DNA from: Prochlorococcus sp. AG-402-B05
Lineage (GTDB): Bacteria > Cyanobacteriota > Cyanobacteriia > PCC-6307 > Cyanobiaceae
Length of the DNA: 64,000 bases
Direction of reading: 5' to 3'
NCBI GenBank assembly: GCA_003279635.1
Contig: QCHK01000001.1
Span: forward strand, 69,697 to 133,696
Positions 1-64,000 of this stretch are shown here, piece by piece. Within the stretch, counting starts at the first letter, position 1; each line of letters begins with the position of its first letter. A model generated the notes under the pieces. That model saw only the letters and a program-made list of their open reading frames with translations. It made no database searches and was not told where the DNA came from. Made by a program: the position numbers and the translations under genes.

Positions 1-192
1 GAGTTTGATCAAAACTTATTGGTTTCCAAGCTTGGTTTAAAAATGTAAGAATTAGAAAAATTGAAGTGCTAGTAAAAAAAAGTAATTGCCAAAGTTCAGT
101 TAAAAAGTTTTTATTTTGAGTAATAAACGAGACTTTTTCAGTTGATATTCGATTGTTTTTATGTGAGTTTCTTTTTTTTCTTTTATGTGATT

Positions 193-603
193 TCAAAGGT
201 CGCATCTTGCTCTGGACATAAGTTTTTCCATCCATTGACGAGCACGTTCAGCATCTGAAAAAGGCACATCTATCTCTCTCCCTGAACCTACAAGTCTTAA
301 TCGGCAACGTCCTTCAGATTCTTTTGTTAAAGGTGCTTCACCTGAGCTGAGAGCCATCAGCTCAACCATTTCTAATTTCTTAACTTCGAAAGTTGCTTCC
401 TCTTTAAAGCTGCCAGCCTCAAAGCTGCTCCAGCTTAAAATGCCAGCTTTTAATCGAGCAGCTCCTGTTCCATCAAGCTTGGCTAGCTCAGAACCTTTTG
501 CCCAAACCAAGTAGAGATTCTGTCGTCTTCTCTCTATCCATCCAAGGGACGCTATGAGGATAAAAGCCATTAGTAATGGCAACCAAAGTAGACCGTGAAT
601 CAT
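193..603 (-). CDS. Conserved hypothetical membrane-anchored protein
   Basis: This 136-residue protein has one hydrophobic segment at about residues 3-21, then a soluble charged domain with no motif I recognise. The ATG at 603 is the only good start. It lies 36 bases downstream of the D-Ala-D-Ala ligase gene on the same strand, so it is probably co-transcribed with ddl and miaB. In related cyanobacteria this position precedes ftsQ/ftsZ, which would lie left of the window. A link to envelope or division is therefore an inference from context only. Function unknown. Confidence 0.75.
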   Translation of the reverse strand: MIHGLLWLPLLMAFILIASLGWIERRRQNLYLVWAKGSELAKLDGTGAARLKAGILSWSSFEAGSFKEEATFEVKKLEMVELMALSSGEAPLTKESEGRCRLRLVGSGREIDVPFSDAERARQWMEKLMSRARCDL

Positions 604-639
604 TTTTTGAAAAAGATATTTAAAAATGTCATGGTTAAT

Positions 640-1686
640 TCATTCTTTAGCTGTTTCTATGAGACTAGCAATAAGTTTTTCTAGTTTTAATCCAGAAGCT
701 TCCCACAATGTCGGATACATGCTTGTTTTAGTAAAGCCTGGCAAGGTATTGACTTCATTGATATAAATCTGTTGCGTACTCTCTTGATAAAAAAAATCGA
801 CTCTTGCTAAACCATAAGCATTAATCGCTTTACAGGCCTCTATAGCTAGTTTTCGTATCTTATTAGCTATCTCTACATTTAAATCAGCTGGGATAATTGT
901 ACTGCTTAGATTCGTATTGTATTTAGACTCATATGTATACCAATCAGTTTGAAATTTAACTTCCCCAATAACAGATGATTTCATCATTGACTTTCCTAAA
1001 ACTCCGCATTCAAGTTCTCTTCCTTCTATACTTTTTTCCACTATAATTCTGTCATCAAATTTTGCTGCAACTTCTATTCCAGTAATAAATTCCTCTTTTG
1101 AGTATGCTTTTGTTATGCCGATAGAAGAACCTAGATTGGCAGGCTTAATAAAACAAGGATAACTAATTATTTCATTTATTTTTTCATAAATAGATTTCAT
1201 ATATAAATTATTTTGGATATCAGCTTTGTTTAAGCTTATATAAGGAACTTGAGGTAAAAGATATGATTTAAATACTGATTTCATTGCTATTTTATCCATC
1301 CCTAATGCGGACCCGAGAACACCCGAACCTACAAATGGTTTTCCAGTTGATTTAAACACTCCTTGGATTACACCATCCTCTCCATTTGGTCCATGAAGAC
1401 AAGGGAACCAGACATCAATATCTTCCATTTTTGATAAATTGGTGAGATTAACTCTTCTTTCTTCAAAGAATAAATGATCTTTTTTATTAAATAAAATGGA
1501 TTCTGAAAATATATAGTCATGCCAAAAACCGGACTTATCGATATAAATTGGTCTGGCTAAATAACGTTCCTTATTACTTAAATGTCTTAAAGCACTATAA
1601 ATAGTTTTTGCCGATTTTATAGAGACTGCATGTTCACTAGAGTTGCCTCCAAAAACAACTCCTATAACTGCTTTGTTCGTTAACAT
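640..1686 (-). CDS. ddl: D-alanine--D-alanine ligase
   Basis: This ATP-grasp enzyme joins two D-alanines for peptidoglycan precursor synthesis in the cytoplasm. The glycine-rich GGNSSEH segment is at residues 13-19 and the substrate-loop motif HGPNGEDG at 98-105. The KPANLGSSIG ATP-binding stretch begins at 181, and a NEVNTLPGFT motif near the C-terminus supplies the metal and D-Ala ligands. The length of 348 residues is normal for the family. It sits between miaB and a small membrane protein on the same strand, 53 bases after miaB, consistent with one transcription unit. Confidence 0.95.
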   Translation of the reverse strand: MLTNKAVIGVVFGGNSSEHAVSIKSAKTIYSALRHLSNKERYLARPIYIDKSGFWHDYIFSESILFNKKDHLFFEERRVNLTNLSKMEDIDVWFPCLHGPNGEDGVIQGVFKSTGKPFVGSGVLGSALGMDKIAMKSVFKSYLLPQVPYISLNKADIQNNLYMKSIYEKINEIISYPCFIKPANLGSSIGITKAYSKEEFITGIEVAAKFDDRIIVEKSIEGRELECGVLGKSMMKSSVIGEVKFQTDWYTYESKYNTNLSSTIIPADLNVEIANKIRKLAIEACKAINAYGLARVDFFYQESTQQIYINEVNTLPGFTKTSMYPTLWEASGLKLEKLIASLIETAKE

Positions 1687-1739
1687 ATTTAATGAATTTG
1701 TTTTTTAATTATGTATCAATTTTGATATGTAAGATCTTT

Positions 1740-3131
1740 TCAAAGTAATTTGGCTGTTAAAGAAAAAGGACGAACATCAGTAATCTTTACCTTGATAAGT
1801 TCACCAAGTTTGTTTCCTACTCCATTTTCTAATGATCTTGGGAAAAAAGTGAGACGGTTTGTACGTGTTCGCCCCATTAATTGAAAACTATCTTTTGGAT
1901 TAATATTCTCAATAAGTATTTCTTGAGATGTATTTTTATATCTTTGATTTCTTTCTTTAGCTATATTTTCAACCAAACTATTTATTTCTCTAAGTCTCTT
2001 TACTTTTATATCTTCGTTTAATTGTCTAGGCCAGGATGCTGCTGGAGTATTTGGTCTAGGAGAGTATGCGGCTGTATTGACATGATCAAATTTTATTTGA
2101 TCGATTAATGATAAAGTTTGTTCATAATCAGTTTGACTTTCTCCTGGAAAAGCTACGATTGCATCCCCACTAATTGCTGCTTGAGGTATTTTAGCCTTGA
2201 TGTAATTAATAATATTTTTATAGCTTTCAATTGTATAGCCCCGCCCCATATTTTTCAGAATCTTATTACTTCCACTTTGAAATGGGATGTGAAAGTGTTC
2301 GCAGACTTTTGGCAGTTCTGAGCATGTATCTATTAATTCCCTAGTAAAGTAGCGAGGATGACTCGTTGCAAATCTAATGCGTTCAATCCCTTCAATATCA
2401 TGAATAAATTTTAATAAATAAGATAGTGTTATTTGTGCAGAACCTTCTTTATTTTGACTTTGAAAGTCTCTGCCATAAGCATCTATATTCTGTCCCAGAA
2501 GAGTTATCTCTTTATAACCACTTTTTGCTAAATCCTCAACTTCTGATTTAATAGCTTCTGGTGTTCTTGATTGCTCTTTTCCTCTCACAGAAGGAACCAC
2601 ACAATATGTACAACGCTCATTACATCCGTAAATAATATTTACCCATCCGCAAATGGAACTATCTCTTCTTGGAGTTGTTATGTCCTCAAGTATAAATTGT
2701 TCTTCAGTAGCAAGAACTTGTTGGCCACTATCAACTTGATTGAGCAAACTTTCTAGACGATTGCAATGTTGAGGTCCCATTAGAAGATCTATTTCTGGGA
2801 CTCGCCTTAAAAGAGATTCTCCTTCTTGCTGTGCCAAGCAACCTGCAACGACAATTTTTAGATTTGGTAATGATCTTTTTCTTATTGCCTGTCTTCCGAG
2901 GTAGCTATAAACTTTTTGCTCTGCACTATCGCGAATAGTACATGTGTTATAAAGAACTAAATCTGCATTAAGTTCTTCTTCTGCAGGGTAATAACCCATA
3001 TATTCAAGTATTCCTGACATCCTTTCCGAGTCAGCTTTGTTCATTTGACATCCAAAAGTTGTAATCCAATAGCTACCTCTTGGGGCCTTGATTGGAGGCT
3101 GATTTGTTTTTTGGAGCTGAACTGTTGTCAT
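1740..3131 (-). CDS. miaB: tRNA-2-methylthio-N6-dimethylallyladenosine synthase (MiaB)
   Basis: This radical-SAM methylthiotransferase modifies A37 of tRNAs that read codons starting with U. The N-terminal MTTase domain has its cluster cysteines at 28, 64 and 98. The radical SAM signature with cysteines 170, 174 and 177 follows, and a C-terminal TRAM-like region starts at about residue 390. Length (463) is typical. The start lies 81 bases from the tRNA-His gene on the same strand, so both may share upstream sequence. Confidence 0.95.
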
Positions 3132-3212
3132 CGTGAAGCTATATATTTTTTCTTTGAAATAAAATTATTCTAGGAAATTTTTTTAAAGGGATTTAAATAA
3201 AAAAAATTTGAG

Positions 3213-3286
3213 GGCGGATGAGGGGATTCGAACCCCCGGATGGCGGCACCACAAGCCGCTGCCTTAACCACTTGGCGACACCCGCC
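3213..3286 (-). tRNA. tRNA-His (GTG)
   Basis: Read on the minus strand this is a full cloverleaf with anticodon GTG in a CTTGTGGTG context and a TTCGAAT T-loop. The encoded 5' G at the -1 position pairs with the final C73, the histidine identity feature. The acceptor stem pairs throughout, with one G-T wobble. It lies 81 bases upstream of miaB. Confidence 0.95.
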
Positions 3287-3490
3287 TCGAAATGAGAATT
3301 TATCAAACTTTTGCCATTTTAAAAGATCAAAATGATTTAGCTAAATATATTCCTAAATTATTCTAACTTGGAAGTTTCTAGAATTATCACTTTTTGTATG
3401 TTGATCACAACGCATTTTAAAGATATTAAAGTTACTGTGGATTTGTGAGGCCTTGAAAACAGGCTTTTGACTTGGTGATTGTATTATTAA

Positions 3491-4804
3491 GTGACTTTAG
3501 AAAAAGAAGAATTCAATTTATCTACTAAAGCGTCTGGTCGTATTGATGTTTTAGTACCAAGATGCTTGATTGGAGAGGGTGCAAATATTCTGGGATTAAC
3601 AGTTGACTTTGAAGGGTTATGTTCGCTTCAAGTTGAGTGGAGGCATGGAAAAATCTGCTCAATTAAAGGTTTAAAAGATGCTTCAAAAGTTCCTAATGAA
3701 ATCCTTCTACCTAGATTTTCTGAACCTCATGCTCATTTAGATAAAGCATTTTCATGGTCTCGAGCTCCTAATTATAAAGGGAGTTATCAAGAAGCTTTAA
3801 TAGCCAATTTAAATGACTATAAAAGTAGGTCTCAAGGCCAATTGCTTTTTAGTGTTGAAAAATCTCTGAACCTAGCCCTTGTTAATGGTATCCGTGCAAT
3901 TAGATCTCATATAGATAGCTTTGGAGAAAATGTAATGAGAGATTGGGACCTATTAGAAGATGTTAGAAAAAAATGGCGAGACAAAATTTTCTTACAATTT
4001 GTGGCTTTAGTCCCATTAGAGTTTTGGCAAACGTATGAAGGTGAGCTTTTAGCGCAAAGAGTTGCTTTGAATGGAGATCTTCTAGGAGGAGTCATAGCTC
4101 CTCCTTTTAATAAAAAGAAGACAATTAAGTCTTTATTACACTTAGTTCAACTTGCAAATAGACTTAATTGTGATATTGATCTTCATATTGATGAGTCTCA
4201 GTCTTGTCCTGCTGCAGGGGTGAAATTGCTTCTTGAAGTATTAAGCCGTATTAAAAATGAGATATCAATAACTTGTAGTCATTTGAGCAGTATGGCTTTA
4301 CTAAGAGAAAAATCGATTTCAAATTTGGCAAAGGAAATGGCTGAAAAGAAATTAAATGTTGTTGCTTTACCACTTACGAATTTTTGGCTGCTCGGCAGAA
4401 ATGAACGATCTACTTCAATTAAAAGACCTCTAGCTCCAATATTTCAACTTCAAAAGGCTGGGGTTGTTGTATCTGTAGGCGGAGACAATGTAAATGATGC
4501 ATGGTTTCCATTCACTAATTTTGATCCAATAAATTTAATGGCTTTTTCAATGCCAATTGCTCATTTAGCTCCCTGGGATAGATTGGGCCTTTCTCCATTT
4601 ACTTCTTCCCCAGCAAGTATTCTGAATCTTCAATGGGATGGCGTTTTACAAAAAGGAAGTCCTGCCGATTTTGTTTTGTTAGATTCAAATAGTTGGGTGA
4701 AAGCTTTGTCTGAAAGACCTAAAAGAAGAGTAGTAGTTAATGGCGAATTTTTAAATGAATTGCCTAAAAACAAAAAATCAACATTCAACAATTCTCACCT
4801 ATGA
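3491..4804 (+). CDS. Amidohydrolase, cytosine-deaminase-like
   Basis: This metal-dependent hydrolase of the amidohydrolase superfamily has 437 residues. The metal-binding HxH is at residues 80-82 in the EPHAHLDKAF context typical of CodA/AtzB-type deaminases. Further ligand candidates are a histidine in DLHID, a histidine in CSHLSSM and an aspartate in GGDNVNDAW. The start is a GTG at 3491. It overlaps the next gene by 4 bases (ATGA), so the two are translationally coupled. The true substrate is unknown; cytosine deaminase is one option, but a ring-opening or creatinine-like amidohydrolase is equally possible. Confidence 0.8.
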   Translation: MTLEKEEFNLSTKASGRIDVLVPRCLIGEGANILGLTVDFEGLCSLQVEWRHGKICSIKGLKDASKVPNEILLPRFSEPHAHLDKAFSWSRAPNYKGSYQEALIANLNDYKSRSQGQLLFSVEKSLNLALVNGIRAIRSHIDSFGENVMRDWDLLEDVRKKWRDKIFLQFVALVPLEFWQTYEGELLAQRVALNGDLLGGVIAPPFNKKKTIKSLLHLVQLANRLNCDIDLHIDESQSCPAAGVKLLLEVLSRIKNEISITCSHLSSMALLREKSISNLAKEMAEKKLNVVALPLTNFWLLGRNERSTSIKRPLAPIFQLQKAGVVVSVGGDNVNDAWFPFTNFDPINLMAFSMPIAHLAPWDRLGLSPFTSSPASILNLQWDGVLQKGSPADFVLLDSNSWVKALSERPKRRVVVNGEFLNELPKNKKSTFNNSHL

Positions 4805-6153
4805 CTAATACAGAGAAAGTAGAGTTGCTTTTAAGTGAACTAAAATCAGTACCTGATCTAGAGATCTATCAAAAAACTAGTGATTTAAAAAGGTTCTCTA
4901 AAGACTTCTTTGATTATTCGCCAATATTAATTGATGAATTAAAAGATTGTTTGGCTGACATAGTCGTTCGACCGCTTTCGGTAGATGCGATTATTGCTGT
5001 GGCTCAAATGTGTAATAAGTATTTAACACCTTTGACCCTTAGAGGCTCTGGAACAGGAAATTATGGTCAGTGTGTTCCACTTAACGGTGGAGTCGTTATG
5101 GTTATGTCTGGTCTTCGGAAAATTAGAAATTTCGATTCAAAATCAGGTGAAATCACAGTTGAATCTGGTTGTTTACTTAGAGATATTAATGATGAGTTGA
5201 TCAAGCATGGTCGTCAGTTACGGTTGCTTCCGAGTACATGGAGAAGCGCTTCTATTGGTGGCTTTATTGCTGGCGGTTCAGGCGGGATAGGATCTGTTCG
5301 TTGGGGCTTCCTTAGAGATCCTGGGCATTTGCAGGCCTTAGAAGTCATAACGACTGAGGATTCACCAAGAAAACTTGAATTGAATGCAAACAATTCCGAA
5401 GCTTTAAATCATGCTTATGGAACCAACGGAATTATTACTGCATTGACATTAACAACTGCTCCATATGTTGAATGGCAACAAATAGTAGTCGATTGTTTTG
5501 ATTTGGATCAGGCGGTTGACTTGTTAAGCAAATTTAGTTGCGCAGCACTGGAGCTTTATTTGGGAACTTTGTTAGATAAAGAAATTGTTACTTGCCTTCC
5601 CTCTGGGTCTGGCAAACCTTCAAGTAAACATAGAATTTTACTTTTGGTTTCACCTGATGGTGTTAGTACCGTTGAGCGACTTGCGAAATCGGCTGGCGCT
5701 GATTTTGATGACTTAGGTCCAGAAAACCTTAAGGCAGGGACTGGACTTCGAGAGCTTTCTTGGAACCACACGACTTTACATATGCGTGGCATAGATCCTA
5801 ATTGGACATATTTGCAAATGCTTCTTCCTCAGCCTGAGTTAGAAATGATGAAAAAATTGAAATCCGAGTGGGGAGCAAATCTTCTATGGCATTTGGAATG
5901 TGTTCGTCAAAATGGAGTTCAAAGATTAGCTTCACTTCCTCTTGTTAAGTGGCAAGGTGAAGAAGCTATGAATGAATTAATCAGTCAATGCAGAGAGCTT
6001 GGTGCAGTGATTTTTAACCCGCATACAATCACTGTTGAAGATGGAGGTCTAGGTGTGATTGATTCTGATCAAGTGCAAGCTAAGAGTAACTTTGATCCAA
6101 AAGGGATTCTCAATCCAGGTAAACTCAAAGGATGGAATCTAAAAGTCAATTGA
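4801..6153 (+). CDS. FAD-binding oxidoreductase (GlcD/lactate-dehydrogenase-like)
   Basis: This 450-residue protein has an N-terminal PCMH-type FAD-binding domain with the LRGSGTGNYGQ pyrophosphate-binding stretch at about residues 80-90. It ends with the FDPKGILNPGK motif characteristic of the GlcD/D-lactate dehydrogenase C-terminal cap family. It should oxidise a 2-hydroxy acid or similar substrate and pass electrons onward. It is coupled by a 4-base overlap to the preceding amidohydrolase, which suggests one catabolic or salvage pathway. The substrate cannot be read from sequence. Confidence 0.8.
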   Translation: MTNTEKVELLLSELKSVPDLEIYQKTSDLKRFSKDFFDYSPILIDELKDCLADIVVRPLSVDAIIAVAQMCNKYLTPLTLRGSGTGNYGQCVPLNGGVVMVMSGLRKIRNFDSKSGEITVESGCLLRDINDELIKHGRQLRLLPSTWRSASIGGFIAGGSGGIGSVRWGFLRDPGHLQALEVITTEDSPRKLELNANNSEALNHAYGTNGIITALTLTTAPYVEWQQIVVDCFDLDQAVDLLSKFSCAALELYLGTLLDKEIVTCLPSGSGKPSSKHRILLLVSPDGVSTVERLAKSAGADFDDLGPENLKAGTGLRELSWNHTTLHMRGIDPNWTYLQMLLPQPELEMMKKLKSEWGANLLWHLECVRQNGVQRLASLPLVKWQGEEAMNELISQCRELGAVIFNPHTITVEDGGLGVIDSDQVQAKSNFDPKGILNPGKLKGWNLKVN

Positions 6154-6178
6154 TTTAATTGCTATATTTTTAAACAAT

Positions 6179-7417
6179 TTAACTTGTCAATATTTTTCTT
6201 TGAAAAAGGTCACCTATTAAATATAGCGATCCTGAGATAATTGGTGGTGGAGATGGCCATCTATGTTGTTTTTTAAGTGCTGATAAAACTTCTTCTACAC
6301 TAAATGCTTCTTTGATTTGGTTTTTATATTCAGGGCAGAAACTTAAAATTTGATCTTTTGACCAGCTTTGTTGGCCAGGGACAGGAACTATCCAAGCTAA
6401 ATCTTTCTCTCTAACTAGTTTATACAAAATGCCTATCATGTCTTTTCTTTTTTGAATCCCTAGTATCCAAATAATTCCACTTTTTTGATTAGTCCATGTG
6501 TCCCTTTCAATTGATAATTGATTAGCCGCATTAGGATTATGTGCACCATCAACAACTATGGGCATCCCTTCCCATTTTGTTGTTTGAAGTCTTCCAGGCC
6601 ATTTAGCAAGAGATAAGCCTTCTCGAAGTTGTCCTTCAGAAATATTCCAGCCAATATTTTTTAAGGATTCAATAACCCCTTTGGCTACAGCTGCATTTTC
6701 TTTCTGTATTACTCCTGAGAGGCCGAGTTCCCAGTCTGATGGAATTGGATCTACCCAATGAATGACTGCTTGTTTCCTCTTGGCAGTCTCTTCTAAAACT
6801 CTTTTTACAATATGGTCTTGAGTAGCTGTAATGACAGTGCTCTTTGTAGTTATTACAGCTGCTTTCTCAATAGCTATTTTTTCTAGACTATTGCCTAAGT
6901 ATTCACAATGATCAAGCCCAATAGCTCCAAATGCAATAATAGGTCTATATTTATGCGCGGTTGTTGCATCAAGTCTACCTCCAAGCCCTACTTCAAGGAT
7001 AAGAAGTTCAACTTCCCTTAAAGTAAAATATTTAAGTGCTATTGCAATTACACATTCAAAAGGAGTCAAGCTATATTTTTTTGCAATTGGAGAAAGAGAC
7101 AGGCTTAATGCTTGAAATTCTTCTTTTGATATTGGAGTCTTGTTGATACATATTCTCTCAACCCAATCAACCAAATGGGGAGAAGTGGTAACTCCAGTTT
7201 TGATATTTACTAAGCTAAGAACACTATTAATAAAAGCGCCAATAGAGCCTTTCCCATTTGTTCCTGCTATGTGAATAGCAGGTTTTTTTTTGCAGGGATC
7301 TCCCATGGCATTAATAGCCAATGACATACGATCTATGCCCAGATTCATATCTTTATATTCTTTGCTCTTGCTTTCAGAAATGAAATTCGATTGTGCTATG
7401 AAAGTTTCATCAGACAT
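6179..7417 (-). CDS. folC: Folylpolyglutamate synthase / dihydrofolate synthase
   Basis: This Mur-ligase-family enzyme adds glutamate to dihydropteroate or folate. The P-loop AGTNGKGS is at residues 51-58. A VDGAHNPNAA motif, typical of FolC, lies in the C-terminal half. The 412-residue length fits a single bifunctional enzyme. Its start overlaps the 3' end of argD by 22 bases on the same strand, so the two are probably one operon. It converges with the FAD-oxidase gene, 25 bases away. Confidence 0.92.
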   Translation of the reverse strand: MSDETFIAQSNFISESKSKEYKDMNLGIDRMSLAINAMGDPCKKKPAIHIAGTNGKGSIGAFINSVLSLVNIKTGVTTSPHLVDWVERICINKTPISKEEFQALSLSLSPIAKKYSLTPFECVIAIALKYFTLREVELLILEVGLGGRLDATTAHKYRPIIAFGAIGLDHCEYLGNSLEKIAIEKAAVITTKSTVITATQDHIVKRVLEETAKRKQAVIHWVDPIPSDWELGLSGVIQKENAAVAKGVIESLKNIGWNISEGQLREGLSLAKWPGRLQTTKWEGMPIVVDGAHNPNAANQLSIERDTWTNQKSGIIWILGIQKRKDMIGILYKLVREKDLAWIVPVPGQQSWSKDQILSFCPEYKNQIKEAFSVEEVLSALKKQHRWPSPPPIISGSLYLIGDLFQRKILTS

Positions 7418-8577
7418 TTATCTAGTCTCGATAAAAGCTCGTTGATTTCTTTTTTTGTAATAGTCAGAGGAGGGACTATTCTTAATACTTTTACACCAGC
7501 TGATACTAGAAGTAGTTTCTCTTCTAAGGCGGATTTGACAATATCAAGAGATGTTGTTTTGATATTGTCGTTTATAACGAGACCTTGAATAAGCCCAACG
7601 CCTCTAGTAGAAATAAAAATGTCTGAATATTTATTTGAAAGTTTAATTAATCCTTCTTTTAATTGAGTACCTCTCTCAGTGACTTTATTCAGTAGGTCTC
7701 TTTTTTGTATTTCTTTCCCAACGGTTAGAGCTGCTCTGCAAGCGAAAGGATTTCCTCCAAAAGTGCTAGCATGATCACCGGGCTGAAAGACATCAGCCAA
7801 TTGATTAACCAATAACGCTCCAATGGCATGACCTCCACCAAGCCCTTTGGCTAGTGTGAAAACATCAGGTTCAATACCTAGTTGTTCATATCCCCAAAGA
7901 GTACCTGTCCTCCCCATTCCAGTTTGTACTTCGTCAAATATCAATAAAACATTGCTGTGAGTACATTTTTTTCTTAAGAGCTCAAAAAATGATTTTTTTC
8001 CTATATTTATTCCTCCCTCACCTTGTATAGGTTCAATTAATACAGCTGCAATTTGTGGACCTGTTTTTTCTAAATCATCAAATAGATTTTCAAAAGATTT
8101 ACTGTCATTATAAGAAAAAAACTGAAATCCCTGAACCATTGGCTCGTAACCTTTGTGGTATTTCGTTTGGCCTGTCGCACTTACAGCGGCGAGTGTTCTT
8201 CCGTGAAAGCTTTCCTTTGAGCAAAGAATGACTGGGTTGTCGATATTACGTTCTATATGCCCATATTTTCTTGCCAATTTAATTGCAGCTTCGTTTGCTT
8301 CAGCACCGCTATTACAAAAAAATACACTCTTGGCAAAACTTTGTGTAGTTAACCATTGAGCTAATTCTTCTTGCTCTGGTATTCCGTAAAGGTTAGATAC
8401 GTGTTGAAGTCTTTTTAATTGTTTTGATAAGGATTTGATTAATGCTTTATCACTGTGGCCTAGTGAACATGTTGCAATGCCAGCCACAGCATCAAGATAT
8501 TTTCGGCCTTTTTTGTCCCAAACCCATGATCCTTTACCCCTAATAAGATCTAAGGGAAAACGACTGTAAGTTTTCAT
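7396..8577 (-). CDS. argD: Acetylornithine aminotransferase
   Basis: This PLP-dependent class III aminotransferase acts in arginine synthesis. Visible motifs are NSGAEANEAAIKLARK, the IFDEVQTGMGRTG stretch, and the LAKGLGGG segment holding the Schiff-base lysine. I set the start at the ATG at 8577 (MKTYSRFP, 393 residues). The reading frame stays open to 8661, but that extension lies inside the tRNA-Leu gene and would give an artefactual N-terminus. It overlaps folC downstream by 22 bases. Confidence 0.93.
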   Translation of the reverse strand: MKTYSRFPLDLIRGKGSWVWDKKGRKYLDAVAGIATCSLGHSDKALIKSLSKQLKRLQHVSNLYGIPEQEELAQWLTTQSFAKSVFFCNSGAEANEAAIKLARKYGHIERNIDNPVILCSKESFHGRTLAAVSATGQTKYHKGYEPMVQGFQFFSYNDSKSFENLFDDLEKTGPQIAAVLIEPIQGEGGINIGKKSFFELLRKKCTHSNVLLIFDEVQTGMGRTGTLWGYEQLGIEPDVFTLAKGLGGGHAIGALLVNQLADVFQPGDHASTFGGNPFACRAALTVGKEIQKRDLLNKVTERGTQLKEGLIKLSNKYSDIFISTRGVGLIQGLVINDNIKTTSLDIVKSALEEKLLLVSAGVKVLRIVPPLTITKKEINELLSRLDKCLMKLS

Positions 8578-8585
8578 TAATGAAG

Positions 8586-8667
8586 TGGGAGCGGTCGGAC
8601 TTGAACCGACAAACCCGAAGGTGCCGCATTTTGAGTGCGGTGCGTCTACCAATTCCACCACGCTCCC
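8586..8667 (-). tRNA. tRNA-Leu (CAA)
   Basis: On the minus strand this forms a class II tRNA of 82 bases including discriminator A. The GGGAGCG acceptor pairs with CGCTCCC. The anticodon loop CTCAAAA gives CAA. There is a variable arm, and the T-loop is GGTTCAAGTCC. It ends 8 bases before the argD start on the same strand. Confidence 0.95.
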
Positions 8668-8706
8668 ATGTGTTTATTTTATGTCAAAACTAGCAAAAAT
8701 ATGAAA

Positions 8707-10083
8707 CTAAGCTGCATTTTTTTGAGTATCAATATTGTCTTTACTAATTATTTTATTAGAGAAAGAACTATGAGATGTTAATTGATCAAATTTTCTAGAA
8801 ATAATAGAACCTGCACTAGTTAATTTTTCTTCTAATTTTTCATAGCCTCTATCTAAGTGTTCGAGGCCCGTGAAAATACTATTTCCTTTGGCAGAGAGAC
8901 ATGCAAGGATAATGGCAGCAGAAGAACGTAAATCTCCTCCCTCTACATATGAACCTACAAGTTCTTTTACTCCTTTTATATAAGCAGTATTGTTTTCTAG
9001 ATAAATACAGGCGCCCATTTTATTTAGCTCCAAAACGTGTTGCATTCTCTTCTCAAAAACTCTTTCTTTGATTTTGCTTGAACCTTTAGCGGTGACCATT
9101 AGTGACATAAATGGAGCCTGAAGATCAGTTGGAAAGCCAGGAAATGGACTTGTTGTTATATCAACTCCTGAAATTTCTCTTGGAATGATTTTTAAATGAT
9201 GATTCCCATGTTGAGATATTGAACAGCCACATTCTTTTAATTTTGAAATAACAGCGCTCAAATGATTTGGGATTACTGGACCAATAATGAGAGGCGATCT
9301 TGTTATTGCTGCAGCAATAAGAAAAGTTCCTGCTTCTATCCTGTCTGGGATAACACAATGAGAGGTCCCGCTTAAAGATTTAACTCCAAGTATTGTGATT
9401 CTTTTCGTTCCGGCTCCAAAAACTTTTGCTCCCATTGAATTAAGCATTTTTGCGAGATCCTGGATCTCTGGTTCTCTAGCTGGATTCGATATTGTTGTTT
9501 TGCCTAAAGCTAAGCAAGAAGCCATCAAGATGGTTTCCGTGGCTCCAACGCTGGGATATTTGAGAGTAATATTCGCCCCAAGCAATCTTTTGTCTTTGGT
9601 TGAAACTTGAGCTTTTACAACATCATTTATAACTTCAACTTCCGCACCTAAGGCTTTTAGACCATTGATATGTTCATCGACAGGTCTTGCTCCAATATTA
9701 CAGCCACCAGGTAAAGGAATTTTTGCTTCTCCAAGTCTTGTAAGTAAGGGGCCAACACAGAAAAAACTTGCTCTCAAGCTATTAACTAGTTCATACGGTA
9801 ATTCAACATTATGAATGGACTCTGAATTAATTTCGATAGAATTATTTATTTTAGTTAACTTTGCGCCCAAATTACGGAGAATCTCTGACATGACTTCAAT
9901 GTCCGTAAGTTGTGGAACATTTTGAATGAGGAGTTTTTCTTTCGTAAGAAGCGCCGCTGCCATTAAAGCTAGCGAAGAATTTTTTGCCCCACTAACTTTT
10001 AAGATCCCACTAAGTGGACGCCCTCCTTTTACCTCCAGATGTGGCGGAATATTATTCCTTTTAATTGTCGCCACACTACTCAT
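8707..10083 (-). CDS. murA: UDP-N-acetylglucosamine 1-carboxyvinyltransferase
   Basis: MurA catalyses the first committed step of peptidoglycan synthesis, transferring enolpyruvate to UDP-GlcNAc. The N-terminal [10 protein letters not shown] motif and the active-site loop with Cys128 in GGCNIGARP are both present. The cysteine rather than aspartate implies fosfomycin sensitivity by family knowledge. At 458 residues it is slightly longer than E. coli MurA because of a polar C-terminal tail. It is read divergently from the downstream RNA methyltransferase gene. Confidence 0.95.
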
Positions 10084-10322
10084 ATTGGAGCGAACTGCTT
10101 ACGAAGCCATAATGCCAAGTGGATTTCGAATAGTCCAGTCAACTTTATTGAAAATTGATGGGTTCAAATTAAATATTGATAATGTTGAAAGTTTGAATAA
10201 AATTTTTATATAGTTTTTATTGAATTTAATAAGAAAATAAGTGGTTTTTAATGCAAGAAACTTTTCTGTTTTTCAAAAATTAAATAAGTTGAGGTTGGAA
10301 AATTAATAATTCATATTCGCCA

Positions 10323-11159
10323 TTGATTACAAGTAAAAGAAATCCTTTGGTTCGAAAATTAAGGGGTCTTTTGAAAAAAACTGGACGTGAAGAGCATTCT
10401 TCTCTTTTGCTTGAGGGGTCTCATTTGTTAGAAGAGGCTTTGAAAACAAATTTTTTGCCAACAGAAGTTATTGCAACTCCTGAATGGTGTGATCAGCATG
10501 AGGAAATTTTAAAAAAAATAGCTTCAAGAACTTTGTTAACCCTAGTAACCAAAAACGTTTTAGAAACATCTTTGTCAACAGTGACACCTGATGGTGTCGC
10601 AGCGATATTCCCAATGCAAGGGTTACCAAAATCGGGGAAAGCCCCTAAACATATTTTGGCTTTGGATAGGATTCAAGATCCAGGTAATTTGGGAAATTTA
10701 TTTCGATCAGCTCTTGCTGGTGAATATGAAGTTATTTGGTTAGCTTCTGGAGCCGATCCACTTAATCAAAAGGTTTTAAGATCCTCCGCTGGTTCATTTC
10801 TTCATATTCCTTTTGAGCGAATTGGAGATTCATCTTCTTCAAGTATTGAAATGCTTGTTTCAAAACTCAATATTGCAATTGATGATAATTACCAAGTAGT
10901 AGGAACAATTTCACCGAATAAAATTACTGATAAGAAAGTGAAACCTTACTGGGAATTAGACTGGGATCTCCCTACAATATTGGTTCTTGGTAATGAAGGT
11001 TCAGGTGTTCATGCTTCAATTGAAGCCTGTTGTACAGACTTTGTTACGTTGCCTCATAACTCATTAGTTGATTCACTAAATGTGGCATCTGCTGCCGTTC
11101 CTCTCTTGTTGGAGCGGCAAAGAGTAAAAATGGTTAAGGGTATCCAAAAAAAACCGTGA
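10323..11159 (+). CDS. TrmH/SpoU-family RNA 2'-O-methyltransferase
   Basis: This 278-residue SPOUT methyltransferase has an N-terminal substrate-binding domain and a C-terminal knot. Knot motifs are LDRIQDPGNLGNLFRSA, VLGNEGSGV and LPHNSLVDSLNVASAA. The predicted role is ribose methylation of rRNA or tRNA; the exact target is not readable. The start appears to be a TTG at 10323, since no ATG exists upstream in frame before the conserved ITSKRNPLVRKLR opening. Its stop overlaps the GTG start of lpdA (GTGA). Confidence 0.88.
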   Translation: MITSKRNPLVRKLRGLLKKTGREEHSSLLLEGSHLLEEALKTNFLPTEVIATPEWCDQHEEILKKIASRTLLTLVTKNVLETSLSTVTPDGVAAIFPMQGLPKSGKAPKHILALDRIQDPGNLGNLFRSALAGEYEVIWLASGADPLNQKVLRSSAGSFLHIPFERIGDSSSSSIEMLVSKLNIAIDDNYQVVGTISPNKITDKKVKPYWELDWDLPTILVLGNEGSGVHASIEACCTDFVTLPHNSLVDSLNVASAAVPLLLERQRVKMVKGIQKKP

Positions 11160-12598
11160 GTGAAATTTCTTTTGACTTTGACTTAATTGTTGTCGGAGCT
11201 GGATATGGAGGTTTTGACGCTGCTAAACATGCAGCAGAGGCTGGTTTGAAAGTGGCAATTGTCGAATCAAGAGATATGGGCGGAACCTGTGTCAACAGAG
11301 GCTGTGTTCCTTCTAAAGCATTACTAGCAGCCAGTGGTAAAGTTCGTGAGCTTGCAAATGTTCCTCATCTTGCTGAATTTGGGATTCATTCGGCTCCGGT
11401 TAGATTTGAACGTAAAAAAATAGCCGAACATGCAAAAAACTTAGTTGAGACAATTCGAAAAAATCTGACTAAAACATTGGAAAGATCGGGAGTTGAGATA
11501 CTTAGAGGAGAAGGACGTTTAGAAGGCATTCAAAAGGTCGGGTTAAGAGAAACTAATGGAGTTGATAGAATTTTTTCCGCTAGAGATATTATCTTAGCTA
11601 CAGGTTCAGACCCTTTTGTACCGCCCGGAATTGAAATTGATGGACGAACTGTTTTTACAAGCGATGAGGCTATTAATTTAGAATGGTTGCCAAGATGGAT
11701 TGCAATAATTGGTAGTGGCTATATAGGTTTGGAATTCGCTGATATTTATACAGCTTTAGGTTGTGAGGTAACCATGATTGAAGCTCTTGATAAAGTAATG
11801 CCTACTTTTGATCCTGACATCACGAAAATTGCTTCAAGAAACCTAATTGATAAAAGAGATATTGAAACTCGAGCTGGAGTGTTCGCTACTAAAGTTAAGC
11901 CAGGTTGTCCTGTCGAGGTCGAGCTTAAAGATGCAAAGAGTCGAGAAGTAATCGAGGAGTTACAAGTTGACGCTGTTCTGGTCGCAACAGGCAGAGTACC
12001 GTCGACTCAAAATCTAAATTTACAATCTGTTGGAGTTGAAACAACGAGAGGTTTTATTCCAATTGATGATCAGATGAGAGTATTGGTAAATGAAAAACCA
12101 GTTTCTAATCTATGGGCAGTGGGAGATGTTACGGGTAAGCTGATGTTGGCCCATACTGCTGCAGCTCAGGGGAGTATTGCTGTAGAAAATATTTTAGGAA
12201 AAGCAATAGAAATTGACTACAGAAGTATTCCTGCAGCGACTTTTACTCACCCTGAGATTAGTTCCGTTGGACTTTCGGAAGAAGAAGCAAAAGATTTAGC
12301 GAAAAACGAAGGCTTTGAACTTGGAATTGTTAGAAGTTATTTTAAAGCGAACTCTAAGGCCTTGGCTGAATTAGAAAGTGATGGAATTATGAAGTTGATT
12401 TTTAATAAAGAGACGGGAGAGGTCCTTGGGGCTCATATTTATGGATTACATGCGGCTGATCTCATACAAGAGGTTTCTAATGCAATTTCTAGAAGACAAC
12501 GAGTTAATGACTTAGCAAAAGAAGTTCATACTCATCCAACATTAAGCGAAGTTGTAGAGGTTGCTTATAAGCAGGCATCTTTACAAATAAAGAAGTAG
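11156..12598 (+). CDS. lpdA: Dihydrolipoamide dehydrogenase (E3)
   Basis: This FAD/NAD-dependent disulfide oxidoreductase of 480 residues is the E3 subunit of pyruvate dehydrogenase and possibly of glycine cleavage. The FAD-binding GAGYGG motif is near the N-terminus, the redox-active disulfide lies in GGTCVNRGCVPSK, and a second dinucleotide fold IGSGYIGLEFA follows. The C-terminal THPTLSE motif supplies the catalytic histidine. It starts with GTG overlapping the preceding stop. pdhA lies about 8 kb away on the other strand. Confidence 0.94.
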   Translation: MSEISFDFDLIVVGAGYGGFDAAKHAAEAGLKVAIVESRDMGGTCVNRGCVPSKALLAASGKVRELANVPHLAEFGIHSAPVRFERKKIAEHAKNLVETIRKNLTKTLERSGVEILRGEGRLEGIQKVGLRETNGVDRIFSARDIILATGSDPFVPPGIEIDGRTVFTSDEAINLEWLPRWIAIIGSGYIGLEFADIYTALGCEVTMIEALDKVMPTFDPDITKIASRNLIDKRDIETRAGVFATKVKPGCPVEVELKDAKSREVIEELQVDAVLVATGRVPSTQNLNLQSVGVETTRGFIPIDDQMRVLVNEKPVSNLWAVGDVTGKLMLAHTAAAQGSIAVENILGKAIEIDYRSIPAATFTHPEISSVGLSEEEAKDLAKNEGFELGIVRSYFKANSKALAELESDGIMKLIFNKETGEVLGAHIYGLHAADLIQEVSNAISRRQRVNDLAKEVHTHPTLSEVVEVAYKQASLQIKK

Positions 12599-12640
12599 TA
12601 AATCAAATTTTATCTTTATAGATCATTAATTATTTAAATT

Positions 12641-13528
12641 ATGGAAATCAGAAGAAGACCTCCTAACCCAAGTATAAAAGTAGCTAATTTAGAGTATGCA
12701 ATTCCTCATCCAGATTCAAAACCTAAAAATATTTTGGAGGAAATTGTTTGGGAAAAACATCTAGAAGTTGAGATTGCAAGAAAAAAAGTTTCGCTTGAAG
12801 ATTTAAAGAAAAAGATCAAGGATTTACCAAAAACAAAAAATTTCATAGATGCATTAAGAAATAGTAATTCGAAACCAGCACTAATCTCAGAAATAAAAAA
12901 GGCTAGTCCAAGTAGAGGGATAATTAGAGAAGACTTTGACGCGAAAATGATAGGTAAAATGTATCAAGAGGGGGGTGCTAACTGCATATCGGTCTTAACA
13001 GATAAAAAATTTTTTCAAGGTGGTTTTGATGTCTTAGGGGAAGTTAGAAAGGAAATCATGATCCCAATCCTATGTAAGGACTTTATCCTTTACCCCTATC
13101 AGCTTTACCAAGCAAGAGCTGCTGGTGCTGATGCTGCACTTTTGATAGCGGCAATTCTGACTGATTCTGATTTAAAGTACTTATCTAAGGTCGCTGATCA
13201 TTTGGGACTTACAATATTAGTAGAGGTTCATGACTCAGAAGAACTTGAACGAGTACTAAATATTAATGTATTTAATTTAATAGGTATTAATAATAGAAAT
13301 TTAAAGAGTTTTGAAACTGATCTTGAGGTTACAAAGAAATTGGCTAAGAATTATGCTAACCAAATCAAGGAAAATTCTATTACTTTGGTAAGCGAGTCAG
13401 GTTTATTTAATCGTGAGGATTTAGATTTAGTGAAGAGTTATGGGGCTGATGCTGTTTTAGTTGGTGAATCTCTTATGTCACAGGAAGATATATTAGTTGG
13501 AGTTAAAAAGTTAATTGGTAACTTATGA
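12641..13528 (+). CDS. trpC: Indole-3-glycerol phosphate synthase
   Basis: This TIM-barrel enzyme closes the indole ring in tryptophan synthesis. Family motifs visible are [47 protein letters not shown] and [11 protein letters not shown]. The 295 residues include an N-terminal extension of about 30 residues that is common in cyanobacteria. It follows lpdA by 42 bases in the same direction and converges with sodX. Confidence 0.95.
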
Positions 13529-13561
13529 ATTAGGGAAAATATATTAGCCAATCTCATAAGC

Positions 13562-13939
13562 CTAGTTAGAGAAGATTTTGTCTACTTTCCCAATGATTAA
13601 ATCTAATTCAAATAAACCCAATTTTCGACTATCAGTGCTTGACAATGAGTTGTCTCCCCTTAAATCAAATTTATTTTGATAAATCCTATGAATTCTTTTA
13701 ATTATTAACTTATTTTTTGTTTTTGGATGCGAGGCAACGACGATATCGCCAATCTCTAAGTCAATATTTTTTGGATTTAACTTTTTATATGTTACTAAAT
13801 CGCCCTCTTTAAGAGTTCTTTCCATAGAAGAACCGACAACACGTAAATGTTGTCGGTAACCGATTATTAAAGTAAATAAAGTAAATAAGTCTGGATTGTG
13901 AAAAAGACTTTTATCAGCTTGCGGTAACCCAGCTATCAC
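13562..13939 (-). CDS. sodX: Nickel-type superoxide dismutase maturation protease
   Basis: This 125-residue signal-peptidase-like serine protease (S24/S26 type) has a catalytic serine in VVGSSMERTLKEGD and a lysine in KRIHRI. Family knowledge says it removes the N-terminal propeptide of NiSOD so that the nickel hook can form. Its start lies inside sodN with a 26-base overlap, which ties it to that substrate. There is no obvious membrane anchor, unlike LepB. Confidence 0.9.
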   Translation of the reverse strand: MIAGLPQADKSLFHNPDLFTLFTLIIGYRQHLRVVGSSMERTLKEGDLVTYKKLNPKNIDLEIGDIVVASHPKTKNKLIIKRIHRIYQNKFDLRGDNSLSSTDSRKLGLFELDLIIGKVDKIFSN

Positions 13940-14405
13940 TTCTACCTTTTGATGACCAAAACATCGAGTGAATCTTTTGTACAGCTGCTAATAATTCTTC
14001 TGCCTTGCTTTGATCAATATTTACCTTGCATGCACTACAAAGCTTTGCTGCTTTCCAAAAAGTGTCATGAAGATCTGGATATGTAGCTAAGTGCTCAGGC
14101 TTGAAGTAATCAGTCCAGAGGATTAGAAGTTCTTTTTTGGCCTTTTGTGATTCTTCTTCTTTAATCGCAACGAAGCGAGAAAAAGTGTTGTTATAAGCTG
14201 AAATGGAAGCTTGATCGTTACCAGCTGGAGCTAGAGCAATAAGTTTTTTTGTCATAGACAAAACTGCTTCTGCGGCAACTCTTGCTGAAGCAGGGTCGTA
14301 TACACCGCAAGGTCCGTCACAGTGAGCGTGAACAGATTTTGCTGGAAGCTTGTTAAAGATTGATGTAAGTGTTTCGCTCAACATCTGAGAATAATTTGTG
14401 AACAT
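13914..14405 (-). CDS. sodN: Nickel superoxide dismutase
   Basis: NiSOD removes superoxide and replaces Fe-SOD in these iron-limited marine cyanobacteria. The first 27 residues form the propeptide. Cleavage before His28 exposes the nickel hook HCDGPCGVY (His28, Cys29, Cys33, Tyr36). The rest is the four-helix domain, and the 163-residue precursor length is standard. The maturation protease gene overlaps its 3' end. A 24-base inverted repeat lies 15 bases upstream of the start. Confidence 0.95.
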   Translation of the reverse strand: MFTNYSQMLSETLTSIFNKLPAKSVHAHCDGPCGVYDPASARVAAEAVLSMTKKLIALAPAGNDQASISAYNNTFSRFVAIKEEESQKAKKELLILWTDYFKPEHLATYPDLHDTFWKAAKLCSACKVNIDQSKAEELLAAVQKIHSMFWSSKGRSDSWVTAS

Positions 14406-14419
14406 TTTTTTTTACATTA

Positions 14420-14443
14420 ATGGCGTTTGTCAACAAACGCCAT
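14420..14443. promoter_or_regulatory. Inverted repeat upstream of sodN
   Basis: Two 10-base arms, ATGGCGTTTG and CAAACGCCAT, flank the loop TCAA. The element lies between the 3' end of the FKBP gene and the sodN start, both on the minus strand. On that strand it is not followed by a T-run, so it is not a canonical intrinsic terminator. It may be a sodN operator, a 5'-UTR hairpin or a weak terminator for the FKBP gene. Confidence 0.5.
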
Positions 14444-14479
14444 AACTTTATCTAGAGCTTTCTGAATAATTTAAGAAAC

Positions 14480-15079
14480 TCACTTAACACCTAATAATTC
14501 CACTTCAAACGTTAAAACTGAATTAGGAGGGATTGGACCTATTCCTCTGCTGCCATACCCCAATTCTGGTGGAATGACTAATTTTCTTTTACCTCCAACT
14601 TTCATTCCTGCGACTCCCTCATCCCAACCCTTTATCACCATCCCTGCACCTAACGAAAATTCAAAAGGACCTCTCCCATAACTGCTGTCAAATTCTTTCC
14701 CATCATCAAGAGTACCCTTGTAATTTACTGAGACACTTGTTCCTGGGGTAGCTTCTTGACCATCACCTAAAACTAATTCAGTAATTTTTAGCCCACTTGA
14801 AGTTACTTGAGATGCTCCTATTTCAGCTCCTCCAAGAGGAGCGTTGCTTGCGCTGGTTTTATCTGAAGCCATAGTAAAAAGTGATGGATTTGGGTCTTCT
14901 GGGTCTAATTCAAATGGATTAGTTACAGACTCGCTGGTTTTTGTGGATTGCCTTACATCCGCCTGGATTGGTTGGTCAATTTGTAAGGCATTCGTTGGGG
15001 TCGGTGAGATGATTTGGCTAATCACTGCAATCATCAAGCAGCTAAGGCAAACAGAAAAGCTAATTAAGATTTCTCTCAC
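14480..15079 (-). CDS. FKBP-type peptidyl-prolyl cis-trans isomerase
   Basis: The 199-residue protein has a hydrophobic N-terminal signal or anchor (about residues 4-28), a low-complexity linker, then a complete FKBP domain at about residues 95-199. Motifs are [31 protein letters not shown] and [10 protein letters not shown]. It should act on exported proteins in the periplasm or lumen. It is the gene upstream of sodN on the same strand, separated by 74 bases that contain a hairpin. Confidence 0.92.
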
Positions 15080-15197
15080 AGCAATATTATGTACTCGGAA
15101 ATATTCTTGCAGATTAATACCCGAATTACATCTATTTAAAAGATAACTAACCAGAGAGTATGAATTTTGTCGGAGTATATTTAACTAAATTGGATTT

Positions 15198-16670
15198 ATG
15201 AATAATATCTATTCTCTTTTTATTAAAGCTTTCGCTGGTGGAGCTCTAGCAGGAATCTCCCTAAGTGAAGGCAATTATATTTTCATGCTTTTGGGAATAT
15301 CTTTACTTTGGCCTGCTAGTAAAAATCCATGGGGAGGCTTTTGTTGGGGGGCCATGGCTATTTTATGGAGTCATAAGTGGTTGCTATCTTTGCATCCAAT
15401 TAGTTGGGTAGGGATAAGCTCAAATTTAAGTTTACCAATAACCATTTTTATATGGCTTTTTTGTGGAGCCTTTGGAGGGGGGCTGGTTTTTATTTGGTCA
15501 GCTTTGAGTGGATTTTTGGCTCCTGGAAGACTTCAGTTTTCTAAATTAGAAAATAAGTTTATTTATGCCGTCTTATTGTCAACAATATGGGGGCTTTCTG
15601 AAGAACTACTATCTAGAGGCCCTTTGTTTTGGATGGGTGTAGGGCCAAGTTTATTACCACAAGATAGATATTTGGCTGGACTAGCAAGATGGATAGGTTC
15701 GGGCGGCTTGGCCTCTATCCATCTTTTAGCTGGATGGTGGATATGGCAACTTTCAATTGCTTTTCAAGCTAGAAAAAAACTCAAGAAATTTATTATTCTT
15801 GGCTTTGCTTATTTTTCGTTAGCTCATTTAATTGGATTTATCTTGTTGTTGGATTCTCCAACCGATTCATCAGAAAAGGTTGCGATGTGGCAAACAAATA
15901 TTCCAATAAGACAAAAATTTAGTCAGGAAGAGATAAATGCTTTGCCCTCAAAAGTAAATAGAGCATTAACTGAAGCTTTTGAAATGAATGCCTCTTTTTT
16001 AATTGCTCCAGAGGGAACGTTGCCTCTTGATAGATCAAGGATCCGAGATTTTCCTATTAAATTTCTCTCTGGAGGTTTCAGAAAAACAAATGTTTCTCTA
16101 CGAAGTTCACTATTAGTTTTTAATCCAGGTGAAGAGTCTTTTTCGGATGTATTGGACAAATCTAGATTAGTCCCGCTGGGCGAATGGATCCCTGCATTAC
16201 CTAACTTTTTGAAAAATGGCCTCTCGGCAGTAGGTGGAATTGAAAGTGGGAATCCATCAAGACTTCTTGATTGGGAGGGACCCTCTTTTGCAGGTGCTAT
16301 TTGTTATGAATTGAGTAATGGGAAAGCTATATCTAAAGCAGTAAATCAAGGCGCTAAATGGATTTTAGTGATTGCAAATTTAGATCCCTATCCTATTTCT
16401 TTGCAGAGACAATTTTTATCTATTGCTCAATTAAGAAGTATTGAAACATCAAAAAATTTAATATCTGTCTCTAATACCGGACCAACATCTTTGATTAAAA
16501 GTAATGGAATAATTGATACCCTTGTAAAGCCAAATGAAGAACTGGTTCAACTGGCTGATCTGGAATTAAATGGAAAGAAAACACTGTACACATTGATTTC
16601 TGATTTACCAATGATAGTAGTTATTCTTATCAGTTTAATAGGTGTTTTGCGATTGCGTAAGTATGGTTAA
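15198..16670 (+). CDS. lnt: Apolipoprotein N-acyltransferase
   Basis: Lnt adds the third acyl chain to lipoproteins. The N-terminal half has about six membrane segments (residues 10-220). The C-terminal carbon-nitrogen hydrolase domain has the catalytic glutamate in APEGTLPL and the cysteine in GAICYEL. A final membrane segment lies near residues 465-485. Length (490) is normal. It ends 2 bases from convergent mnmA. Confidence 0.88.
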   Translation: MNNIYSLFIKAFAGGALAGISLSEGNYIFMLLGISLLWPASKNPWGGFCWGAMAILWSHKWLLSLHPISWVGISSNLSLPITIFIWLFCGAFGGGLVFIWSALSGFLAPGRLQFSKLENKFIYAVLLSTIWGLSEELLSRGPLFWMGVGPSLLPQDRYLAGLARWIGSGGLASIHLLAGWWIWQLSIAFQARKKLKKFIILGFAYFSLAHLIGFILLLDSPTDSSEKVAMWQTNIPIRQKFSQEEINALPSKVNRALTEAFEMNASFLIAPEGTLPLDRSRIRDFPIKFLSGGFRKTNVSLRSSLLVFNPGEESFSDVLDKSRLVPLGEWIPALPNFLKNGLSAVGGIESGNPSRLLDWEGPSFAGAICYELSNGKAISKAVNQGAKWILVIANLDPYPISLQRQFLSIAQLRSIETSKNLISVSNTGPTSLIKSNGIIDTLVKPNEELVQLADLELNGKKTLYTLISDLPMIVVILISLIGVLRLRKYG

Positions 16671-16672
16671 TA

Positions 16673-17887
16673 TTAAAACTCTTTTGAAATAAGTCCCCCT
16701 CCTAATACATAATCACCCATATAAAATACTGCTGCTTGTCCAGGGGTGATTGAGAATTGATCTTCTTTAAAATGAATATAACATTTATTACAATATTTTT
16801 CTTTAGTACTATCAGACATTGGTATTAACTGTGCTTTCACTGCTTTACTTCTATATCTAATTTGTACCTCAACTTCAATTGGTTCTTGAGGCGCATCAAT
16901 TGATACCCAATTTATATCTTTTACAATACATTCTGACTTGCCAGAGTCTTCTCTTGGGGCAACAATTACTCTGTTTAATGAGGCGTCAATTTCAATAACA
17001 TGTAAAGGTACTTCCCAAGCAATACCTAATCCCTTTCGTTGTCCTATTGTGAAATGCTGAATTCCATTATGGGAACCAATTATTTGACCATTTTTAAGTA
17101 CAACCTCTCCTTTTTTTTGAGGTAAATACTTGTCAATAAATGCATTCATTGATCCGTAATGTTCAGCAAGACAAAGGTCTTGGCTTTCTGGCTTTTCGGC
17201 AGTTTTTAGTGAATATTTAAATGCTTCAATTCGTGTTATCTCTTTAGTTAATTCTCCAAGTGGGAAAATTGTTTTTCCTAAAATTTTTTGAGGGAGATCA
17301 TATAAAAAATAGCTTTGATCTTTGTTGAGATCTTTACCTCTTAAAAGCTTATGTCTTTTAATTCCATCACTCGGAAGATCATTCTCGCTGAAAGATTCAT
17401 TTGAGTATCTAATCCTTGCGTAATGTCCAGTTGCGATCTTTTCGATATTTTTATTTTCTTTAACCCATTTGAGCATTTCTGAGAATTTGACTGATTTGTT
17501 GCAGCGCGAGCACGGCAAAGGAGTAATTCCTTCTTCATATCCTTTTAAGACATTATTGATGATTTCTTTTTGAAAGATTTCTTTGGAATCAACTATGTGA
17601 TGCTTGATTCCAAGTTGATCACATATTCCTGCAGCATCTACTAATCCATCAGAGCAGCAAGAACCTTTCCCTTTCATTAGCCACAAAGTTAATCCCTCCA
17701 CATCCCATCCAGCTTCACAGAGAAGAGCAGCCGTTAAGGAGCTATCTACTCCTCCGGAAAGCCCCACTACAACTGAATGATTCCCAGAAAATGTTTGCAG
17801 CCTTTTTAATGTTTTCTGGACTGTTTCTTCTGAAGTCAAATGATTTAAAATTTTTTTTGTGTCTCTTGTTTCCACATTCATGGACAT
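16673..17887 (-). CDS. mnmA: tRNA-specific 2-thiouridylase
   Basis: MnmA thiolates U34 of tRNA-Lys, -Glu and -Gln. The PP-loop SGGVDSS is at residues 44-50. The CSRC segment holds Cys127 and Cys130, and the partner cysteine lies in [11 protein letters not shown]. Length is 404 residues, including an N-terminal extension of about 35 residues. Its start region faces the divergent nnr gene about 45 bases away. Confidence 0.94.
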
Positions 17888-17931
17888 TGATAGTAGCTTC
17901 TATTCATAGTGGGTTTGGTTGCTTTTTGATT

Positions 17932-19482
17932 TTGAATTGGCCTCAATCTGATTCGGAACATTTGATGGTTTCTTCAGAGCATATGCAAAACATAGAAAAA
18001 GAAATGTTTTCTATGGGTATGCCTGTTGAAGCTCTAATGGAAAAAGTGGGGATTGGTATTTCTTCATGGATATTAGACAGACAAGGGTTGATTGAAAATG
18101 GTGCAATTGTTTTGGTAGGGCCAGGTCACAACGGAGGAGATGGACTTGTTGTTGCAAGAGAACTTTATATGGCAGGCGTTGATATCTCTATTTGGTGTCC
18201 ATTCCCATTGAAAAAAGAATTAACACAAAAACATTTCGATTATGCAATGCAGATTGGGATTGAAAACCTGGATCGTAAACCCGATTCGAATTCTGATTTA
18301 TTATGGATTGAGGCATTATTTGGATTAAGTCAATCAAGAATTATTTCTGATGAAATAATTCGCCTATTGAATTCGAAGAAGACATTTAGTCCTGATAAGT
18401 TAATTAGTATTGATGTCCCCGCAGGATTAGACTCAGACAATGGAAATATAGTATCAAATATATCATACAAAGCCAGTTATACATTAACTTTGGGTTTATT
18501 TAAGTCGGGATTAATTCAAGATTCAGCTATTGATTATGTAGGCAATTTAGAGAGAGTAGATATCGGAATTCCGGATAAGATCTTAGTTGGTTTTCCTGAA
18601 AGCCAGCCTCTAAGGATTTCTTTTTCAGATTTGTCTACTTTTGTTTGGCCAATGCCAAGTAAAAGTAAAAGTAAATACCAGAGAGGAAGAGTTCTGGTGA
18701 TTGCAGGAAGTGAGAAATACCGGGGAGCAGCATCCCTTGCTTTGAATGGAGCTTTAGCAAGTGGGGTAGGAAGTGTTAGTGCTTTTTTGCCTAATTCCGT
18801 TTCATCTTCTCTTTGGATTACTCACCCTGAAGTCTTGTTACTTGGAGATCTCAATACTTTTCAGGACGGTTCTTCAGACTTTTCCAAAGTTTCAAATGAA
18901 GTTGACTTGAATAGGTTTGACTCGATTTTGCTCGGACCTGGATTAGGGATTGCAGAAGAAGAAGAAGATTGTTTTGGCTCTGACTTGCAGGATTTCAAAG
19001 GCCTACTTGTTCTTGATGCTGATGCAATCAACAGGCTGTCGATAACTTCAAAAGGTTGGGAATGGCTAAATGATAGAAAAGGCCCTACCTGGCTTACTCC
19101 TCATCTTGAAGAATTTAAAAGGTTATTTCCTTTCATTGACTGCTCGAATCCATTGAATGCTGGAATTGAAGCTGCAAAAATTTGCAGTTCTTCTGTCTTA
19201 TTGAAATGTGCTCATAGTGTTATTTCTGATCCAGAAGGTAAAACCTGGCAAATAGGGCAAGTGAATTCAAGTGTTGCAAGAACTGGCCTTGGAGATGTTT
19301 TGGCTGGGTTGGTTTCAGGAAAGGGTGCCTCTGGACTAGCAAGTGATAAAAAATTGGATACCAGTTTGCTTGCTGCGTCAGCTTTGCTGCATGCATATGC
19401 AGGGGCTTTTTGCATTAAAGGGAGCACAGCGAGCACTATTTGCACTTTTCTTGGTGAATTTATAAAGAAGGAAAGCACTTGA
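17932..19482 (+). CDS. nnr: Bifunctional NAD(P)H-hydrate epimerase / dehydratase
   Basis: This enzyme repairs hydrated NAD(P)H. The N-terminal YjeF epimerase domain (with GHNGGDGLVVAREL) is fused to a C-terminal ADP-dependent dehydratase of the carbohydrate-kinase fold (GRVLVIAGS, LLGPGLG, and NSSVARTGLGDVLAG). The frame is open from 17791, but that stretch overlaps mnmA and is not family-like. I prefer the TTG at 17932, which opens NWPQSDSEH; the ATG at 17965 is the alternative. Confidence 0.88.
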   Translation: MNWPQSDSEHLMVSSEHMQNIEKEMFSMGMPVEALMEKVGIGISSWILDRQGLIENGAIVLVGPGHNGGDGLVVARELYMAGVDISIWCPFPLKKELTQKHFDYAMQIGIENLDRKPDSNSDLLWIEALFGLSQSRIISDEIIRLLNSKKTFSPDKLISIDVPAGLDSDNGNIVSNISYKASYTLTLGLFKSGLIQDSAIDYVGNLERVDIGIPDKILVGFPESQPLRISFSDLSTFVWPMPSKSKSKYQRGRVLVIAGSEKYRGAASLALNGALASGVGSVSAFLPNSVSSSLWITHPEVLLLGDLNTFQDGSSDFSKVSNEVDLNRFDSILLGPGLGIAEEEEDCFGSDLQDFKGLLVLDADAINRLSITSKGWEWLNDRKGPTWLTPHLEEFKRLFPFIDCSNPLNAGIEAAKICSSSVLLKCAHSVISDPEGKTWQIGQVNSSVARTGLGDVLAGLVSGKGASGLASDKKLDTSLLAASALLHAYAGAFCIKGSTASTICTFLGEFIKKEST

Positions 19483-19640
19483 AATGTTTTGAAACAACCA
19501 TTTACAGGTCATTAAATGGTGGATTTGGTGTCATTTATTAACTAATCGTCAACAGAATCTGAAGCCTTCATGAAAGCCAGGCAAGTTTTACGATTTCTAT
19601 AGCAAAGTCTTACCACTTTGAAGTACGGGGCCAAGAAACA

Positions 19641-20582
19641 ATGGTTTCAATAGCACCCAAACCTGCTGAATCTCAGAAACGACGCAGTAGTGATCCAATT
19701 AGTTGGTACCTTTCCTCTATTGGAAGAGTTCCTCTTTTAACTCCTGCGGAGGAAATTGAACTTGGTAATCAGGTTCAAACCTTGATGAGTCTTACCGAGG
19801 ATGGCCAGATTAAAGAGCAGAGCAAAGAATTTAATTCTCATCAAAGAAGATTGATTCGAATTGGAAGAAGGGCAAAGGAAAGAATGATGAAGGCCAATCT
19901 TCGACTGGTTGTCAGCGTTGCAAAAAAATATCAGGGAAAAGGTCTTGAACTTTTAGATTTAGTTCAGGAAGGTTCTCTTGGATTAGAAAGAGCGGTAGAA
20001 AAATTTGACCCTACTCGTGGATATAAGTTTTCTACTTATGCCTTTTGGTGGATAAGGCAAAGCATGACTAGAGCTATTGCTTGTCAGTCAAGAACAATTC
20101 GATTACCTGTTCATTTAAGTGAGAGATTAGCGACCATTAGAAAAGTCAGCTTAGATTTGGCTCATAAGCTCGGTGCAATGCCTAGCCGTATTGAAATAGC
20201 TGAGGCAATGGAAATTGAGTTAGAAGAACTTGATTCGATTTTGAGACAAGCTCTTACCACAAGCAGTCTTGATGCACCCGTCAATGGAGATGAAGGTCGT
20301 AGCTTTTTAGGTGATCTAATAGCTGACGGTTCTGGAGAAGAACCTCTAGATAAGGTAGAACAAAAAATTCATCAAGAACAACTTGGAAGGTGGTTAAGTC
20401 ATTTAAGCGAACAAGAACAGCATGTTATTAGGCTTAGGTTTGGCTTAGAGGGTAATGAAAGACATACTCTCGCAGAGATAGGCAGATTGTTACAGGTTTC
20501 ACGTGAGAGGGTTAGGCAAGTTGAGCTAAAAGCTTTAAGGAAATTGAGAAATCTCACTAGAAAGCTTCCAAGTGGAATTTGA
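19641..20582 (+). CDS. RNA polymerase sigma factor, group 2 sigma-70 family
   Basis: The 313-residue sigma factor has region 1.2 (DPISWYLSSIGRVPLLT), region 2 (ANLRLVVSVAKKYQGKG, FDPTRGYKFSTYAFWWIRQ), region 3 and region 4 (LRFGLEGNERHTLAEIG, VSRERVRQVE). It lacks the long region 1.1 of the primary sigma, so it is a non-essential, stress or diel type by family. About 158 bases upstream are free for its own promoter. It converges with pdhA across 14 bases. Confidence 0.9.
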   Translation: MVSIAPKPAESQKRRSSDPISWYLSSIGRVPLLTPAEEIELGNQVQTLMSLTEDGQIKEQSKEFNSHQRRLIRIGRRAKERMMKANLRLVVSVAKKYQGKGLELLDLVQEGSLGLERAVEKFDPTRGYKFSTYAFWWIRQSMTRAIACQSRTIRLPVHLSERLATIRKVSLDLAHKLGAMPSRIEIAEAMEIELEELDSILRQALTTSSLDAPVNGDEGRSFLGDLIADGSGEEPLDKVEQKIHQEQLGRWLSHLSEQEQHVIRLRFGLEGNERHTLAEIGRLLQVSRERVRQVELKALRKLRNLTRKLPSGI

Positions 20583-20596
20583 TTCTTTATCTAAAT

Positions 20597-21691
20597 TTAG
20601 TTTTCTGCCCAGATATATTTTGTTAACTCACTAGGGTCAGGCTCTGGAGCGTTTAAAGCAAATTCAACAGCCTCGTTGACTTCTAGATCAATTTCTTTCT
20701 CAATCTTTTTTAATTCTTCATCAGAGATTAAGCCAGAATTAGTTAAATCATTTTTTAGCTTTTTAATTGGATCTCTTTTGGCCCAGAATTCCTTCTCTTT
20801 TTCAGATCTAAGTTCGTCTGGATCCGCCAATGAATGGCCTCTGAATCTGTAAGTAAGGCACTCTATTAAAGTTGGCCCTTCTCCAGCTCTTGCCCGTTCT
20901 AGAGCACTTTCAGCAGCCCCTCTTACCGCTAAAACGTCCATACCGTCAACCTCTTCTCCGGGCATGCCAAATGCTGAAGCTTTTCTCCATATTTCTGTCT
21001 CACTAGTTGCTCTGTCATGAGCCATTCCAATTGCCCATTTATTATTTTCCACTACAAATATGATCGGTAATTTCCATAACTGGGCCATATTTAAACATTC
21101 ATAAAACTGACCAATATTGCAAGTACCATCTCCAAAAAATGCTGCAGTTACAGAATCACTATTTTCTTTAAGAGCCTCTCTTTTGTATTTACTGCTGAAA
21201 GCTGCTCCAAGGGCAACTGGAATACCTTCCCCAATAAATGCATAACCTCCAAGTAGATGATGTTCTTTAGAAAAGAGATGCATAGATCCACCTCTGCCTT
21301 TGCTGCAGCCTGTCTCTTTACCAAATAGCTCGCTCATTACTTCTTTTGCCGGCACTCCAGCACTTAAAGCATGAACATGATCTCTATAGGTACTGCAGAA
21401 CCAGTCGTGTTTACGTTTCATTGCCCCAATAACACCTGAACTTATTGCTTCTTGCCCGTTGTAAAGATGAACAAACCCAAACATCTTTCCTCTGTAATAC
21501 ATTTCAGCGCATTTATCCTCAAATCTTCTTCCCAAAGTCATATCTTTGAAAAGATTTAAACCAATTTCTCTATTGATTTGAGCTGGTTTGGTGTTGCCAA
21601 GATTGCTTAGCCTATCGGCGTGTTCCCTGTGCTGAATAGGGTCTTGACCTGTTTTGTCCTGGTTGTGAGACATGACTTCGTTCATATTCAC
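20597..21691 (-). CDS. pdhA: Pyruvate dehydrogenase E1 component, alpha subunit
   Basis: This thiamine-diphosphate-dependent subunit decarboxylates pyruvate. The motif running from [14 protein letters not shown] to ENNKWAIGM is the ThDP/Mg signature, and [13 protein letters not shown] holds the phosphorylation-loop region. Length is 364 residues, the normal size for the alpha chain. The polar first 30 residues are variable, so the exact start among several nearby methionines is uncertain. Confidence 0.94.
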
Positions 21692-21787
21692 TTATCAATC
21701 CTTTTTAGACTTTAAGCGTCAATGGATGCAAAATGGTTAAAACCCCTTACGATGCCTAGAGCTTTTTTTCTGATTACCTAGTAGCGA

Positions 21788-23842
21788 TTGGAATTACCTA
21801 TTGATCATTTTCGCTTATTGGGGGTTAGCCCTTCTGCAAATGCTGAAGAAGTCCTCAGGGCTTTTCAGCTAAGGCTAGATCGTCCTCCAAAGCAAGGCTT
21901 TACTTATGAAGTTTTAGCTCAGAGATCTGAGCTGCTTAGGCTTTCTGCTGATCTTTTATCTAATCCTGCCGAACGACAATCTTACGAACTCGCTCTTATT
22001 GAGGGTTCGTCTGGACTTGAATTGTCTTCAAATAGAGAAGTTGCTGGTTTACTTCTCTTGTGGGAATCAAATGCCTCTTTGCAAGCTTTCAAGCTTGCAA
22101 AAAAAGCATTACAACCTCCACAAACCCCAGCCTTGGGAAGTGGTAGAGAGTCAGATTTGACTTTAATAGCAGCTTTAGCTTGTAGAGACGCTTCTATTGA
22201 GGAGCAAGCTTGCAGAAGATACGCTTCAGGCGCTGATTTACTTCAGGAAGGCATACAGTTATTGCAGAGGATGGGAAAGCTTATTGAAGAAAGAAAAACC
22301 CTTGAATCTGATTTAGAGTCTTTACTTCCATACAGAATTCTTGATTTATTAAGCAGAGAGAAAGAAGACGAAAAATCTCATCAGGAAGGCCTGATGTTGT
22401 TGGAAGACTTTGTTAATAAAAGAGGAGGACTCGAAGGAAAAAGAAATTCAGAAAAAATAGCAGGATTAAATCAAAATGATTTTGAGTTATTTTTCCTCCA
22501 AATCAGAAGATTTTTAACTGCTAAAGAACAGTCAAAAATTTATGTAAACTGGTATCGAAGGGGGTCTGAAGATGCTGGCTTTCTTGCTGCTTTTGCTTTG
22601 ATTGCTTCTGGCTTTTCTTATCGGAAACCAGAACTCTTGCAAGAAGCGCGGAAATATCTTCGAAATATCAACATTAATGGCTTTGACCCTATGCCATTGA
22701 TTGGATGCCTAGATCTTTTATTAGGGGATGTAACGCAAGCAGAGTCTCGTTTTCGAAGCAGTTCAGATGAGAAATTAAAAGACTGGTTAGACAATTACCC
22801 GAGCGAGACATTGGGAGCTCTATGTGACTACTGTAGAAATTGGCTGAAAAAAGATGTATTAGTAGGTTTTAGCGATGTTGAGATACAAACTGTAAATCTT
22901 GATGATTGGTTTGCTAGTCCAGAAGTACAAGTTTATGTAGAGCAGTTGGAAGCAAAAGGGGCATTAGGCATTGCAAAAGCTGGATTTTCTTTCTTATCGT
23001 CATTGGCCCCTGACCAACAAATTGAGGATAATTTATCAAGGAACTTGGAGGAACAGGCGGATTTGCCAATGCCTGGTGGGGCTTTAGATGAAAATCTTAA
23101 AGAAAGTTCTTTCAAATCACGATTAGACACTAAAGAATTTTTCTTAAGATCTAATTTGGTTAAAAAGATAATTTCAAAATATTATTCAACTTTTGAATTG
23201 ATAAAAAACTCAGATTTCAAATCGTTCATATTAAAGCGACCGATATATACAAGTTCTTTAGCATTTATTGGTTTATTTATTGTTGGAACAAGCTTAGGAG
23301 TCCTTACGCAAAGAAAACCCTCGAAAAATAATGATCTCGGAAATATCTCTAAGTCTGAATTAGTTAAACCAGAAGATATTAAAAATAGAGATAATGGATC
23401 AACTAAAATAGAAAATAATAAAGAAAAATTTGATTTAAAAAAGTCAATTCCTCTTACTTCATTAGACCCCTCAAATAAAGAAATTAAATCTCTTGTTGAA
23501 TCATGGTTGGAAGGTAAAGCTGATATTTTGAATGGTTCGGAAAGTCAGTTTCTTTCTTCTGTTGCTAGAGCCTCTTTATTCAACAGAGTTATTGAACAGA
23601 GAAAGAAAGATAAACTATTAGGACAAAGACAGATTATTGATGCAAAGATAACTTCAATTAATATTGTTCAAAAATCTGAAAGGAGAATTGCAGCAGATGT
23701 TGAATTAAACTATCAAGATAGAAGGCTTAGTTCTTCGGGTGAGATTTTATCAGAAACGGTTATTCCCTCTTTGAAAGTTAAATATATAATAGGTAAGAAT
23801 AAAAGAAACTGGCTAATAGTTGACTATATTAGTGGAAATTAA
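21788..23842 (+). CDS. ftn2: Cell division protein Ftn2/ZipN (ARC6-like)
   Basis: This cyanobacterial divisome organiser anchors FtsZ to the inner membrane. Residues 5-70 resemble a J-domain (FRLLGVSPSANAEEVLRAFQLR), a long helical region follows, one membrane segment lies at about residues 492-512 and a C-terminal ARC6-like domain ends at 684. The start is TTG at 21788, just before the conserved LPIDHFRLLG opening. It reads divergently from pdhA and runs into ffh after 38 bases. Confidence 0.88.
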   Translation: MELPIDHFRLLGVSPSANAEEVLRAFQLRLDRPPKQGFTYEVLAQRSELLRLSADLLSNPAERQSYELALIEGSSGLELSSNREVAGLLLLWESNASLQAFKLAKKALQPPQTPALGSGRESDLTLIAALACRDASIEEQACRRYASGADLLQEGIQLLQRMGKLIEERKTLESDLESLLPYRILDLLSREKEDEKSHQEGLMLLEDFVNKRGGLEGKRNSEKIAGLNQNDFELFFLQIRRFLTAKEQSKIYVNWYRRGSEDAGFLAAFALIASGFSYRKPELLQEARKYLRNININGFDPMPLIGCLDLLLGDVTQAESRFRSSSDEKLKDWLDNYPSETLGALCDYCRNWLKKDVLVGFSDVEIQTVNLDDWFASPEVQVYVEQLEAKGALGIAKAGFSFLSSLAPDQQIEDNLSRNLEEQADLPMPGGALDENLKESSFKSRLDTKEFFLRSNLVKKIISKYYSTFELIKNSDFKSFILKRPIYTSSLAFIGLFIVGTSLGVLTQRKPSKNNDLGNISKSELVKPEDIKNRDNGSTKIENNKEKFDLKKSIPLTSLDPSNKEIKSLVESWLEGKADILNGSESQFLSSVARASLFNRVIEQRKKDKLLGQRQIIDAKITSINIVQKSERRIAADVELNYQDRRLSSSGEILSETVIPSLKVKYIIGKNKRNWLIVDYISGN

Positions 23843-23880
23843 AAAATAATTTTTTAAATTATTTCTGTAACTCTAAGAAA

Positions 23881-25344
23881 ATGTTTGATGAACTAACTAA
23901 TCAATTTGAAGATGCTGTAAAGGCATTTAAAGGTGAAGCTAAAATTTCAGAGGGAAATGTTGATGAAGCACTTAAGCAGGTCAGACGAGCTTTATTAGAT
24001 GCAGATGTCAGCTTGTCTGTAGTTAAAGAATTTATCGATGAAGTAAGAGTAAAGGCAGTTGGGACAGAAGTTGTCAGAGGTATAGACCCTGGACAGAAAT
24101 TTATTCAAGTAGTTCATGAAGAACTTGTGAATGTTATGGGAGGAGAGAATGATCCCTTAGCAAATTCAGAGGAACAGCCAACGGTCATTTTGATGGCTGG
24201 ACTTCAGGGGGCTGGAAAGACAACCGCTACAGCAAAACTTGGATTGCTTCTTAAAGAAAAAAATAAAAAGCCATTACTGGTAGCTGCCGATACTTACAGA
24301 CCAGCAGCTATTGATCAATTAGTAACTTTGGGGAAACAAATTGATGTAGAGGTTTTTAATTTAAGTTCTAATTTAAAGCCGGAGGAGATTGCTAAAAAAG
24401 GCTTGGAAAAAGCTAAAAAAGAAGGTTTTGACACTGTTCTTGTAGATACTGCTGGGCGGCTCCAAATTGATACCGACATGATGGGAGAGATGGTTCGAAT
24501 TAAAGAGGCTGTTCAACCAGATGAAGTTTTATTGGTAGTTGATTCAATGATTGGCCAAGAGGCCGCTGACATTACCAGAAGTTTTCATGAAAAAGTAGGA
24601 ATAACAGGCGCTGTACTCACGAAGCTAGATGGAGATTCGAGAGGTGGAGCTGCTCTTTCTATCAGAAAAATCAGTGGAAAACCAATCAAATTTATAGGTA
24701 CTGGAGAAAAGGTTGAGGCATTGCAACCTTTTTATCCCGAGAGGATGGCTAGCAGAATCTTAGGGATGGGCGATGTTTTAACTCTTGTCGAAAAAGCACA
24801 GAAAGAAGTTGAAATTGCTGATGCAGAAATCATGCAAAAGAAGCTTCAAGAAGCAACTTTTGATTTTTCAGATTTCGTAAAACAGATGAGGATGATAAAG
24901 CGAATGGGTTCGTTAGGAGGGCTGCTGAAAATGATTCCTGGGATGAATAAAATTGATGATGGAATGATTAAAAGTGGAGAAGATCAACTTAAAAAAATCG
25001 AGGCAATGATTGGTTCAATGTCAGTAGAGGAGAGGAATAAACCTGAATTGTTGGCAGCGCAACCATCAAGACGTCGAAGGGTTGCAAGTGGCAGTGGACA
25101 TAAGCCAGCAGACGTTGATAAGGTTCTCGCGGATTTTCAAAGGATGCGAGGCTTGATGAAGCAGATGTCTACAGGAGGAGGTCTTCCCGGTATGGATGGA
25201 GGTCTCCCTGGTATGGGTGGACTACCTAGTATGCCTTCATCTGGTGCTAATTCATATCAGTCAAGGAAAGGAAAAGGAGGTCCAGGTTTGCCCCCCCGAA
25301 GACAGCGACCAATTAAGAAAAAGAAAGGTTTTGGTGATCTTTAG
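23881..25344 (+). CDS. ffh: Signal recognition particle protein Ffh
   Basis: This SRP54 GTPase targets nascent membrane proteins. After the N domain come the P-loop GLQGAGKTT at residues 107-115, the DTAGRLQID G3 motif and a TKLDGDSRGG G4 stretch. The methionine-rich M domain begins near residue 315. The last 80 residues are glycine- and methionine-rich, then basic, and longer than in E. coli. Confidence 0.95.
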   Translation: MFDELTNQFEDAVKAFKGEAKISEGNVDEALKQVRRALLDADVSLSVVKEFIDEVRVKAVGTEVVRGIDPGQKFIQVVHEELVNVMGGENDPLANSEEQPTVILMAGLQGAGKTTATAKLGLLLKEKNKKPLLVAADTYRPAAIDQLVTLGKQIDVEVFNLSSNLKPEEIAKKGLEKAKKEGFDTVLVDTAGRLQIDTDMMGEMVRIKEAVQPDEVLLVVDSMIGQEAADITRSFHEKVGITGAVLTKLDGDSRGGAALSIRKISGKPIKFIGTGEKVEALQPFYPERMASRILGMGDVLTLVEKAQKEVEIADAEIMQKKLQEATFDFSDFVKQMRMIKRMGSLGGLLKMIPGMNKIDDGMIKSGEDQLKKIEAMIGSMSVEERNKPELLAAQPSRRRRVASGSGHKPADVDKVLADFQRMRGLMKQMSTGGGLPGMDGGLPGMGGLPSMPSSGANSYQSRKGKGGPGLPPRRQRPIKKKKGFGDL

Positions 25345-25431
25345 AGATATCAAAAGGCTAAAATAATCATCCGTGGAGTATCATTAAGATGAAGAACCTT
25401 TGAGTTCAATCCACTTACAAATAAATCGAAG

Positions 25432-25764
25432 ATGATCAAGCTCCGCCTCAAGCGGTTTGGTAAAAAGCGTGAAACCAGTTTTCGTCTAGTTGCATGTAAT
25501 AGCACTTCAAGGCGAGATGGTCGCCCCCTACAAGAACTAGGCTTTTACAATCCAAGAACCAAAGAAACCAGATTAGATACAGAGGCTTTAAGAACTCGAC
25601 TAGGGCAAGGTGCTCAACCTACTGATGCTGTAAGAACTTTATTAGAAAAAGGAGGACTCCTTGAAAAGAAAGTTAGACCAGCTGAAGTCCTAGGTAAGCA
25701 AAAACAAGAAAAAGAAAGATCAGCAAAGAAAAAAGATGCAGCTGCATCCGAAACTTCTGAATAA
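25432..25764 (+). CDS. rpsP: 30S ribosomal protein S16
   Basis: The opening [20 protein letters not shown] and the [18 protein letters not shown] segment are diagnostic of S16. Length is 110 residues, with a lysine- and glutamate-rich C-terminal tail beyond the usual core of about 80. It lies between ffh and the PhoH gene with short gaps on the same strand, a cluster common in cyanobacteria. Confidence 0.96.
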
Positions 25765-25801
25765 GAAGTTTTGATGAGTATCAATAACTTCAAAAAAATT
25801 T

Positions 25802-26779
25802 ATGTCTGAAGCAACCACTGAAGGTCGCTTTTGTATAGATCTGCCTGATTCCGATGCTGCTACTGCTTTAGCGGGAACTGGTCAGTCAACACTTCATAGA
25901 TTAGAAACCCTTACAGGTGCTGCTTTTTCCTTAAGGGGGTTGCAACTCGAAATAAAAGGAAATTCTTACCAATTAGAGAAAGCTGCAGCAATTGTTGAAT
26001 TAGTTAGACCAATTTGGGAAGAAGGGCAAATTGTCTCGCCCGTTGATTTACATGCTGCGGCTAAAGCATTGGATAATGGTAAAAAAAATGATCATGCCAA
26101 ATCCACAAATAAAGTTTTAGCGAGAAGTCAAAGAGGAAATCTTTTAAGACCAAGAACAATTAGACAAAAATTTTATGTAGAAGCTATGGAAAAAAGTGAT
26201 CTTACTTTTGCTTTAGGCCCAGCAGGAACAGGAAAAACTTTCTTGGCAACTGTATTAGCTGTGCGAATGCTAACTGAGAGGAAAATCGAGAAAATTATTT
26301 TGACAAGACCTGCAGTTGAAGCTGGCGAAAGATTGGGATTTTTACCTGGGGACTTACAGCAAAAGGTTGATCCTTATCTAAGGCCTTTATATGATTCTCT
26401 CCACTCTTTACTTGGACAAGAAAAAACTAATTTGCTTATAGAAAAAAACGTTATTGAAGTTGCGCCTTTGGCTTACATGCGAGGAAGGACTTTAGAAGAA
26501 TCATTTGTCATACTTGATGAGGCTCAAAATACGACACCAGCACAAATGAGGATGGTTCTTACCAGATTAGGTGAGAGGTCAAGGATGGTAGTAACTGGCG
26601 ATGTAACCCAGGTTGACTTGCCATATGGACAAATGAGCGGACTTATTGAAGCAGCAGACTTACTCGAAAAGGTTGATGGAATTTCAGTTTGCAGACTTAC
26701 TTCAGCAGATGTAGTAAGACATCCACTTGTTCAAAGCGTTGTTGATGCTTATGCAGAACTAGATAAAAAAAGACGATAG
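25802..26779 (+). CDS. PhoH-family ATPase
   Basis: This 325-residue protein has a KH-like N-terminal region and a PhoH helicase-type ATPase domain with Walker A GPAGTGKT at residues 139-146 and a Walker B ILDEAQN. Family members are linked to RNA metabolism and ribosome maturation; the specific role is unknown. It follows rpsP by 37 bases, which fits a translation-related operon. Confidence 0.9.
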   Translation: MSEATTEGRFCIDLPDSDAATALAGTGQSTLHRLETLTGAAFSLRGLQLEIKGNSYQLEKAAAIVELVRPIWEEGQIVSPVDLHAAAKALDNGKKNDHAKSTNKVLARSQRGNLLRPRTIRQKFYVEAMEKSDLTFALGPAGTGKTFLATVLAVRMLTERKIEKIILTRPAVEAGERLGFLPGDLQQKVDPYLRPLYDSLHSLLGQEKTNLLIEKNVIEVAPLAYMRGRTLEESFVILDEAQNTTPAQMRMVLTRLGERSRMVVTGDVTQVDLPYGQMSGLIEAADLLEKVDGISVCRLTSADVVRHPLVQSVVDAYAELDKKRR

Positions 26780-26854
26780 GGTGATCCGCATTCACATTCA
26801 TGGAGACTTATTTTTTTTGTGCCAGAATAGGTATTAATAATTATCTGGTGCGTT

Positions 26855-27592
26855 ATGCCAGCAAACAGCAATTTTCAACAAGCTATTCGTGATGCACAAT
26901 CTAGTGCACTTATTGGCCCAAATGTAGTAAACAAAGCCTTGCCTTATGTAGGCGGAGGAATGGCATTAACTGGATTAGGTGTTTTAGGTGGACTTTCTTT
27001 ACAAGCAACTAACAATCCTTTATTCGGCCCTCTATTTATAGTCGCATTTATTGCAGAAATAGTTTTATTTTTTATGGCAAGTAGCGCTGCCAATAATGCA
27101 AATAACTCCAAAGCTCTTCCACTCTTGACTGGATTTAGCTTGCTTACTGGTTTCACTCTCAGTGGGATTGTTGGCTTAGCAATTCAAGTCGCAGGAATGG
27201 GTGCGATAGGAACTGCAGTATTTGCGACTGGAATTACTTTCGTAATTGCTTCTTCAGTTGGCAGGAAAATGAGTGATAACGTTGGCCAAGCTTTGCAAGG
27301 TGCAGTTGGTCTTGGATTGCTTGGTTTGATTATCGCTATGGTCTTCCAATTTGTTGGAGGTTTATTTGCTCCAGGAATGTTTGGAGGCAGTGGCTTTGAA
27401 TTGATGATTGCTGGTTTTGGAACTGTACTTTTTGTTGCAATGTCTTTTGTAGATTTCTACACAATGCCAAGAAGATATAATGACGAGCAGTATTTAGCTG
27501 GAGCATTAGGAATGTACCTAACTTACATAAACTTATTTGTTTTTGTTCTTCGTTTAATCATTGCTCTTCAAGGCGGTGGAAGAAGAGATTAA
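26855..27592 (+). CDS. Bax inhibitor-1/YccA-family membrane protein
   Basis: The 245-residue protein has about seven hydrophobic segments and the C-terminal pattern DEQYLAGALGMYLTYINLFVF, typical of the BI-1 (UPF0005) family. Bacterial homologues are proposed calcium channels or FtsH modulators. The first 30 residues are polar and cytoplasmic. A clear bidirectional terminator follows at 27610. Confidence 0.82.
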   Translation: MPANSNFQQAIRDAQSSALIGPNVVNKALPYVGGGMALTGLGVLGGLSLQATNNPLFGPLFIVAFIAEIVLFFMASSAANNANNSKALPLLTGFSLLTGFTLSGIVGLAIQVAGMGAIGTAVFATGITFVIASSVGRKMSDNVGQALQGAVGLGLLGLIIAMVFQFVGGLFAPGMFGGSGFELMIAGFGTVLFVAMSFVDFYTMPRRYNDEQYLAGALGMYLTYINLFVFVLRLIIALQGGGRRD

Positions 27593-27609
27593 TTCTATAA
27601 ACCAGACAT

Positions 27610-27637
27610 AAAAAAAGAGCCGCAAGGCTCTTTTTTT
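27610..27637. terminator. Bidirectional intrinsic terminator
   Basis: AGAGCC and GGCTCT arms surround the loop GCAA and are flanked by an A-run on the left and a T-run on the right. The hairpin therefore works on both strands. It serves the convergent BI-1 gene and the hypothetical gene that ends at 27636. Confidence 0.9.
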
Positions 27638-28148
27638 ATGTCGCAACTTCATAGATACTTTCTGATATTGCATTGATTTGTTTATCGTTATAACCCCATT
27701 TTTTAATAAACTTCAAGTCCGTTCCATTTCCTTTTGTTGCTTCAAGTAAAACATCTAAACGTTTTTTTACCTGATTTGAATCTAATAGCTTAAGTAACTC
27801 AATACATCGAATTTTTATTCTCTCTGACTGGATTTCCTGTGAATTATTATTATCATGATGTGTTATTACCATTGCTGAACTCATTGCAAGATTTTTTACG
27901 GTTAGATCAACAATAATATCTCCAGAACTTCTTAATTGAAAAATTAAAGCATCTGGGAATCTATCCATTAAAGGACAATCTATTGAGAGACTTACAACAA
28001 AAAATCCTCTTGCACCCTCCACTGTTTTAATAAGCTCTCCAATTCGATCAGAAATAACTTCGTCACTTATTTCATCATTTTCCCAACTTTTGCACCAAAT
28101 CATTGTTGCTTCCATTGCTTCTTTAAAAGTTGGTTTCTGATCATTCAT
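27636..28148 (-). CDS. Conserved hypothetical protein
   Basis: This 170-residue soluble, mostly helical protein has no membrane segment or catalytic motif that I recognise. It starts at an ATG at 28148, 51 bases from divergent era, so the two may share a promoter region. The codon use and smooth composition suggest a real core gene, probably restricted to picocyanobacteria. Function unknown. Confidence 0.75.
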   Translation of the reverse strand: MNDQKPTFKEAMEATMIWCKSWENDEISDEVISDRIGELIKTVEGARGFFVVSLSIDCPLMDRFPDALIFQLRSSGDIIVDLTVKNLAMSSAMVITHHDNNNSQEIQSERIKIRCIELLKLLDSNQVKKRLDVLLEATKGNGTDLKFIKKWGYNDKQINAISESIYEVAT

Positions 28149-28199
28149 GGTTTTATTGCACTTTTATAGTAAGGCTATAGATAATCGTAGAGAAAGGTA

Positions 28200-29141
28200 A
28201 TGTCATTGGGAGATTTAAATCAAGAGGATTTTAAATCAGGATTTATTGCATTAATCGGTAGACCCAATGTTGGTAAATCAACTTTCATAAACAAATTTAT
28301 AGGTGAGAAAATAGCAATTACATCACCCATTGCTCAAACCACTAGAAATCGATTAAAAGTAATACTTACGAATGAAAAGTCTCAAATTATTTTTGTAGAT
28401 ACTCCTGGTATTCATAAACCTCATCATTTGTTAGGAGAAAGACTTGTTCAGAGTGCCAAGAGATCAATTGGGGATGTTGATGCAGTCTTAGTTATTTTTG
28501 AAGCCAGCCATTCTCCAGGGAGGGGTGACGCATTTATTTTGAATTTGATCAGGAATTTAAAAATCCCTGTCATTGTTGCCTTGAATAAATGGGATCTTTT
28601 AGAGTTGAGTCAATTTAAAGAAAGAAAGAAAGAATATTTAGAATTTTTTGATGGTACTAATTGGCCAGTTTTTTGTTGTAGCGCTCTTACAGGTCAGGGA
28701 TGTAATGAGCTAATTCGTGAAATAGAAGAAAAACTACCTTTGGGACCTCAGCTATATCCAAGTGATATGACTTGTGACCATCCTGAGAAGTTTTTGATGG
28801 CTGAATTTATAAGAGAACAAGTTTTAATAAATACACGCGAAGAAGTACCTCATAGTGTTGCAGTCTCTATTGATAAAATTGAAGATATACCTTCGAAAAA
28901 AAAATCTGAAAATAAATCAAGAACAGGAATTTTTGCAACTATTTGTGTTGAGAAAAAAAGTCAGAAAGGAATTTTAATAGGTAAAGGGGGAAGCATGTTG
29001 AAGAAAATTGGCCAGGAATCAAGAATGCAAATTCAAACTTTGATTAATGGTAATGTCTATTTAGAACTGTTTGTTAAAGTTGTCCCTGACTGGAGAAGTA
29101 AATCTTCTCGGCTTAATGAGTTTGGTTATGAAGGTAGCTAA
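28200..29141 (+). CDS. era: GTPase Era
   Basis: Era binds 16S rRNA and assists 30S assembly. G motifs are GRPNVGKST (20-28), DTPG (67-70) and NKWD (129-132). A C-terminal KH domain carries [15 protein letters not shown]. The 313 residues are normal. The next gene, trmD-ispF, starts 6 bases later. Confidence 0.95.
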
Positions 29142-29146
29142 TTTAT

Positions 29147-30373
29147 ATGAGTAATTTAAGATTCGATGTCGTAAGCCTTTTCCCAGAAGCTTTTAAAAAT
29201 TTTTTTAATCATGGACTAATAAAAAAAGCATTTGAAGAGAAGATTGCATCAATTCATATACATAATCCTCGTGACCACGCGATAGATAATTATCGAAAAG
29301 TTGATGATGTGCCATATGGCGGAGGCGCAGGAATGGTCTTAAAGCCAGAACCCTATTTTTCGGTATTTGATCAAATTCCAAAGCTCAATAAAAATAGAAT
29401 ACTTTTGATGACTCCACAAGGTAGAAAAATATCTCAATCTGATTTTTTTAGATGGTCAAAAGAAGATCAACTTATATTGATATGTGGTAGCTATGAGGGC
29501 TTTGATGAGAGGATTCGGTCTTTAGCTGATGAAGAAATTTCAATTGGAGACTTTGTTCTTACGGGTGGAGAAATTCCTGCAATAACTCTTATTAATGGAG
29601 TTGTACGTCTATTACCAGGAACTTTAGGCAGTTCCGAATCATTAGAAGAAGAAAGTCATAATGAGTTTCTTTTAGAACATCCCCAATACACACGACCCGC
29701 AGAATTTAGAGGTGTGAAAGTTCCTGATGTCCTTTTAAGTGGTAATCATAAATTAATTAAAGAATGGAGGCAGAAGCAGAGAGAAATCAGGACGCAGTCA
29801 CGTAGGCCCGATTTGTTCGAACTTTGGAAGCTCGACCAATTATCATCTACTAAAAGAAGTTCATTATTGAAAACTAAAGTGAACTTGCGAATTGGCAACG
29901 GTTATGACATGCACCGTTTGGTTTCCGGACGACCTTTGATTCTTGGAGGGGTCGAGTTAAACCATCCAGAGGGTTTAGGCCTTGATGGCCATAGTGATGC
30001 AGATGTTCTTACTCATGCAATTATGGATGCAATATTAGGTGCGTTATCATTGGGCGATATTGGAAAGTATTTCCCTCCAGATGACCCCAAGTGGAAAAAT
30101 GCTGACAGCTTAATTCTTCTTGGACATGTCATGGAATTAATTGGAAGGAAAGGTTGGCAAATTCAAAATATTGATTCAGTTATTGTCGCTGAAAGGCCAA
30201 AGTTAAAACCTTATATTGACTTAATGAAAGAGAAGATATCTAAAAAAATAGGAGTGAACATTGATGATGTAGGAGTTAAAGCAACTACAAATGAGAAATT
30301 AGGTGCGGAGGGAAGAGAAGAGGGTATATGTTGCCATGCAGTTGTTTTAATGAAAAGGAATGAAAACTCTTAG
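29147..30373 (+). CDS. trmD-ispF: Fused tRNA (guanine-N1)-methyltransferase / MECDP synthase
   Basis: One uninterrupted frame of 408 codons encodes TrmD (residues 1 to about 244: [38 protein letters not shown]) followed directly by IspF (about 245-408: metal ligands Asp254, His256 and His282, then [15 protein letters not shown]). TrmD methylates G37 of tRNA; IspF makes the cyclic diphosphate of the MEP isoprenoid pathway. No stop codon separates them, but GTG at codon 245 could also start IspF alone. The 3' end overlaps the next gene by 14 bases. Confidence 0.93.
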
Positions 30374-30815
30374 AACTAAATATTTTATCGAAAAAATATT
30401 TAGTTTCTTTTTTTTAAGTGTGATTTTTATTTCAACTATTTTTGGAAACGTGAAAAATATTCAAGCTGAGTCTTTATTGAAAGTTAATTTTCCAAAGGAA
30501 TCTATTGTCGAGCACCTTAAGCTTGATGTTCCGAAAAAATTTAAAAATGCTTGGTTAAAAGCCGAAGAAGGAAGTTGGGAGCCATGGTTATTAAAACAAG
30601 ATGGTTTTTTAGGACGCCAACTTTTTTGGGATCCTAAAAAAGAGGAAGCAACCTTATTAATTGGATGGGAGTCAAGAGCCGTTTGGAAAAGCATCTCTCA
30701 GATAGAAATAAATCTTGTCCAGGATGACTTTGAAAAGATTGCCAGAAAGGAAACAGGTGAACGAAGTGGAAATCCTTTTCCATTGATCTTTGAGGGGGAA
30801 TTAAATCCAGAGTAA
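30360..30815 (+). CDS. TIGR03792-family protein
   Basis: The 151-residue protein has an N-terminal signal peptide (hydrophobic at about residues 13-33). A domain follows with the pattern [24 protein letters not shown] and [14 protein letters not shown], which I recognise as the cyanobacterial TIGR03792 family. That family is distantly like dimeric alpha-beta barrel (antibiotic monooxygenase-like) proteins. Probably periplasmic; function unknown. It overlaps the end of trmD-ispF by 14 bases and is followed by larB after 2 bases. Confidence 0.75.
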
Positions 30816-30817
30816 AA

Positions 30818-31471
30818 ATGAATGAATCAATTATTGATTTTCAGAGGCGAACTCGACTTGGCGTAGTTGAGGCTATATGGGGGGAGCATAAAACAATTGA
30901 ACAAATCTCTGAAATATTGGAAAAATATCAACGTGAGTGTGAAACTGCTTTAGTGACAAGACTAACTAAAGAAAAGGGTCAAAAACTTTTAGTTGAATTT
31001 CCTTCTGCAGAATTTCATGAAATATCTGGTTGCCTAACTTTTGGGGGATTTAAGGAATGTACTTCTTCTACGGAAAAAGTAATTATTTTGACTGGAGGAA
31101 CCAGTGATGTTGGAGTGGCATCAGAAGCAGAAATAGCTTTGAACTTGCATGGAATAAAAACTAAATTGTTGATTGATGTTGGCGTAGCAGGACTTCACAG
31201 GTTGCTAGACAGGCTTGAAGAAATAAAATTAGCAAAGGTAGTTATTGCGTGTGCCGGAATGGAGGGAGCTTTACCTACGGTGCTCGCTGGTTTAATCCCT
31301 CATCCAATTATTGGACTTCCTGTCTCAGTTGGATATGGGATTAGTGGTGGCGGAAAAACTGCTTTGGAGGGAATGCTTGCAAGTTGTGCACCAGGATTAA
31401 CAGTAGTGAATATTGATAATGGATATGGAGCCGCGATGGCTGCTATGAGAATTTTATCAACCAAATTTTGA
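30818..31471 (+). CDS. larB: Nickel-pincer cofactor synthesis protein LarB
   Basis: LarB carboxylates and hydrolyses nicotinate adenine dinucleotide in nickel-pincer nucleotide synthesis. The C-terminal PurE-like domain shows ILTGGTSDVGVASEAE, DVGVAGLHRLL, ACAGMEGALPTVL and GYGISGGGKTALEGML. Length (217) is usual. larC and larE are not next to it, so whether the full cofactor pathway operates cannot be said from this window. Also annotated in cyanobacteria as a circadian-phase modifier-like protein. Confidence 0.88.
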   Translation: MNESIIDFQRRTRLGVVEAIWGEHKTIEQISEILEKYQRECETALVTRLTKEKGQKLLVEFPSAEFHEISGCLTFGGFKECTSSTEKVIILTGGTSDVGVASEAEIALNLHGIKTKLLIDVGVAGLHRLLDRLEEIKLAKVVIACAGMEGALPTVLAGLIPHPIIGLPVSVGYGISGGGKTALEGMLASCAPGLTVVNIDNGYGAAMAAMRILSTKF

Positions 31472-31491
31472 TTTTATTAGCTCTAGGATTT

Positions 31492-31632
31492 TTATATGTA
31501 TTTTCTGGATTTTATTTCTAGAACCTGCTCTAACCATAATTTCATTGAGTTAGAGAGTAGACCTTTCTCATAACGGAATATTGCTTCAGATAGAACAGGA
31601 GTGTTTATCCATTGAATAGTCTTTCTTCTCAT
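31492..31632 (-). CDS. Small hypothetical protein (46 aa)
   Basis: A 46-codon frame opens at ATG 31632 and reads MRRKTIQWINTPVLSEAIF at its start, ending KSRKYI. It is basic and has no membrane segment. It lies in the gap between larB (convergent) and another small minus-strand frame. Amino-acid make-up looks coding-like rather than random, but length limits certainty. Function unknown. Confidence 0.45.
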   Translation of the reverse strand: MRRKTIQWINTPVLSEAIFRYEKGLLSNSMKLWLEQVLEIKSRKYI

Positions 31633-31696
31633 AAACTCACTTCTTTCCCTTAGATTGAACTATTAACTTGAGGAGCGCAAGGGGGTATTTGTAGTC

Positions 31697-31864
31697 TTAA
31701 GATTCTCCGTCATATTTGCTACTAAGTCGTGTTAGCTCATCACTATTGTTGCTCGATTCAACATCTAGAAGACGAGTGACTAATTCTGATAAGTCTCTTT
31801 GAGCTAACTCTCCCGAGCTTTCCCATTTCATTGAGCGAGGTTCTGATTGTGAAGAAGCCGACAC
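31697..31864 (-). CDS. Small hypothetical protein (55 aa)
   Basis: The frame opens at GTG 31864 (55 residues) or at ATG 31831 (44 residues, MKWESSGELAQRDLSELV). It is acidic and leucine/serine-rich, with a likely single amphipathic helix. Two TTTACGTAAA palindromes lie 37-68 bases upstream, which supports a separate regulated unit. Function unknown. Confidence 0.5.
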   Translation of the reverse strand: MSASSQSEPRSMKWESSGELAQRDLSELVTRLLDVESSNNSDELTRLSSKYDGES

Positions 31865-31900
31865 TTCCGTAGTTGATAAGTGTGCGAATCCTAACTGCTA

Positions 31901-31932
31901 TTTACGTAAAAATTGACTGTTGTTTACGTAAA
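31901..31932. promoter_or_regulatory. Paired palindromic operator-like sites
   Basis: Perfect 10-base palindromes TTTACGTAAA occur at 31901-31910 and 31923-31932, with centres 22 bases apart, about two helical turns. They sit just upstream of the small minus-strand gene and downstream of the DUF1517 gene, so they are well placed to bind a dimeric regulator. Confidence 0.45.
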
Positions 31933-31986
31933 TAAGATGAAAAAAATATAAAGAAATTCGTTTTTTGGTTGCTTTGGACACTGACT

Positions 31987-32952
31987 TTATAAATGTTTAA
32001 GATTTGGGTATTGAATTATTAGTTCTTCTTCTCTCAGGGTCTCTCCTTCTCCGTCAGGTTGCCAGATAACTTCTAAAGCAATTAAGTCATTTGATGATAT
32101 TGACCCTAAGATTCTTAATGCTTCAGTGATGACTTCGTTGTTTGCGGAGTTTTGAAGTCTTAAATCCTTTTTTGTTGCTACGAGAATCGTTATTGCGATG
32201 TATTCATTTGTTGAATCAGAATCGCCAGGATTGGATTGTTTATTTGTTGAGCTAGATATTTGACCAGAATAGTTTGATGTGAGCTCTGCCTTTAGTTTGC
32301 TTCTTTCAGTTATTGATATTCGATTAAAGGTTGATTCTGCTGACGCATATGGAACAGAACCTGTTTCTATATTTGAATAGACCCATAATTCAGGCTTCCT
32401 AAGTAAGGACAGTGTTGTGTCTTGAAGAACTCTTTGAAGGCCAGATGAAGTTGAGGTGTTTGAGGAGGCGGCAAGCTCCCTTAGGCTCACTTGAATTTCT
32501 TTTGCACTTGCCAGTAAGCCAATTTGAAATTGAATTAAAGAAACTTTGGATGGGTTCGTTGATTGAGAAACTATTGAGTTATTGCTTGTGTTAGAAAAAT
32601 TTGAAGAGCTTTTAAATGAATTAACAATCACACCAATGATTGACATAAGTATTAAAAACCCAAAAATCCCACCTCCGCCAAAGCCAAATATTGGCAATAA
32701 AAAAGGAAAACCAATACCACCTCCTCTATATCCACTTCCATAACCTCGAAGGTTGTTACCTCCATAGCCTCCGTAATTTTGTCTTCGTGGTGAAGAAGGC
32801 GCCTGAAAACTTCCTCCACCTATTCGTCCTCCACTAGCTGCTGCTGCAGTGTTGGGATTGGTAAATAAAGAAAAAAAGATTATTGTTGAAACAATCAGAA
32901 AAGAAAAAATCTGTTTTCTTTTAATCCAACTAAAGCGAGTAGTTTTTAACAC
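31987..32952 (-). CDS. DUF1517 family membrane protein
   Basis: The 321-residue protein has a signal or anchor at about residues 13-38 and a Gly/Tyr/Arg-rich linker at 40-80. A membrane segment lies at about 83-110, then a soluble DUF1517 domain reaching the C-terminus. Homologues occur in cyanobacteria and plastids; some have been linked to thylakoid biology, but the function here is unknown. It is followed on the same strand by small genes and preceded by thiS. Confidence 0.82.
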   Translation of the reverse strand: MLKTTRFSWIKRKQIFSFLIVSTIIFFSLFTNPNTAAAASGGRIGGGSFQAPSSPRRQNYGGYGGNNLRGYGSGYRGGGIGFPFLLPIFGFGGGGIFGFLILMSIIGVIVNSFKSSSNFSNTSNNSIVSQSTNPSKVSLIQFQIGLLASAKEIQVSLRELAASSNTSTSSGLQRVLQDTTLSLLRKPELWVYSNIETGSVPYASAESTFNRISITERSKLKAELTSNYSGQISSSTNKQSNPGDSDSTNEYIAITILVATKKDLRLQNSANNEVITEALRILGSISSNDLIALEVIWQPDGEGETLREEELIIQYPNLKHL

Positions 32953-32970
32953 TTATCTATTCAGGATTAA

Positions 32971-33189
32971 CTAACTGTAGGAACCTCCACCAACAATTGT
33001 CACAACCTCTAAGCAATCGCCATGTTTGATTTTTGTATTTGTCCAAACTTTTGGGCTAATAATTTCACCATTTAATTCAACTACAACTAACTGAGGTTTG
33101 TAGCCTAAGTTTTCAAGCAAAGCTTCCATTAGTAATTCTTCATTAGAGTTATTAATGGTTTTAATTTCGCCGTTAATTTTTAATTGCAT
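32971..33189 (-). CDS. thiS: Sulfur carrier protein ThiS
   Basis: This ubiquitin-like carrier of 72 residues donates sulfur for the thiazole of thiamine. The fold pattern and the terminal VVTIVGGG are clear. Three residues, SYS, follow the glycines, whereas the working form should end in Gly-Gly. Either this tail is trimmed or a glycine-end form is made another way. It overlaps the 3' end of thiE by 10 bases. Confidence 0.88.
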   Translation of the reverse strand: MQLKINGEIKTINNSNEELLMEALLENLGYKPQLVVVELNGEIISPKVWTNTKIKHGDCLEVVTIVGGGSYS

Positions 33190-34232
33190 TTTAGAAGTTT
33201 GATAAGTTCATCAGTTGTTGAAAAGGGATCATTTGAATTAATGATTGCATTGGACACAGCTATGCGAAGATTATTGATCTGGTTTAATTTTGTGATATTT
33301 GATTTATTGATTCCACCAATAGCAAAAGCAGGTAGGAGAGTTTCACTTAATCCTTTTTTTAGATAGTCAATTCCAATTGGATTTAGTTGCTTTTTTGTTT
33401 CAGTGGAAAATATTGGTCCTATACCAATATAATCACAGCCTTCTCTTTCGGCATTTTTAATGTCTTCAAGACAGTGCGTGCTTCTGCCAATGATTTTTTC
33501 AGCCCCTAGGAGCTCTCTCGCGATTTTTATTGGCATATCTTCTTGCCCCAAATGAATCCCATCGGCGTCAACGGCGAGTGCGATATCTATGCGGTCATTG
33601 ACTATAAATAGTGAATTGTATTTTTTACAAAGAGAAGCTAAACATTTAGCTTGTGAAATTTTTTCATTATCATTTAAAAATTTCTCTCTATATTGAAGTG
33701 CTTTTACACCAGCTTTTAGAGCATGAAGAACGACCTCTTCAAGGTCTTTCCTGTTTGAGGTTATTAAGTATACGGAACAATCTTTTAAGGTTTGTCTTTT
33801 ATTTAGGCCTTCTGTCGAATTAAGCACCTTTATTTCGATCTCATAAGTTTCATATCTAATTTTGCTGGCTATTTCACAAAGATTCGGATCTGTTGCTCGA
33901 GTAAATTCCTCTATTACTCTTAGGGCTTCTTGAACTCTGGATGAGTTCGCAATAAATATAGCCTCTGGGGTTGATCTGACTGTTTGTAATGGATGTGAAA
34001 TGCCCATAGCTGGATCGTTGGATGTAAGCCTTTCTTTTCGATAAATATTGAGGTGATGTACTCCTAATTGTTGCCTCCAATCTTTGATTTGAATCGAAAA
34101 ATCACTCCTCTTTAAACCAAATCTGCACCAATCTTCCATAACTCTGAGCCCTTCTCTAGCGCGATCAAGGTTCGCGTCAATTAATTGAGCAATACGATTA
34201 TCAGACGGAGGGGTGACAGGCATTAATTTCAT
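33180..34232 (-). CDS. thiE: Thiamine-phosphate synthase, two-domain cyanobacterial form
   Basis: Residues 1 to about 125 form the helical N-terminal extension found in cyanobacterial ThiE (DANLDRAREGLRVMEDWCRF). Residues about 145-350 form the ThiE barrel with LITSNRKDLEEVV, QYREK, VNDRIDIALAVDADGIHLGQEDMP and IGIGPIFSTETK. It joins HMP-PP and thiazole phosphate. It is coupled to thiS by a 10-base overlap. Confidence 0.93.
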   Translation of the reverse strand: MKLMPVTPPSDNRIAQLIDANLDRAREGLRVMEDWCRFGLKRSDFSIQIKDWRQQLGVHHLNIYRKERLTSNDPAMGISHPLQTVRSTPEAIFIANSSRVQEALRVIEEFTRATDPNLCEIASKIRYETYEIEIKVLNSTEGLNKRQTLKDCSVYLITSNRKDLEEVVLHALKAGVKALQYREKFLNDNEKISQAKCLASLCKKYNSLFIVNDRIDIALAVDADGIHLGQEDMPIKIARELLGAEKIIGRSTHCLEDIKNAEREGCDYIGIGPIFSTETKKQLNPIGIDYLKKGLSETLLPAFAIGGINKSNITKLNQINNLRIAVSNAIINSNDPFSTTDELIKLLKCN

Positions 34233-34294
34233 GTCATCCTTTATTTGATGATTTGTATTTAGATTTTATTGTGGAAAATGATTCTGAGAGCAAT

Positions 34295-34387
34295 ATGACT
34301 GTGCTGCTTTGGGGTGTTTTTTTGTTAGGGGGCATAGGTTTATTTGTGGTTTGGGGATTATCCAACGCTTATCCCACAATTAATTAG
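34295..34387 (+). CDS. Small single-span membrane protein (30 aa)
   Basis: The 30-codon frame begins MTVLLWGVFLLGGIGLF and ends SNAYPTIN. It is almost wholly one hydrophobic segment with a polar end, the size class of small photosystem or cytochrome b6f subunits, though I cannot match it to a named one. It sits alone on the plus strand between divergent thiE and convergent ribF. Confidence 0.55.
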   Translation: MTVLLWGVFLLGGIGLFVVWGLSNAYPTIN

Positions 34388-34388
34388 A

Positions 34389-35342
34389 TCAAAGTTTTTT
34401 TGTCAATATTTCTTTTGCCAATATTGCATCTAAACTTATTTGTTCGCTCAGTGCATCGATTTTCTCAAACTTTTTTTGTAGTCTAATTCTTTGCACTGGT
34501 TCGATAATTAATTCATGTCCTAATAGATTGATTTCTTTGTCTAGAAGGTGAACTTCTACTGCTGATAAAGAGTTTGGATCAATAGTTGGTTGAGGGCCCA
34601 TATTCATAACTGCTAAGAAACGTTCTTTTTTGTTTGCTATGGAGGCCCAAGCTGCATAAACACCCAATGATGGAAGGAATTTTCGCCCATCTATTTTTAA
34701 ATTTGCAGTTGGCCATCCAATTTTTTTTCCTAAACCTCTTCCTTTCTCCACCGTTCCTCTAAAGGTGTAAGGACGCTTCAAAAGATATTTTGCATGCTTT
34801 AAATCACCGTCGTTGAGTGCTTTTCTTACTCTGCTACTACTAAGTCGACCATGATTGTCTTCAACAATAGGAACAATAGAAATTTTTATACCTAGAGAGG
34901 CACCTATCTTTTTTAAAGTAGAAGTGTCACCTTCTCGGTTGCGTCCAAACCTGAAATTCTCTCCAACCGCTATGTGTTTAGCATGAAGGGTTTTTGCTAG
35001 AACTTCCTCTACAAATGTTTCAGCACTTTTTGAAGCAAGATTTTTATTAAATGGAACCAAAACTAGTTGCTCTATTCCTAGAGGCTCAAGTAGGAATGTT
35101 TTTTCATTTGGTAAATCCAATCTTAATCTTGATTCTCCAAAGAGAACCTCGCGGGGATGAGGCCAAAAACTGACAACTGTAGGAACACCAATTGGCTCTT
35201 TTAATATGGCATTTATTACTTTTTTATGACCTAAGTGAAGACCGTCAAAACTACCTAAGGCTAGTGCTGTAGGTAGTTTTGCGTTTTCTGGCGCACAGAG
35301 AGGAATCAAGATAAACGTGCAATTTTTGTGCTTTGATGGCAA
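34389..35342 (-). CDS. ribF: Bifunctional riboflavin kinase / FAD synthetase
   Basis: The N-terminal adenylyltransferase domain has LALGSFDGLHLGHKKV and a RFGRNREGD stretch. The C-terminal kinase domain begins near residue 190 with PYTFRGTVEKGRGLGKKIGWPTANL. It makes FMN and FAD from riboflavin. Length is 317 residues. The first 25 residues are variable, and a later start is possible. It is divergent from the DUF3611 gene. Confidence 0.93.
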   Translation of the reverse strand: MPSKHKNCTFILIPLCAPENAKLPTALALGSFDGLHLGHKKVINAILKEPIGVPTVVSFWPHPREVLFGESRLRLDLPNEKTFLLEPLGIEQLVLVPFNKNLASKSAETFVEEVLAKTLHAKHIAVGENFRFGRNREGDTSTLKKIGASLGIKISIVPIVEDNHGRLSSSRVRKALNDGDLKHAKYLLKRPYTFRGTVEKGRGLGKKIGWPTANLKIDGRKFLPSLGVYAAWASIANKKERFLAVMNMGPQPTIDPNSLSAVEVHLLDKEINLLGHELIIEPVQRIRLQKKFEKIDALSEQISLDAILAKEILTKKL

Positions 35343-35366
35343 GTTTGGTTTATCGCCTTATTCATC

Positions 35367-35933
35367 GTGATGGCAGATCAACGTGACTTTCAATTGCTTT
35401 CTCTTGGAATGAGAAGAATTGGTTGGCTTCGGTTTTGGATTCAAACAATTTTAGGTGTAGTGGTAGTGGGTGTTTTGTTGTTCAACAATGTTGGAAGTAG
35501 TTTAGCTAGAAACTCAGAGAGAGCATTGGGCTTAGGGCCAGGTTTGTCTCTCACGACATTGGCATTTATTTTATTGCTATTTAGCCTTTGGCAAGGATGG
35601 ATGATAGTAAAGACTGGTAGAGCCCTAGGCAGCGAGGCGCGCCCAAGTAGAGGTGAAACAAGTCGCTTACTAAAGAGAGGCTTGATTGTCGATTTAGTCG
35701 GATTGGTTTTTTCGTCGATCGGGTATCAATCTTTAGCAGGAGCTTTGTTCGTTCAGGCTTCAATGCAAGCTCCTGGTATTTCCATTGGAACAGGTATGAG
35801 AGCAATGGAAAATTATCCAATTACTTCTCTAGAAATGCTCTCTGTTTTGAGTAATACTCAAGTTTTGTTTGCCCATTTGATTGGGCTGATTTTTTCTTTA
35901 TGGTTATTGCAAAGGATTTTTAGAAAAAACTAA
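35367..35933 (+). CDS. DUF3611 family membrane protein
   Basis: Four hydrophobic segments are visible at about residues 22-45, 60-82, 105-130 and 163-183. The pattern MRRIGWLRFWIQ and the interior RGLIVDLVGLVFS match the DUF3611 family of cyanobacteria and plastids. Function unknown. Two adjacent ATG codons could be the start. It converges with surE, 3 bases apart. Confidence 0.8.
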   Translation: MMADQRDFQLLSLGMRRIGWLRFWIQTILGVVVVGVLLFNNVGSSLARNSERALGLGPGLSLTTLAFILLLFSLWQGWMIVKTGRALGSEARPSRGETSRLLKRGLIVDLVGLVFSSIGYQSLAGALFVQASMQAPGISIGTGMRAMENYPITSLEMLSVLSNTQVLFAHLIGLIFSLWLLQRIFRKN

Positions 35934-35936
35934 TTT

Positions 35937-36725
35937 TTATATTAAGTTTGGCAAATCATCTAAATTGCCTCTCCAAAAAAGATCAGGTTGAATTGGTGTT
36001 AATGAGGGAGAGCATAAAGCTATTTGAGAAACATCACTTGGCCATTCCTTAGGGCCTTCTCCAGCCGATTGAAGATCTTTTACTGCTTCCCCAGCCATCC
36101 AAAAATAGGTATTGCCTCTTGGATCGACTCTTCGAATGAATTGCTCCTCGTATTGTCTGATTGAAAGTCTTGTCCAAACCAAATCACCCATCTCTTTTTC
36201 TTCACAAGGAGGAATATTTAAATTTAGGAGTAAGTTCTTGGACCAATTTTGTTGAATTGCTTTCTCTGCAATATCTAAGGAAAGTTTCCCAGCGAAATCA
36301 AAATTTTTCCATTGAAAACTTGCAACGCTCACAGCAATAGATGGAATCCCATCTAAGGTCCCCTCAAGTGCAGCAGCAACAGTTCCTGAGCAAAAAATAT
36401 CCGTACCAAGATTAGGCCCATGATTAATTCCAGAAAGGATTAAGTCTGGCTTTTGATCAAGAAGTTCATTAAGTGCAAGTTTTACACAATCGGCGGGGGT
36501 ACCACTACATCCCCAAGCTTTAATACCTTCCCCAAATAATTCGTCAGCTTTTTCAGCGCGTATTGGCGAATGTAAAGTTAATCCATGACCAGTTGCTGAT
36601 CTTTCTTGATCTGGACAAACAACAGTAACTTTATGTCCTCTGCTCGCTGCAGAAGTAGCAAGTGTTCTTATCCCTTCTGCAAAAACACCATCATCATTAC
36701 TAATTAAAATTTTCAATGGTTTCAT
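35937..36725 (-). CDS. surE: 5'/3'-nucleotidase SurE
   Basis: This metal-dependent phosphatase acts on nucleoside monophosphates. The [11 protein letters not shown] metal-binding opening is at residues 9-19. [12 protein letters not shown] and [22 protein letters not shown] are diagnostic. Length is 262 residues. Confidence 0.94.
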
Positions 36726-36793
36726 TTTTTTGCTATTAGTTTTTAGAACTGGGACAGGTTGCCGATTAAACTAGTACTCGAGATGGAAATTCA

Positions 36794-37801
36794 TTGAGTT
36801 CAACATTATCCCTAAAACAGCTCATCGGTGAGCTTGAGATTCTAGAAAGCGAGGCGGCAAAAGAAATTGCTTCTGCTGAAAATTCTGAATCAATAGAGAA
36901 ATTAAGGTTAAGTTTCCTTGGAAAGAAAGGAAAACTCTCACTTCTTTTGGGAGGGATGAAAAATCTTTCTAATGAGGAAAGACCTTTAATTGGTCAAAGA
37001 GCGAACGTTTTAAAAACTCAATTGCAAGAATTAATCAAGGAAAAGCTTGAAATTTTAAAAACTCAGGCTCTAAGTCAGATACTTATAAAGGAAACTATAG
37101 ATGTTACAGCGCCTCCAACAGGTATTCCTCAAGGACATCGGCACCCCTTAATAACGACTACTGAGCAAATAATTGATCTTTTCTTGGGGCTTGGATACCA
37201 AGTTTCTGAAGGTCCTGAGATAGAGAATGATTACTACAATTTCGAGGCACTAAATATTCCACCTGATCATCCTGCAAGAGATATGCAAGATACTTTTTAT
37301 CTGGGAGGTGAATACCTTTTAAGAACTCATACATCGCCTGTTCAGATTCGTTGCCTTGAAAGCAAAAAGCCACCTGTAAGAATTGTCTCACCAGGTCGGG
37401 TTTATCGAAGAGATGCAGTTGATGCAACTCATTCGCCTGTGTTCCACCAGGTTGAGGTCTTAGCAATTGATGAAAAGCTTGACTTTAGTCATCTTAGAGG
37501 AACAGTAATGGCATTTCTAAAAGCATTCTTTGGAGATCTTCCTATTCGATTCAGAGCTAGCTATTTCCCATTTACGGAGCCATCAGCAGAAGTTGATGTC
37601 CAATGGAGAGGTAAGTGGTTAGAAGTTATGGGTTGCGGGATGGTAGATCCTGCTGTCTTGGAAGAATTAGAGATTGATCCAGAAAAATATAGTGGATTTG
37701 CTGCTGGACTTGGGGTTGAAAGATTTTGCATGGTTCGTCATGGTCTTGATGATATTAGAAAGTTATATACAAGTGATCTTAGATTTTTAGAACAATTTTA
37801 A
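36794..37801 (+). CDS. pheS: Phenylalanyl-tRNA synthetase alpha subunit
   Basis: This class II synthetase has an N-terminal coiled coil at about residues 1-85 and a catalytic core. Core motifs are [43 protein letters not shown] and [18 protein letters not shown]. Length is 335 residues. The frame start is a TTG at 36794. No pheT gene is in the window. Confidence 0.95.
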
Positions 37802-37894
37802 AGTTGGATATTTTTGAATTAAATTTAATTTATTAAACAAATAATATTGACATTTAATTGCTAATATTACTCAATTGTTTGTGAAGTATGATCG

Positions 37895-38803
37895 GTGCCC
37901 CGAGTTGGACTGATCGTTAATGACGGGAAAGAGCTTGCTGTTAAGACAGCAAAAACTTTTCAAAAGAAACTAGAAGATTCTGGTTTTGAGGTCGTAAGAG
38001 TAAGTAGCTCAGGCGGTTTACTAGGTTTTATTAATCCTGATCAATATATGAGTTCACAAGGATACAACTCATGTGTACCTGATAGTTTTGATTCTTCAGT
38101 TTTGTTTGCCGTTGTATTAGGAGGTGATGGGACTGTCTTGTCTGCAGCAAGACAAACTGCACCATTGGGCATCCCAATACTCACTGTAAATACAGGACAT
38201 TTAGGCTTTTTGGCTGAGGCGTATCTTTCAGATGTAGATCAGATTTTTAAACATTTAGTTGCAAGGGAATGGAATATTGAAGAGAGAACAAGCCTTGTAG
38301 TGAGTGTCATGAGAGGTGATCAATGTAGATGGGAAGCTCTTTGCCTCAATGAAATGGCATTGCATAGAGAACCAATGACAAGTATGTGTCATTTTGAAAT
38401 TTCCGTTGGTCGGCATGCGCCCGTCGATATTTCTGCAGATGGTGTAATTCTCTCTACTCCTACTGGTTCAACTGCTTATTCACTCAGTGCTGGGGGACCT
38501 GTAATCACTCCTGATTGCCCAGTTTTACAGCTTACGCCAGTATCTCCTCATTCATTAGCATCGAGAGCTCTAGTCTTTAGCAACGAAGAGCCAGTGACCG
38601 TTTTCCCTGCCACACCTGAAAGATTGATGATGGTAGTTGATGGCAGTGCAGGATGTTATGTATGGCCAGAGGATAGAGTTTTAATCAGAAAAAGTGATCA
38701 TCCAGTTAAGTTCATGAGACTTTCAGATCATGAGTTCTTTCAAGTTCTAAGAAATAAATTAGGTTGGGGACTCCCCCACGTTGCGAAACCTGATAAAACT
38801 TAA
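37895..38803 (+). CDS. nadK: NAD kinase
   Basis: NADK phosphorylates NAD to NADP. The [12 protein letters not shown] motif is at residues 74-85, and [10 protein letters not shown] plus [15 protein letters not shown] are the other family signatures. Start is a GTG; length is 302 residues. It ends 3 bases from convergent cobL. Cyanobacteria often carry two NAD kinases; which one this is cannot be told here. Confidence 0.94.
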
Positions 38804-38806
38804 AAA

Positions 38807-40093
38807 TTATTTCATTTCACCCTTCAAAATAAAAACAGGATTTAAAGGAGATAATCTTATATCTTCTCCAATACTTACACCCCTATAAGATTGATGTTGA
38901 CTAATAGATAACTTGTGGACTTTAGGCTTCAAAATCGACTCTAATTTTGATATTGATTTTAATGATATTAGTGGTATTACTATTATACAACTACTATTTA
39001 TTAACTTCAAAACTTCTTCAAGAATTAAATGTGAGTTTGATCCACCTCCACCGATAATAACTCTTTTTGGACTTGATAGACTAGTTGTTATTTTATTTTG
39101 TTTGAATATATTTAATGCTTCATCCTCAATTATTAATGATGGCTTAACTCCAAGTCTTCTGGCGTTTTCCTCAATTATATTTTTACTTCCAACTCTTTTA
39201 TCAATGGATACTAATTTTAGATTTGGAGATATCCTTAATGCTTCTAAACCTATACTCCCAACTCCACTTCCTATGTCCCAAATTATTCCTTGCTTTGGAA
39301 GATTAAGTTCGGCAAGAATTTGAACCCTAACTTCTTTTTTTGTCATTAACCCAGGGCAGTCTGCATTTTGAAGAAAAACAGAATCAACAATTCCAAATAA
39401 AGGTAAATCTTTTGATTGTATTCGCGGCTCTTCTTTTTTAAAAAGAATTACAAGATGCAATGGATCAAGATCAATTGGGAAATCATCAATAGAAGATATT
39501 TTTAGAATTCTTTCATTGTGATATCCAAGCCTTTCGAAAGTCCAAAATTCATATTTTTTTTGAAGTTCTAATGAATCCAGTAATTGGTAAACCTCATTAG
39601 CTCCTCCTCTATTTGAGTCAGTTAAAACCACAAGTGAAGAAGGAAGCTTTTTAATTGCTTTTTCAAATTGAAGCGGATCTCTTCCATGAAGACTGATCCA
39701 TTGTGTATTTTGCCAAGGTTTGCCAAGTCTGGAAAAAGCTAGTTGAAAAGAGGTCGAGGCAGGCTCAAAATAAAGTTTTGATAAAGGAAAGTTTTGAATT
39801 AATAATCTACCAATCCCAAACCAAAGAGGATCACCACCAGAAAACACAATTGTTTTTTTCTTGTCCTTTTTTAACAGATCTATAAAGTCATTTAGTTTGT
39901 CAGTTGTAATGAACTCGAACTTATGATTTTTTATATTTTTATCCTTTAACCAAGTTTTGAAAGAATCTAAAATTCTTTGCGGACCAGTGATTATCTCAGC
40001 TTCAAAAATTGGTTTTTTTTTAGCTTCAAAAAAACTTTCAACACTGGCAGTATCAATTCCTATTACGTGTATCTGCTTTGACTCATCAGGCAT
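38807..40093 (-). CDS. cobL: Precorrin-6Y C5,15-methyltransferase (decarboxylating)
   Basis: The two-domain cobalamin enzyme has an N-terminal CbiE-type tetrapyrrole methylase (FSGGDPLWFGIGRLL) and a C-terminal CbiT-type methyltransferase (IWDIGSGVGSIGLEALR). It methylates C5 and C15 and decarboxylates the ring in B12 synthesis. Length (428) fits the fused form. Downstream it converges with nadK. Confidence 0.9.
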   Translation of the reverse strand: MPDESKQIHVIGIDTASVESFFEAKKKPIFEAEIITGPQRILDSFKTWLKDKNIKNHKFEFITTDKLNDFIDLLKKDKKKTIVFSGGDPLWFGIGRLLIQNFPLSKLYFEPASTSFQLAFSRLGKPWQNTQWISLHGRDPLQFEKAIKKLPSSLVVLTDSNRGGANEVYQLLDSLELQKKYEFWTFERLGYHNERILKISSIDDFPIDLDPLHLVILFKKEEPRIQSKDLPLFGIVDSVFLQNADCPGLMTKKEVRVQILAELNLPKQGIIWDIGSGVGSIGLEALRISPNLKLVSIDKRVGSKNIIEENARRLGVKPSLIIEDEALNIFKQNKITTSLSSPKRVIIGGGGSNSHLILEEVLKLINSSCIIVIPLISLKSISKLESILKPKVHKLSISQHQSYRGVSIGEDIRLSPLNPVFILKGEMK

Positions 40094-40191
40094 GGTTTAA
40101 ATGAGTAGGCGTAGAAAAATTTCTTTTTTATAGCTTTACTATTTTTTTGATGAAAATCAACTAAAACTTAAAAAGTTAGTTTGAAAGTTTT

Positions 40192-40479
40192 GTGAATCTT
40201 AAAAAAAATGAATTTGAGAAACCCTTAACCAGAAGATCCCGTCTGCATGAAATTTTGATAGCGCTGATTAAGCAACAAAAAGATTTAGAATTAATGGACG
40301 ATAATGTACAAGTCTTTGAAAGTCCTATTAATAATTCAGCAAAATATGACCCTTCCAAAATAGTTGAACGTAATCAACGTATCATTAAGAAATATCAGTC
40401 ACTCGTTCGCTCAGCAATAGCATTAGATGCACTACTTGAATCGGAAGATTACGATATTAGTGATAGAAGAAATGCGTAA
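40192..40479 (+). CDS. Conserved hypothetical protein (95 aa)
   Basis: This charged, helical protein opens at GTG 40192 and includes LTRRSRLHEILIALIKQQ. No catalytic motif is seen. Its 3' end overlaps the start of the DUF3122 gene by 8 bases, so it is likely the first gene of a short operon leading to ribD. Function unknown. Confidence 0.7.
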   Translation: MNLKKNEFEKPLTRRSRLHEILIALIKQQKDLELMDDNVQVFESPINNSAKYDPSKIVERNQRIIKKYQSLVRSAIALDALLESEDYDISDRRNA

Positions 40480-40966
40480 TTCATTTCGTCTGATAATTTC
40501 TTGTCTTTTGATTTGTTGTTTTTTTTTTACTAGCGCTAACAAAAGTTATGCAGATTCTAAAGTCACTTCAAATGATCAGAAAAAAGAGATTAAAAGAAGT
40601 ATAGAGAGCCTCAAAGACTTGGATTACCAAACTTGGCAAATTATCGTCTATCCAAGTTCCAAAGAGTCCAAGAATTTCATTTTAAGAATTGTGGGTTATC
40701 CAGGTTCATTAAGGATTGATCATCCAACTAACTTGTTAGTTAATTCAGGAAGAAAAACTTGGGATCTAAAAGACATAACAAAAAACATTAAAACCAAACC
40801 TGAAACTTTGAATGATTCTGCTGCTGAATTTGATATGAGCTCATTAATGGCCGAATTGGACAGAAATAGACCCTTGAGAATCGGATTGCCTGGGGTGATA
40901 AATGATTTACCAATTCCGCCATACTTAGTAAGTGAATGGAGATCATTGGCTCAAGAAAATGATTGA
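40472..40966 (+). CDS. DUF3122 family exported protein
   Basis: I place the start at ATG 40472, which gives a clean signal peptide (RLIISCLLICCFFFTSANKSYA) and a mature domain of about 136 residues resembling DUF3122. The frame is open further upstream to 40427, but that overlaps the previous gene and spoils the signal peptide. It overlaps the ribD start (ATGATTGA). Probably lumenal or periplasmic; function unknown. Confidence 0.75.
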   Translation: MRNSFRLIISCLLICCFFFTSANKSYADSKVTSNDQKKEIKRSIESLKDLDYQTWQIIVYPSSKESKNFILRIVGYPGSLRIDHPTNLLVNSGRKTWDLKDITKNIKTKPETLNDSAAEFDMSSLMAELDRNRPLRIGLPGVINDLPIPPYLVSEWRSLAQEND

Positions 40967-42053
40967 TTTTCTAGAGGCTCACAAAACATGGGTGCCATGG
41001 ATGAGACGAGCAATCCAGCTGGCTTTATTGGCAGAGGGTAGGACAAGCCCAAATCCCCTTGTTGGCGCAATTGTGCTTGATTCAAGTGGAAAACTTGTTG
41101 GAGAGGGATATCATTCAGGCGCTGGAAATCCTCATGCGGAGATAGAGGCACTTGCTCAAGCTGGGGAGAAATCGCTTAATGGAACTATCGTTGTAACCTT
41201 AGAGCCATGCTGCCATCAAGGCTTAACCCCTCCTTGTACAGAAGCCCTCATAAAAGCAGGTTTAAAAAAAGTTGTTATTGGGATGGTTGATCCGGATCCA
41301 AGAGTTTCAGGTAATGGGATTTCGAGGTTAAAAGACTGCGGACTAGAAGTCATCGAGGGTGTTTTGAGTCAAGAATGTGAATCAATTAATCGCGAATTTA
41401 GTTTTCGAGTTCGTAATGGACGTCCTTGGGGAATTCTTAAATGGGCAATGAGTTTAGATGGAAAAATTGGTTTGCCAAATGGTTGTAGTAAGTGGATTAC
41501 AGATATTCCTGCAAGGCAATCGGTTCATAGAATCCGATCTAAGTGCGATGCAGTAATAGTTGGAGGAGGAACAGTTCGGGCCGATAATCCACTTTTAACT
41601 TCAAGGGGGAAATCAGATTTTGAACCGTTAAGGGTGGTTTTTTCAAGAACTTTGAACGTGCCTCAATCGGCAAAACTTTGGGATACAAAAATCGCTAGAA
41701 CAATAGTTGCTTATGGGCCAGATGGAGATGAATCTTTCTTTTCTGATTTGCCAGATGGTCCAGAAAAATTGAGATTAAAGTCGGACAATCCATCCGAGTT
41801 GCTTTCCTCACTTGCGAAAAAAGGCTGCAATAAAATTCTTTGGGAATGCGGACCCCAACTGGCTACAAGTGCAATAGAAGCAAATTGTGTTCAGGAATTA
41901 GTAGTTTTCGTAGCACCAAAACTCTTAGGAGGGATGTCTTCGATGAGTCCTTTGAACAATTTTGGATTTGAATCAATAAGTTCTTCCTATAAATTGCAAC
42001 ATTCTTTTTTAGATCGAAAAGGAGAAGATGTATGTTGGAGACTGATTTTTTAG
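40959..42053 (+). CDS. ribD: Riboflavin biosynthesis protein RibD (deaminase/reductase)
   Basis: RibD carries out the second and third steps of riboflavin synthesis. From ATG 40959 the N-terminal deaminase has zinc ligands His59, Cys84 and Cys93 and the proton-shuttling Glu61. The C-terminal reductase starts near residue 155 (WAMSLDGKIG). The frame is open from 40932, but 40959 overlaps the previous stop in a typical coupled arrangement. Length is 364 residues. Confidence 0.93.
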   Translation: MIDFLEAHKTWVPWMRRAIQLALLAEGRTSPNPLVGAIVLDSSGKLVGEGYHSGAGNPHAEIEALAQAGEKSLNGTIVVTLEPCCHQGLTPPCTEALIKAGLKKVVIGMVDPDPRVSGNGISRLKDCGLEVIEGVLSQECESINREFSFRVRNGRPWGILKWAMSLDGKIGLPNGCSKWITDIPARQSVHRIRSKCDAVIVGGGTVRADNPLLTSRGKSDFEPLRVVFSRTLNVPQSAKLWDTKIARTIVAYGPDGDESFFSDLPDGPEKLRLKSDNPSELLSSLAKKGCNKILWECGPQLATSAIEANCVQELVVFVAPKLLGGMSSMSPLNNFGFESISSSYKLQHSFLDRKGEDVCWRLIF

Positions 42054-42158
42054 GGGGTTAATTTTTTAGAATTAGATATTCGTTCGGATCTCCCCCCAGT
42101 TAAACAAGTCGATTTGGGATAAAAATTGTTTAACTTGGTACTAATTAAATTTTTGCTA

Positions 42159-44033
42159 ATGCCAATACGACAGGACGAAAATCAACCAAATAAACGCTTT
42201 GGAATAATTAATTTAGTTTTAATTGGTTTTGGCGCGCTTCTTCTTTTTAGTAGCTTTTTCCCTAACCAAAATACACAAGTACCAAGAGTTCCCTACTCGC
42301 TCTTCATTAATCAAGTTGACGATGGAGAAGTTAAACGTGCATACATAACTCAAGATCAGATTAGATACGAACTTTCTACGGCAGAAGAAGGAGCTCCATC
42401 TGTTCTAGCAACGACTCCGATTTTTGATATGGAGTTACCTCAAAGGCTTGAGAAAAAAGGCGTCGAGTTCGCAGCTGCACCTCCCAAAAAACCCAACATA
42501 TTTACTACTATTCTTAGTTGGGTAGTACCGCCACTAATATTCATATTAGTTTTGCAGTTTTTCGCTCGTAGAAGTATGGGTGGTGGTGGAGCTCAAGGAG
42601 CCCTAAGTTTCACTAAAAGTAAGGCTAAAGTTTATGTTCCCGATGATGAGTCTAAAGTAACTTTTGATGATGTAGCAGGGGTAGATGAAGCAAAAGATGA
42701 ACTTACTGAGATAGTTGACTTTCTTAAAAAACCTCAAAGATATACAGATATAGGAGCAAGAATTCCTAAAGGTGTCCTCCTGGTGGGACCTCCTGGAACT
42801 GGTAAAACTCTTTTATCAAAGGCTGTAGCAGGAGAAGCAGAGGTTCCTTTCTTTATTATCTCTGGTTCTGAGTTTGTTGAGTTATTTGTTGGAGCTGGTG
42901 CGGCGAGAGTTAGAGATTTATTTGAACAAGCAAAGAAAAAAGCTCCTTGCATAATATTTATTGACGAATTAGATGCTATTGGTAAAAGCAGATCAGGTTC
43001 AATGGGCGTAGTTGGAGGTAATGATGAAAGAGAGCAAACTCTTAATCAACTACTTACAGAGATGGATGGATTTTCTTCAACTGATAAGCCTGTAATTGTA
43101 CTTGCAGCCACAAACCAACCTGAGGTGCTAGATGCAGCACTATTGCGTCCAGGTAGATTTGACAGGCAAGTTCTTGTGGATAGACCTGATCTATCTGGAA
43201 GAAAAACTATTTTAGAAATCTATACCAAGAAAGTAAAACTCTCTGCAAAAATTGATCTGGATCGGATTGCTCAAGCTACAAGTGGATTTGCAGGGGCTGA
43301 TTTAGCTAATATGGTTAATGAAGCTGCTCTTCTAGCGGCAAGAGCTTACAGACCTGAAGTTGAGCAGCAAGATTTAAATGAAGCCATTGAAAGAGTTGTT
43401 GCTGGTCTTGAGAAAAAAAGCAGAGTTTTGCAGGATGACGAGAAAAAGATAGTTGCTTATCACGAGGTTGGCCACGCAATCGTTGGACACTTAATGCCCG
43501 GAGGAAGCAAAGTGGCGAAAATTTCAATAGTACCAAGAGGGATGAGCGCTTTAGGTTATACTCTTCAACTTCCAACGGAAGAAAGATTTCTAAATTCCAA
43601 AGAGGAACTTCAAGGCCAAATAGCTACTCTTCTTGGGGGAAGATCTGCAGAAGAAATAATTTTTGGAAAAGTAACCACAGGTGCTTCTAACGATTTACAA
43701 AGAGCAACTGATATTGCTGAGCAAATGGTGGGGACATACGGAATGAGCGATATCCTTGGTCCATTGGCATATGACAAACAAGGAGGAGGACAATTCCTTG
43801 GAGGCAACAACAATCCTAGAAGGGAATTAAGTGATGCCACTGCTCAAGCAATTGATAAAGAAGTTAGAAGTTTGGTAGATGATGCTCATGAAAAAGCTCT
43901 AAATATTCTTAAAAATAATCTTTCATTACTTGAAGATATTTCTCAAAAAATTCTTGAGAAAGAAGTCATAGAAGGGGATGATCTAGTTAAAATGCTTTCA
44001 GGCAGCGTAATGCCTGAAAAAGTTTCTAATTAA
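42159..44033 (+). CDS. ftsH: ATP-dependent zinc metalloprotease FtsH
   Basis: This membrane AAA protease removes damaged proteins, including photosystem II D1 in cyanobacteria. Counted from ATG 42159 (624 residues), membrane segments lie at about 16-34 and 117-136. Walker A GPPGTGKT is at 210-217, followed by the AAA SRH region and the zinc site HEVGH in the protease domain. The frame is open to 42126, but the extra hydrophobic residues are not family-like. A strong hairpin follows the gene. Confidence 0.93.
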   Translation: MPIRQDENQPNKRFGIINLVLIGFGALLLFSSFFPNQNTQVPRVPYSLFINQVDDGEVKRAYITQDQIRYELSTAEEGAPSVLATTPIFDMELPQRLEKKGVEFAAAPPKKPNIFTTILSWVVPPLIFILVLQFFARRSMGGGGAQGALSFTKSKAKVYVPDDESKVTFDDVAGVDEAKDELTEIVDFLKKPQRYTDIGARIPKGVLLVGPPGTGKTLLSKAVAGEAEVPFFIISGSEFVELFVGAGAARVRDLFEQAKKKAPCIIFIDELDAIGKSRSGSMGVVGGNDEREQTLNQLLTEMDGFSSTDKPVIVLAATNQPEVLDAALLRPGRFDRQVLVDRPDLSGRKTILEIYTKKVKLSAKIDLDRIAQATSGFAGADLANMVNEAALLAARAYRPEVEQQDLNEAIERVVAGLEKKSRVLQDDEKKIVAYHEVGHAIVGHLMPGGSKVAKISIVPRGMSALGYTLQLPTEERFLNSKEELQGQIATLLGGRSAEEIIFGKVTTGASNDLQRATDIAEQMVGTYGMSDILGPLAYDKQGGGQFLGGNNNPRRELSDATAQAIDKEVRSLVDDAHEKALNILKNNLSLLEDISQKILEKEVIEGDDLVKMLSGSVMPEKVSN

Positions 44034-44047
44034 ATCACTTGACTTTG

Positions 44048-44072
44048 TATCCTTTATCCACGATAAAGGATA
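44048..44072. terminator. Perfect hairpin between ftsH and argF
   Basis: Arms TATCCTTTATC and GATAAAGGATA (11 pairs) enclose the 3-base loop CAC. Only a short T stretch follows, so it may be a weak terminator or an mRNA-end stabiliser for ftsH. Confidence 0.6.
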
Positions 44073-44087
44073 TTTGAGGCTTATTTT

Positions 44088-45044
44088 ATGGCTTCAGCAT
44101 TTAAAGGCTTAGCTTCTACTTTAGGCTCTTTTAGTAAAAACAATTTTCTCTCCTCAGCTGATTTAAATACTGATCAAATCTTATCTTTATTTGAATTAGC
44201 AAAACAGCTCAAGAGTGAAAATAGAAGAATAGACCTTGGAAACAGAATCCTTGGCTTGATATTCAAAAAAGCCTCCACAAGGACAAGAGTTAGTTTTCAA
44301 GTAGCCATGGCAAGACTTGGAGGTCAGACTGTTGATTTGAATCCCCAACTTACACAACTTGGTAGGGGTGAACTCATCAAAGACACCGCTAGGGTTTTGA
44401 GCCGCTACTGTGATGTTCTAGCAATTAGAACTTTTTCTCAACAAGAGTTAGAAGAATATGCTGAGTGGTCAACTATTCCTGTAATTAATGCCTTGACTGA
44501 CCTTGAGCATCCTTGTCAAGCATTAGCTGACTATTTAACTATTCAAGAGAAATTTGGCAAGCTTGAAGGGATAAATCTTTCTTACATCGGAGATGGAAAT
44601 AATGTCGCCAATTCATTGATGATATGCGGGGCATTGTTGGGAGTTAATGTAAAAATTTGTTCTCCTAATGGATTTGAGGCTGACCCAAAAATTGTAGAGA
44701 AAGCCAAATCTCTTTCTGAGCTGGGTTCAAAGATATCTATTAGTAATGATCCTTCAATTGCCGTAAAGGAAGCCCAAGTTATTTACACTGATGTTTGGGC
44801 ATCTATGGGGCAAGAGGAAGAAAAATTAAAAAGGAAAGAAATTTTTGAAAAGTATAAAGTCAATCAAAAATTAATAGGTCTTGCAGATGAGGAGGTAATT
44901 ATTTTGCATTGTTTGCCGGCTCATAGAGGAGAAGAGATTACAGAAGAGACTATAGAGAGCAAAAATAGTAATGTCTTTGAACAAGCAGAGAATCGTCTTC
45001 ATGTTCAGCAAGCTTTGCTTGCTGCTCAACTTGGAGGCCTTTAG
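44088..45044 (+). CDS. argF: Ornithine carbamoyltransferase
   Basis: This enzyme makes citrulline in arginine synthesis. The carbamoyl-phosphate loop STRTRVSF, the HPCQALADYLT motif and the ornithine-binding HCLPAHRGEEI are all present. Length is 318 residues. It is followed by lexA with a structured 65-base gap. Confidence 0.95.
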   Translation: MASAFKGLASTLGSFSKNNFLSSADLNTDQILSLFELAKQLKSENRRIDLGNRILGLIFKKASTRTRVSFQVAMARLGGQTVDLNPQLTQLGRGELIKDTARVLSRYCDVLAIRTFSQQELEEYAEWSTIPVINALTDLEHPCQALADYLTIQEKFGKLEGINLSYIGDGNNVANSLMICGALLGVNVKICSPNGFEADPKIVEKAKSLSELGSKISISNDPSIAVKEAQVIYTDVWASMGQEEEKLKRKEIFEKYKVNQKLIGLADEEVIILHCLPAHRGEEITEETIESKNSNVFEQAENRLHVQQALLAAQLGGL

Positions 45045-45064
45045 GGTTGCGATTACGGGAAAAA

Positions 45065-45100
45065 TTAGGTACATATGTATTGGAGGACATATGTACCTAA
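45065..45100. promoter_or_regulatory. LexA-type inverted repeat and ribosome-binding hairpin upstream of lexA
   Basis: Perfect 14-base arms TTAGGTACATATGT (45065-45078) and ACATATGTACCTAA (45087-45100) flank ATTGGAGG. Each arm contains a GGTACATATGT core close to the cyanobacterial LexA-box pattern as I recall it, so autoregulation is likely. The loop carries the Shine-Dalgarno GGAGG at 45082-45086, 23 bases from the lexA ATG but only 4 bases from an ATG at 45091 that opens a nine-codon frame. Confidence 0.65.
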
Positions 45101-45109
45101 TTTATTCAA

Positions 45110-45718
45110 ATGCCAGGTGAAGCTCTAACTACTGCTCAGCAAGAATTATATGACTGGCTTGTCAATTTTATTGATGATCAACATCATAGTCCTTCCATAA
45201 GGCAGATGATGCAAGCGATGGGGCTAAGATCTCCAGCACCAATACAAAGCAGATTAAGACATTTACAAGAAAAAGGTTGGATAAAATGGCAAGAAGGTCA
45301 GGCAAGAACACTTCAATTGATAGAAGAAAGTATATCTGGTGTTCCTGTTATGGGTTCAATAGCTGCAGGAGGATTAGTGGAGACTTTTGATGATGTACAG
45401 GAAACTCTGGACTTGAATTCAGTTCTTCAATTAAAAGGACTTTTTGCTTTGACAGTAAATGGAGATTCTATGATTGATTCTTATATTGCAGATGGAGATA
45501 TGGTCTTGATGGAGCCTGTTAATGACCCTTCTCGTCTTAGGAATGGAACTGTTGTTAGTGCAATGGTCCCAGGATTAGGAACTACTTTGAAACATTTCTT
45601 TCGGATTGGAAGCTTAGTTCGTTTAGAAGCAGCTAACAAAAATTATAAACCTATAGAAATCGATGCTGAACAAGTCCATATTCAAGGGAAATTAGCCGCT
45701 GTATGGAGACAAACCTAA
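45110..45718 (+). CDS. lexA: LexA repressor (SOS regulator)
   Basis: The 202-residue protein has an N-terminal winged-helix domain (residues 1-70, SPSIRQMMQAMGLRSPAPIQSRL) and an S24 self-cleavage domain. The Ala86-Gly87 cleavage pair, Ser120 and Lys161 are present, so the protein should be cleavable, unlike some cyanobacterial LexA proteins. No in-frame start exists upstream because of a TAA at 45098. It is the last clear core gene before the insertion hotspot. Confidence 0.92.
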   Translation: MPGEALTTAQQELYDWLVNFIDDQHHSPSIRQMMQAMGLRSPAPIQSRLRHLQEKGWIKWQEGQARTLQLIEESISGVPVMGSIAAGGLVETFDDVQETLDLNSVLQLKGLFALTVNGDSMIDSYIADGDMVLMEPVNDPSRLRNGTVVSAMVPGLGTTLKHFFRIGSLVRLEAANKNYKPIEIDAEQVHIQGKLAAVWRQT

Positions 45719-46587
45719 TTAATATTGTATTTAAATACTATTAAGACTGTAAAAAGAAAATTCAGCTAAAATTGATAGACTAAAGTGACTTATTGGGTGT
45801 GAATAGTTTTATCTTTTTTCCGTTTTAAAAAGATCGTTTTTAAATTAATTATTTTGATATCAGAAAAATTGCATTTAAAGCTTTTTAGGGGGGGGGTTTT
45901 CCACTTTTCCACAAAATTCATATTTTTCAAAAAAACTCAATAGAGATGATGCAATTGAATAAGTGGATTAATGAAAAAATTAGTGGGTAAAATTTAAACA
46001 TTAGATACTGCAATAGTTTTCAAGTATTCAGTATCTATTGATACATTAAAAATTTCTTGTTAAAATTCTCGCACAAAACTTTTTGTAATATGAGGAAAAG
46101 AGGAAAATGTGGAAAAGTATCAAAATTCACAAGGACTATCGAAAGAGATTGATTTAGTCTAATAAAACTTAAAGAACTTAATGCAAGATCACCTAAGGCC
46201 AAGGCAAAAAAGACCAATTTTTTCAAATTAATGGGAAGATCATTGAAATCTTCGCAGAAGCTGCTTTGGATAGATTTTGGAATGAGAGAGAGTCAAACCC
46301 TTAATAAAGAAAAAGAAATGATTTTTTAATTTAATCTTGTTTTAAATATTGAGTTGAAAGAGTTATTTTTTGACCTATTTTCTTTGAAAAGCTTTACTTC
46401 GATCGGAATAACCAAGTCTTGGAAATATAAAATATATTATTTTAATTTAGTTTAATATATTAAATATGGCTCTTTTTACTCATTTTGTGTTTTTAGAACT
46501 CAATTATATATACTTAAGTTCTAAAAATGAAATTATTTATTTAAGTTAGATTCTTTAAAGTATTGATGAAAAGAGATCATTTATTTC
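45719..46587. other. AT-rich gap with DnaA-box-like sites and no convincing gene
   Basis: I find no supported gene in this stretch. It holds a run of nine G at 45888-45896, DnaA-box-like TTTTCCACT at 45897-45905 and TTTTCCACA at 45905-45913, and a further TTTTCCACA on the minus strand at 46108-46116. A short hydrophobic frame on the minus strand near 46035-46226 looks random. The area may be remnant DNA of an old insertion. Confidence 0.5.
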
Positions 46588-46950
46588 CTATTTGTTTATA
46601 CTAAAAAGAGCCTCTAAAGTATGACTAATAATAAATATAAAACAAAATAAGAGGTCAATTTTTAATTGAAATTACTATGTTTTTAAGTTGCTTTTGTTAT
46701 TGCGTTAACTGCCTATATGGTTAATAAGATTTATAGGCTCAGCGAAGATAGCAACCTTGAAAATATTGAAATGACTAAAGTCATTCACTCTGTTTCTTAG
46801 CTGTCGCAGAAGCAATGACTTCCGCCCTCTCAGCAATAGAAAATAATCAAGCCTGAGATCTATATAATGCTTTCTTTGGCTCCTGAGTTGGCATTTTGTT
46901 TACACATGCTCTAGAGGGAATCGAATCTACATTACATCGAGGTGGAATAT
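46588..46950 (+). pseudogene. Decayed copy of the element left-end region and first small gene
   Basis: The stretch aligns by eye with the element region starting near 51405 and running through the 62-residue gene at 51592-51780. Long identical stretches, such as ATGACTAAAGTCATTCACTCTG and CGCAGAAGCAATGACTTCCGCC, confirm it. Relative to the intact gene, the copy (ATG at 46771) has a small deletion that brings an early TAG, then further stops. It is a relic of an older related element. Confidence 0.8.
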
Positions 46951-47272
46951 AAAAAAAGCCAATAAACAGGAGATTGAATTAAGGGCAGGATTTGCAGCTG
47001 CCTTACTTGCTCAAGGCCCCAGCTGCACCGTTATAAAGACCCAACTGAACGAATAGAAAGAATTAAGCATAAGACAAGCTAGAAGAATCACAGCCAAGGC
47101 AATGGACTTGATTGTTTAAGATTTTGAAGAGATCAATATTGAACGGCCGCAAATGGCTGCACAACTACTCGTCAAACTTGAACAAGCGATGCAAAAAGGA
47201 CTCATCAATAACCAATCAAGTGGCGTTACTCCATTTGCTGGACAAATAATTTCACTAGCGTTTGGCTGCTGA
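46948..47272 (+). pseudogene. Decayed copy of the second left-end gene (HTH-like)
   Basis: This aligns along its length with the 120-residue gene at 51767-52129. The start codon is ATA in place of ATG, and at least two in-frame stops (in the AACGAATAG and GTTTAAG positions) interrupt it. Most third positions and many whole stretches are conserved, so it was once a functional paralogue. Confidence 0.82.
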
Positions 47273-47416
47273 TTCTTGATACAACTCAAGAGGAAGAAGA
47301 GGTTTTCAATATTTAACAGAACTGTTTCTCCTACTCCAACCGTCCTTTAGTAATCCAAGCCTTGCCGTTATGTTTTTTACATCCTCACACAACAAATCAA
47401 ACCACTTTTTTTGGTA

Positions 47417-47527
47417 ATGATTGCAATTAATAAATCTACTGCTGCTAAGATTCTGGTCCTTTGGAGTCTACCTGCAATACCAATTCTTGCAGGTGCTTTC
47501 AATGTGCTTTCTACAGTAATAGTTTAA
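47417..47527 (+). CDS. Small putative membrane protein (36 aa)
   Basis: A 36-codon frame starts MIAINKSTAAKILVLWSLPA and continues with a hydrophobic stretch to FNVLSTVIV. It would form one membrane span. Composition is coding-like, but it lies inside a degraded region, so it could be a relic. Function unknown. Confidence 0.4.
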   Translation: MIAINKSTAAKILVLWSLPAIPILAGAFNVLSTVIV

Positions 47528-47554
47528 AAAATTACAACGATAAACACTAAAAAA

Positions 47555-47668
47555 ATGCTAGATAATTCAAAAAATAAAGATGGTTCAAATTTTGGAAAAA
47601 GTAATAGCTTTCGGAATAGTTGCAAAATAACTATTCTTGGAATCTTTCTTGTTACTAAATTTGCCTAA
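47555..47668 (+). CDS. Small hypothetical protein (37 aa)
   Basis: A 37-codon frame starts MLDNSKNKDGSNFG and ends with a hydrophobic ITILGIFLV segment. It follows the 36-residue frame by 27 bases. The polar start with a single short hydrophobic helix is faintly like small high-light-inducible proteins, but the ExxNxR-type motif is missing. Low certainty. Confidence 0.25.
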   Translation: MLDNSKNKDGSNFGKSNSFRNSCKITILGIFLVTKFA

Positions 47669-47825
47669 TTGCTTTTTCCTCTCAAAACAACTATTAATAC
47701 AAACTTGCTTCTAGAAGCATAAATAGATTTATTTATGAGTAAAAGTCTACTTAATAGTGATTGGATTTATTGATCTGTTTTACAAGATTTTAAGAATGAA
47801 TATGCTTGATTTGTATGTTTTCTTT

Positions 47826-48281
47826 TCAAGTGAGACCTATTCCCCTTGCCATAAGTGTTGCCAAAAAGGGAATAGACGCAAAACCAACAAGTTCAATATT
47901 TATTATCACCCTTAACCTAGAAACCAATTTACTAGTGACATTAGGCAATTCACCTTTACTTAGGGGCAAGGCCCACAAAACATAAGTAACTGTGGGATAA
48001 AGCGATAATGTTCCTACCAAGCCAAAAGTAACGATCTTTGTCCAAAATATAGGATTTTGTGTATAAAACTCAGAACCTTGCCCAAACTTGATAACTCTAT
48101 AAATCCCACTAACTAAAAGAGCTATTCCAGCAATGCCATAAATAATATCTGCGATAACCATCGATATAGCATCTTTTCGACTTGGATCAGCTTTTAATGA
48201 GGTCCGTTCATAAATCAATGCACCAAAACAAAGCATAAAACTTAGATAATGAACGTAGGCAACCAAGGCATTTGTAATCAC
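47826..48281 (-). CDS. DUF2214 family membrane protein
   Basis: The 151-residue protein has four hydrophobic segments, opens with NALVAYVHYLSFM, and has the interior IADIIYGIAGIALLVSGIYRVIKFG. These patterns match DUF2214, a family common in cyanobacteria and proteobacteria with possible haem or quinone ligands (conserved histidine early on). It is intact within an otherwise decayed region, so it is either core or still-selected cargo of the older insertion. Confidence 0.78.
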   Translation of the reverse strand: MITNALVAYVHYLSFMLCFGALIYERTSLKADPSRKDAISMVIADIIYGIAGIALLVSGIYRVIKFGQGSEFYTQNPIFWTKIVTFGLVGTLSLYPTVTYVLWALPLSKGELPNVTSKLVSRLRVIINIELVGFASIPFLATLMARGIGLT

Positions 48282-48477
48282 TTTTCAAAAAAAGAGACAT
48301 GTGTCTATAAAATACCTCCTAGAAGATCATTTTATACGCGACCAATTAAAGTAAACACAATATCGAAGGAGGGCCTAGGTCTATTTATTAGATAAGAAAA
48401 TGATATTAAACATAAAAATTCAACATATTTAGATTTAAGGGACTTGTTGGTTATCAGAGCCATTCATATCAAATTCA

Positions 48478-48503
48478 CCTCTTATTGGATTTTTGATAAG
48501 AGG
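48478..48503. promoter_or_regulatory. Inverted repeat upstream of the 48585 gene
   Basis: CCTCTTAT and ATAAGAGG arms are separated by ten bases. There is no following T-run. It lies about 80 bases before the exported-protein gene, in a 300-base gap that otherwise shows no gene, and may be an operator or a weak terminator. Confidence 0.35.
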
Positions 48504-48584
48504 TAAAAGGATGTTAAAGGATATTTCTAACCTATATAGATTATTGTTTAATGAATTAATTTAAACCTGTTGGAAATATTAGAC

Positions 48585-48977
48585 ATGAAACAAAAGATAA
48601 AGAAATTGATAGGTAGTTTCTTTTTATTTGTTGTTTTAACTGGAAATATTTTTTTCATTCAAACTGATATAGCATACTCATTAGAGGCTAAAGACTCTAA
48701 TTTAATCGAGAAAATCTCTAAAGATTATACTAAGAAATTCTGTAATTCAATTGGTTTTGGTCTTTCTAGAGATAGTGCTATGCGTTTCTCATTTTCAGAA
48801 AATAAGGAAATTTTCAAGAATAGGAAAGGCATTAAGAATATAGACAAAGAATTATTATCTCAAAAAATAGCATCTTCAATTATTGATGGTTGTGGTTATC
48901 AATTAAATTTATACGGAGAAAAAGATATTGAAGAATTTGCAAATTATTACTTATCAATTGAGCTAGAAAATTCATAA
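48585..48977 (+). CDS. Hypothetical exported protein (130 aa)
   Basis: From ATG 48585 the protein has a basic start and hydrophobic segment (residues 8-27) ending DIAYSLEA, a likely signal peptide. A polar mature region of about 100 residues with two cysteines (FCNSIGFG and GCGYQL) follows. The frame could also start at TTG 48570. I do not recognise a family. It lies inside the hotspot, left of the broken integrase. Confidence 0.65.
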   Translation: MKQKIKKLIGSFFLFVVLTGNIFFIQTDIAYSLEAKDSNLIEKISKDYTKKFCNSIGFGLSRDSAMRFSFSENKEIFKNRKGIKNIDKELLSQKIASSIIDGCGYQLNLYGEKDIEEFANYYLSIELENS

Positions 48978-49618
48978 AATAAGAAATAACTCATAACAAA
49001 CAATGGAATTTAAAAAATGAGCAGATATATAAGTAACTAAAACTTGATCCAAAGATTGCAAGATTTTGCATTAATGAATCTGTTCACATTTGGCCAGTAA
49101 TGTCAAAAAGTCGGAAGCGTTGAACTTGTTGCTTCACCAGCGAGTAACAAAGATTTTTCAAACTAATGATTTCAATTACCTGCGCTTTTGCATGGCTTTG
49201 TGCTGTGCTTATGGTTCCTACTAATGCTGTTTATCTGGGCGTTAGATCATAAGAAAACAAAAATTAAAAGATATAGAAGTTATGGCTGGAGCTGAAAAGA
49301 AATTGCTGCTTCACACAAAGTTTCTCCAATAACTGTTAGGCGGTGGTCTATGGCTTAAAAGCCGCTTTAGCACTAGTTTTGCCATAGATCCCGAAGGGTG
49401 GAAAAGAATTAGTAGGTGATTGCAATTCTTTTTGAGCTTTTAGATTCTCATAAGGATGGAGATATGTGCTGTCTGCCTATGTTGAGTAGTAGGTCTAGAT
49501 TTTGCCTTGCCATTTCAAGTGTTTTTCTACTTCCCCCTTATCTAAACACCTGTTATGTTTGCTTCAATTTAATACTTTTAAATGCATTTGGCTACCCATT
49601 AGCTTCACCACCTTGTCG
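48978..49618. other. Degraded intergenic region without a convincing gene
   Basis: No long supported frame is present. A 28-codon hydrophobic frame at 49166-49252 (MISITCAFAWLCAVLMVPTN start) could be a relic of a membrane protein. An inverted repeat TCTATGGC/GCCATAGA lies at 49347-49354 and 49381-49388. The stretch looks like the decayed interior of the older element. Confidence 0.4.
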
Positions 49619-49792
49619 CTAACGGGTAGCAGGGGGGGTGGGGCTCTTTTGCCAATTATTTCTCATGGCTTCCATGTCTGGAAGCTCGTGTGCATCATCC
49701 ATGAATTGCGACTAGCGATCTCCATAATCAGCCCTAACTTCATTCATTAATCTTGCTAGTGCTCGGCTGTTGTGTGGATCGTGAATATTCAT
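49619..49792 (-). pseudogene. Broken small gene downstream of the old integrase
   Basis: An ATG at 49792 overlaps the integrase stop (ATGA). The frame starts MNIHDPHNSRALARLMNEV, meets TAG at 49712-49714 after 26 codons, then continues in the same frame (SQFMDDAHELPDMEAM) to a TAG at 49619. The coding-like text on both sides of the stop suggests one nonsense mutation in a 57-codon gene. Confidence 0.45.
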
Positions 49793-51060
49793 AAAGTCAC
49801 CTCTACTCCTTTATTGAATTTTTTTCTTTCTTGCTTCAAGGTTTCTTGGTCTATCCATTGTCCATAGTGCCTCTGGTGAGTTGTGTTTGTATGCCCCATT
49901 GATGCGGCTGCACTCCTTACAGATAAGTGATTAGTTGAATCAGCATGGCTACGAAAAGCCCAGCCGTGTCTCAAGGAATATGGAGTTAAATTTGGATCTA
50001 CTTTTTTCAATTCTTGCCAGCAATCTGTTCTTTCAAGTAACTGAGCAAATGCAGCTCCAACATCTTGAAAGTGATCTTTATCTCCTTTACTTATCATGTC
50101 TATTTTAGATTTAACTGCATAAGGTAATTTCACAGCTCCAGTAGAAAAATCTTTTAAAAAGTTATAAGCTTCGCCCTTCTTTCTGCCTTTGCAATCCAGT
50201 CCAATTGCAAGTCTTGGTTTTCTATTTTCTCTACTCCTTAAATTCTGTTTAACCTTCGAGCCCACATACAATTCATTTCCATCAGTTTATAACACAGCAA
50301 GCTCAGCTAATCGAAGTCCGAAGTAACCAATTAACCCATAAGCGGGCCTAAGTTCATATAACTTTTTCTCCTTTAACTTATCTAACAGCCATGAGAATTG
50401 TTCTGGCTTTACAGGTGGAGTTGCTTCAATTTGCTCGCTAAATTTTTTCAGTCCAATTAATTCTTGAACTATTTCTGAATCAAGCGACAACCATTTCATA
50501 TCTAACCCTTGCCTATTAACAGCCCATTCAAGGAAAGCCGCTATATCTCCTAAAGCTCTCTTCCTACCCTGACCGCCAGCGGGCATCTTTTCAAAATATC
50601 TTTCTGAATACCTTTTATATAGTTCTTTTGAATCTCGTGGTTTTGGTAGAGACTCTTTTGCTTACACCATCTTTTTGATTCGGCTGGTTGTATCTCTAAG
50701 TGTTGTAGTTCTTCTATCACTTTTAGTTTTTAAGTATTCATCAGCCAGCCAATTCCATTCAACATCTGTTGAATTTTTTCCAATGTCATCTTGTTTTTTA
50801 TAAAGCTCAAAAGCATTCCTTAGAGATAACTTTCTCTCTGCCATCAAGTCATGAATGTCCCCAACGGTATCTTGAATTTTTCTCTTGTTATCTTTCTTCC
50901 ACTCAAGAGGAACAGTCACGCTGGAGCGTGGATTCTTGCTTCCCTTGCCTTTATTGATGCGGTGAGTTAGCTCAACTTTTCCTGATTTCTGAGTAATAGA
51001 AAAACCAATATGACAATCCTCTTTAAGGTTTTGCCGCAGATTTGTTACCCATTTGTCCAT
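49789..51060 (-). pseudogene. Tyrosine recombinase pseudogene of the older element
   Basis: One continuous minus-strand frame from ATG 51060 aligns along its length with the intact integrase at 62043-63329. Shared landmarks are SDRRTTTLRD, PAGGQGRKR, LRPAYGLIGYFGLRLAEL, YSLRHGWAFRSH and HYGQWID with the catalytic tyrosine. Only two in-frame TAA codons interrupt it, at 50662-50664 and 50287-50289; there is no frameshift. It lies divergent from the truncated tRNA-Ala, 156 bases away, just as the intact integrase lies beside the intact tRNA. Confidence 0.88.
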
Positions 51061-51106
51061 AAAACCTGTCGCCTGTTAGAAAGAGCTTGCCGCAGATTTG
51101 CCGCAG
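51031..51106. repeat. TTGCCGCAG repeats beside the old integrase
   Basis: Exact copies of TTGCCGCAG occur at 51031-51039 (inside the integrase 5' end), 51087-51095 and 51098-51106. The last two are spaced by 11 bases. Their position, one in the gene start and a tandem pair before the tRNA, mirrors the TGGCGCATA set of the intact element. Confidence 0.6.
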
Positions 51107-51216
51107 TATCCACCGCACATTGGGTATGTCTGAGTGTATTTGGGTATATTTTAGTGGTGAAGTATAATGATTACGTTGCTTGAGGTTGATTGCAATCACT
51201 GTCATCTCAACGATTT

Positions 51217-51255
51217 GGGGCCATAGCTCAGCTGGTAGAGCACCTGCATGGCATG
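51217..51255 (+). other. Truncated tRNA-Ala, left attachment site
   Basis: These 39 bases are identical to the first 39 bases of the intact tRNA-Ala(GGC) at 63465, ending just after the anticodon. A single mismatch and four further matching bases follow, and then the sequences diverge. The 3' half is absent, so no functional tRNA is made here. It marks the left junction of the element. Confidence 0.9.
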
Positions 51256-51319
51256 AAGGGCATTATTCTTCTGTGATCGATTGATATAACAGGGTTTAGA
51301 TAGCACAACAAAACGTAAA

Positions 51320-51340
51320 TGGCGCACACCGTGGCGCATA
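51320..51340. repeat. Left-end tandem 12-bp-spaced repeat pair
   Basis: TGGCGCACA at 51320 and TGGCGCATA at 51332 are spaced by exactly 12 bases. They lie 64 bases inside the left junction and match the pair at the right end. They are candidate arm-type integrase binding sites. Confidence 0.65.
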
Positions 51341-51418
51341 TTTGATATTACTTTGAGTTTGCTTTGATCTGTTGTGATAACTAGCTTATCCCTTTTTTAT
51401 TGTTTATAGAAACTAGAC

Positions 51419-51444
51419 AAAAAAAGAGCCACCAAAGGCAGCTC
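51419..51444 (-). terminator. Outward-facing intrinsic terminator
   Basis: On the minus strand an 8-pair stem (two G-T pairs) with a TTT loop is followed by seven T. It would stop transcripts running leftward out of the element. A decayed version, AAAAAGAGCC, survives near 46602 in the older copy. The rest of the 51256-51591 gap shows no gene. Confidence 0.5.
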
Positions 51445-51591
51445 CCACATCGTAAAATCGAATCTAGTTAAGAGGTCATTTTTAATTGAAATTACTATTA
51501 TTTTAAACTACTTTTGTTATTGCTTTGGTTGCTTATATGGTTAATCAGTTTTGCAAACTCACGCTAAATAGCAACGCCTCGAAAATCAAAA

Positions 51592-51780
51592 ATGACTAAA
51601 GTCATTCACTCTGATTTTTTAACTGTCGCAGAAGCAATGACTTCCGCCTTTTCAGTAATAGAAAAGAATCAATCTTGGTATCTAATGCCTTCTTTGGTTC
51701 CTGAGTTGGCACTTTGTTTTCACATGCTCCAGAGGGAATTGAATCTACATTGCATCAAGCAAGAATATGAAAAAAGCTAA
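51592..51780 (+). CDS. Small element left-end protein (62 aa)
   Basis: The protein starts MTKVIHSDFLTVAEAMTSAF and has no recognisable domain. Its 3' end overlaps the next gene by 14 bases, so the two are coupled. A decayed copy of both genes at 46.77-47.27 kb shows that the pair belongs to this element type and was under selection. Function unknown. Confidence 0.7.
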   Translation: MTKVIHSDFLTVAEAMTSAFSVIEKNQSWYLMPSLVPELALCFHMLQRELNLHCIKQEYEKS

Positions 51781-52129
51781 TAAACAAGAGATGGAATTAA
51801 GAGCAGGTTTTGCTGCTGATTTGCTTGCTCAAGGTCATAGTTGCACCGTAGTAACGACCCAAGTGACCGAAGAGTATGAATTAAGCAGAAGGCAGGCTCG
51901 GAGAATCACAGCCAAGGCAATGGACTTGATTGTTCAAGACTTTGAAGAGATCAATCTTGAACGGCCACAAATGGTGGCAAAGCTAATCGTAAATCTGGAG
52001 CAAGCAATGCAAAAAGGACTGATCAATAATCAATCAAGTGGCGTTGCTGCCTGTGCAAGACAAATAATATCGCTTGCTGGATTAGCAGCCGATAGCAAAT
52101 ACAACTCCAGACCTAAAAGAACTCTCTAA
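51767..52129 (+). CDS. Element left-end protein with HTH-like segment (120 aa)
   Basis: Residues about 12-50 (AADLLAQGHS, then YELSRRQARRITAKAMDLI) look like a helix-turn-helix with a long following helix. The remainder is helical and ends in a basic SRPKRTL tail. The layout recalls DNA-binding regulators or small terminase subunits, but that is only resemblance. It is coupled to the 62-residue gene and has a decayed paralogue at 46948-47272. Confidence 0.7.
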   Translation: MKKANKQEMELRAGFAADLLAQGHSCTVVTTQVTEEYELSRRQARRITAKAMDLIVQDFEEINLERPQMVAKLIVNLEQAMQKGLINNQSSGVAACARQIISLAGLAADSKYNSRPKRTL

Positions 52130-52284
52130 GCATTAGGAATTGACCAGAAGCAACATTATAAAAACGATGCATCTAGCAATAATTAACAACCTATTGATAA
52201 AAATTGACTCTTTGAAAGCCAACTAAGGATTAGGTTGGCAATATAGATTTACTAGATGGCATTTAATTAAAGCGATAACAGGCC

Positions 52285-55008
52285 ATGCCTAGACCTACTT
52301 ACTGGGATTTTGAATCTCCTAATCAAGGTGAAAAAGGAACTACTCTTACTGGGTACCTAGAAGGCAGGTTTTCAAACCCTTGGGCTCCTTCAACTATTTA
52401 TATTGCATCTTTAAAAAATTATCCTGACTTCATAAAAATAGGTTTTTGCCAAGTAAGAAATAGACAAAGAAGATTTAGCGATTCTGAGTATGGAGAAATT
52501 CTTTTTGATCTTTGTGAGGATAAAGAACTTGTTCCTGAAGATATACCAAGAGCAGAAGCATATATATGTGAAAAATATTTATTTTCATTATTAATGCATG
52601 AAAAAGAATTTGAACAAATTAATGATTTAAGGAAGAAACATTGGTCTGGTTACACAGAAACATTTAAGGTGCCAAAAGTAAAGAAAAAGTGGTCACCAAT
52701 TAAAGGTTATTTAAAATATGGAATTAATGGTTTGGTATTTAATGAAATAAGCTTTGATAGAGAAAAATTTATTGAAAGAATTAGATCAGAGATAAAGAAT
52801 ACGCTTTTAAATGGGGATAAAGGTTGGGAGAAAATGCTAGATCAAATAGTCATTTTAGATAAAGATAAATCTTTATATCTAAAAAGAAAAAGATTTCATC
52901 CTATCAATGTATATAAAGAAAAGAGTACAATAATATACGAGCTTGATGATGAAGAAAGAAGATTAGAAATAGAATCTTATGACATGTGGAATGAATTATT
53001 TGGGATTGAATCCGATATAGAAGAAGCTAGAAATCTAATGACTAAATTGTGGAATTTGATTACATATAATGAAACATTTAATGAAATAGATATTAACAAT
53101 GGCGATAGACTACTTAATAAGATCAATGCAATCAAATTTAATATTAAAAGAATCAAAGAAATATCGAATAAAATTCTAATTGAAAAAGATAAATTGATTA
53201 GCGAAATTATCTCAATAGAGAAAGAAAGAAGAGGATTAAAAATGTCATATGAAGATTGGAAAGATATAGCTTATTCTGATGAGAATGAAATAATAATTAA
53301 AGAAAAATCCGATTCTAAGCAAGTCAGTCCTTACTATGATCCCAAATGGTTATTAGAAAAGATAAAACAAGAAGATGTTGATCAAAATAATAGTATTGAA
53401 ATAGAAACCCCGTATGAACTAGTTGAAAAAGAAGAAAGATATTACTCAAAAGATTTAGAAAAGGGTTTTGATAAAAATGTACAAAATATCGATAATGACA
53501 AATGGTTAGCTGAAAAAATAAAATATTTTAAAGAAAATAAAAAATATAATAATGATTTAGAAGAGAAGGGATTTCCAGAGCCGGATGCTGACGAGTTAAG
53601 GGAACAAGAGGAAAGAGAAGAGGAAGATGAAAGGCTAAGAAATGTGCCAGGCTTTTCTTGGTCTGATTGGCCAGTAAGAAGTAAAGAATTTAGTGACACC
53701 TATATCGATGCGGGTAATTACTGGAATATGGAAGGTGTCTTTGAAGATGCAGTTGGAGAGGCAGAACAGATAGTTTTGCAGCGAGCCGAAGAGGCAGCAG
53801 AACAATTTTACGAAGAGCAAGCAGAAGAGGAAGCTGAGAGAAATGCTCAGCTCTGGGCAGAGGAAGAATACCAAGATTATTTAGAGGACTTAAAGATGGA
53901 AAAAGCAGCAGAAAAAGAAAAATGTTATTTATATGAATTAAATAAAAAAGAAAAAGATTTTAGTTTTGATAGTCCTTTTTATGATCCAAGCTGGTTACTA
54001 GAAAAGATCAATCAAGAAGATGCTAATCAGAATAACAATATTGATATACAAAGTCCGTATGAATTATTTGAGAAAGAAAGAGTTCAAGAACTAAACGAAG
54101 AACAAATTAAAACAATTAATAATAGTAATAAATCTAATACGAATGCTGAGACTAATTCTCAGCAAAGAAGGCCGCCTAAGGTTACTTCAGGCAAAACAGA
54201 CAAAATAAAAAATATTGAAGTAGAAATCAATACTGATTATACAAGCAAGAAAGTTAAAGATGAAGCAATCAATTCTGAAAATGACAATATAGATTGGCTC
54301 CTAAGAAAAGAGGATTTGATAAAATCGCAAAACCATAAATATACTGCATTACAACTTTATCACCCAACAAAATCTGAACTTCATGATTCTAATGATAAAA
54401 GAATTTTAGCTTTTAAAGATCATTATAAAGATGATCATTACCAGGCATTATGTTTTTACTCAATAGCCTTTAAAATGGTAATCCCTAGAAATACTGAAAT
54501 ACTACTAACCTGTGCCCCAGGGAGCAAAGCCTATAGAGATGGATCTCTAAATAAACTTATAAGAATTTTAAGTGGAGGACCAATAAAAGATGGCTCAAAT
54601 CTATTAAAAACGATAAGAGACAGGGGCAAGAAATCACTTAAACATAAATATACCAACGCTGAATTATATGAAACTATTGAAATCAATAAAATTGAGATTT
54701 CAGCAAACTGCAGAATATTAATATTAGATGACGTTATTACTAGTGGACAGACATTTAATGTTTGCAAAAAGATTCTAATAGATTCAGGTTATAAAAATCA
54801 GATTACTTGCCTAGGGATTGGCATGACAGATTGGACTTCATCTCAAAAAACTCTGACTGATGAAATCAATATAAACAATTTCCCTAATCCTTTAAGCCCT
54901 ATAAATATAATTCCTGAAAATATCGATAAAGATGAACCCTTGATTCCAAATGAAATCAAAAATAGTGTTAAGGCAGCCGCTAGAATATTATTTAATTTAT
55001 TTAAATAA
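52285..55008 (+). CDS. Large fusion: GIY-YIG-like (T5orf172) nuclease domain plus phosphoribosyltransferase domain
   Basis: The 907-residue protein has an N-terminal GIY-YIG-superfamily segment at about 35-130 (IYIASLKNYPDFIKIGF, an acidic PRAEAYICEKYLF helix). Long charged coiled-coil stretches follow, with two copies of a 40-residue module starting at 348 and 563. A C-terminal phosphoribosyltransferase-like domain at about 735-870 has the PRPP motif DDVITSGQT at 815-823. It overlaps the DprA-like gene by one base (TAATG). PRTase plus DprA is the make-up of ShosTA; the nuclease-like head and coils are extra. Very AT-rich. Confidence 0.78.
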   Translation: MPRPTYWDFESPNQGEKGTTLTGYLEGRFSNPWAPSTIYIASLKNYPDFIKIGFCQVRNRQRRFSDSEYGEILFDLCEDKELVPEDIPRAEAYICEKYLFSLLMHEKEFEQINDLRKKHWSGYTETFKVPKVKKKWSPIKGYLKYGINGLVFNEISFDREKFIERIRSEIKNTLLNGDKGWEKMLDQIVILDKDKSLYLKRKRFHPINVYKEKSTIIYELDDEERRLEIESYDMWNELFGIESDIEEARNLMTKLWNLITYNETFNEIDINNGDRLLNKINAIKFNIKRIKEISNKILIEKDKLISEIISIEKERRGLKMSYEDWKDIAYSDENEIIIKEKSDSKQVSPYYDPKWLLEKIKQEDVDQNNSIEIETPYELVEKEERYYSKDLEKGFDKNVQNIDNDKWLAEKIKYFKENKKYNNDLEEKGFPEPDADELREQEEREEEDERLRNVPGFSWSDWPVRSKEFSDTYIDAGNYWNMEGVFEDAVGEAEQIVLQRAEEAAEQFYEEQAEEEAERNAQLWAEEEYQDYLEDLKMEKAAEKEKCYLYELNKKEKDFSFDSPFYDPSWLLEKINQEDANQNNNIDIQSPYELFEKERVQELNEEQIKTINNSNKSNTNAETNSQQRRPPKVTSGKTDKIKNIEVEINTDYTSKKVKDEAINSENDNIDWLLRKEDLIKSQNHKYTALQLYHPTKSELHDSNDKRILAFKDHYKDDHYQALCFYSIAFKMVIPRNTEILLTCAPGSKAYRDGSLNKLIRILSGGPIKDGSNLLKTIRDRGKKSLKHKYTNAELYETIEINKIEISANCRILILDDVITSGQTFNVCKKILIDSGYKNQITCLGIGMTDWTSSQKTLTDEININNFPNPLSPINIIPENIDKDEPLIPNEIKNSVKAAARILFNLFK

Positions 55009-55943
55009 TGATTGAAAAAGTTTCCGATATATTAACTTTATTAGAAATAAAAGGTATTGGGCCGGCAAAAGCTAAGCAAGTAATTGATAATGCCAAATCA
55101 ATTCATAGAGATGATTTTATTTTCAACTTGAAAGAATATTATAATTGTACTGTAACTAAATCAGAATGGATAACAATTAGTAATCATATCAAGGATACAC
55201 TAGAAAGAACAGTTAATTCTGGAATAAATTGTTTACCTTTCTATGATAAAAACTACCCAAAAATATTAAATAATCTTTCTGATCCACCTTTAATACTATT
55301 TGTAAAAGGAGAAGTTTCCTCGATAAATACTTCTTTCCCTTTTGCAATAGTAGGGACGAGAAATCCATCAAAGTTCACTATTGATAAAGGGGCAGAAGTT
55401 TGTGAGATTATCTCAGCTAGATGTGATTGCATCGTTAGTGGTCTAGCGCTTGGATGCGACTCGATAGCACATAAATCAGCCATTAATTTTGGCATCCCAA
55501 CTATTGCTGTTTTGCCCAATGGCTTAGATACTATTTATCCAAAAGAAAACATAAATCTAGCGAATAATATTCTTGATAAAGGAGGTGCTCTTTTATCTGA
55601 ATACCTTATAGGGATTAAGCCACAAAGACATCAATTTGTGGCGAGAGACCGTATACAAGCAGGATTATCAAATGCAGGTTTTTTATTGGAAAGTAGTAAA
55701 AAAGGAGGCTCAATGCATTGTATGCGTAAATTAAAATCTTTAAATCGGACTATAGGTTCTTTAGTCCCTCCGAAATCTCAAACTAACGACATGAACTGGT
55801 CTGGCAATCAAGAACTATTAAAAGATCATTCATGTATAAGCATTGACACAGAATCAGAAAATAATCCTAATAGTAGTTCAATAAATGATTTATTTATGAA
55901 TAAAAATACTATTGAAAATTTTAATCAAACTACACTTTTCTAA
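55008..55943 (+). CDS. DprA/Smf-like protein, probable partner of the PRTase fusion
   Basis: This 311-residue protein has a helix-hairpin-helix at residues 12-27 and a DprA Rossmann domain: VGTR 115-118, SGLALG 144-149, a GLDTIYPKEN stretch, RDRIQAGLS 213-221 and GGSM 233-236. The usual GRxVFAVPG end of chromosomal DprA is replaced by NRTIGSLVPP. A serine- and asparagine-rich tail follows. It is translationally coupled to the upstream gene, so it is more likely an antitoxin or sensor (ShosA-like) than the competence DprA. Confidence 0.82.
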   Translation: MIEKVSDILTLLEIKGIGPAKAKQVIDNAKSIHRDDFIFNLKEYYNCTVTKSEWITISNHIKDTLERTVNSGINCLPFYDKNYPKILNNLSDPPLILFVKGEVSSINTSFPFAIVGTRNPSKFTIDKGAEVCEIISARCDCIVSGLALGCDSIAHKSAINFGIPTIAVLPNGLDTIYPKENINLANNILDKGGALLSEYLIGIKPQRHQFVARDRIQAGLSNAGFLLESSKKGGSMHCMRKLKSLNRTIGSLVPPKSQTNDMNWSGNQELLKDHSCISIDTESENNPNSSSINDLFMNKNTIENFNQTTLF

Positions 55944-55984
55944 TAAGATATTTAATGTTAATAATAAGGTATAGAGATTTTAAA

Positions 55985-56830
55985 ATGAATTATCTAATTA
56001 AATATAAATACCTTGCTTTTGCCTCATTAATTTCATTTATCCCATTTCATCCGGTTTATGGATATTCCCAAAAAATAAATACTAAATATCAAGTTTTAAA
56101 TAAGTATTATTTTAATAGAATTGTAAATAGTATTAGCCAGCAAAAAACAGCTGAAGAATATCTTGATGAAGCCAACAATATAATCTTTGATGACTTTTCA
56201 GCACTCTTAACAAAGAACAAAAAAACTAGAGAAGAATTTATTCAACTAGTCAATAAATCTCTAAAGATAAAGGAAACTGCTAGAGCATATCTTTATTTAG
56301 GGCATGCTAATCATATGACCTTAGACTCAATTGGATACAAAAAGGCAATTGATCATTATGAAAAAGCTCTTGAATTAAATCCTGAATACGTTAAAGCTTT
56401 TGTTGCATTAGGCATGTCACATAGAAACAATAAAAACTTTAAAGAAACAATTACTAATTTAGAGAAAGCTATAAACCTTAATTATGAGAATGAATTAATT
56501 TTCAATCAAATTGCAGAGGCCAAATATCAACTAGGAGATCATAAAGGTGCCCTTATTGCCTTGAAAAAAGCAATAAAAATCAATCCCGATAATTCAGTTA
56601 ACTACTTTCAAAGTGCAATCTCAAAACACATCTTAGGTGATTATAAGAGCTCGATTAATGATTATTCAAAAGCAATAAAATTAAACTCAGGAAGTGCAAA
56701 TTATTATTATTTTAGAGCATTTGCATATTTAGACCAAAAGGATATTGAAAATGGTTGTCAAGATTTAGACAATGCTTCAAAGCTAGGAGCTAATACTTCT
56801 AAAGAGATGGAAAAATACTGCTTAAATTAA
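55985..56830 (+). CDS. Exported tetratricopeptide-repeat protein
   Basis: From ATG 55985 a signal peptide (hydrophobic 8-25, ending PVYGYS) precedes at least four TPR units. Examples are KAIDHYEKALELNPEYVKAF, GALIALKKAIKINPDNSVNY and SSINDYSKAIKLNSGSANYY. The protein is about 281 residues. The frame is open to 55955, but the later start restores the signal peptide. It follows the DprA-like gene by 41 bases and may be cargo of the element. It probably mediates protein-protein contact outside the cytoplasm. Confidence 0.75.
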   Translation: MNYLIKYKYLAFASLISFIPFHPVYGYSQKINTKYQVLNKYYFNRIVNSISQQKTAEEYLDEANNIIFDDFSALLTKNKKTREEFIQLVNKSLKIKETARAYLYLGHANHMTLDSIGYKKAIDHYEKALELNPEYVKAFVALGMSHRNNKNFKETITNLEKAINLNYENELIFNQIAEAKYQLGDHKGALIALKKAIKINPDNSVNYFQSAISKHILGDYKSSINDYSKAIKLNSGSANYYYFRAFAYLDQKDIENGCQDLDNASKLGANTSKEMEKYCLN

Positions 56831-57127
56831 ATCAAATAAAAAATGTTCATTAATCAGCTGTCAAAAAGGACTATCCCGCCGCTATTCCCGCCAAATAGAA
56901 ATAGCTCCCGAAAAGAAAACTATTGATAACCAAGGCTAAATAGAAAATGACCCTCTGAATAGCAGGCAGGGAGTCAAGAAAGACCTCACGTGTCTCACCT
57001 TTTCCCCAACACTTACTACATATGTATAGGTATCTATTATTTATTTATTTTTTAAAAAAGAGATGAGACATGAGGTAAATATCCCATCTCCCTTTTTATG
57101 ACTACCTTTTGGTTGCCTCAGGCTACC
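56831..57127. other. Convergent intergenic region with inverted repeats
   Basis: No gene is seen. ACATGAGGTA at 57068-57077 is inverted as TACCTCATGT at 57124-57133, and an imperfect GAGATG/CATCTC hairpin between them precedes a short T-run. The segment separates rightward cargo from the leftward replication operon and probably terminates both. Confidence 0.45.
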
Positions 57128-58297
57128 TCATGTTTTTCTCCAATATCTCTTCTTTCCAGCGTCTCCTTGAGTTTGATGTTTATCTTTTCGGTAGCCCAAA
57201 GATTGCAGGCACTCAGATGCTTTTTTTAAGTCAAGGTCTTTGATCCTTTCTTTGTCTCTTAGTCCTGAATCTATTAACGCTTCTGTGGTTGTAAATGGAG
57301 CGAGTCTAAATCCGACCCAATCAGCTAATGCTTCCATAAATGGATGTTCCGCTTGAAAGTCTTTATTCCTCCTATTGGATTCATCTTGCAGCTCTTTTTT
57401 TAGATAAGGTTTGCGGCCATTTCTATAAGCAAGAATCGCAGCTTTAAGAATCCTCTTTCGATCTTGTTTCACTTTTTCGGTATCAATTTCTTTCTTGACT
57501 GGAATAACCCAGAACCTTCGATGACTTGCAGATGGATCTGAAAGAAAGTCGCAACGATTAGAAGTTGCAACCAAAATCGAAGGTCTTGGAAACTTTCCAG
57601 TGCCTCTTGCATAAGGTCTTTTGTAAGTGTCGGTAGCACTTGAGAAAACAGCTTTCAAAGAAGCTTGAGCTTTTGCATTTGTAATTCCATCAAGTTCTGC
57701 AAGCTCATAAATCAAACATTGATTGATTGCCATGAACAGGTCTTGTTGCTTGCTTTGCCATGTATCGCAGAACCAATCCTCGGTAGCAAGTTCTTTCCAA
57801 AAAGTAGATTTTCGGATTCCTTCTTTCCCTGTTAATACAAGGCAAGTGTCAAACTTGCACCCATTGTGAAATGTCCTATTAACTAACCCAATAACGGTAG
57901 TAGCGAGCATTGCATCATAAAGAGGATCACTTGTTCCTAAGTAATCCGTTGCGACCTGATCTAGTTCAATCGGTTGAATTGAATCATCATGTTCAATTCT
58001 CTTAAGCTCATCAACTACTGGGTGGTAGGTGTTCTTTTGTGCGGCTGTTTGTAAGGCATCAATCGCATGGCCTTTATTAATCTTCCATCCTCTTTCAGAG
58101 AGATAAACATAGAAGTTATCTATGAATGAAGTTTGGATTGGTTGCCTATTCAATTCAACCTCTCCACTCATCAAGTTGTACTCAAGTTGAGTTGTGTAAT
58201 CGACTGAAAGCATTTGGCTTAATACTCCAGCACTAAGATTCTGCTCCCTTGGTTCCTTCCCTTCTTTAGTGATCCAGCCCTTTTCGATTTCAATCAT
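57128..58297 (-). CDS. VapE-like replication helicase (virulence-associated E family)
   Basis: The 389-residue ATPase has Walker A GKEGIRKST at 157-165, with arginine where glycine is more common, and a Walker B-like LIYELAELD at 195-203. A sensor-like VATSNRCDFL and the RRFWVIPV segment typical of VapE proteins also occur. Such helicases drive replication of phage satellites. It overlaps the primase gene by one base (TAATG) and ends the leftward operon. Confidence 0.85.
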   Translation of the reverse strand: MIEIEKGWITKEGKEPREQNLSAGVLSQMLSVDYTTQLEYNLMSGEVELNRQPIQTSFIDNFYVYLSERGWKINKGHAIDALQTAAQKNTYHPVVDELKRIEHDDSIQPIELDQVATDYLGTSDPLYDAMLATTVIGLVNRTFHNGCKFDTCLVLTGKEGIRKSTFWKELATEDWFCDTWQSKQQDLFMAINQCLIYELAELDGITNAKAQASLKAVFSSATDTYKRPYARGTGKFPRPSILVATSNRCDFLSDPSASHRRFWVIPVKKEIDTEKVKQDRKRILKAAILAYRNGRKPYLKKELQDESNRRNKDFQAEHPFMEALADWVGFRLAPFTTTEALIDSGLRDKERIKDLDLKKASECLQSLGYRKDKHQTQGDAGKKRYWRKT

Positions 58298-59355
58298 TAG
58301 TCAACCCCCGCTAGTTTTCTTTTGATTGATTGGATCTTTGATGGCCTATGAATTTTGAAGGTTGAGAATGTTCCAGTGCAGTCTTCACCAGAGCCGCAAT
58401 ACGCCCATTGAGTGCCAGAAATAATCTCACCTAATTCCATACTCGGAGGATGAAAAGTATTCCCTCGGTGGCAAAGAATTGTATCTCCATCTTTATGCGC
58501 TCGGCAGTCGTCATCTATGTCCCTACCGCAAATAGGACAAGGTCGAGCGGCATCCCAATCACCATTGCTACTGGGTGATTTGCTCTTCGTTGATGCTGTT
58601 GGCTTTTGATTAGCCAGCTTTAAAACAAAGTTCCACTCCTCATCACTTGGTGGCTTTATCTCTTCGGGGCCATAACCTCTAGGCCAAAAATAATTACCAT
58701 TATTGTCTGGATGTTTACCAGTAATTAAAACTTGTCGGTCATTAGTGAGAAAAACTTCTAGTGCTTCTCCCTTTTTAATTACATCTCCATTTGCATCTTT
58801 TACAGCTTCTTTAGTAACAATTTTTCCTTGAAATTGACCATGAGGAAGTTTTGCGATTTGCGCTTTTGTTGGTTCATATAACACCTTGAATCTCCAAGGA
58901 TCATCATCTCGATGGACTTGGAAAGAATCCACAAAATTAAGACCTAAATCAGCTGCGTAATTGAAAGCAGTTTCACCATCAATGTCTTTGCATAAAAGAT
59001 GAAGTCCTGTTTTGACTCCAATGCCTGTTGCTTCAGGCAAGGCAAGAATCGTTTTGATTGGGAACTTTTTGTCATTCCAATCCTTCAAGTAATAACCATT
59101 TAATCCAATTGGTACTTTCCCTTTGCATGGAAGGAAATCCCAAAAAGATTCCTTTAGGTACAAAAGGTACGCTTGTCGGCAAATTTCATTGTGATTTGAC
59201 CCTCTATGCGCCCTATTATGCGCCATTTGGTACTCTTCTGAATAATTGAATCCAGTAATACAAATAGGTTGTTGCGATCTGACTCCCTGCCTTGTATGCA
59301 GGAGGTCGGCTACTATCGGGTTGTACGCCCCCAATGGCCTCTTCTTGGAGGTCAT
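58297..59355 (-). CDS. Prim-pol type DNA primase with zinc ribbon
   Basis: The 352-residue protein has an N-terminal bifunctional primase-polymerase-like domain (LPCKGKVPIGLNG, KTGLHLLCKDIDG, FQVHRDDDPWRFKVLY). A zinc-binding CPICGRDIDDDC plus CHRG segment lies near residue 270. With VapE it forms a self-contained replication module. A second possible start is Met44 at 59226, which falls exactly in a pair of TGGCGCATA-type repeats. Confidence 0.8.
   Translation of the reverse strand: MTSKKRPLGAYNPIVADLLHTRQGVRSQQPICITGFNYSEEYQMAHNRAHRGSNHNEICRQAYLLYLKESFWDFLPCKGKVPIGLNGYYLKDWNDKKFPIKTILALPEATGIGVKTGLHLLCKDIDGETAFNYAADLGLNFVDSFQVHRDDDPWRFKVLYEPTKAQIAKLPHGQFQGKIVTKEAVKDANGDVIKKGEALEVFLTNDRQVLITGKHPDNNGNYFWPRGYGPEEIKPPSDEEWNFVLKLANQKPTASTKSKSPSSNGDWDAARPCPICGRDIDDDCRAHKDGDTILCHRGNTFHPPSMELGEIISGTQWAYCGSGEDCTGTFSTFKIHRPSKIQSIKRKLAGVD
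59205..59225. repeat. Internal copy of the 12-bp-spaced repeat pair
   Basis: On the minus strand TGGCGCATA is followed 12 bases later by GGGCGCATA. The pair lies within the 5' part of the primase gene and is inverted relative to the end copies. It may bind the element's recombinase or regulator, or may reflect the MAHNRAH coding sequence by chance. Confidence 0.45.
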
Positions 59356-59357
59356 TT

Positions 59358-59597
59358 TTATGCCTCCTCTATAAATTTTTTAGCTCTTCGATTTAATTTC
59401 CCTCGATGGTTAATTTGCCTCATGCACTCAGGCACGTTCCATCGAATTGGAGAATTTGGATGTGCGCCGTAGAAGTAATCGATTCCAGATGCTAAGAATC
59501 CACCTTGATCATCTCGATAACGCATCAAGGTTTGAGTGGATACTCCACACTGCCTTGCAGCTTCTGGAGTTCTCTCCAGCCGAGTTTTAGTTGTCAC
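59358..59597 (-). CDS. MerR-like helix-turn-helix protein, candidate excisionase
   Basis: The 79-residue protein opens at GTG 59597. Residues 9-30 (TPEAARQCGVSTQTLMRYRDD) form a MerR/Xis-type helix-turn-helix, followed by a winged segment with GIDYFYGAHPNSPIRWN. Small proteins of this type direct excision or regulate integrases. It lies 2 bases upstream of the primase gene in the same operon. Confidence 0.75.
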   Translation of the reverse strand: MTTKTRLERTPEAARQCGVSTQTLMRYRDDQGGFLASGIDYFYGAHPNSPIRWNVPECMRQINHRGKLNRRAKKFIEEA

Positions 59598-59610
59598 TAT
59601 CCGAGAGGGG

Positions 59611-59814
59611 TTATCTCGCTTTTTTTGCTATGGCTTTTAAATGATTAGGAACCCAAGTTTCCTGAGCATCAATCTCGCCTGATTTGTCAGCCTCAATAAC
59701 TTTTTCCACTAAAAGATCAGCGTTCTTTCTGTCATGCAAAGACTGATGAGCCTTCTTTGGCAGGGCAAAGGATTGATCGTTTACTTGGAAATACTTATTA
59801 GCTTTTTTAGTCAT
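59611..59814 (-). CDS. Small hypothetical element protein (67 aa)
   Basis: The basic 67-residue protein starts MTKKANKYFQVNDQSFALPK, is mainly helical and lacks a recognised motif. It is the first clear gene of the leftward operon, 13 bases before the HTH gene. A regulatory role is possible from position alone. Confidence 0.65.
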   Translation of the reverse strand: MTKKANKYFQVNDQSFALPKKAHQSLHDRKNADLLVEKVIEADKSGEIDAQETWVPNHLKAIAKKAR

Positions 59815-59985
59815 AGCGAAGCAAGGGGTTTACTTGGATCAATCCACCTCTGAGAGATAGTCCCCTAAACAACACTGGCGATGGTGATGCTTTGCTGTCC
59901 CCTGATCTCTTTGCGATCTATCAGGCTCGGCATTTAAAAAGTAAGGTAGCTGTGGTATTAAGTAATGACAAGTGGTTTACCGAAC

Positions 59986-60099
59986 TTAAAAAGGAATTTC
60001 TTCTGGCTTTGGTATTAGCTCAACTTTTGTTCCAGCTTCTTCCCTAGCTGATTCCATATCTTCAAAAGGTTTTGCTCTTCCCTCCAAAAAACAATTCAA
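59986..60099 (-). CDS. Possible small protein (37 aa) upstream of the replication operon
   Basis: A short frame reads LEGRAKPFEDMESAREEAG, then VELIPKPEEIPF and stop. Starts could be TTG 60099 (37 residues) or ATG 60057 (23 residues). The text looks coding-like and acidic. The rest of the gap 59815-60184 probably carries the promoters for the leftward operon and the rightward HNH pair; I see no other gene. Confidence 0.35.
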   Translation of the reverse strand: MNCFLEGRAKPFEDMESAREEAGTKVELIPKPEEIPF

Positions 60100-60184
60100 T
60101 TCAGATTCTTTTTTTTAATAGAAACAAACCAGATAAACAAATACAAAAAAGGCTAGTAAAATCAGAGCAAAGAAGTCCTTTTGA

Positions 60185-61189
60185 ATGACATTCTTATCAG
60201 ATCAAAAAGCTACAGAGTTGTTTAGCGTCCTCCCTGCTGATATTCAAGCCAAATTAATTCAAAGAGGAGGAAATTATGGTATTCCCGGATCTGATCTGAT
60301 TAGAAAAATACCAGAGCACTTACTAAATAACTCTCAAGATATAGAAAGCTTTCTAAGCATAAAAGATGTATCACATAAGATTGCCAGATCAAAAGGAGGC
60401 AGCCCTAATAATTTTGATAATTGGATTTTTGAAGATTCAAGTGTAAACAGAGCAAGAGGAAACTCTCCAATGAGCTTAAGTGAAGAAGTATATGCTGATA
60501 TGGATAATAAACTTGATGCGTATTTAATTGATTCATTAACTCCAGACCCTATTCTTAAAAATGCCGCAAAGATAGAAGATATAAAAACAATTATCTCTAC
60601 TGAAAATTTAGAGGAAACGAATAGATTTTTTAATTCTAATTTAGAAGAAGTAGCTTCTGCTTCCATATCAATGGGATATGTCGTAGGAAGAACAACAAGA
60701 CAATCCATGAGCTTTTTAAGAGATATCGATTGGAAAAGATTTAGGAAGGAAAGTCAATACAGAAATTGCATAGTAAATAATGCGTTAAAAAGATTTTTAG
60801 AGGATGGTTGGGAAGACTTATCAAAATCAATAGTGATGGGTTTCTTGATAGTGGGCTTCCCTCCATTACAATTTCTTCTTGTTGGGCAAGGAGTTATTGG
60901 ATTGGTTACGCTTGGAGTTAGATGGCTTTTATCTAAAAATATTTTCCCATCTAAAGTTGGTCTAGCTTTTGCAAGAATAGGAGACTCACTTGAAATAACA
61001 TCAAGTTTTTTAAGGAAATGTTTTAAGTTCGCCGAGAAAATTGTTGATTCAATCGTATCTATGGTTATTAGAATTGCTAAAAGTTTTGGTGAGTATATTA
61101 AAGAAATTGCACAATCAATATACGATTGGATAATGAACTTTATAAACCCTGATCAGCAACCTAAACTGATAAGCGTTAAAGCATATTAA
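60185..61189 (+). CDS. Degenerate HNH-like protein with membrane segment
   Basis: The 334-residue protein has an HNH-type stretch at about residues 60-95 (KDVSHKIARSKGGSPNNFDN and SVNRARG) without the usual cysteine pairs. A strongly hydrophobic segment lies at about 218-250, then an amphipathic helical C-terminus. A nuclease-like head on a membrane helix is unusual and fits an abortive-infection effector, but that is inference. The next gene starts 5 bases after its stop. Confidence 0.65.
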   Translation: MTFLSDQKATELFSVLPADIQAKLIQRGGNYGIPGSDLIRKIPEHLLNNSQDIESFLSIKDVSHKIARSKGGSPNNFDNWIFEDSSVNRARGNSPMSLSEEVYADMDNKLDAYLIDSLTPDPILKNAAKIEDIKTIISTENLEETNRFFNSNLEEVASASISMGYVVGRTTRQSMSFLRDIDWKRFRKESQYRNCIVNNALKRFLEDGWEDLSKSIVMGFLIVGFPPLQFLLVGQGVIGLVTLGVRWLLSKNIFPSKVGLAFARIGDSLEITSSFLRKCFKFAEKIVDSIVSMVIRIAKSFGEYIKEIAQSIYDWIMNFINPDQQPKLISVKAY

Positions 61190-61194
61190 TTGCA

Positions 61195-61995
61195 ATGAAA
61201 AAATTCGATAACAAAGAAATAGAATCAAGGGCGGAACTATTTATATCAGAAAGTGCAGAGAAAAAATCTAATGATAAACTAATTAATTTAGGAGCAGAAA
61301 TATTAAAATCAGAAAGTAATAAATTTTTAAAAAAAAGGGGAATTACAACAGCCTTTAAAATTATTAGAAATGATATAACAATAAATAGAATGAGAGAAGC
61401 CGCCGTAAACATAGGTATTCTTAAACAATTTAATAGATACAAAATAAATAAAGAAATATTTGAACAAGCAACAAAATACATCAATGAAAATTCTAATAGT
61501 AATTTAAAGTATTTTTCACACCTTGATTATATGCAATGTTATTATAATTTCACAATAAATCATACCTTGGGCTTTGAATATAATATAGGTAGTCGTGAGC
61601 TTGCTGGTATTTTACTTTTGTACAGGAAATTTCATACAGATTCTCAAGAACAAACAATAAATATTCCTAAATTAACAAAAGAAATATTAACAAAAGAATA
61701 CAAGAAATGTTTAAGAGGATGGGATTCTGAGAAGCAAGACTATCTGGACTTCTCAGTTTTTCAAATCAGTAATAATTTAATAGATAAGAGTCTTGATCAA
61801 TATTTTTATCTCTATAAAGAAGATTATCCAATTTGTTATAATGGATTTTTATTATATCAATTATTCAGCAGACATCCATATCCAGATGAACTCAATCAAA
61901 AAAATATAGATTTAATAGTAAAAGATTTAATCACCAGCGCAGTATCAAAAGATCATTTAACAATTATTACTAACTTTTTACCAAGAAGAAATTAG
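61195..61995 (+). CDS. Hypothetical partner protein (266 aa)
   Basis: This mostly helical, charged and very AT-rich protein starts MKKFDNKEIESRAELFISES. I recognise no domain and no signal peptide. It is 5 bases downstream of the HNH-like gene and clearly co-transcribed, so it may be an immunity, sensor or effector partner. Function unknown. Confidence 0.65.
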   Translation: MKKFDNKEIESRAELFISESAEKKSNDKLINLGAEILKSESNKFLKKRGITTAFKIIRNDITINRMREAAVNIGILKQFNRYKINKEIFEQATKYINENSNSNLKYFSHLDYMQCYYNFTINHTLGFEYNIGSRELAGILLLYRKFHTDSQEQTINIPKLTKEILTKEYKKCLRGWDSEKQDYLDFSVFQISNNLIDKSLDQYFYLYKEDYPICYNGFLLYQLFSRHPYPDELNQKNIDLIVKDLITSAVSKDHLTIITNFLPRRN

Positions 61996-62042
61996 ATTGC
62001 AAGCAAATTAATGAGGTTGTGATTTAGTACACATAGCAATTT

Positions 62043-63329
62043 TCATACTGCCATCTGCTGACCTTTTTTGAACTTTGCAGCGGCTTCTTCAAGTCCAGCT
62101 TCATCGACCCATCTGCCGTAATGCTTCAAATGTGTTTGTGGATCGTGCCCCATAAAAGCACTCGCATCTCTAACTGTTAGAGGATTTTCTGACTCTTTAT
62201 GAGCCCTCCACGCGAAGCCATGCCTCAAGGAATAAACCTTTAATCCCTGAGTTCTTTTTTCCATTGATTGCCATAACCAATAACGCTGCAAAAGTTGTCT
62301 AAGTGCATCCCCAATTTCTTTGAATTCGTCTTTTTCTTTTGCTCTTTGAATGGCTCTACTAATAGCTAATGGAAACTTGACTATCCCAGAATCATATTGA
62401 GCAATTAAGCGTTGCCCTTCATTAGGAAGCGATGGCAAATCCATAGCAATAACTCTTCTGGGAGCTGCTTTTGGTTTATGCAAAGTTTGCATATTCCTTT
62501 TGGTTTGTCCTACATAAAGCTTCCCATCATCAACCGTTAGCTCTCCTAACTCAGACGGCCTCAGACCAAACAAACCAATAAGACCAACGCAAAGTCTTAA
62601 CCCATGCTTTTCATTAGACGCAAGACCTTCTAAGAGCATCTCTAGGTCTTGTCCTTTTACTGGGACTGTTAATGCTTCTGCGCTGGTTCTAGTAGAACTT
62701 CCAATCAAACTTCTTTTAAATTCTTTATCAGGTGGAAGCCATCTTTGAGGTGCTCCAGCTTTCTTAACTGCGAAATCTAAAAAGGCTTCTACATCACCAA
62801 GATTTCTTTTTCTGCCTTGTCCTCCAGCTGGGCAATTATCGAAGTGCATTTCGGCAAATCTCTTCATCAGAGTTCTTCCATCTCTTGGCTTTGGATTAGC
62901 TGAAATAGTTTCTAAAACTCTTCTCATTCTTGTCTTCAAATCTCTAAGCGTTGTACCTCTGCGATCACTTCTGGACTCTAGAAAAGCTTCAATTATGTTT
63001 TCCCAGTTAGTAACGCTTGGAGCTTGATCCTTCGCGACAGGTTCAAGCATGAACTTTGCAGCTTCTTTAAGAGATAGGTTTCTTTCATCAATAAGTCTTT
63101 TTAGATCAGCAACTGCGGTGATAATCTTGCTTTGGTTTCGGCTGGTCCAGTCATAAGGAAGGAAGACTGCTGACCGAGGATTTTTCATTCCAAGTCCATC
63201 TTGGAAACGATAAGTCACTTGGGTTTTATTCATTCCCCTTATTTCTCTGCCACGAACTGACCATCCATCTCCATTCTCGAGTTTGATGGTTTGGCGCATA
63301 ATTTTGTGCCATTCTTGCCGAGATCCCAT
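62043..63329 (-). CDS. int: Tyrosine recombinase (integrase) of the tRNA-Ala element
   Basis: The 428-residue integrase has an N-terminal arm/core-binding region and a C-terminal catalytic domain. The box I arginine lies in GLFGLRPSEL. Box II is YSLRHG, with tyrosine where histidine is usual and Arg368. His394 lies in MGH and the nucleophile Tyr403 in HYGRWV. The alternative start Met11 lies at 63299, inside a TGGCGCATA repeat. It is divergent from the intact tRNA-Ala, 135 bases away. By position it integrates the element at that tRNA. Confidence 0.92.
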   Translation of the reverse strand: MGSRQEWHKIMRQTIKLENGDGWSVRGREIRGMNKTQVTYRFQDGLGMKNPRSAVFLPYDWTSRNQSKIITAVADLKRLIDERNLSLKEAAKFMLEPVAKDQAPSVTNWENIIEAFLESRSDRRGTTLRDLKTRMRRVLETISANPKPRDGRTLMKRFAEMHFDNCPAGGQGRKRNLGDVEAFLDFAVKKAGAPQRWLPPDKEFKRSLIGSSTRTSAEALTVPVKGQDLEMLLEGLASNEKHGLRLCVGLIGLFGLRPSELGELTVDDGKLYVGQTKRNMQTLHKPKAAPRRVIAMDLPSLPNEGQRLIAQYDSGIVKFPLAISRAIQRAKEKDEFKEIGDALRQLLQRYWLWQSMEKRTQGLKVYSLRHGFAWRAHKESENPLTVRDASAFMGHDPQTHLKHYGRWVDEAGLEEAAAKFKKGQQMAV

Positions 63330-63368
63330 GTGGTTACTAGCTCCCTATGGCGCATATCATGGCGCATA
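63292..63368. repeat. Right-end repeat cluster TGGCGCATA
   Basis: Exact copies of TGGCGCATA occur at 63292-63300 (integrase 5' end), 63348-63356 and 63360-63368. The latter two are spaced by 12 bases. They lie between integrase and tRNA and match the left-end pair, as arm sites flanking an attachment core would. Confidence 0.7.
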
Positions 63369-63464
63369 AGTGCTTATTTAACCACTATCAAGTGCTATCA
63401 AGTAAACCAGCTGATTTTTCTAAATCTTCCAAACTGCTTGATATTACTGCCGTTTCACACACAT

Positions 63465-63537
63465 GGGGCCATAGCTCAGCTGGTAGAGCACCTGCATGGC
63501 ATGCAGGGGGTCAGCGGTTCGAGTCCGCTTGGCTCCA
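63465..63537 (+). tRNA. tRNA-Ala (GGC), right attachment site
   Basis: This is a full 73-base cloverleaf with acceptor GGGGCCA/TGGCTCC plus A, anticodon loop ATGGCAT (GGC) and a GGTTCGAGTCC T-loop. Its first 39 bases are repeated at 51217. The sequence upstream differs between the two copies. The 5' half and promoter region here therefore came with the element, while the 3' half is the original chromosomal part. Confidence 0.95.
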
Positions 63538-63610
63538 TTCTAAAAAGCATTGACCTTAATAGGTTTAGAACCTAGTTCTCAAAGGTCTTAAATCTCGTCT
63601 CAAATGAATT

Positions 63611-63629
63611 TAGTGCAAAATATAGTGCA
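63611..63629. repeat. TAGTGCA pair, 12-bp spacing, right of tRNA-Ala
   Basis: TAGTGCA occurs at 63611 and 63623, again 12 bases apart. It lies in the 140-base gap between the tRNA and the YdcF-type gene, which otherwise shows nothing. It may be a trace of another recombinase site or chance. Confidence 0.3.
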
Positions 63630-63679
63630 TCTTTAAATAAACAATTGTTTTAAGCTATTAATAACTATCTTTTTTTAAA

Positions 63680-64000
63680 ACGTACTTCCTAAGCAAGCTA
63701 TTACCACTATTAATCCTCCCTTTAGGATTTAGCATATTTTATTTACTTCTAAATTACAAGAAATCAACGAAGAAAAATATTTTCATGATAATTTTCTTCC
63801 TCTGGACTTTCAGTATTGGTTTTGTAGCAGATTTACTTTGTAAATTTGTAGAATATCCATGGCAACGAATAGATGAAAATGATGCGCCAACGGCTGATGC
63901 AATAATCGTATTAAGCGGAGGAGGAAGACCTCAAGCTCCTGGGAAATCTAAAATTTATGAATGGGGAGATCCAGATAGATTCTTTGCTGGAATAAGTCTA
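63680..64000 (+). CDS. YdcF/ElyC-like DUF218 protein, 3'-truncated by the window
   Basis: The visible part has two hydrophobic stretches (LLPLLILPLGFSIFYLLL and IIFFLWTFSIGFVADLL). The DUF218 opening DAIIVLSGGGRPQAPGK follows. Such proteins act in the envelope. The frame is open from 63668 but contains no ATG until 63785, which would remove the first membrane segment. ACG at 63680 sits where an ATG is expected. The gene continues past 64000. Confidence 0.7.

Follow-up and report, generated by a model that had tools for sequence, protein, structure and literature searches.

The window, the whole stretch of 64,000 nucleotides (64 kb) from Prochlorococcus sp. AG-402-B05 that was analysed, holds a single complete tRNA-Ala(GGC) gene, as identified by ARAGORN. 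A second copy of the 5' half of this gene lies upstream, and the DNA between the two copies has the appearance of an integrative element, designated E2. The relic of an integrase, int1, lies to the left of E2 and is assigned to a presumed older element, E1. The features of the locus are the following:

45110-45718, plus strand: lexA, very likely the ancestral upstream neighbour of tRNA-Ala(GGC) (NCBIfam TIGR00498, 1.3e-52; sister loci).
49789-51060, minus strand: int1, the integrase relic left by the presumed older element E1 and split into several ORFs (ORF list; two internal TAA).
51061-51215, plus strand: B-type upstream region of the left 5' half, with a putative promoter (TTGGGT 51140-51145, 17 bp, TATAAT 51163-51168).
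51216-51260, plus strand: 5' tRNA fragment at the left junction (genome search and fragment comparison; anticodon loop ATGGCAT 51248-51254).
51248-63502, no strand: element E2, loop to loop, 12.2 kb (end repeats, tRNA copies and joined flanks).
51320-51352, plus strand: presumed left arm-type sites (TGGCGCA pair 51320-51338; TTGATATTACT 51342-51352).
52285-55943, plus strand: ShosT-like and ShosA-like gene pair, defence cargo (52285-55008 and 55008-55943; PADLOC 1.1e-11 and 6.8e-66).
57128-58297, minus strand: VapE-like helicase (Pfam PF05272, 1.6e-54).
62043-63329, minus strand: int2, the tyrosine integrase of E2, unbroken and oriented away from the tRNA (PHROGs phrog_1 integrase, 1.8e-6; no internal stop).
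63330-63463, plus strand: upstream region of the living tRNA, attributed to the element (TGGCGCA pair 63348-63366; TATCAAG twice at 63386-63402; TTGATATTACT 63438-63448).
63464-63538, plus strand: living tRNA-Ala(GGC), read as element 5' half plus resident 3' half (ARAGORN, genome search and flank joining; anticodon loop 63496-63502).

The fragment at 51216-51260 is identical to the first 45 bases of the tRNA at 44 of 45 positions, on the same strand and at a spacing of 12,248 bp. The sole mismatch is position 41, which leaves an identical run of 40 bases. When up to three mismatches are allowed, a 19-base string taken from the 5' end has exactly two occurrences in the 64 kb, both perfect, against 0.00 in shuffled sequences. 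The 135 bp upstream of each copy are unrelated (mutual score of 14, against a maximum of 26 over 600 shuffled pairs). These values confirm the original prediction that the duplicated part is the 5' half through the anticodon and that the DNA upstream of the two copies differs. A search of the genome, a draft of 62 contigs, with the tRNA returned one full-length copy, an 85% match on contig C4, the 5' copy at 51216-51260 and an 89% copy of the 3' half at C1:134162-134205, slightly past the window end. Just past the right edge of the window, at L035:1785-2509, a gene that resembles ElyC but scores under the curated cut-off precedes a decayed 3' tRNA fragment; the two are probably what is left of a 3'-type element on the opposite side of tRNA-Ala(GGC). 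Single-strand folding of the tRNA was uninformative, the minimum-energy fold differing from the cloverleaf.

When the flanks of E2 are joined in silico at the anticodon loop, the product is a tRNA identical to the living gene, placed behind the left-hand upstream DNA. The junction of the E2 circle, joined in the same way, contains no tRNA gene. The int2 gene is a complete ORF of 428 aa whose start lies 134 bp from the 5' end of the tRNA. Its product has no match in Pfam (E 0.001), NCBIfam (0.01) or PDB sequences (0.1) at those limits, and it is recognised as a tyrosine recombinase through the PHROGs integrase profile. The same order of integrase, arm and tRNA is present in genome G028, with 80% protein identity. 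The repeat TGGCGCA-N5-TGGCGCA occurs exactly twice in the window (51320 and 63348), inside each end of E2, with 0.00 expected. Likewise, TTGATATTACT without mismatch occurs exactly twice, at 51342 and 63438; with one mismatch there are five occurrences against 2.6 expected, which is not above chance. The paired sites inside both ends look like integrase arm sites that int2 would bind, and the matching repeats tie the left end to int2, which would catalyse the recombination of E2. The original prediction that the 5' half of the living tRNA and its upstream DNA are element-borne is supported at the level of sequence, and all 134 bp between int2 and the tRNA would be element DNA.

The cargo of E2 comprises the ShosT/ShosA-like pair (phosphoribosyltransferase-like and DprA-like) and the VapE-like helicase gene, a satellite-like set. 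At 59205-59316, inside E2, a core-like CCTGCCTTGTATGCAGG (three mismatches) lies near an inverted TGGCGCAT-like pair; this is perhaps an internal attachment relic, or a chance occurrence in a coding region. On contig C22 (L128) of the same genome, two further integrases of the family stand beside the 3' end of tRNA-Arg(TCT), one of them by a fragment only. Searches with the integrase and with exact tRNA halves found no free attP and no packaged or phage-borne copy. The search of phage DNA gave 333 records and, among the ten listed, nine fall on annotated tRNA-Ala genes and one is unannotated.

The surroundings of the tRNA in related bacteria bear on the origin of both upstream regions. A family-wide search matched the tRNA in 103 of 121 genomes; the best 30 of the 103 were read, 26 of which are outside the genus. 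In 16 of these 26 sister loci, a gap of 30-339 bp free of integrase separates the end of lexA from the tRNA, both genes being on one strand; two of the 16 (G128 and G087) have an integrase match downstream. The order lexA, divergent integrase relic, tRNA is found in 3/26 (G061, G046 and G142). The remaining seven have no lexA in the flank, and a divergent integrase lies upstream in two of them. In the window, 17.7 kb separate the tRNA from lexA. Since the two genes are adjacent without an integrase in so many sister loci, none of the 16 resembling either upstream region of the window, lexA followed by the tRNA is very likely the ancestral order. DNA similar to 63.33-63.46 kb, whose presence before the tRNA at an empty site would contradict supply by the element, was sought in these 16 integrase-free loci and matched in none.

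A decayed native 5' half is present in G061, about 35 bp past the lexA match (24/40 matches, 0/1000 shuffles). None follows lexA in G046 or G142, the other two sister loci that have the relic after lexA, nor in any of the 16 loci tested in the genus. Before its tRNA, G046 retains little of the integrase beyond the first 75 codons, along with the arm. Within the genus, G007 was considered as a clean empty site and rejected. Its proximal upstream DNA fits neither type (scores of 17 and 18); without gaps it matches the 51.2-kb type at 13/60 positions (shuffled mean 16.2) and the window type at 17/60 (mean 16.7). For this reason, the lexA-adjacent sister loci serve as the empty-site comparison instead. 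The lexA flank of G007 aligns to the interval between lexA and the 5' fragment in G002, with 84% identity over 1.25 kb, until 165 bp before the tRNA, and a further match of 79 bp between the two genomes is mostly the tRNA half itself. The membrane-protein gene at 47826-48281 shifts relative to lexA and the tRNA among genomes: it is either co-oriented with them, downstream or upstream, or, as in the window, upstream and inverted.

The DNA at 51.06-51.22 kb was implied by the original prediction to be the original host upstream region, a view that the comparison weakens. This DNA adjoins the int1 relic, and none of the 16 sister loci without an upstream integrase matches it over 51.08-51.22 kb. 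G032 has a complete tRNA with the same B-type upstream DNA, and directly before it stands an unbroken gene with 91-93% identity to the two int1 pieces. Because of the int1 adjacency, the relative in G032 and the lack of sister matches, the region is probably the supply of an earlier element or a genus-level type. In the simplest history, E1 inserted first and E2 second, in tandem; the left end of E1 was not found.

The comparison within the genus covers 31 complete tRNA genes from 41 genomes, ten of which gave none; an inverted second tRNA-Ala copy in G004 is excluded, and locus L068 breaks off at position 66. Of the 31 genes, 29 have an upstream region of one of two mutually unrelated types, 18 being A/C (window included) and 11 B/D, and two genes have neither. 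An uninterrupted integrase lies directly upstream in only three of the 31 genes (the window, G028 and G032) and is absent in 28. Integrase sequence is present within about 0.5 kb upstream in 15 genes and is divergent in all 15. Displaced 5' fragments are of the B/D type in 17/19 cases, against 11/29 living genes (the 2/31 of neither type left out; Fisher p 0.0007), a comparison in which fragments of one genome are non-independent (four from G005, two from G015 and two from G029).

These counts leave room for a second reading of the older type, in which B/D would be the native host promoter of the genus, picked up by the int1 element, and a foreign promoter would come only with the A/C elements. 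The predominance of B/D among displaced fragments is in line with it, as are the four D-type genes that have no integrase match nearby and the TACAAT found 48 nt before the tRNA in G007. On the other hand, the lexA-adjacent sister loci match B in 0/16 cases, and int1 lies beside B, with its uninterrupted relative in G032. Its chances are put at a little under even.

A promoter probably lies within 63330-63463, judging from the position and conservation of this DNA. Among the genes of the A-prime and B groups that have lost the integrase, the last 80-160 bp before the tRNA remain at about 70-100% identity, and the sequence farther up falls to the level of unrelated pairs. The A-prime relatives of L039 are 82-98% identical over the last 120 bp and 5-75% beyond 160 bp; the B relatives of G032 without integrase (L054, L059 and L068) are 85-100% identical over the last 80 bp and 40-65% over the next 40. 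In the A relatives, identity is high through the integrase relic over the 400 bp read, with a dip at 81-120 bp in 3/6. Single bins of lower identity occur in L047 (A type), and the C type is mixed. Control pairs of different upstream types are 40-68% identical, 4/13 of them not aligning. This pattern fits a promoter kept during the decay of the element in A-prime and B and is non-discriminating in A. Furthermore, 11/11 B/D genes have TATAAT at exactly 47 nt upstream of the tRNA, a place where it stands in 0/18 A/C genes. Taken together, the relatives suggest that the swaps were repeated and that element-type upstream DNA outlasted the decay of the integrase.

A scan for the sigma-70 consensus found no promoter in 63300-63640 or in the left upstream region, and the consensus terminator scan was empty. 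The absence of a consensus promoter from 63300-63640 would agree with a 5' half that moved without a promoter, the living tRNA being read from a remote or antisense start. This is quite improbable: the gene upstream of the living tRNA is divergent, the A-prime and B genes without integrase keep their last 80-160 bp (the drop being unseen in A within 400 bp and mixed in C) and the TATAAT is at a constant distance in all B/D genes. The best extended -10 candidate of the living tRNA is TTGATATTACT. Because it recurs at the left end of E2, and 3'-type relatives have a motif like it downstream of their tRNA, it may be a site for the integrase instead of a promoter.

Displaced fragments of the tRNA in the genus are of two kinds, with the 5' fragments reaching to about positions 40-43 and the 3' fragments beginning at about 28-33. 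These limits define a shared segment centred on the anticodon loop and point to a crossover within about positions 32-40, spanning the loop, with the exact base expected inside this range. Where the original prediction placed the crossover in a 39-base core, the shared core is confirmed, at 40 identical bases, and the relatives narrow the interval within it. On contigs with a complete gene, the 5' fragments lie upstream on the same strand in 12/13 cases and the 3' fragments downstream on the same strand in 12/12. The exception among the 13 is a 5' fragment, G005:866274, which is inverted and downstream of its tRNA. These counts omit matches below about 30 bp (one in G002, upstream against the rule, and two in G004) and a weak downstream 3' match in G010; six more 5' and six more 3' fragments, on contigs without a complete gene, are uninformative on placement. 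The loci of G005 (L057, L058 and L086) hold three 5' fragments upstream, three 3' fragments downstream and the one inverted 5' fragment downstream. The sequences downstream of the tRNA (30 genes, L068 being cut) form families of their own. The two largest occur with both upstream types, six and five times with A/C and two and two times with B/D, so that each half of the gene appears to have undergone exchange independently of the other.

The copy at 51.2 kb could also be a plain duplication or decay product with no attachment junction, given that it is only 45 bp long and that short tRNA fragments can arise otherwise. This is very improbable, as the identity stops at the loop, a matching repeat pair lies just inside both ends of E2 and the fragments of the relatives are placed by type and side. 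An assembly artefact that joined repeat copies in the 62-contig draft is the least credible, the repeat being only 45 bp and G028 showing the same gene order.

The integrase family was placed on a tree of 91 rows that cover at least 330 residues, with at least two places counted twice (G299:C9 and G304:C75). Integrases beside the 3' end of a tRNA (class I) account for 39/91 rows, four of the 39 being beside a 3' fragment only. Those beside a displaced 3' fragment (class III) account for 33/91. Only 8/91 lie beside the 5' end of a complete tRNA (class II), all of them at tRNA-Ala(GGC), and 11/91 are unplaced, having no recognisable tRNA, in part because the library was limited to the tRNAs of the fetched loci. 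On the tree, the product of a quick search in which several long branches carry flags, class II requires three changes, at least two of them being demanded by the starred branches. The relative of int1, on a long branch, groups with class III integrases (support 93). Three class I integrases fall inside the int2 clade beside the class II integrase of L188 (support 98). The arm of L188 resembles those of the opposite-side L190 and L184, with scores of 35 and 29 (0/500 shuffles each), and scores 24 (0.018) against L187 and 12-16 against eight other class I integrases. From this likeness, a similar arm seems, in one part of the int2 clade, to have served at the one or the other side of the tRNA. 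The arm of the window has no match beyond chance (0.05-0.55) to three opposite-side arms. The near-palindromic loop, in which only the central base breaks CCTGCATGGCATGCAGG, was considered as the reason for 5' resupply only at tRNA-Ala(GGC). The idea is weakened to a guess because this tRNA hosts 49/80 placed rows of the family, and classes I and III both occur at Val, Arg and Thr tRNAs.

The preferred explanation, with a probability of about 0.88, is that E2 is an integrative element that recombines at the anticodon loop of tRNA-Ala(GGC), swapping promoter and 5' half, after an earlier E1, and that such swaps recur in relatives. The attachment-site arm next to the integrase would carry the tRNA 5' half and 134 bp of upstream DNA. 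Integration would leave the old 5' half and the old promoter at the far end, at 51.2 kb, and join the promoter and 5' half of E2 to the resident 3' half at 63.46 kb; excision would reverse the exchange. The tRNA that E2 entered would most likely have received its own 5' half from E1, the element of the int1 relic. The same type of swap would have recurred in relatives from both sides of the loop, the element-type upstream DNA staying after the integrase decayed. An extension of this reading, which we hold to be unlikely, takes the probably essential tRNA-Ala(GGC) as a running chimera, its promoter plus 5' half being traded by elements on one side of the loop and, independently, its 3' half plus trailer by elements on the other. 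The E2 arm site TTGATATTACT at 63438-63448 would overlap the tRNA start region, such that binding of the integrase would change tRNA-Ala output and couple translation to the state of the element.

Elements that restore the 3' half of a tRNA leave its promoter untouched. A reversed bacterial element that uses the tRNA 5' half was reportedly described by Zhao and Williams in 2002, and in E2 likewise the 5' half is duplicated and the integrase stands beside the 5' end of the tRNA. The tycheposons (Hackl and others, 2023) are said to contain satellite-like genes, as E2 does. Elements restoring the 5' half have to supply a working promoter; according to PMC8371274, this is seldom met in bacteria. 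E2 has the layout of an Islander tRNA island: a complete tRNA and a same-strand fragment bound an interval of 2-200 kb, the integrase is between them and the crossover is anticodon-centred (PMC4383910, as far as its available text goes). It differs from most of these islands in leaving a 5' fragment, the one at 51216 upstream of the tRNA at 63464; in the same available text, 3760 of 3919 islands leave a 3' fragment and 159 a 5' fragment. A thaumarchaeal survey reports that use of the 5' side is considerably less frequent, and that the archaeal pTN3-like integrases, like E2, have the tRNA 5' half as attB (PMC6563490). In pTN3-type suicidal integration, as given in the accessible portion of PMC8371274, the integrase gene is split by the att site into int(N) and int(C), whereas int2 is unsplit. 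Two features of the E2 locus, the numerous decayed copies that keep their upstream DNA and the use of the opposite side, are absent from the description of 5'-half users in the available part of PMC6563490. With the tycheposons, E2 shares the Prochlorococcus host, the tRNA at the border and the tyrosine recombinase (PMC10872708, available text). In tRNA-dependent lysogeny, according to the part of PMC10865867 that was available, the element must also restore an essential tRNA function, but it brings an entire tRNA and the shared stretch is about 10 bp; E2 shares 40 bp and has no tRNA in its circle junction, and the window contains one complete tRNA-Ala(GGC).

Resupply of the 5' part of a tRNA is, therefore, rare but known. 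Relative to the open-licence literature searched, what is apparently new is the repeated turnover of the promoter that persists after loss of the element, together with the two-sided exchange of one tRNA gene, part of which is perhaps already in print (the tycheposon founding paper, Williams 2002, or Zhao and Williams 2002). The presence of at least two origins of the 5' type within one integrase family is apparently also new, as read from the sequences compared. An apparently single-copy tRNA gene repeatedly gains upstream DNA from mobile elements, and this DNA outlives the element. Dozens of related loci let the promoter swap be read as an evolutionary process, and the cost and benefit of promoter replacement become testable. 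The same loci form a set for asking how an integrase family switches the side of the tRNA that it repairs.
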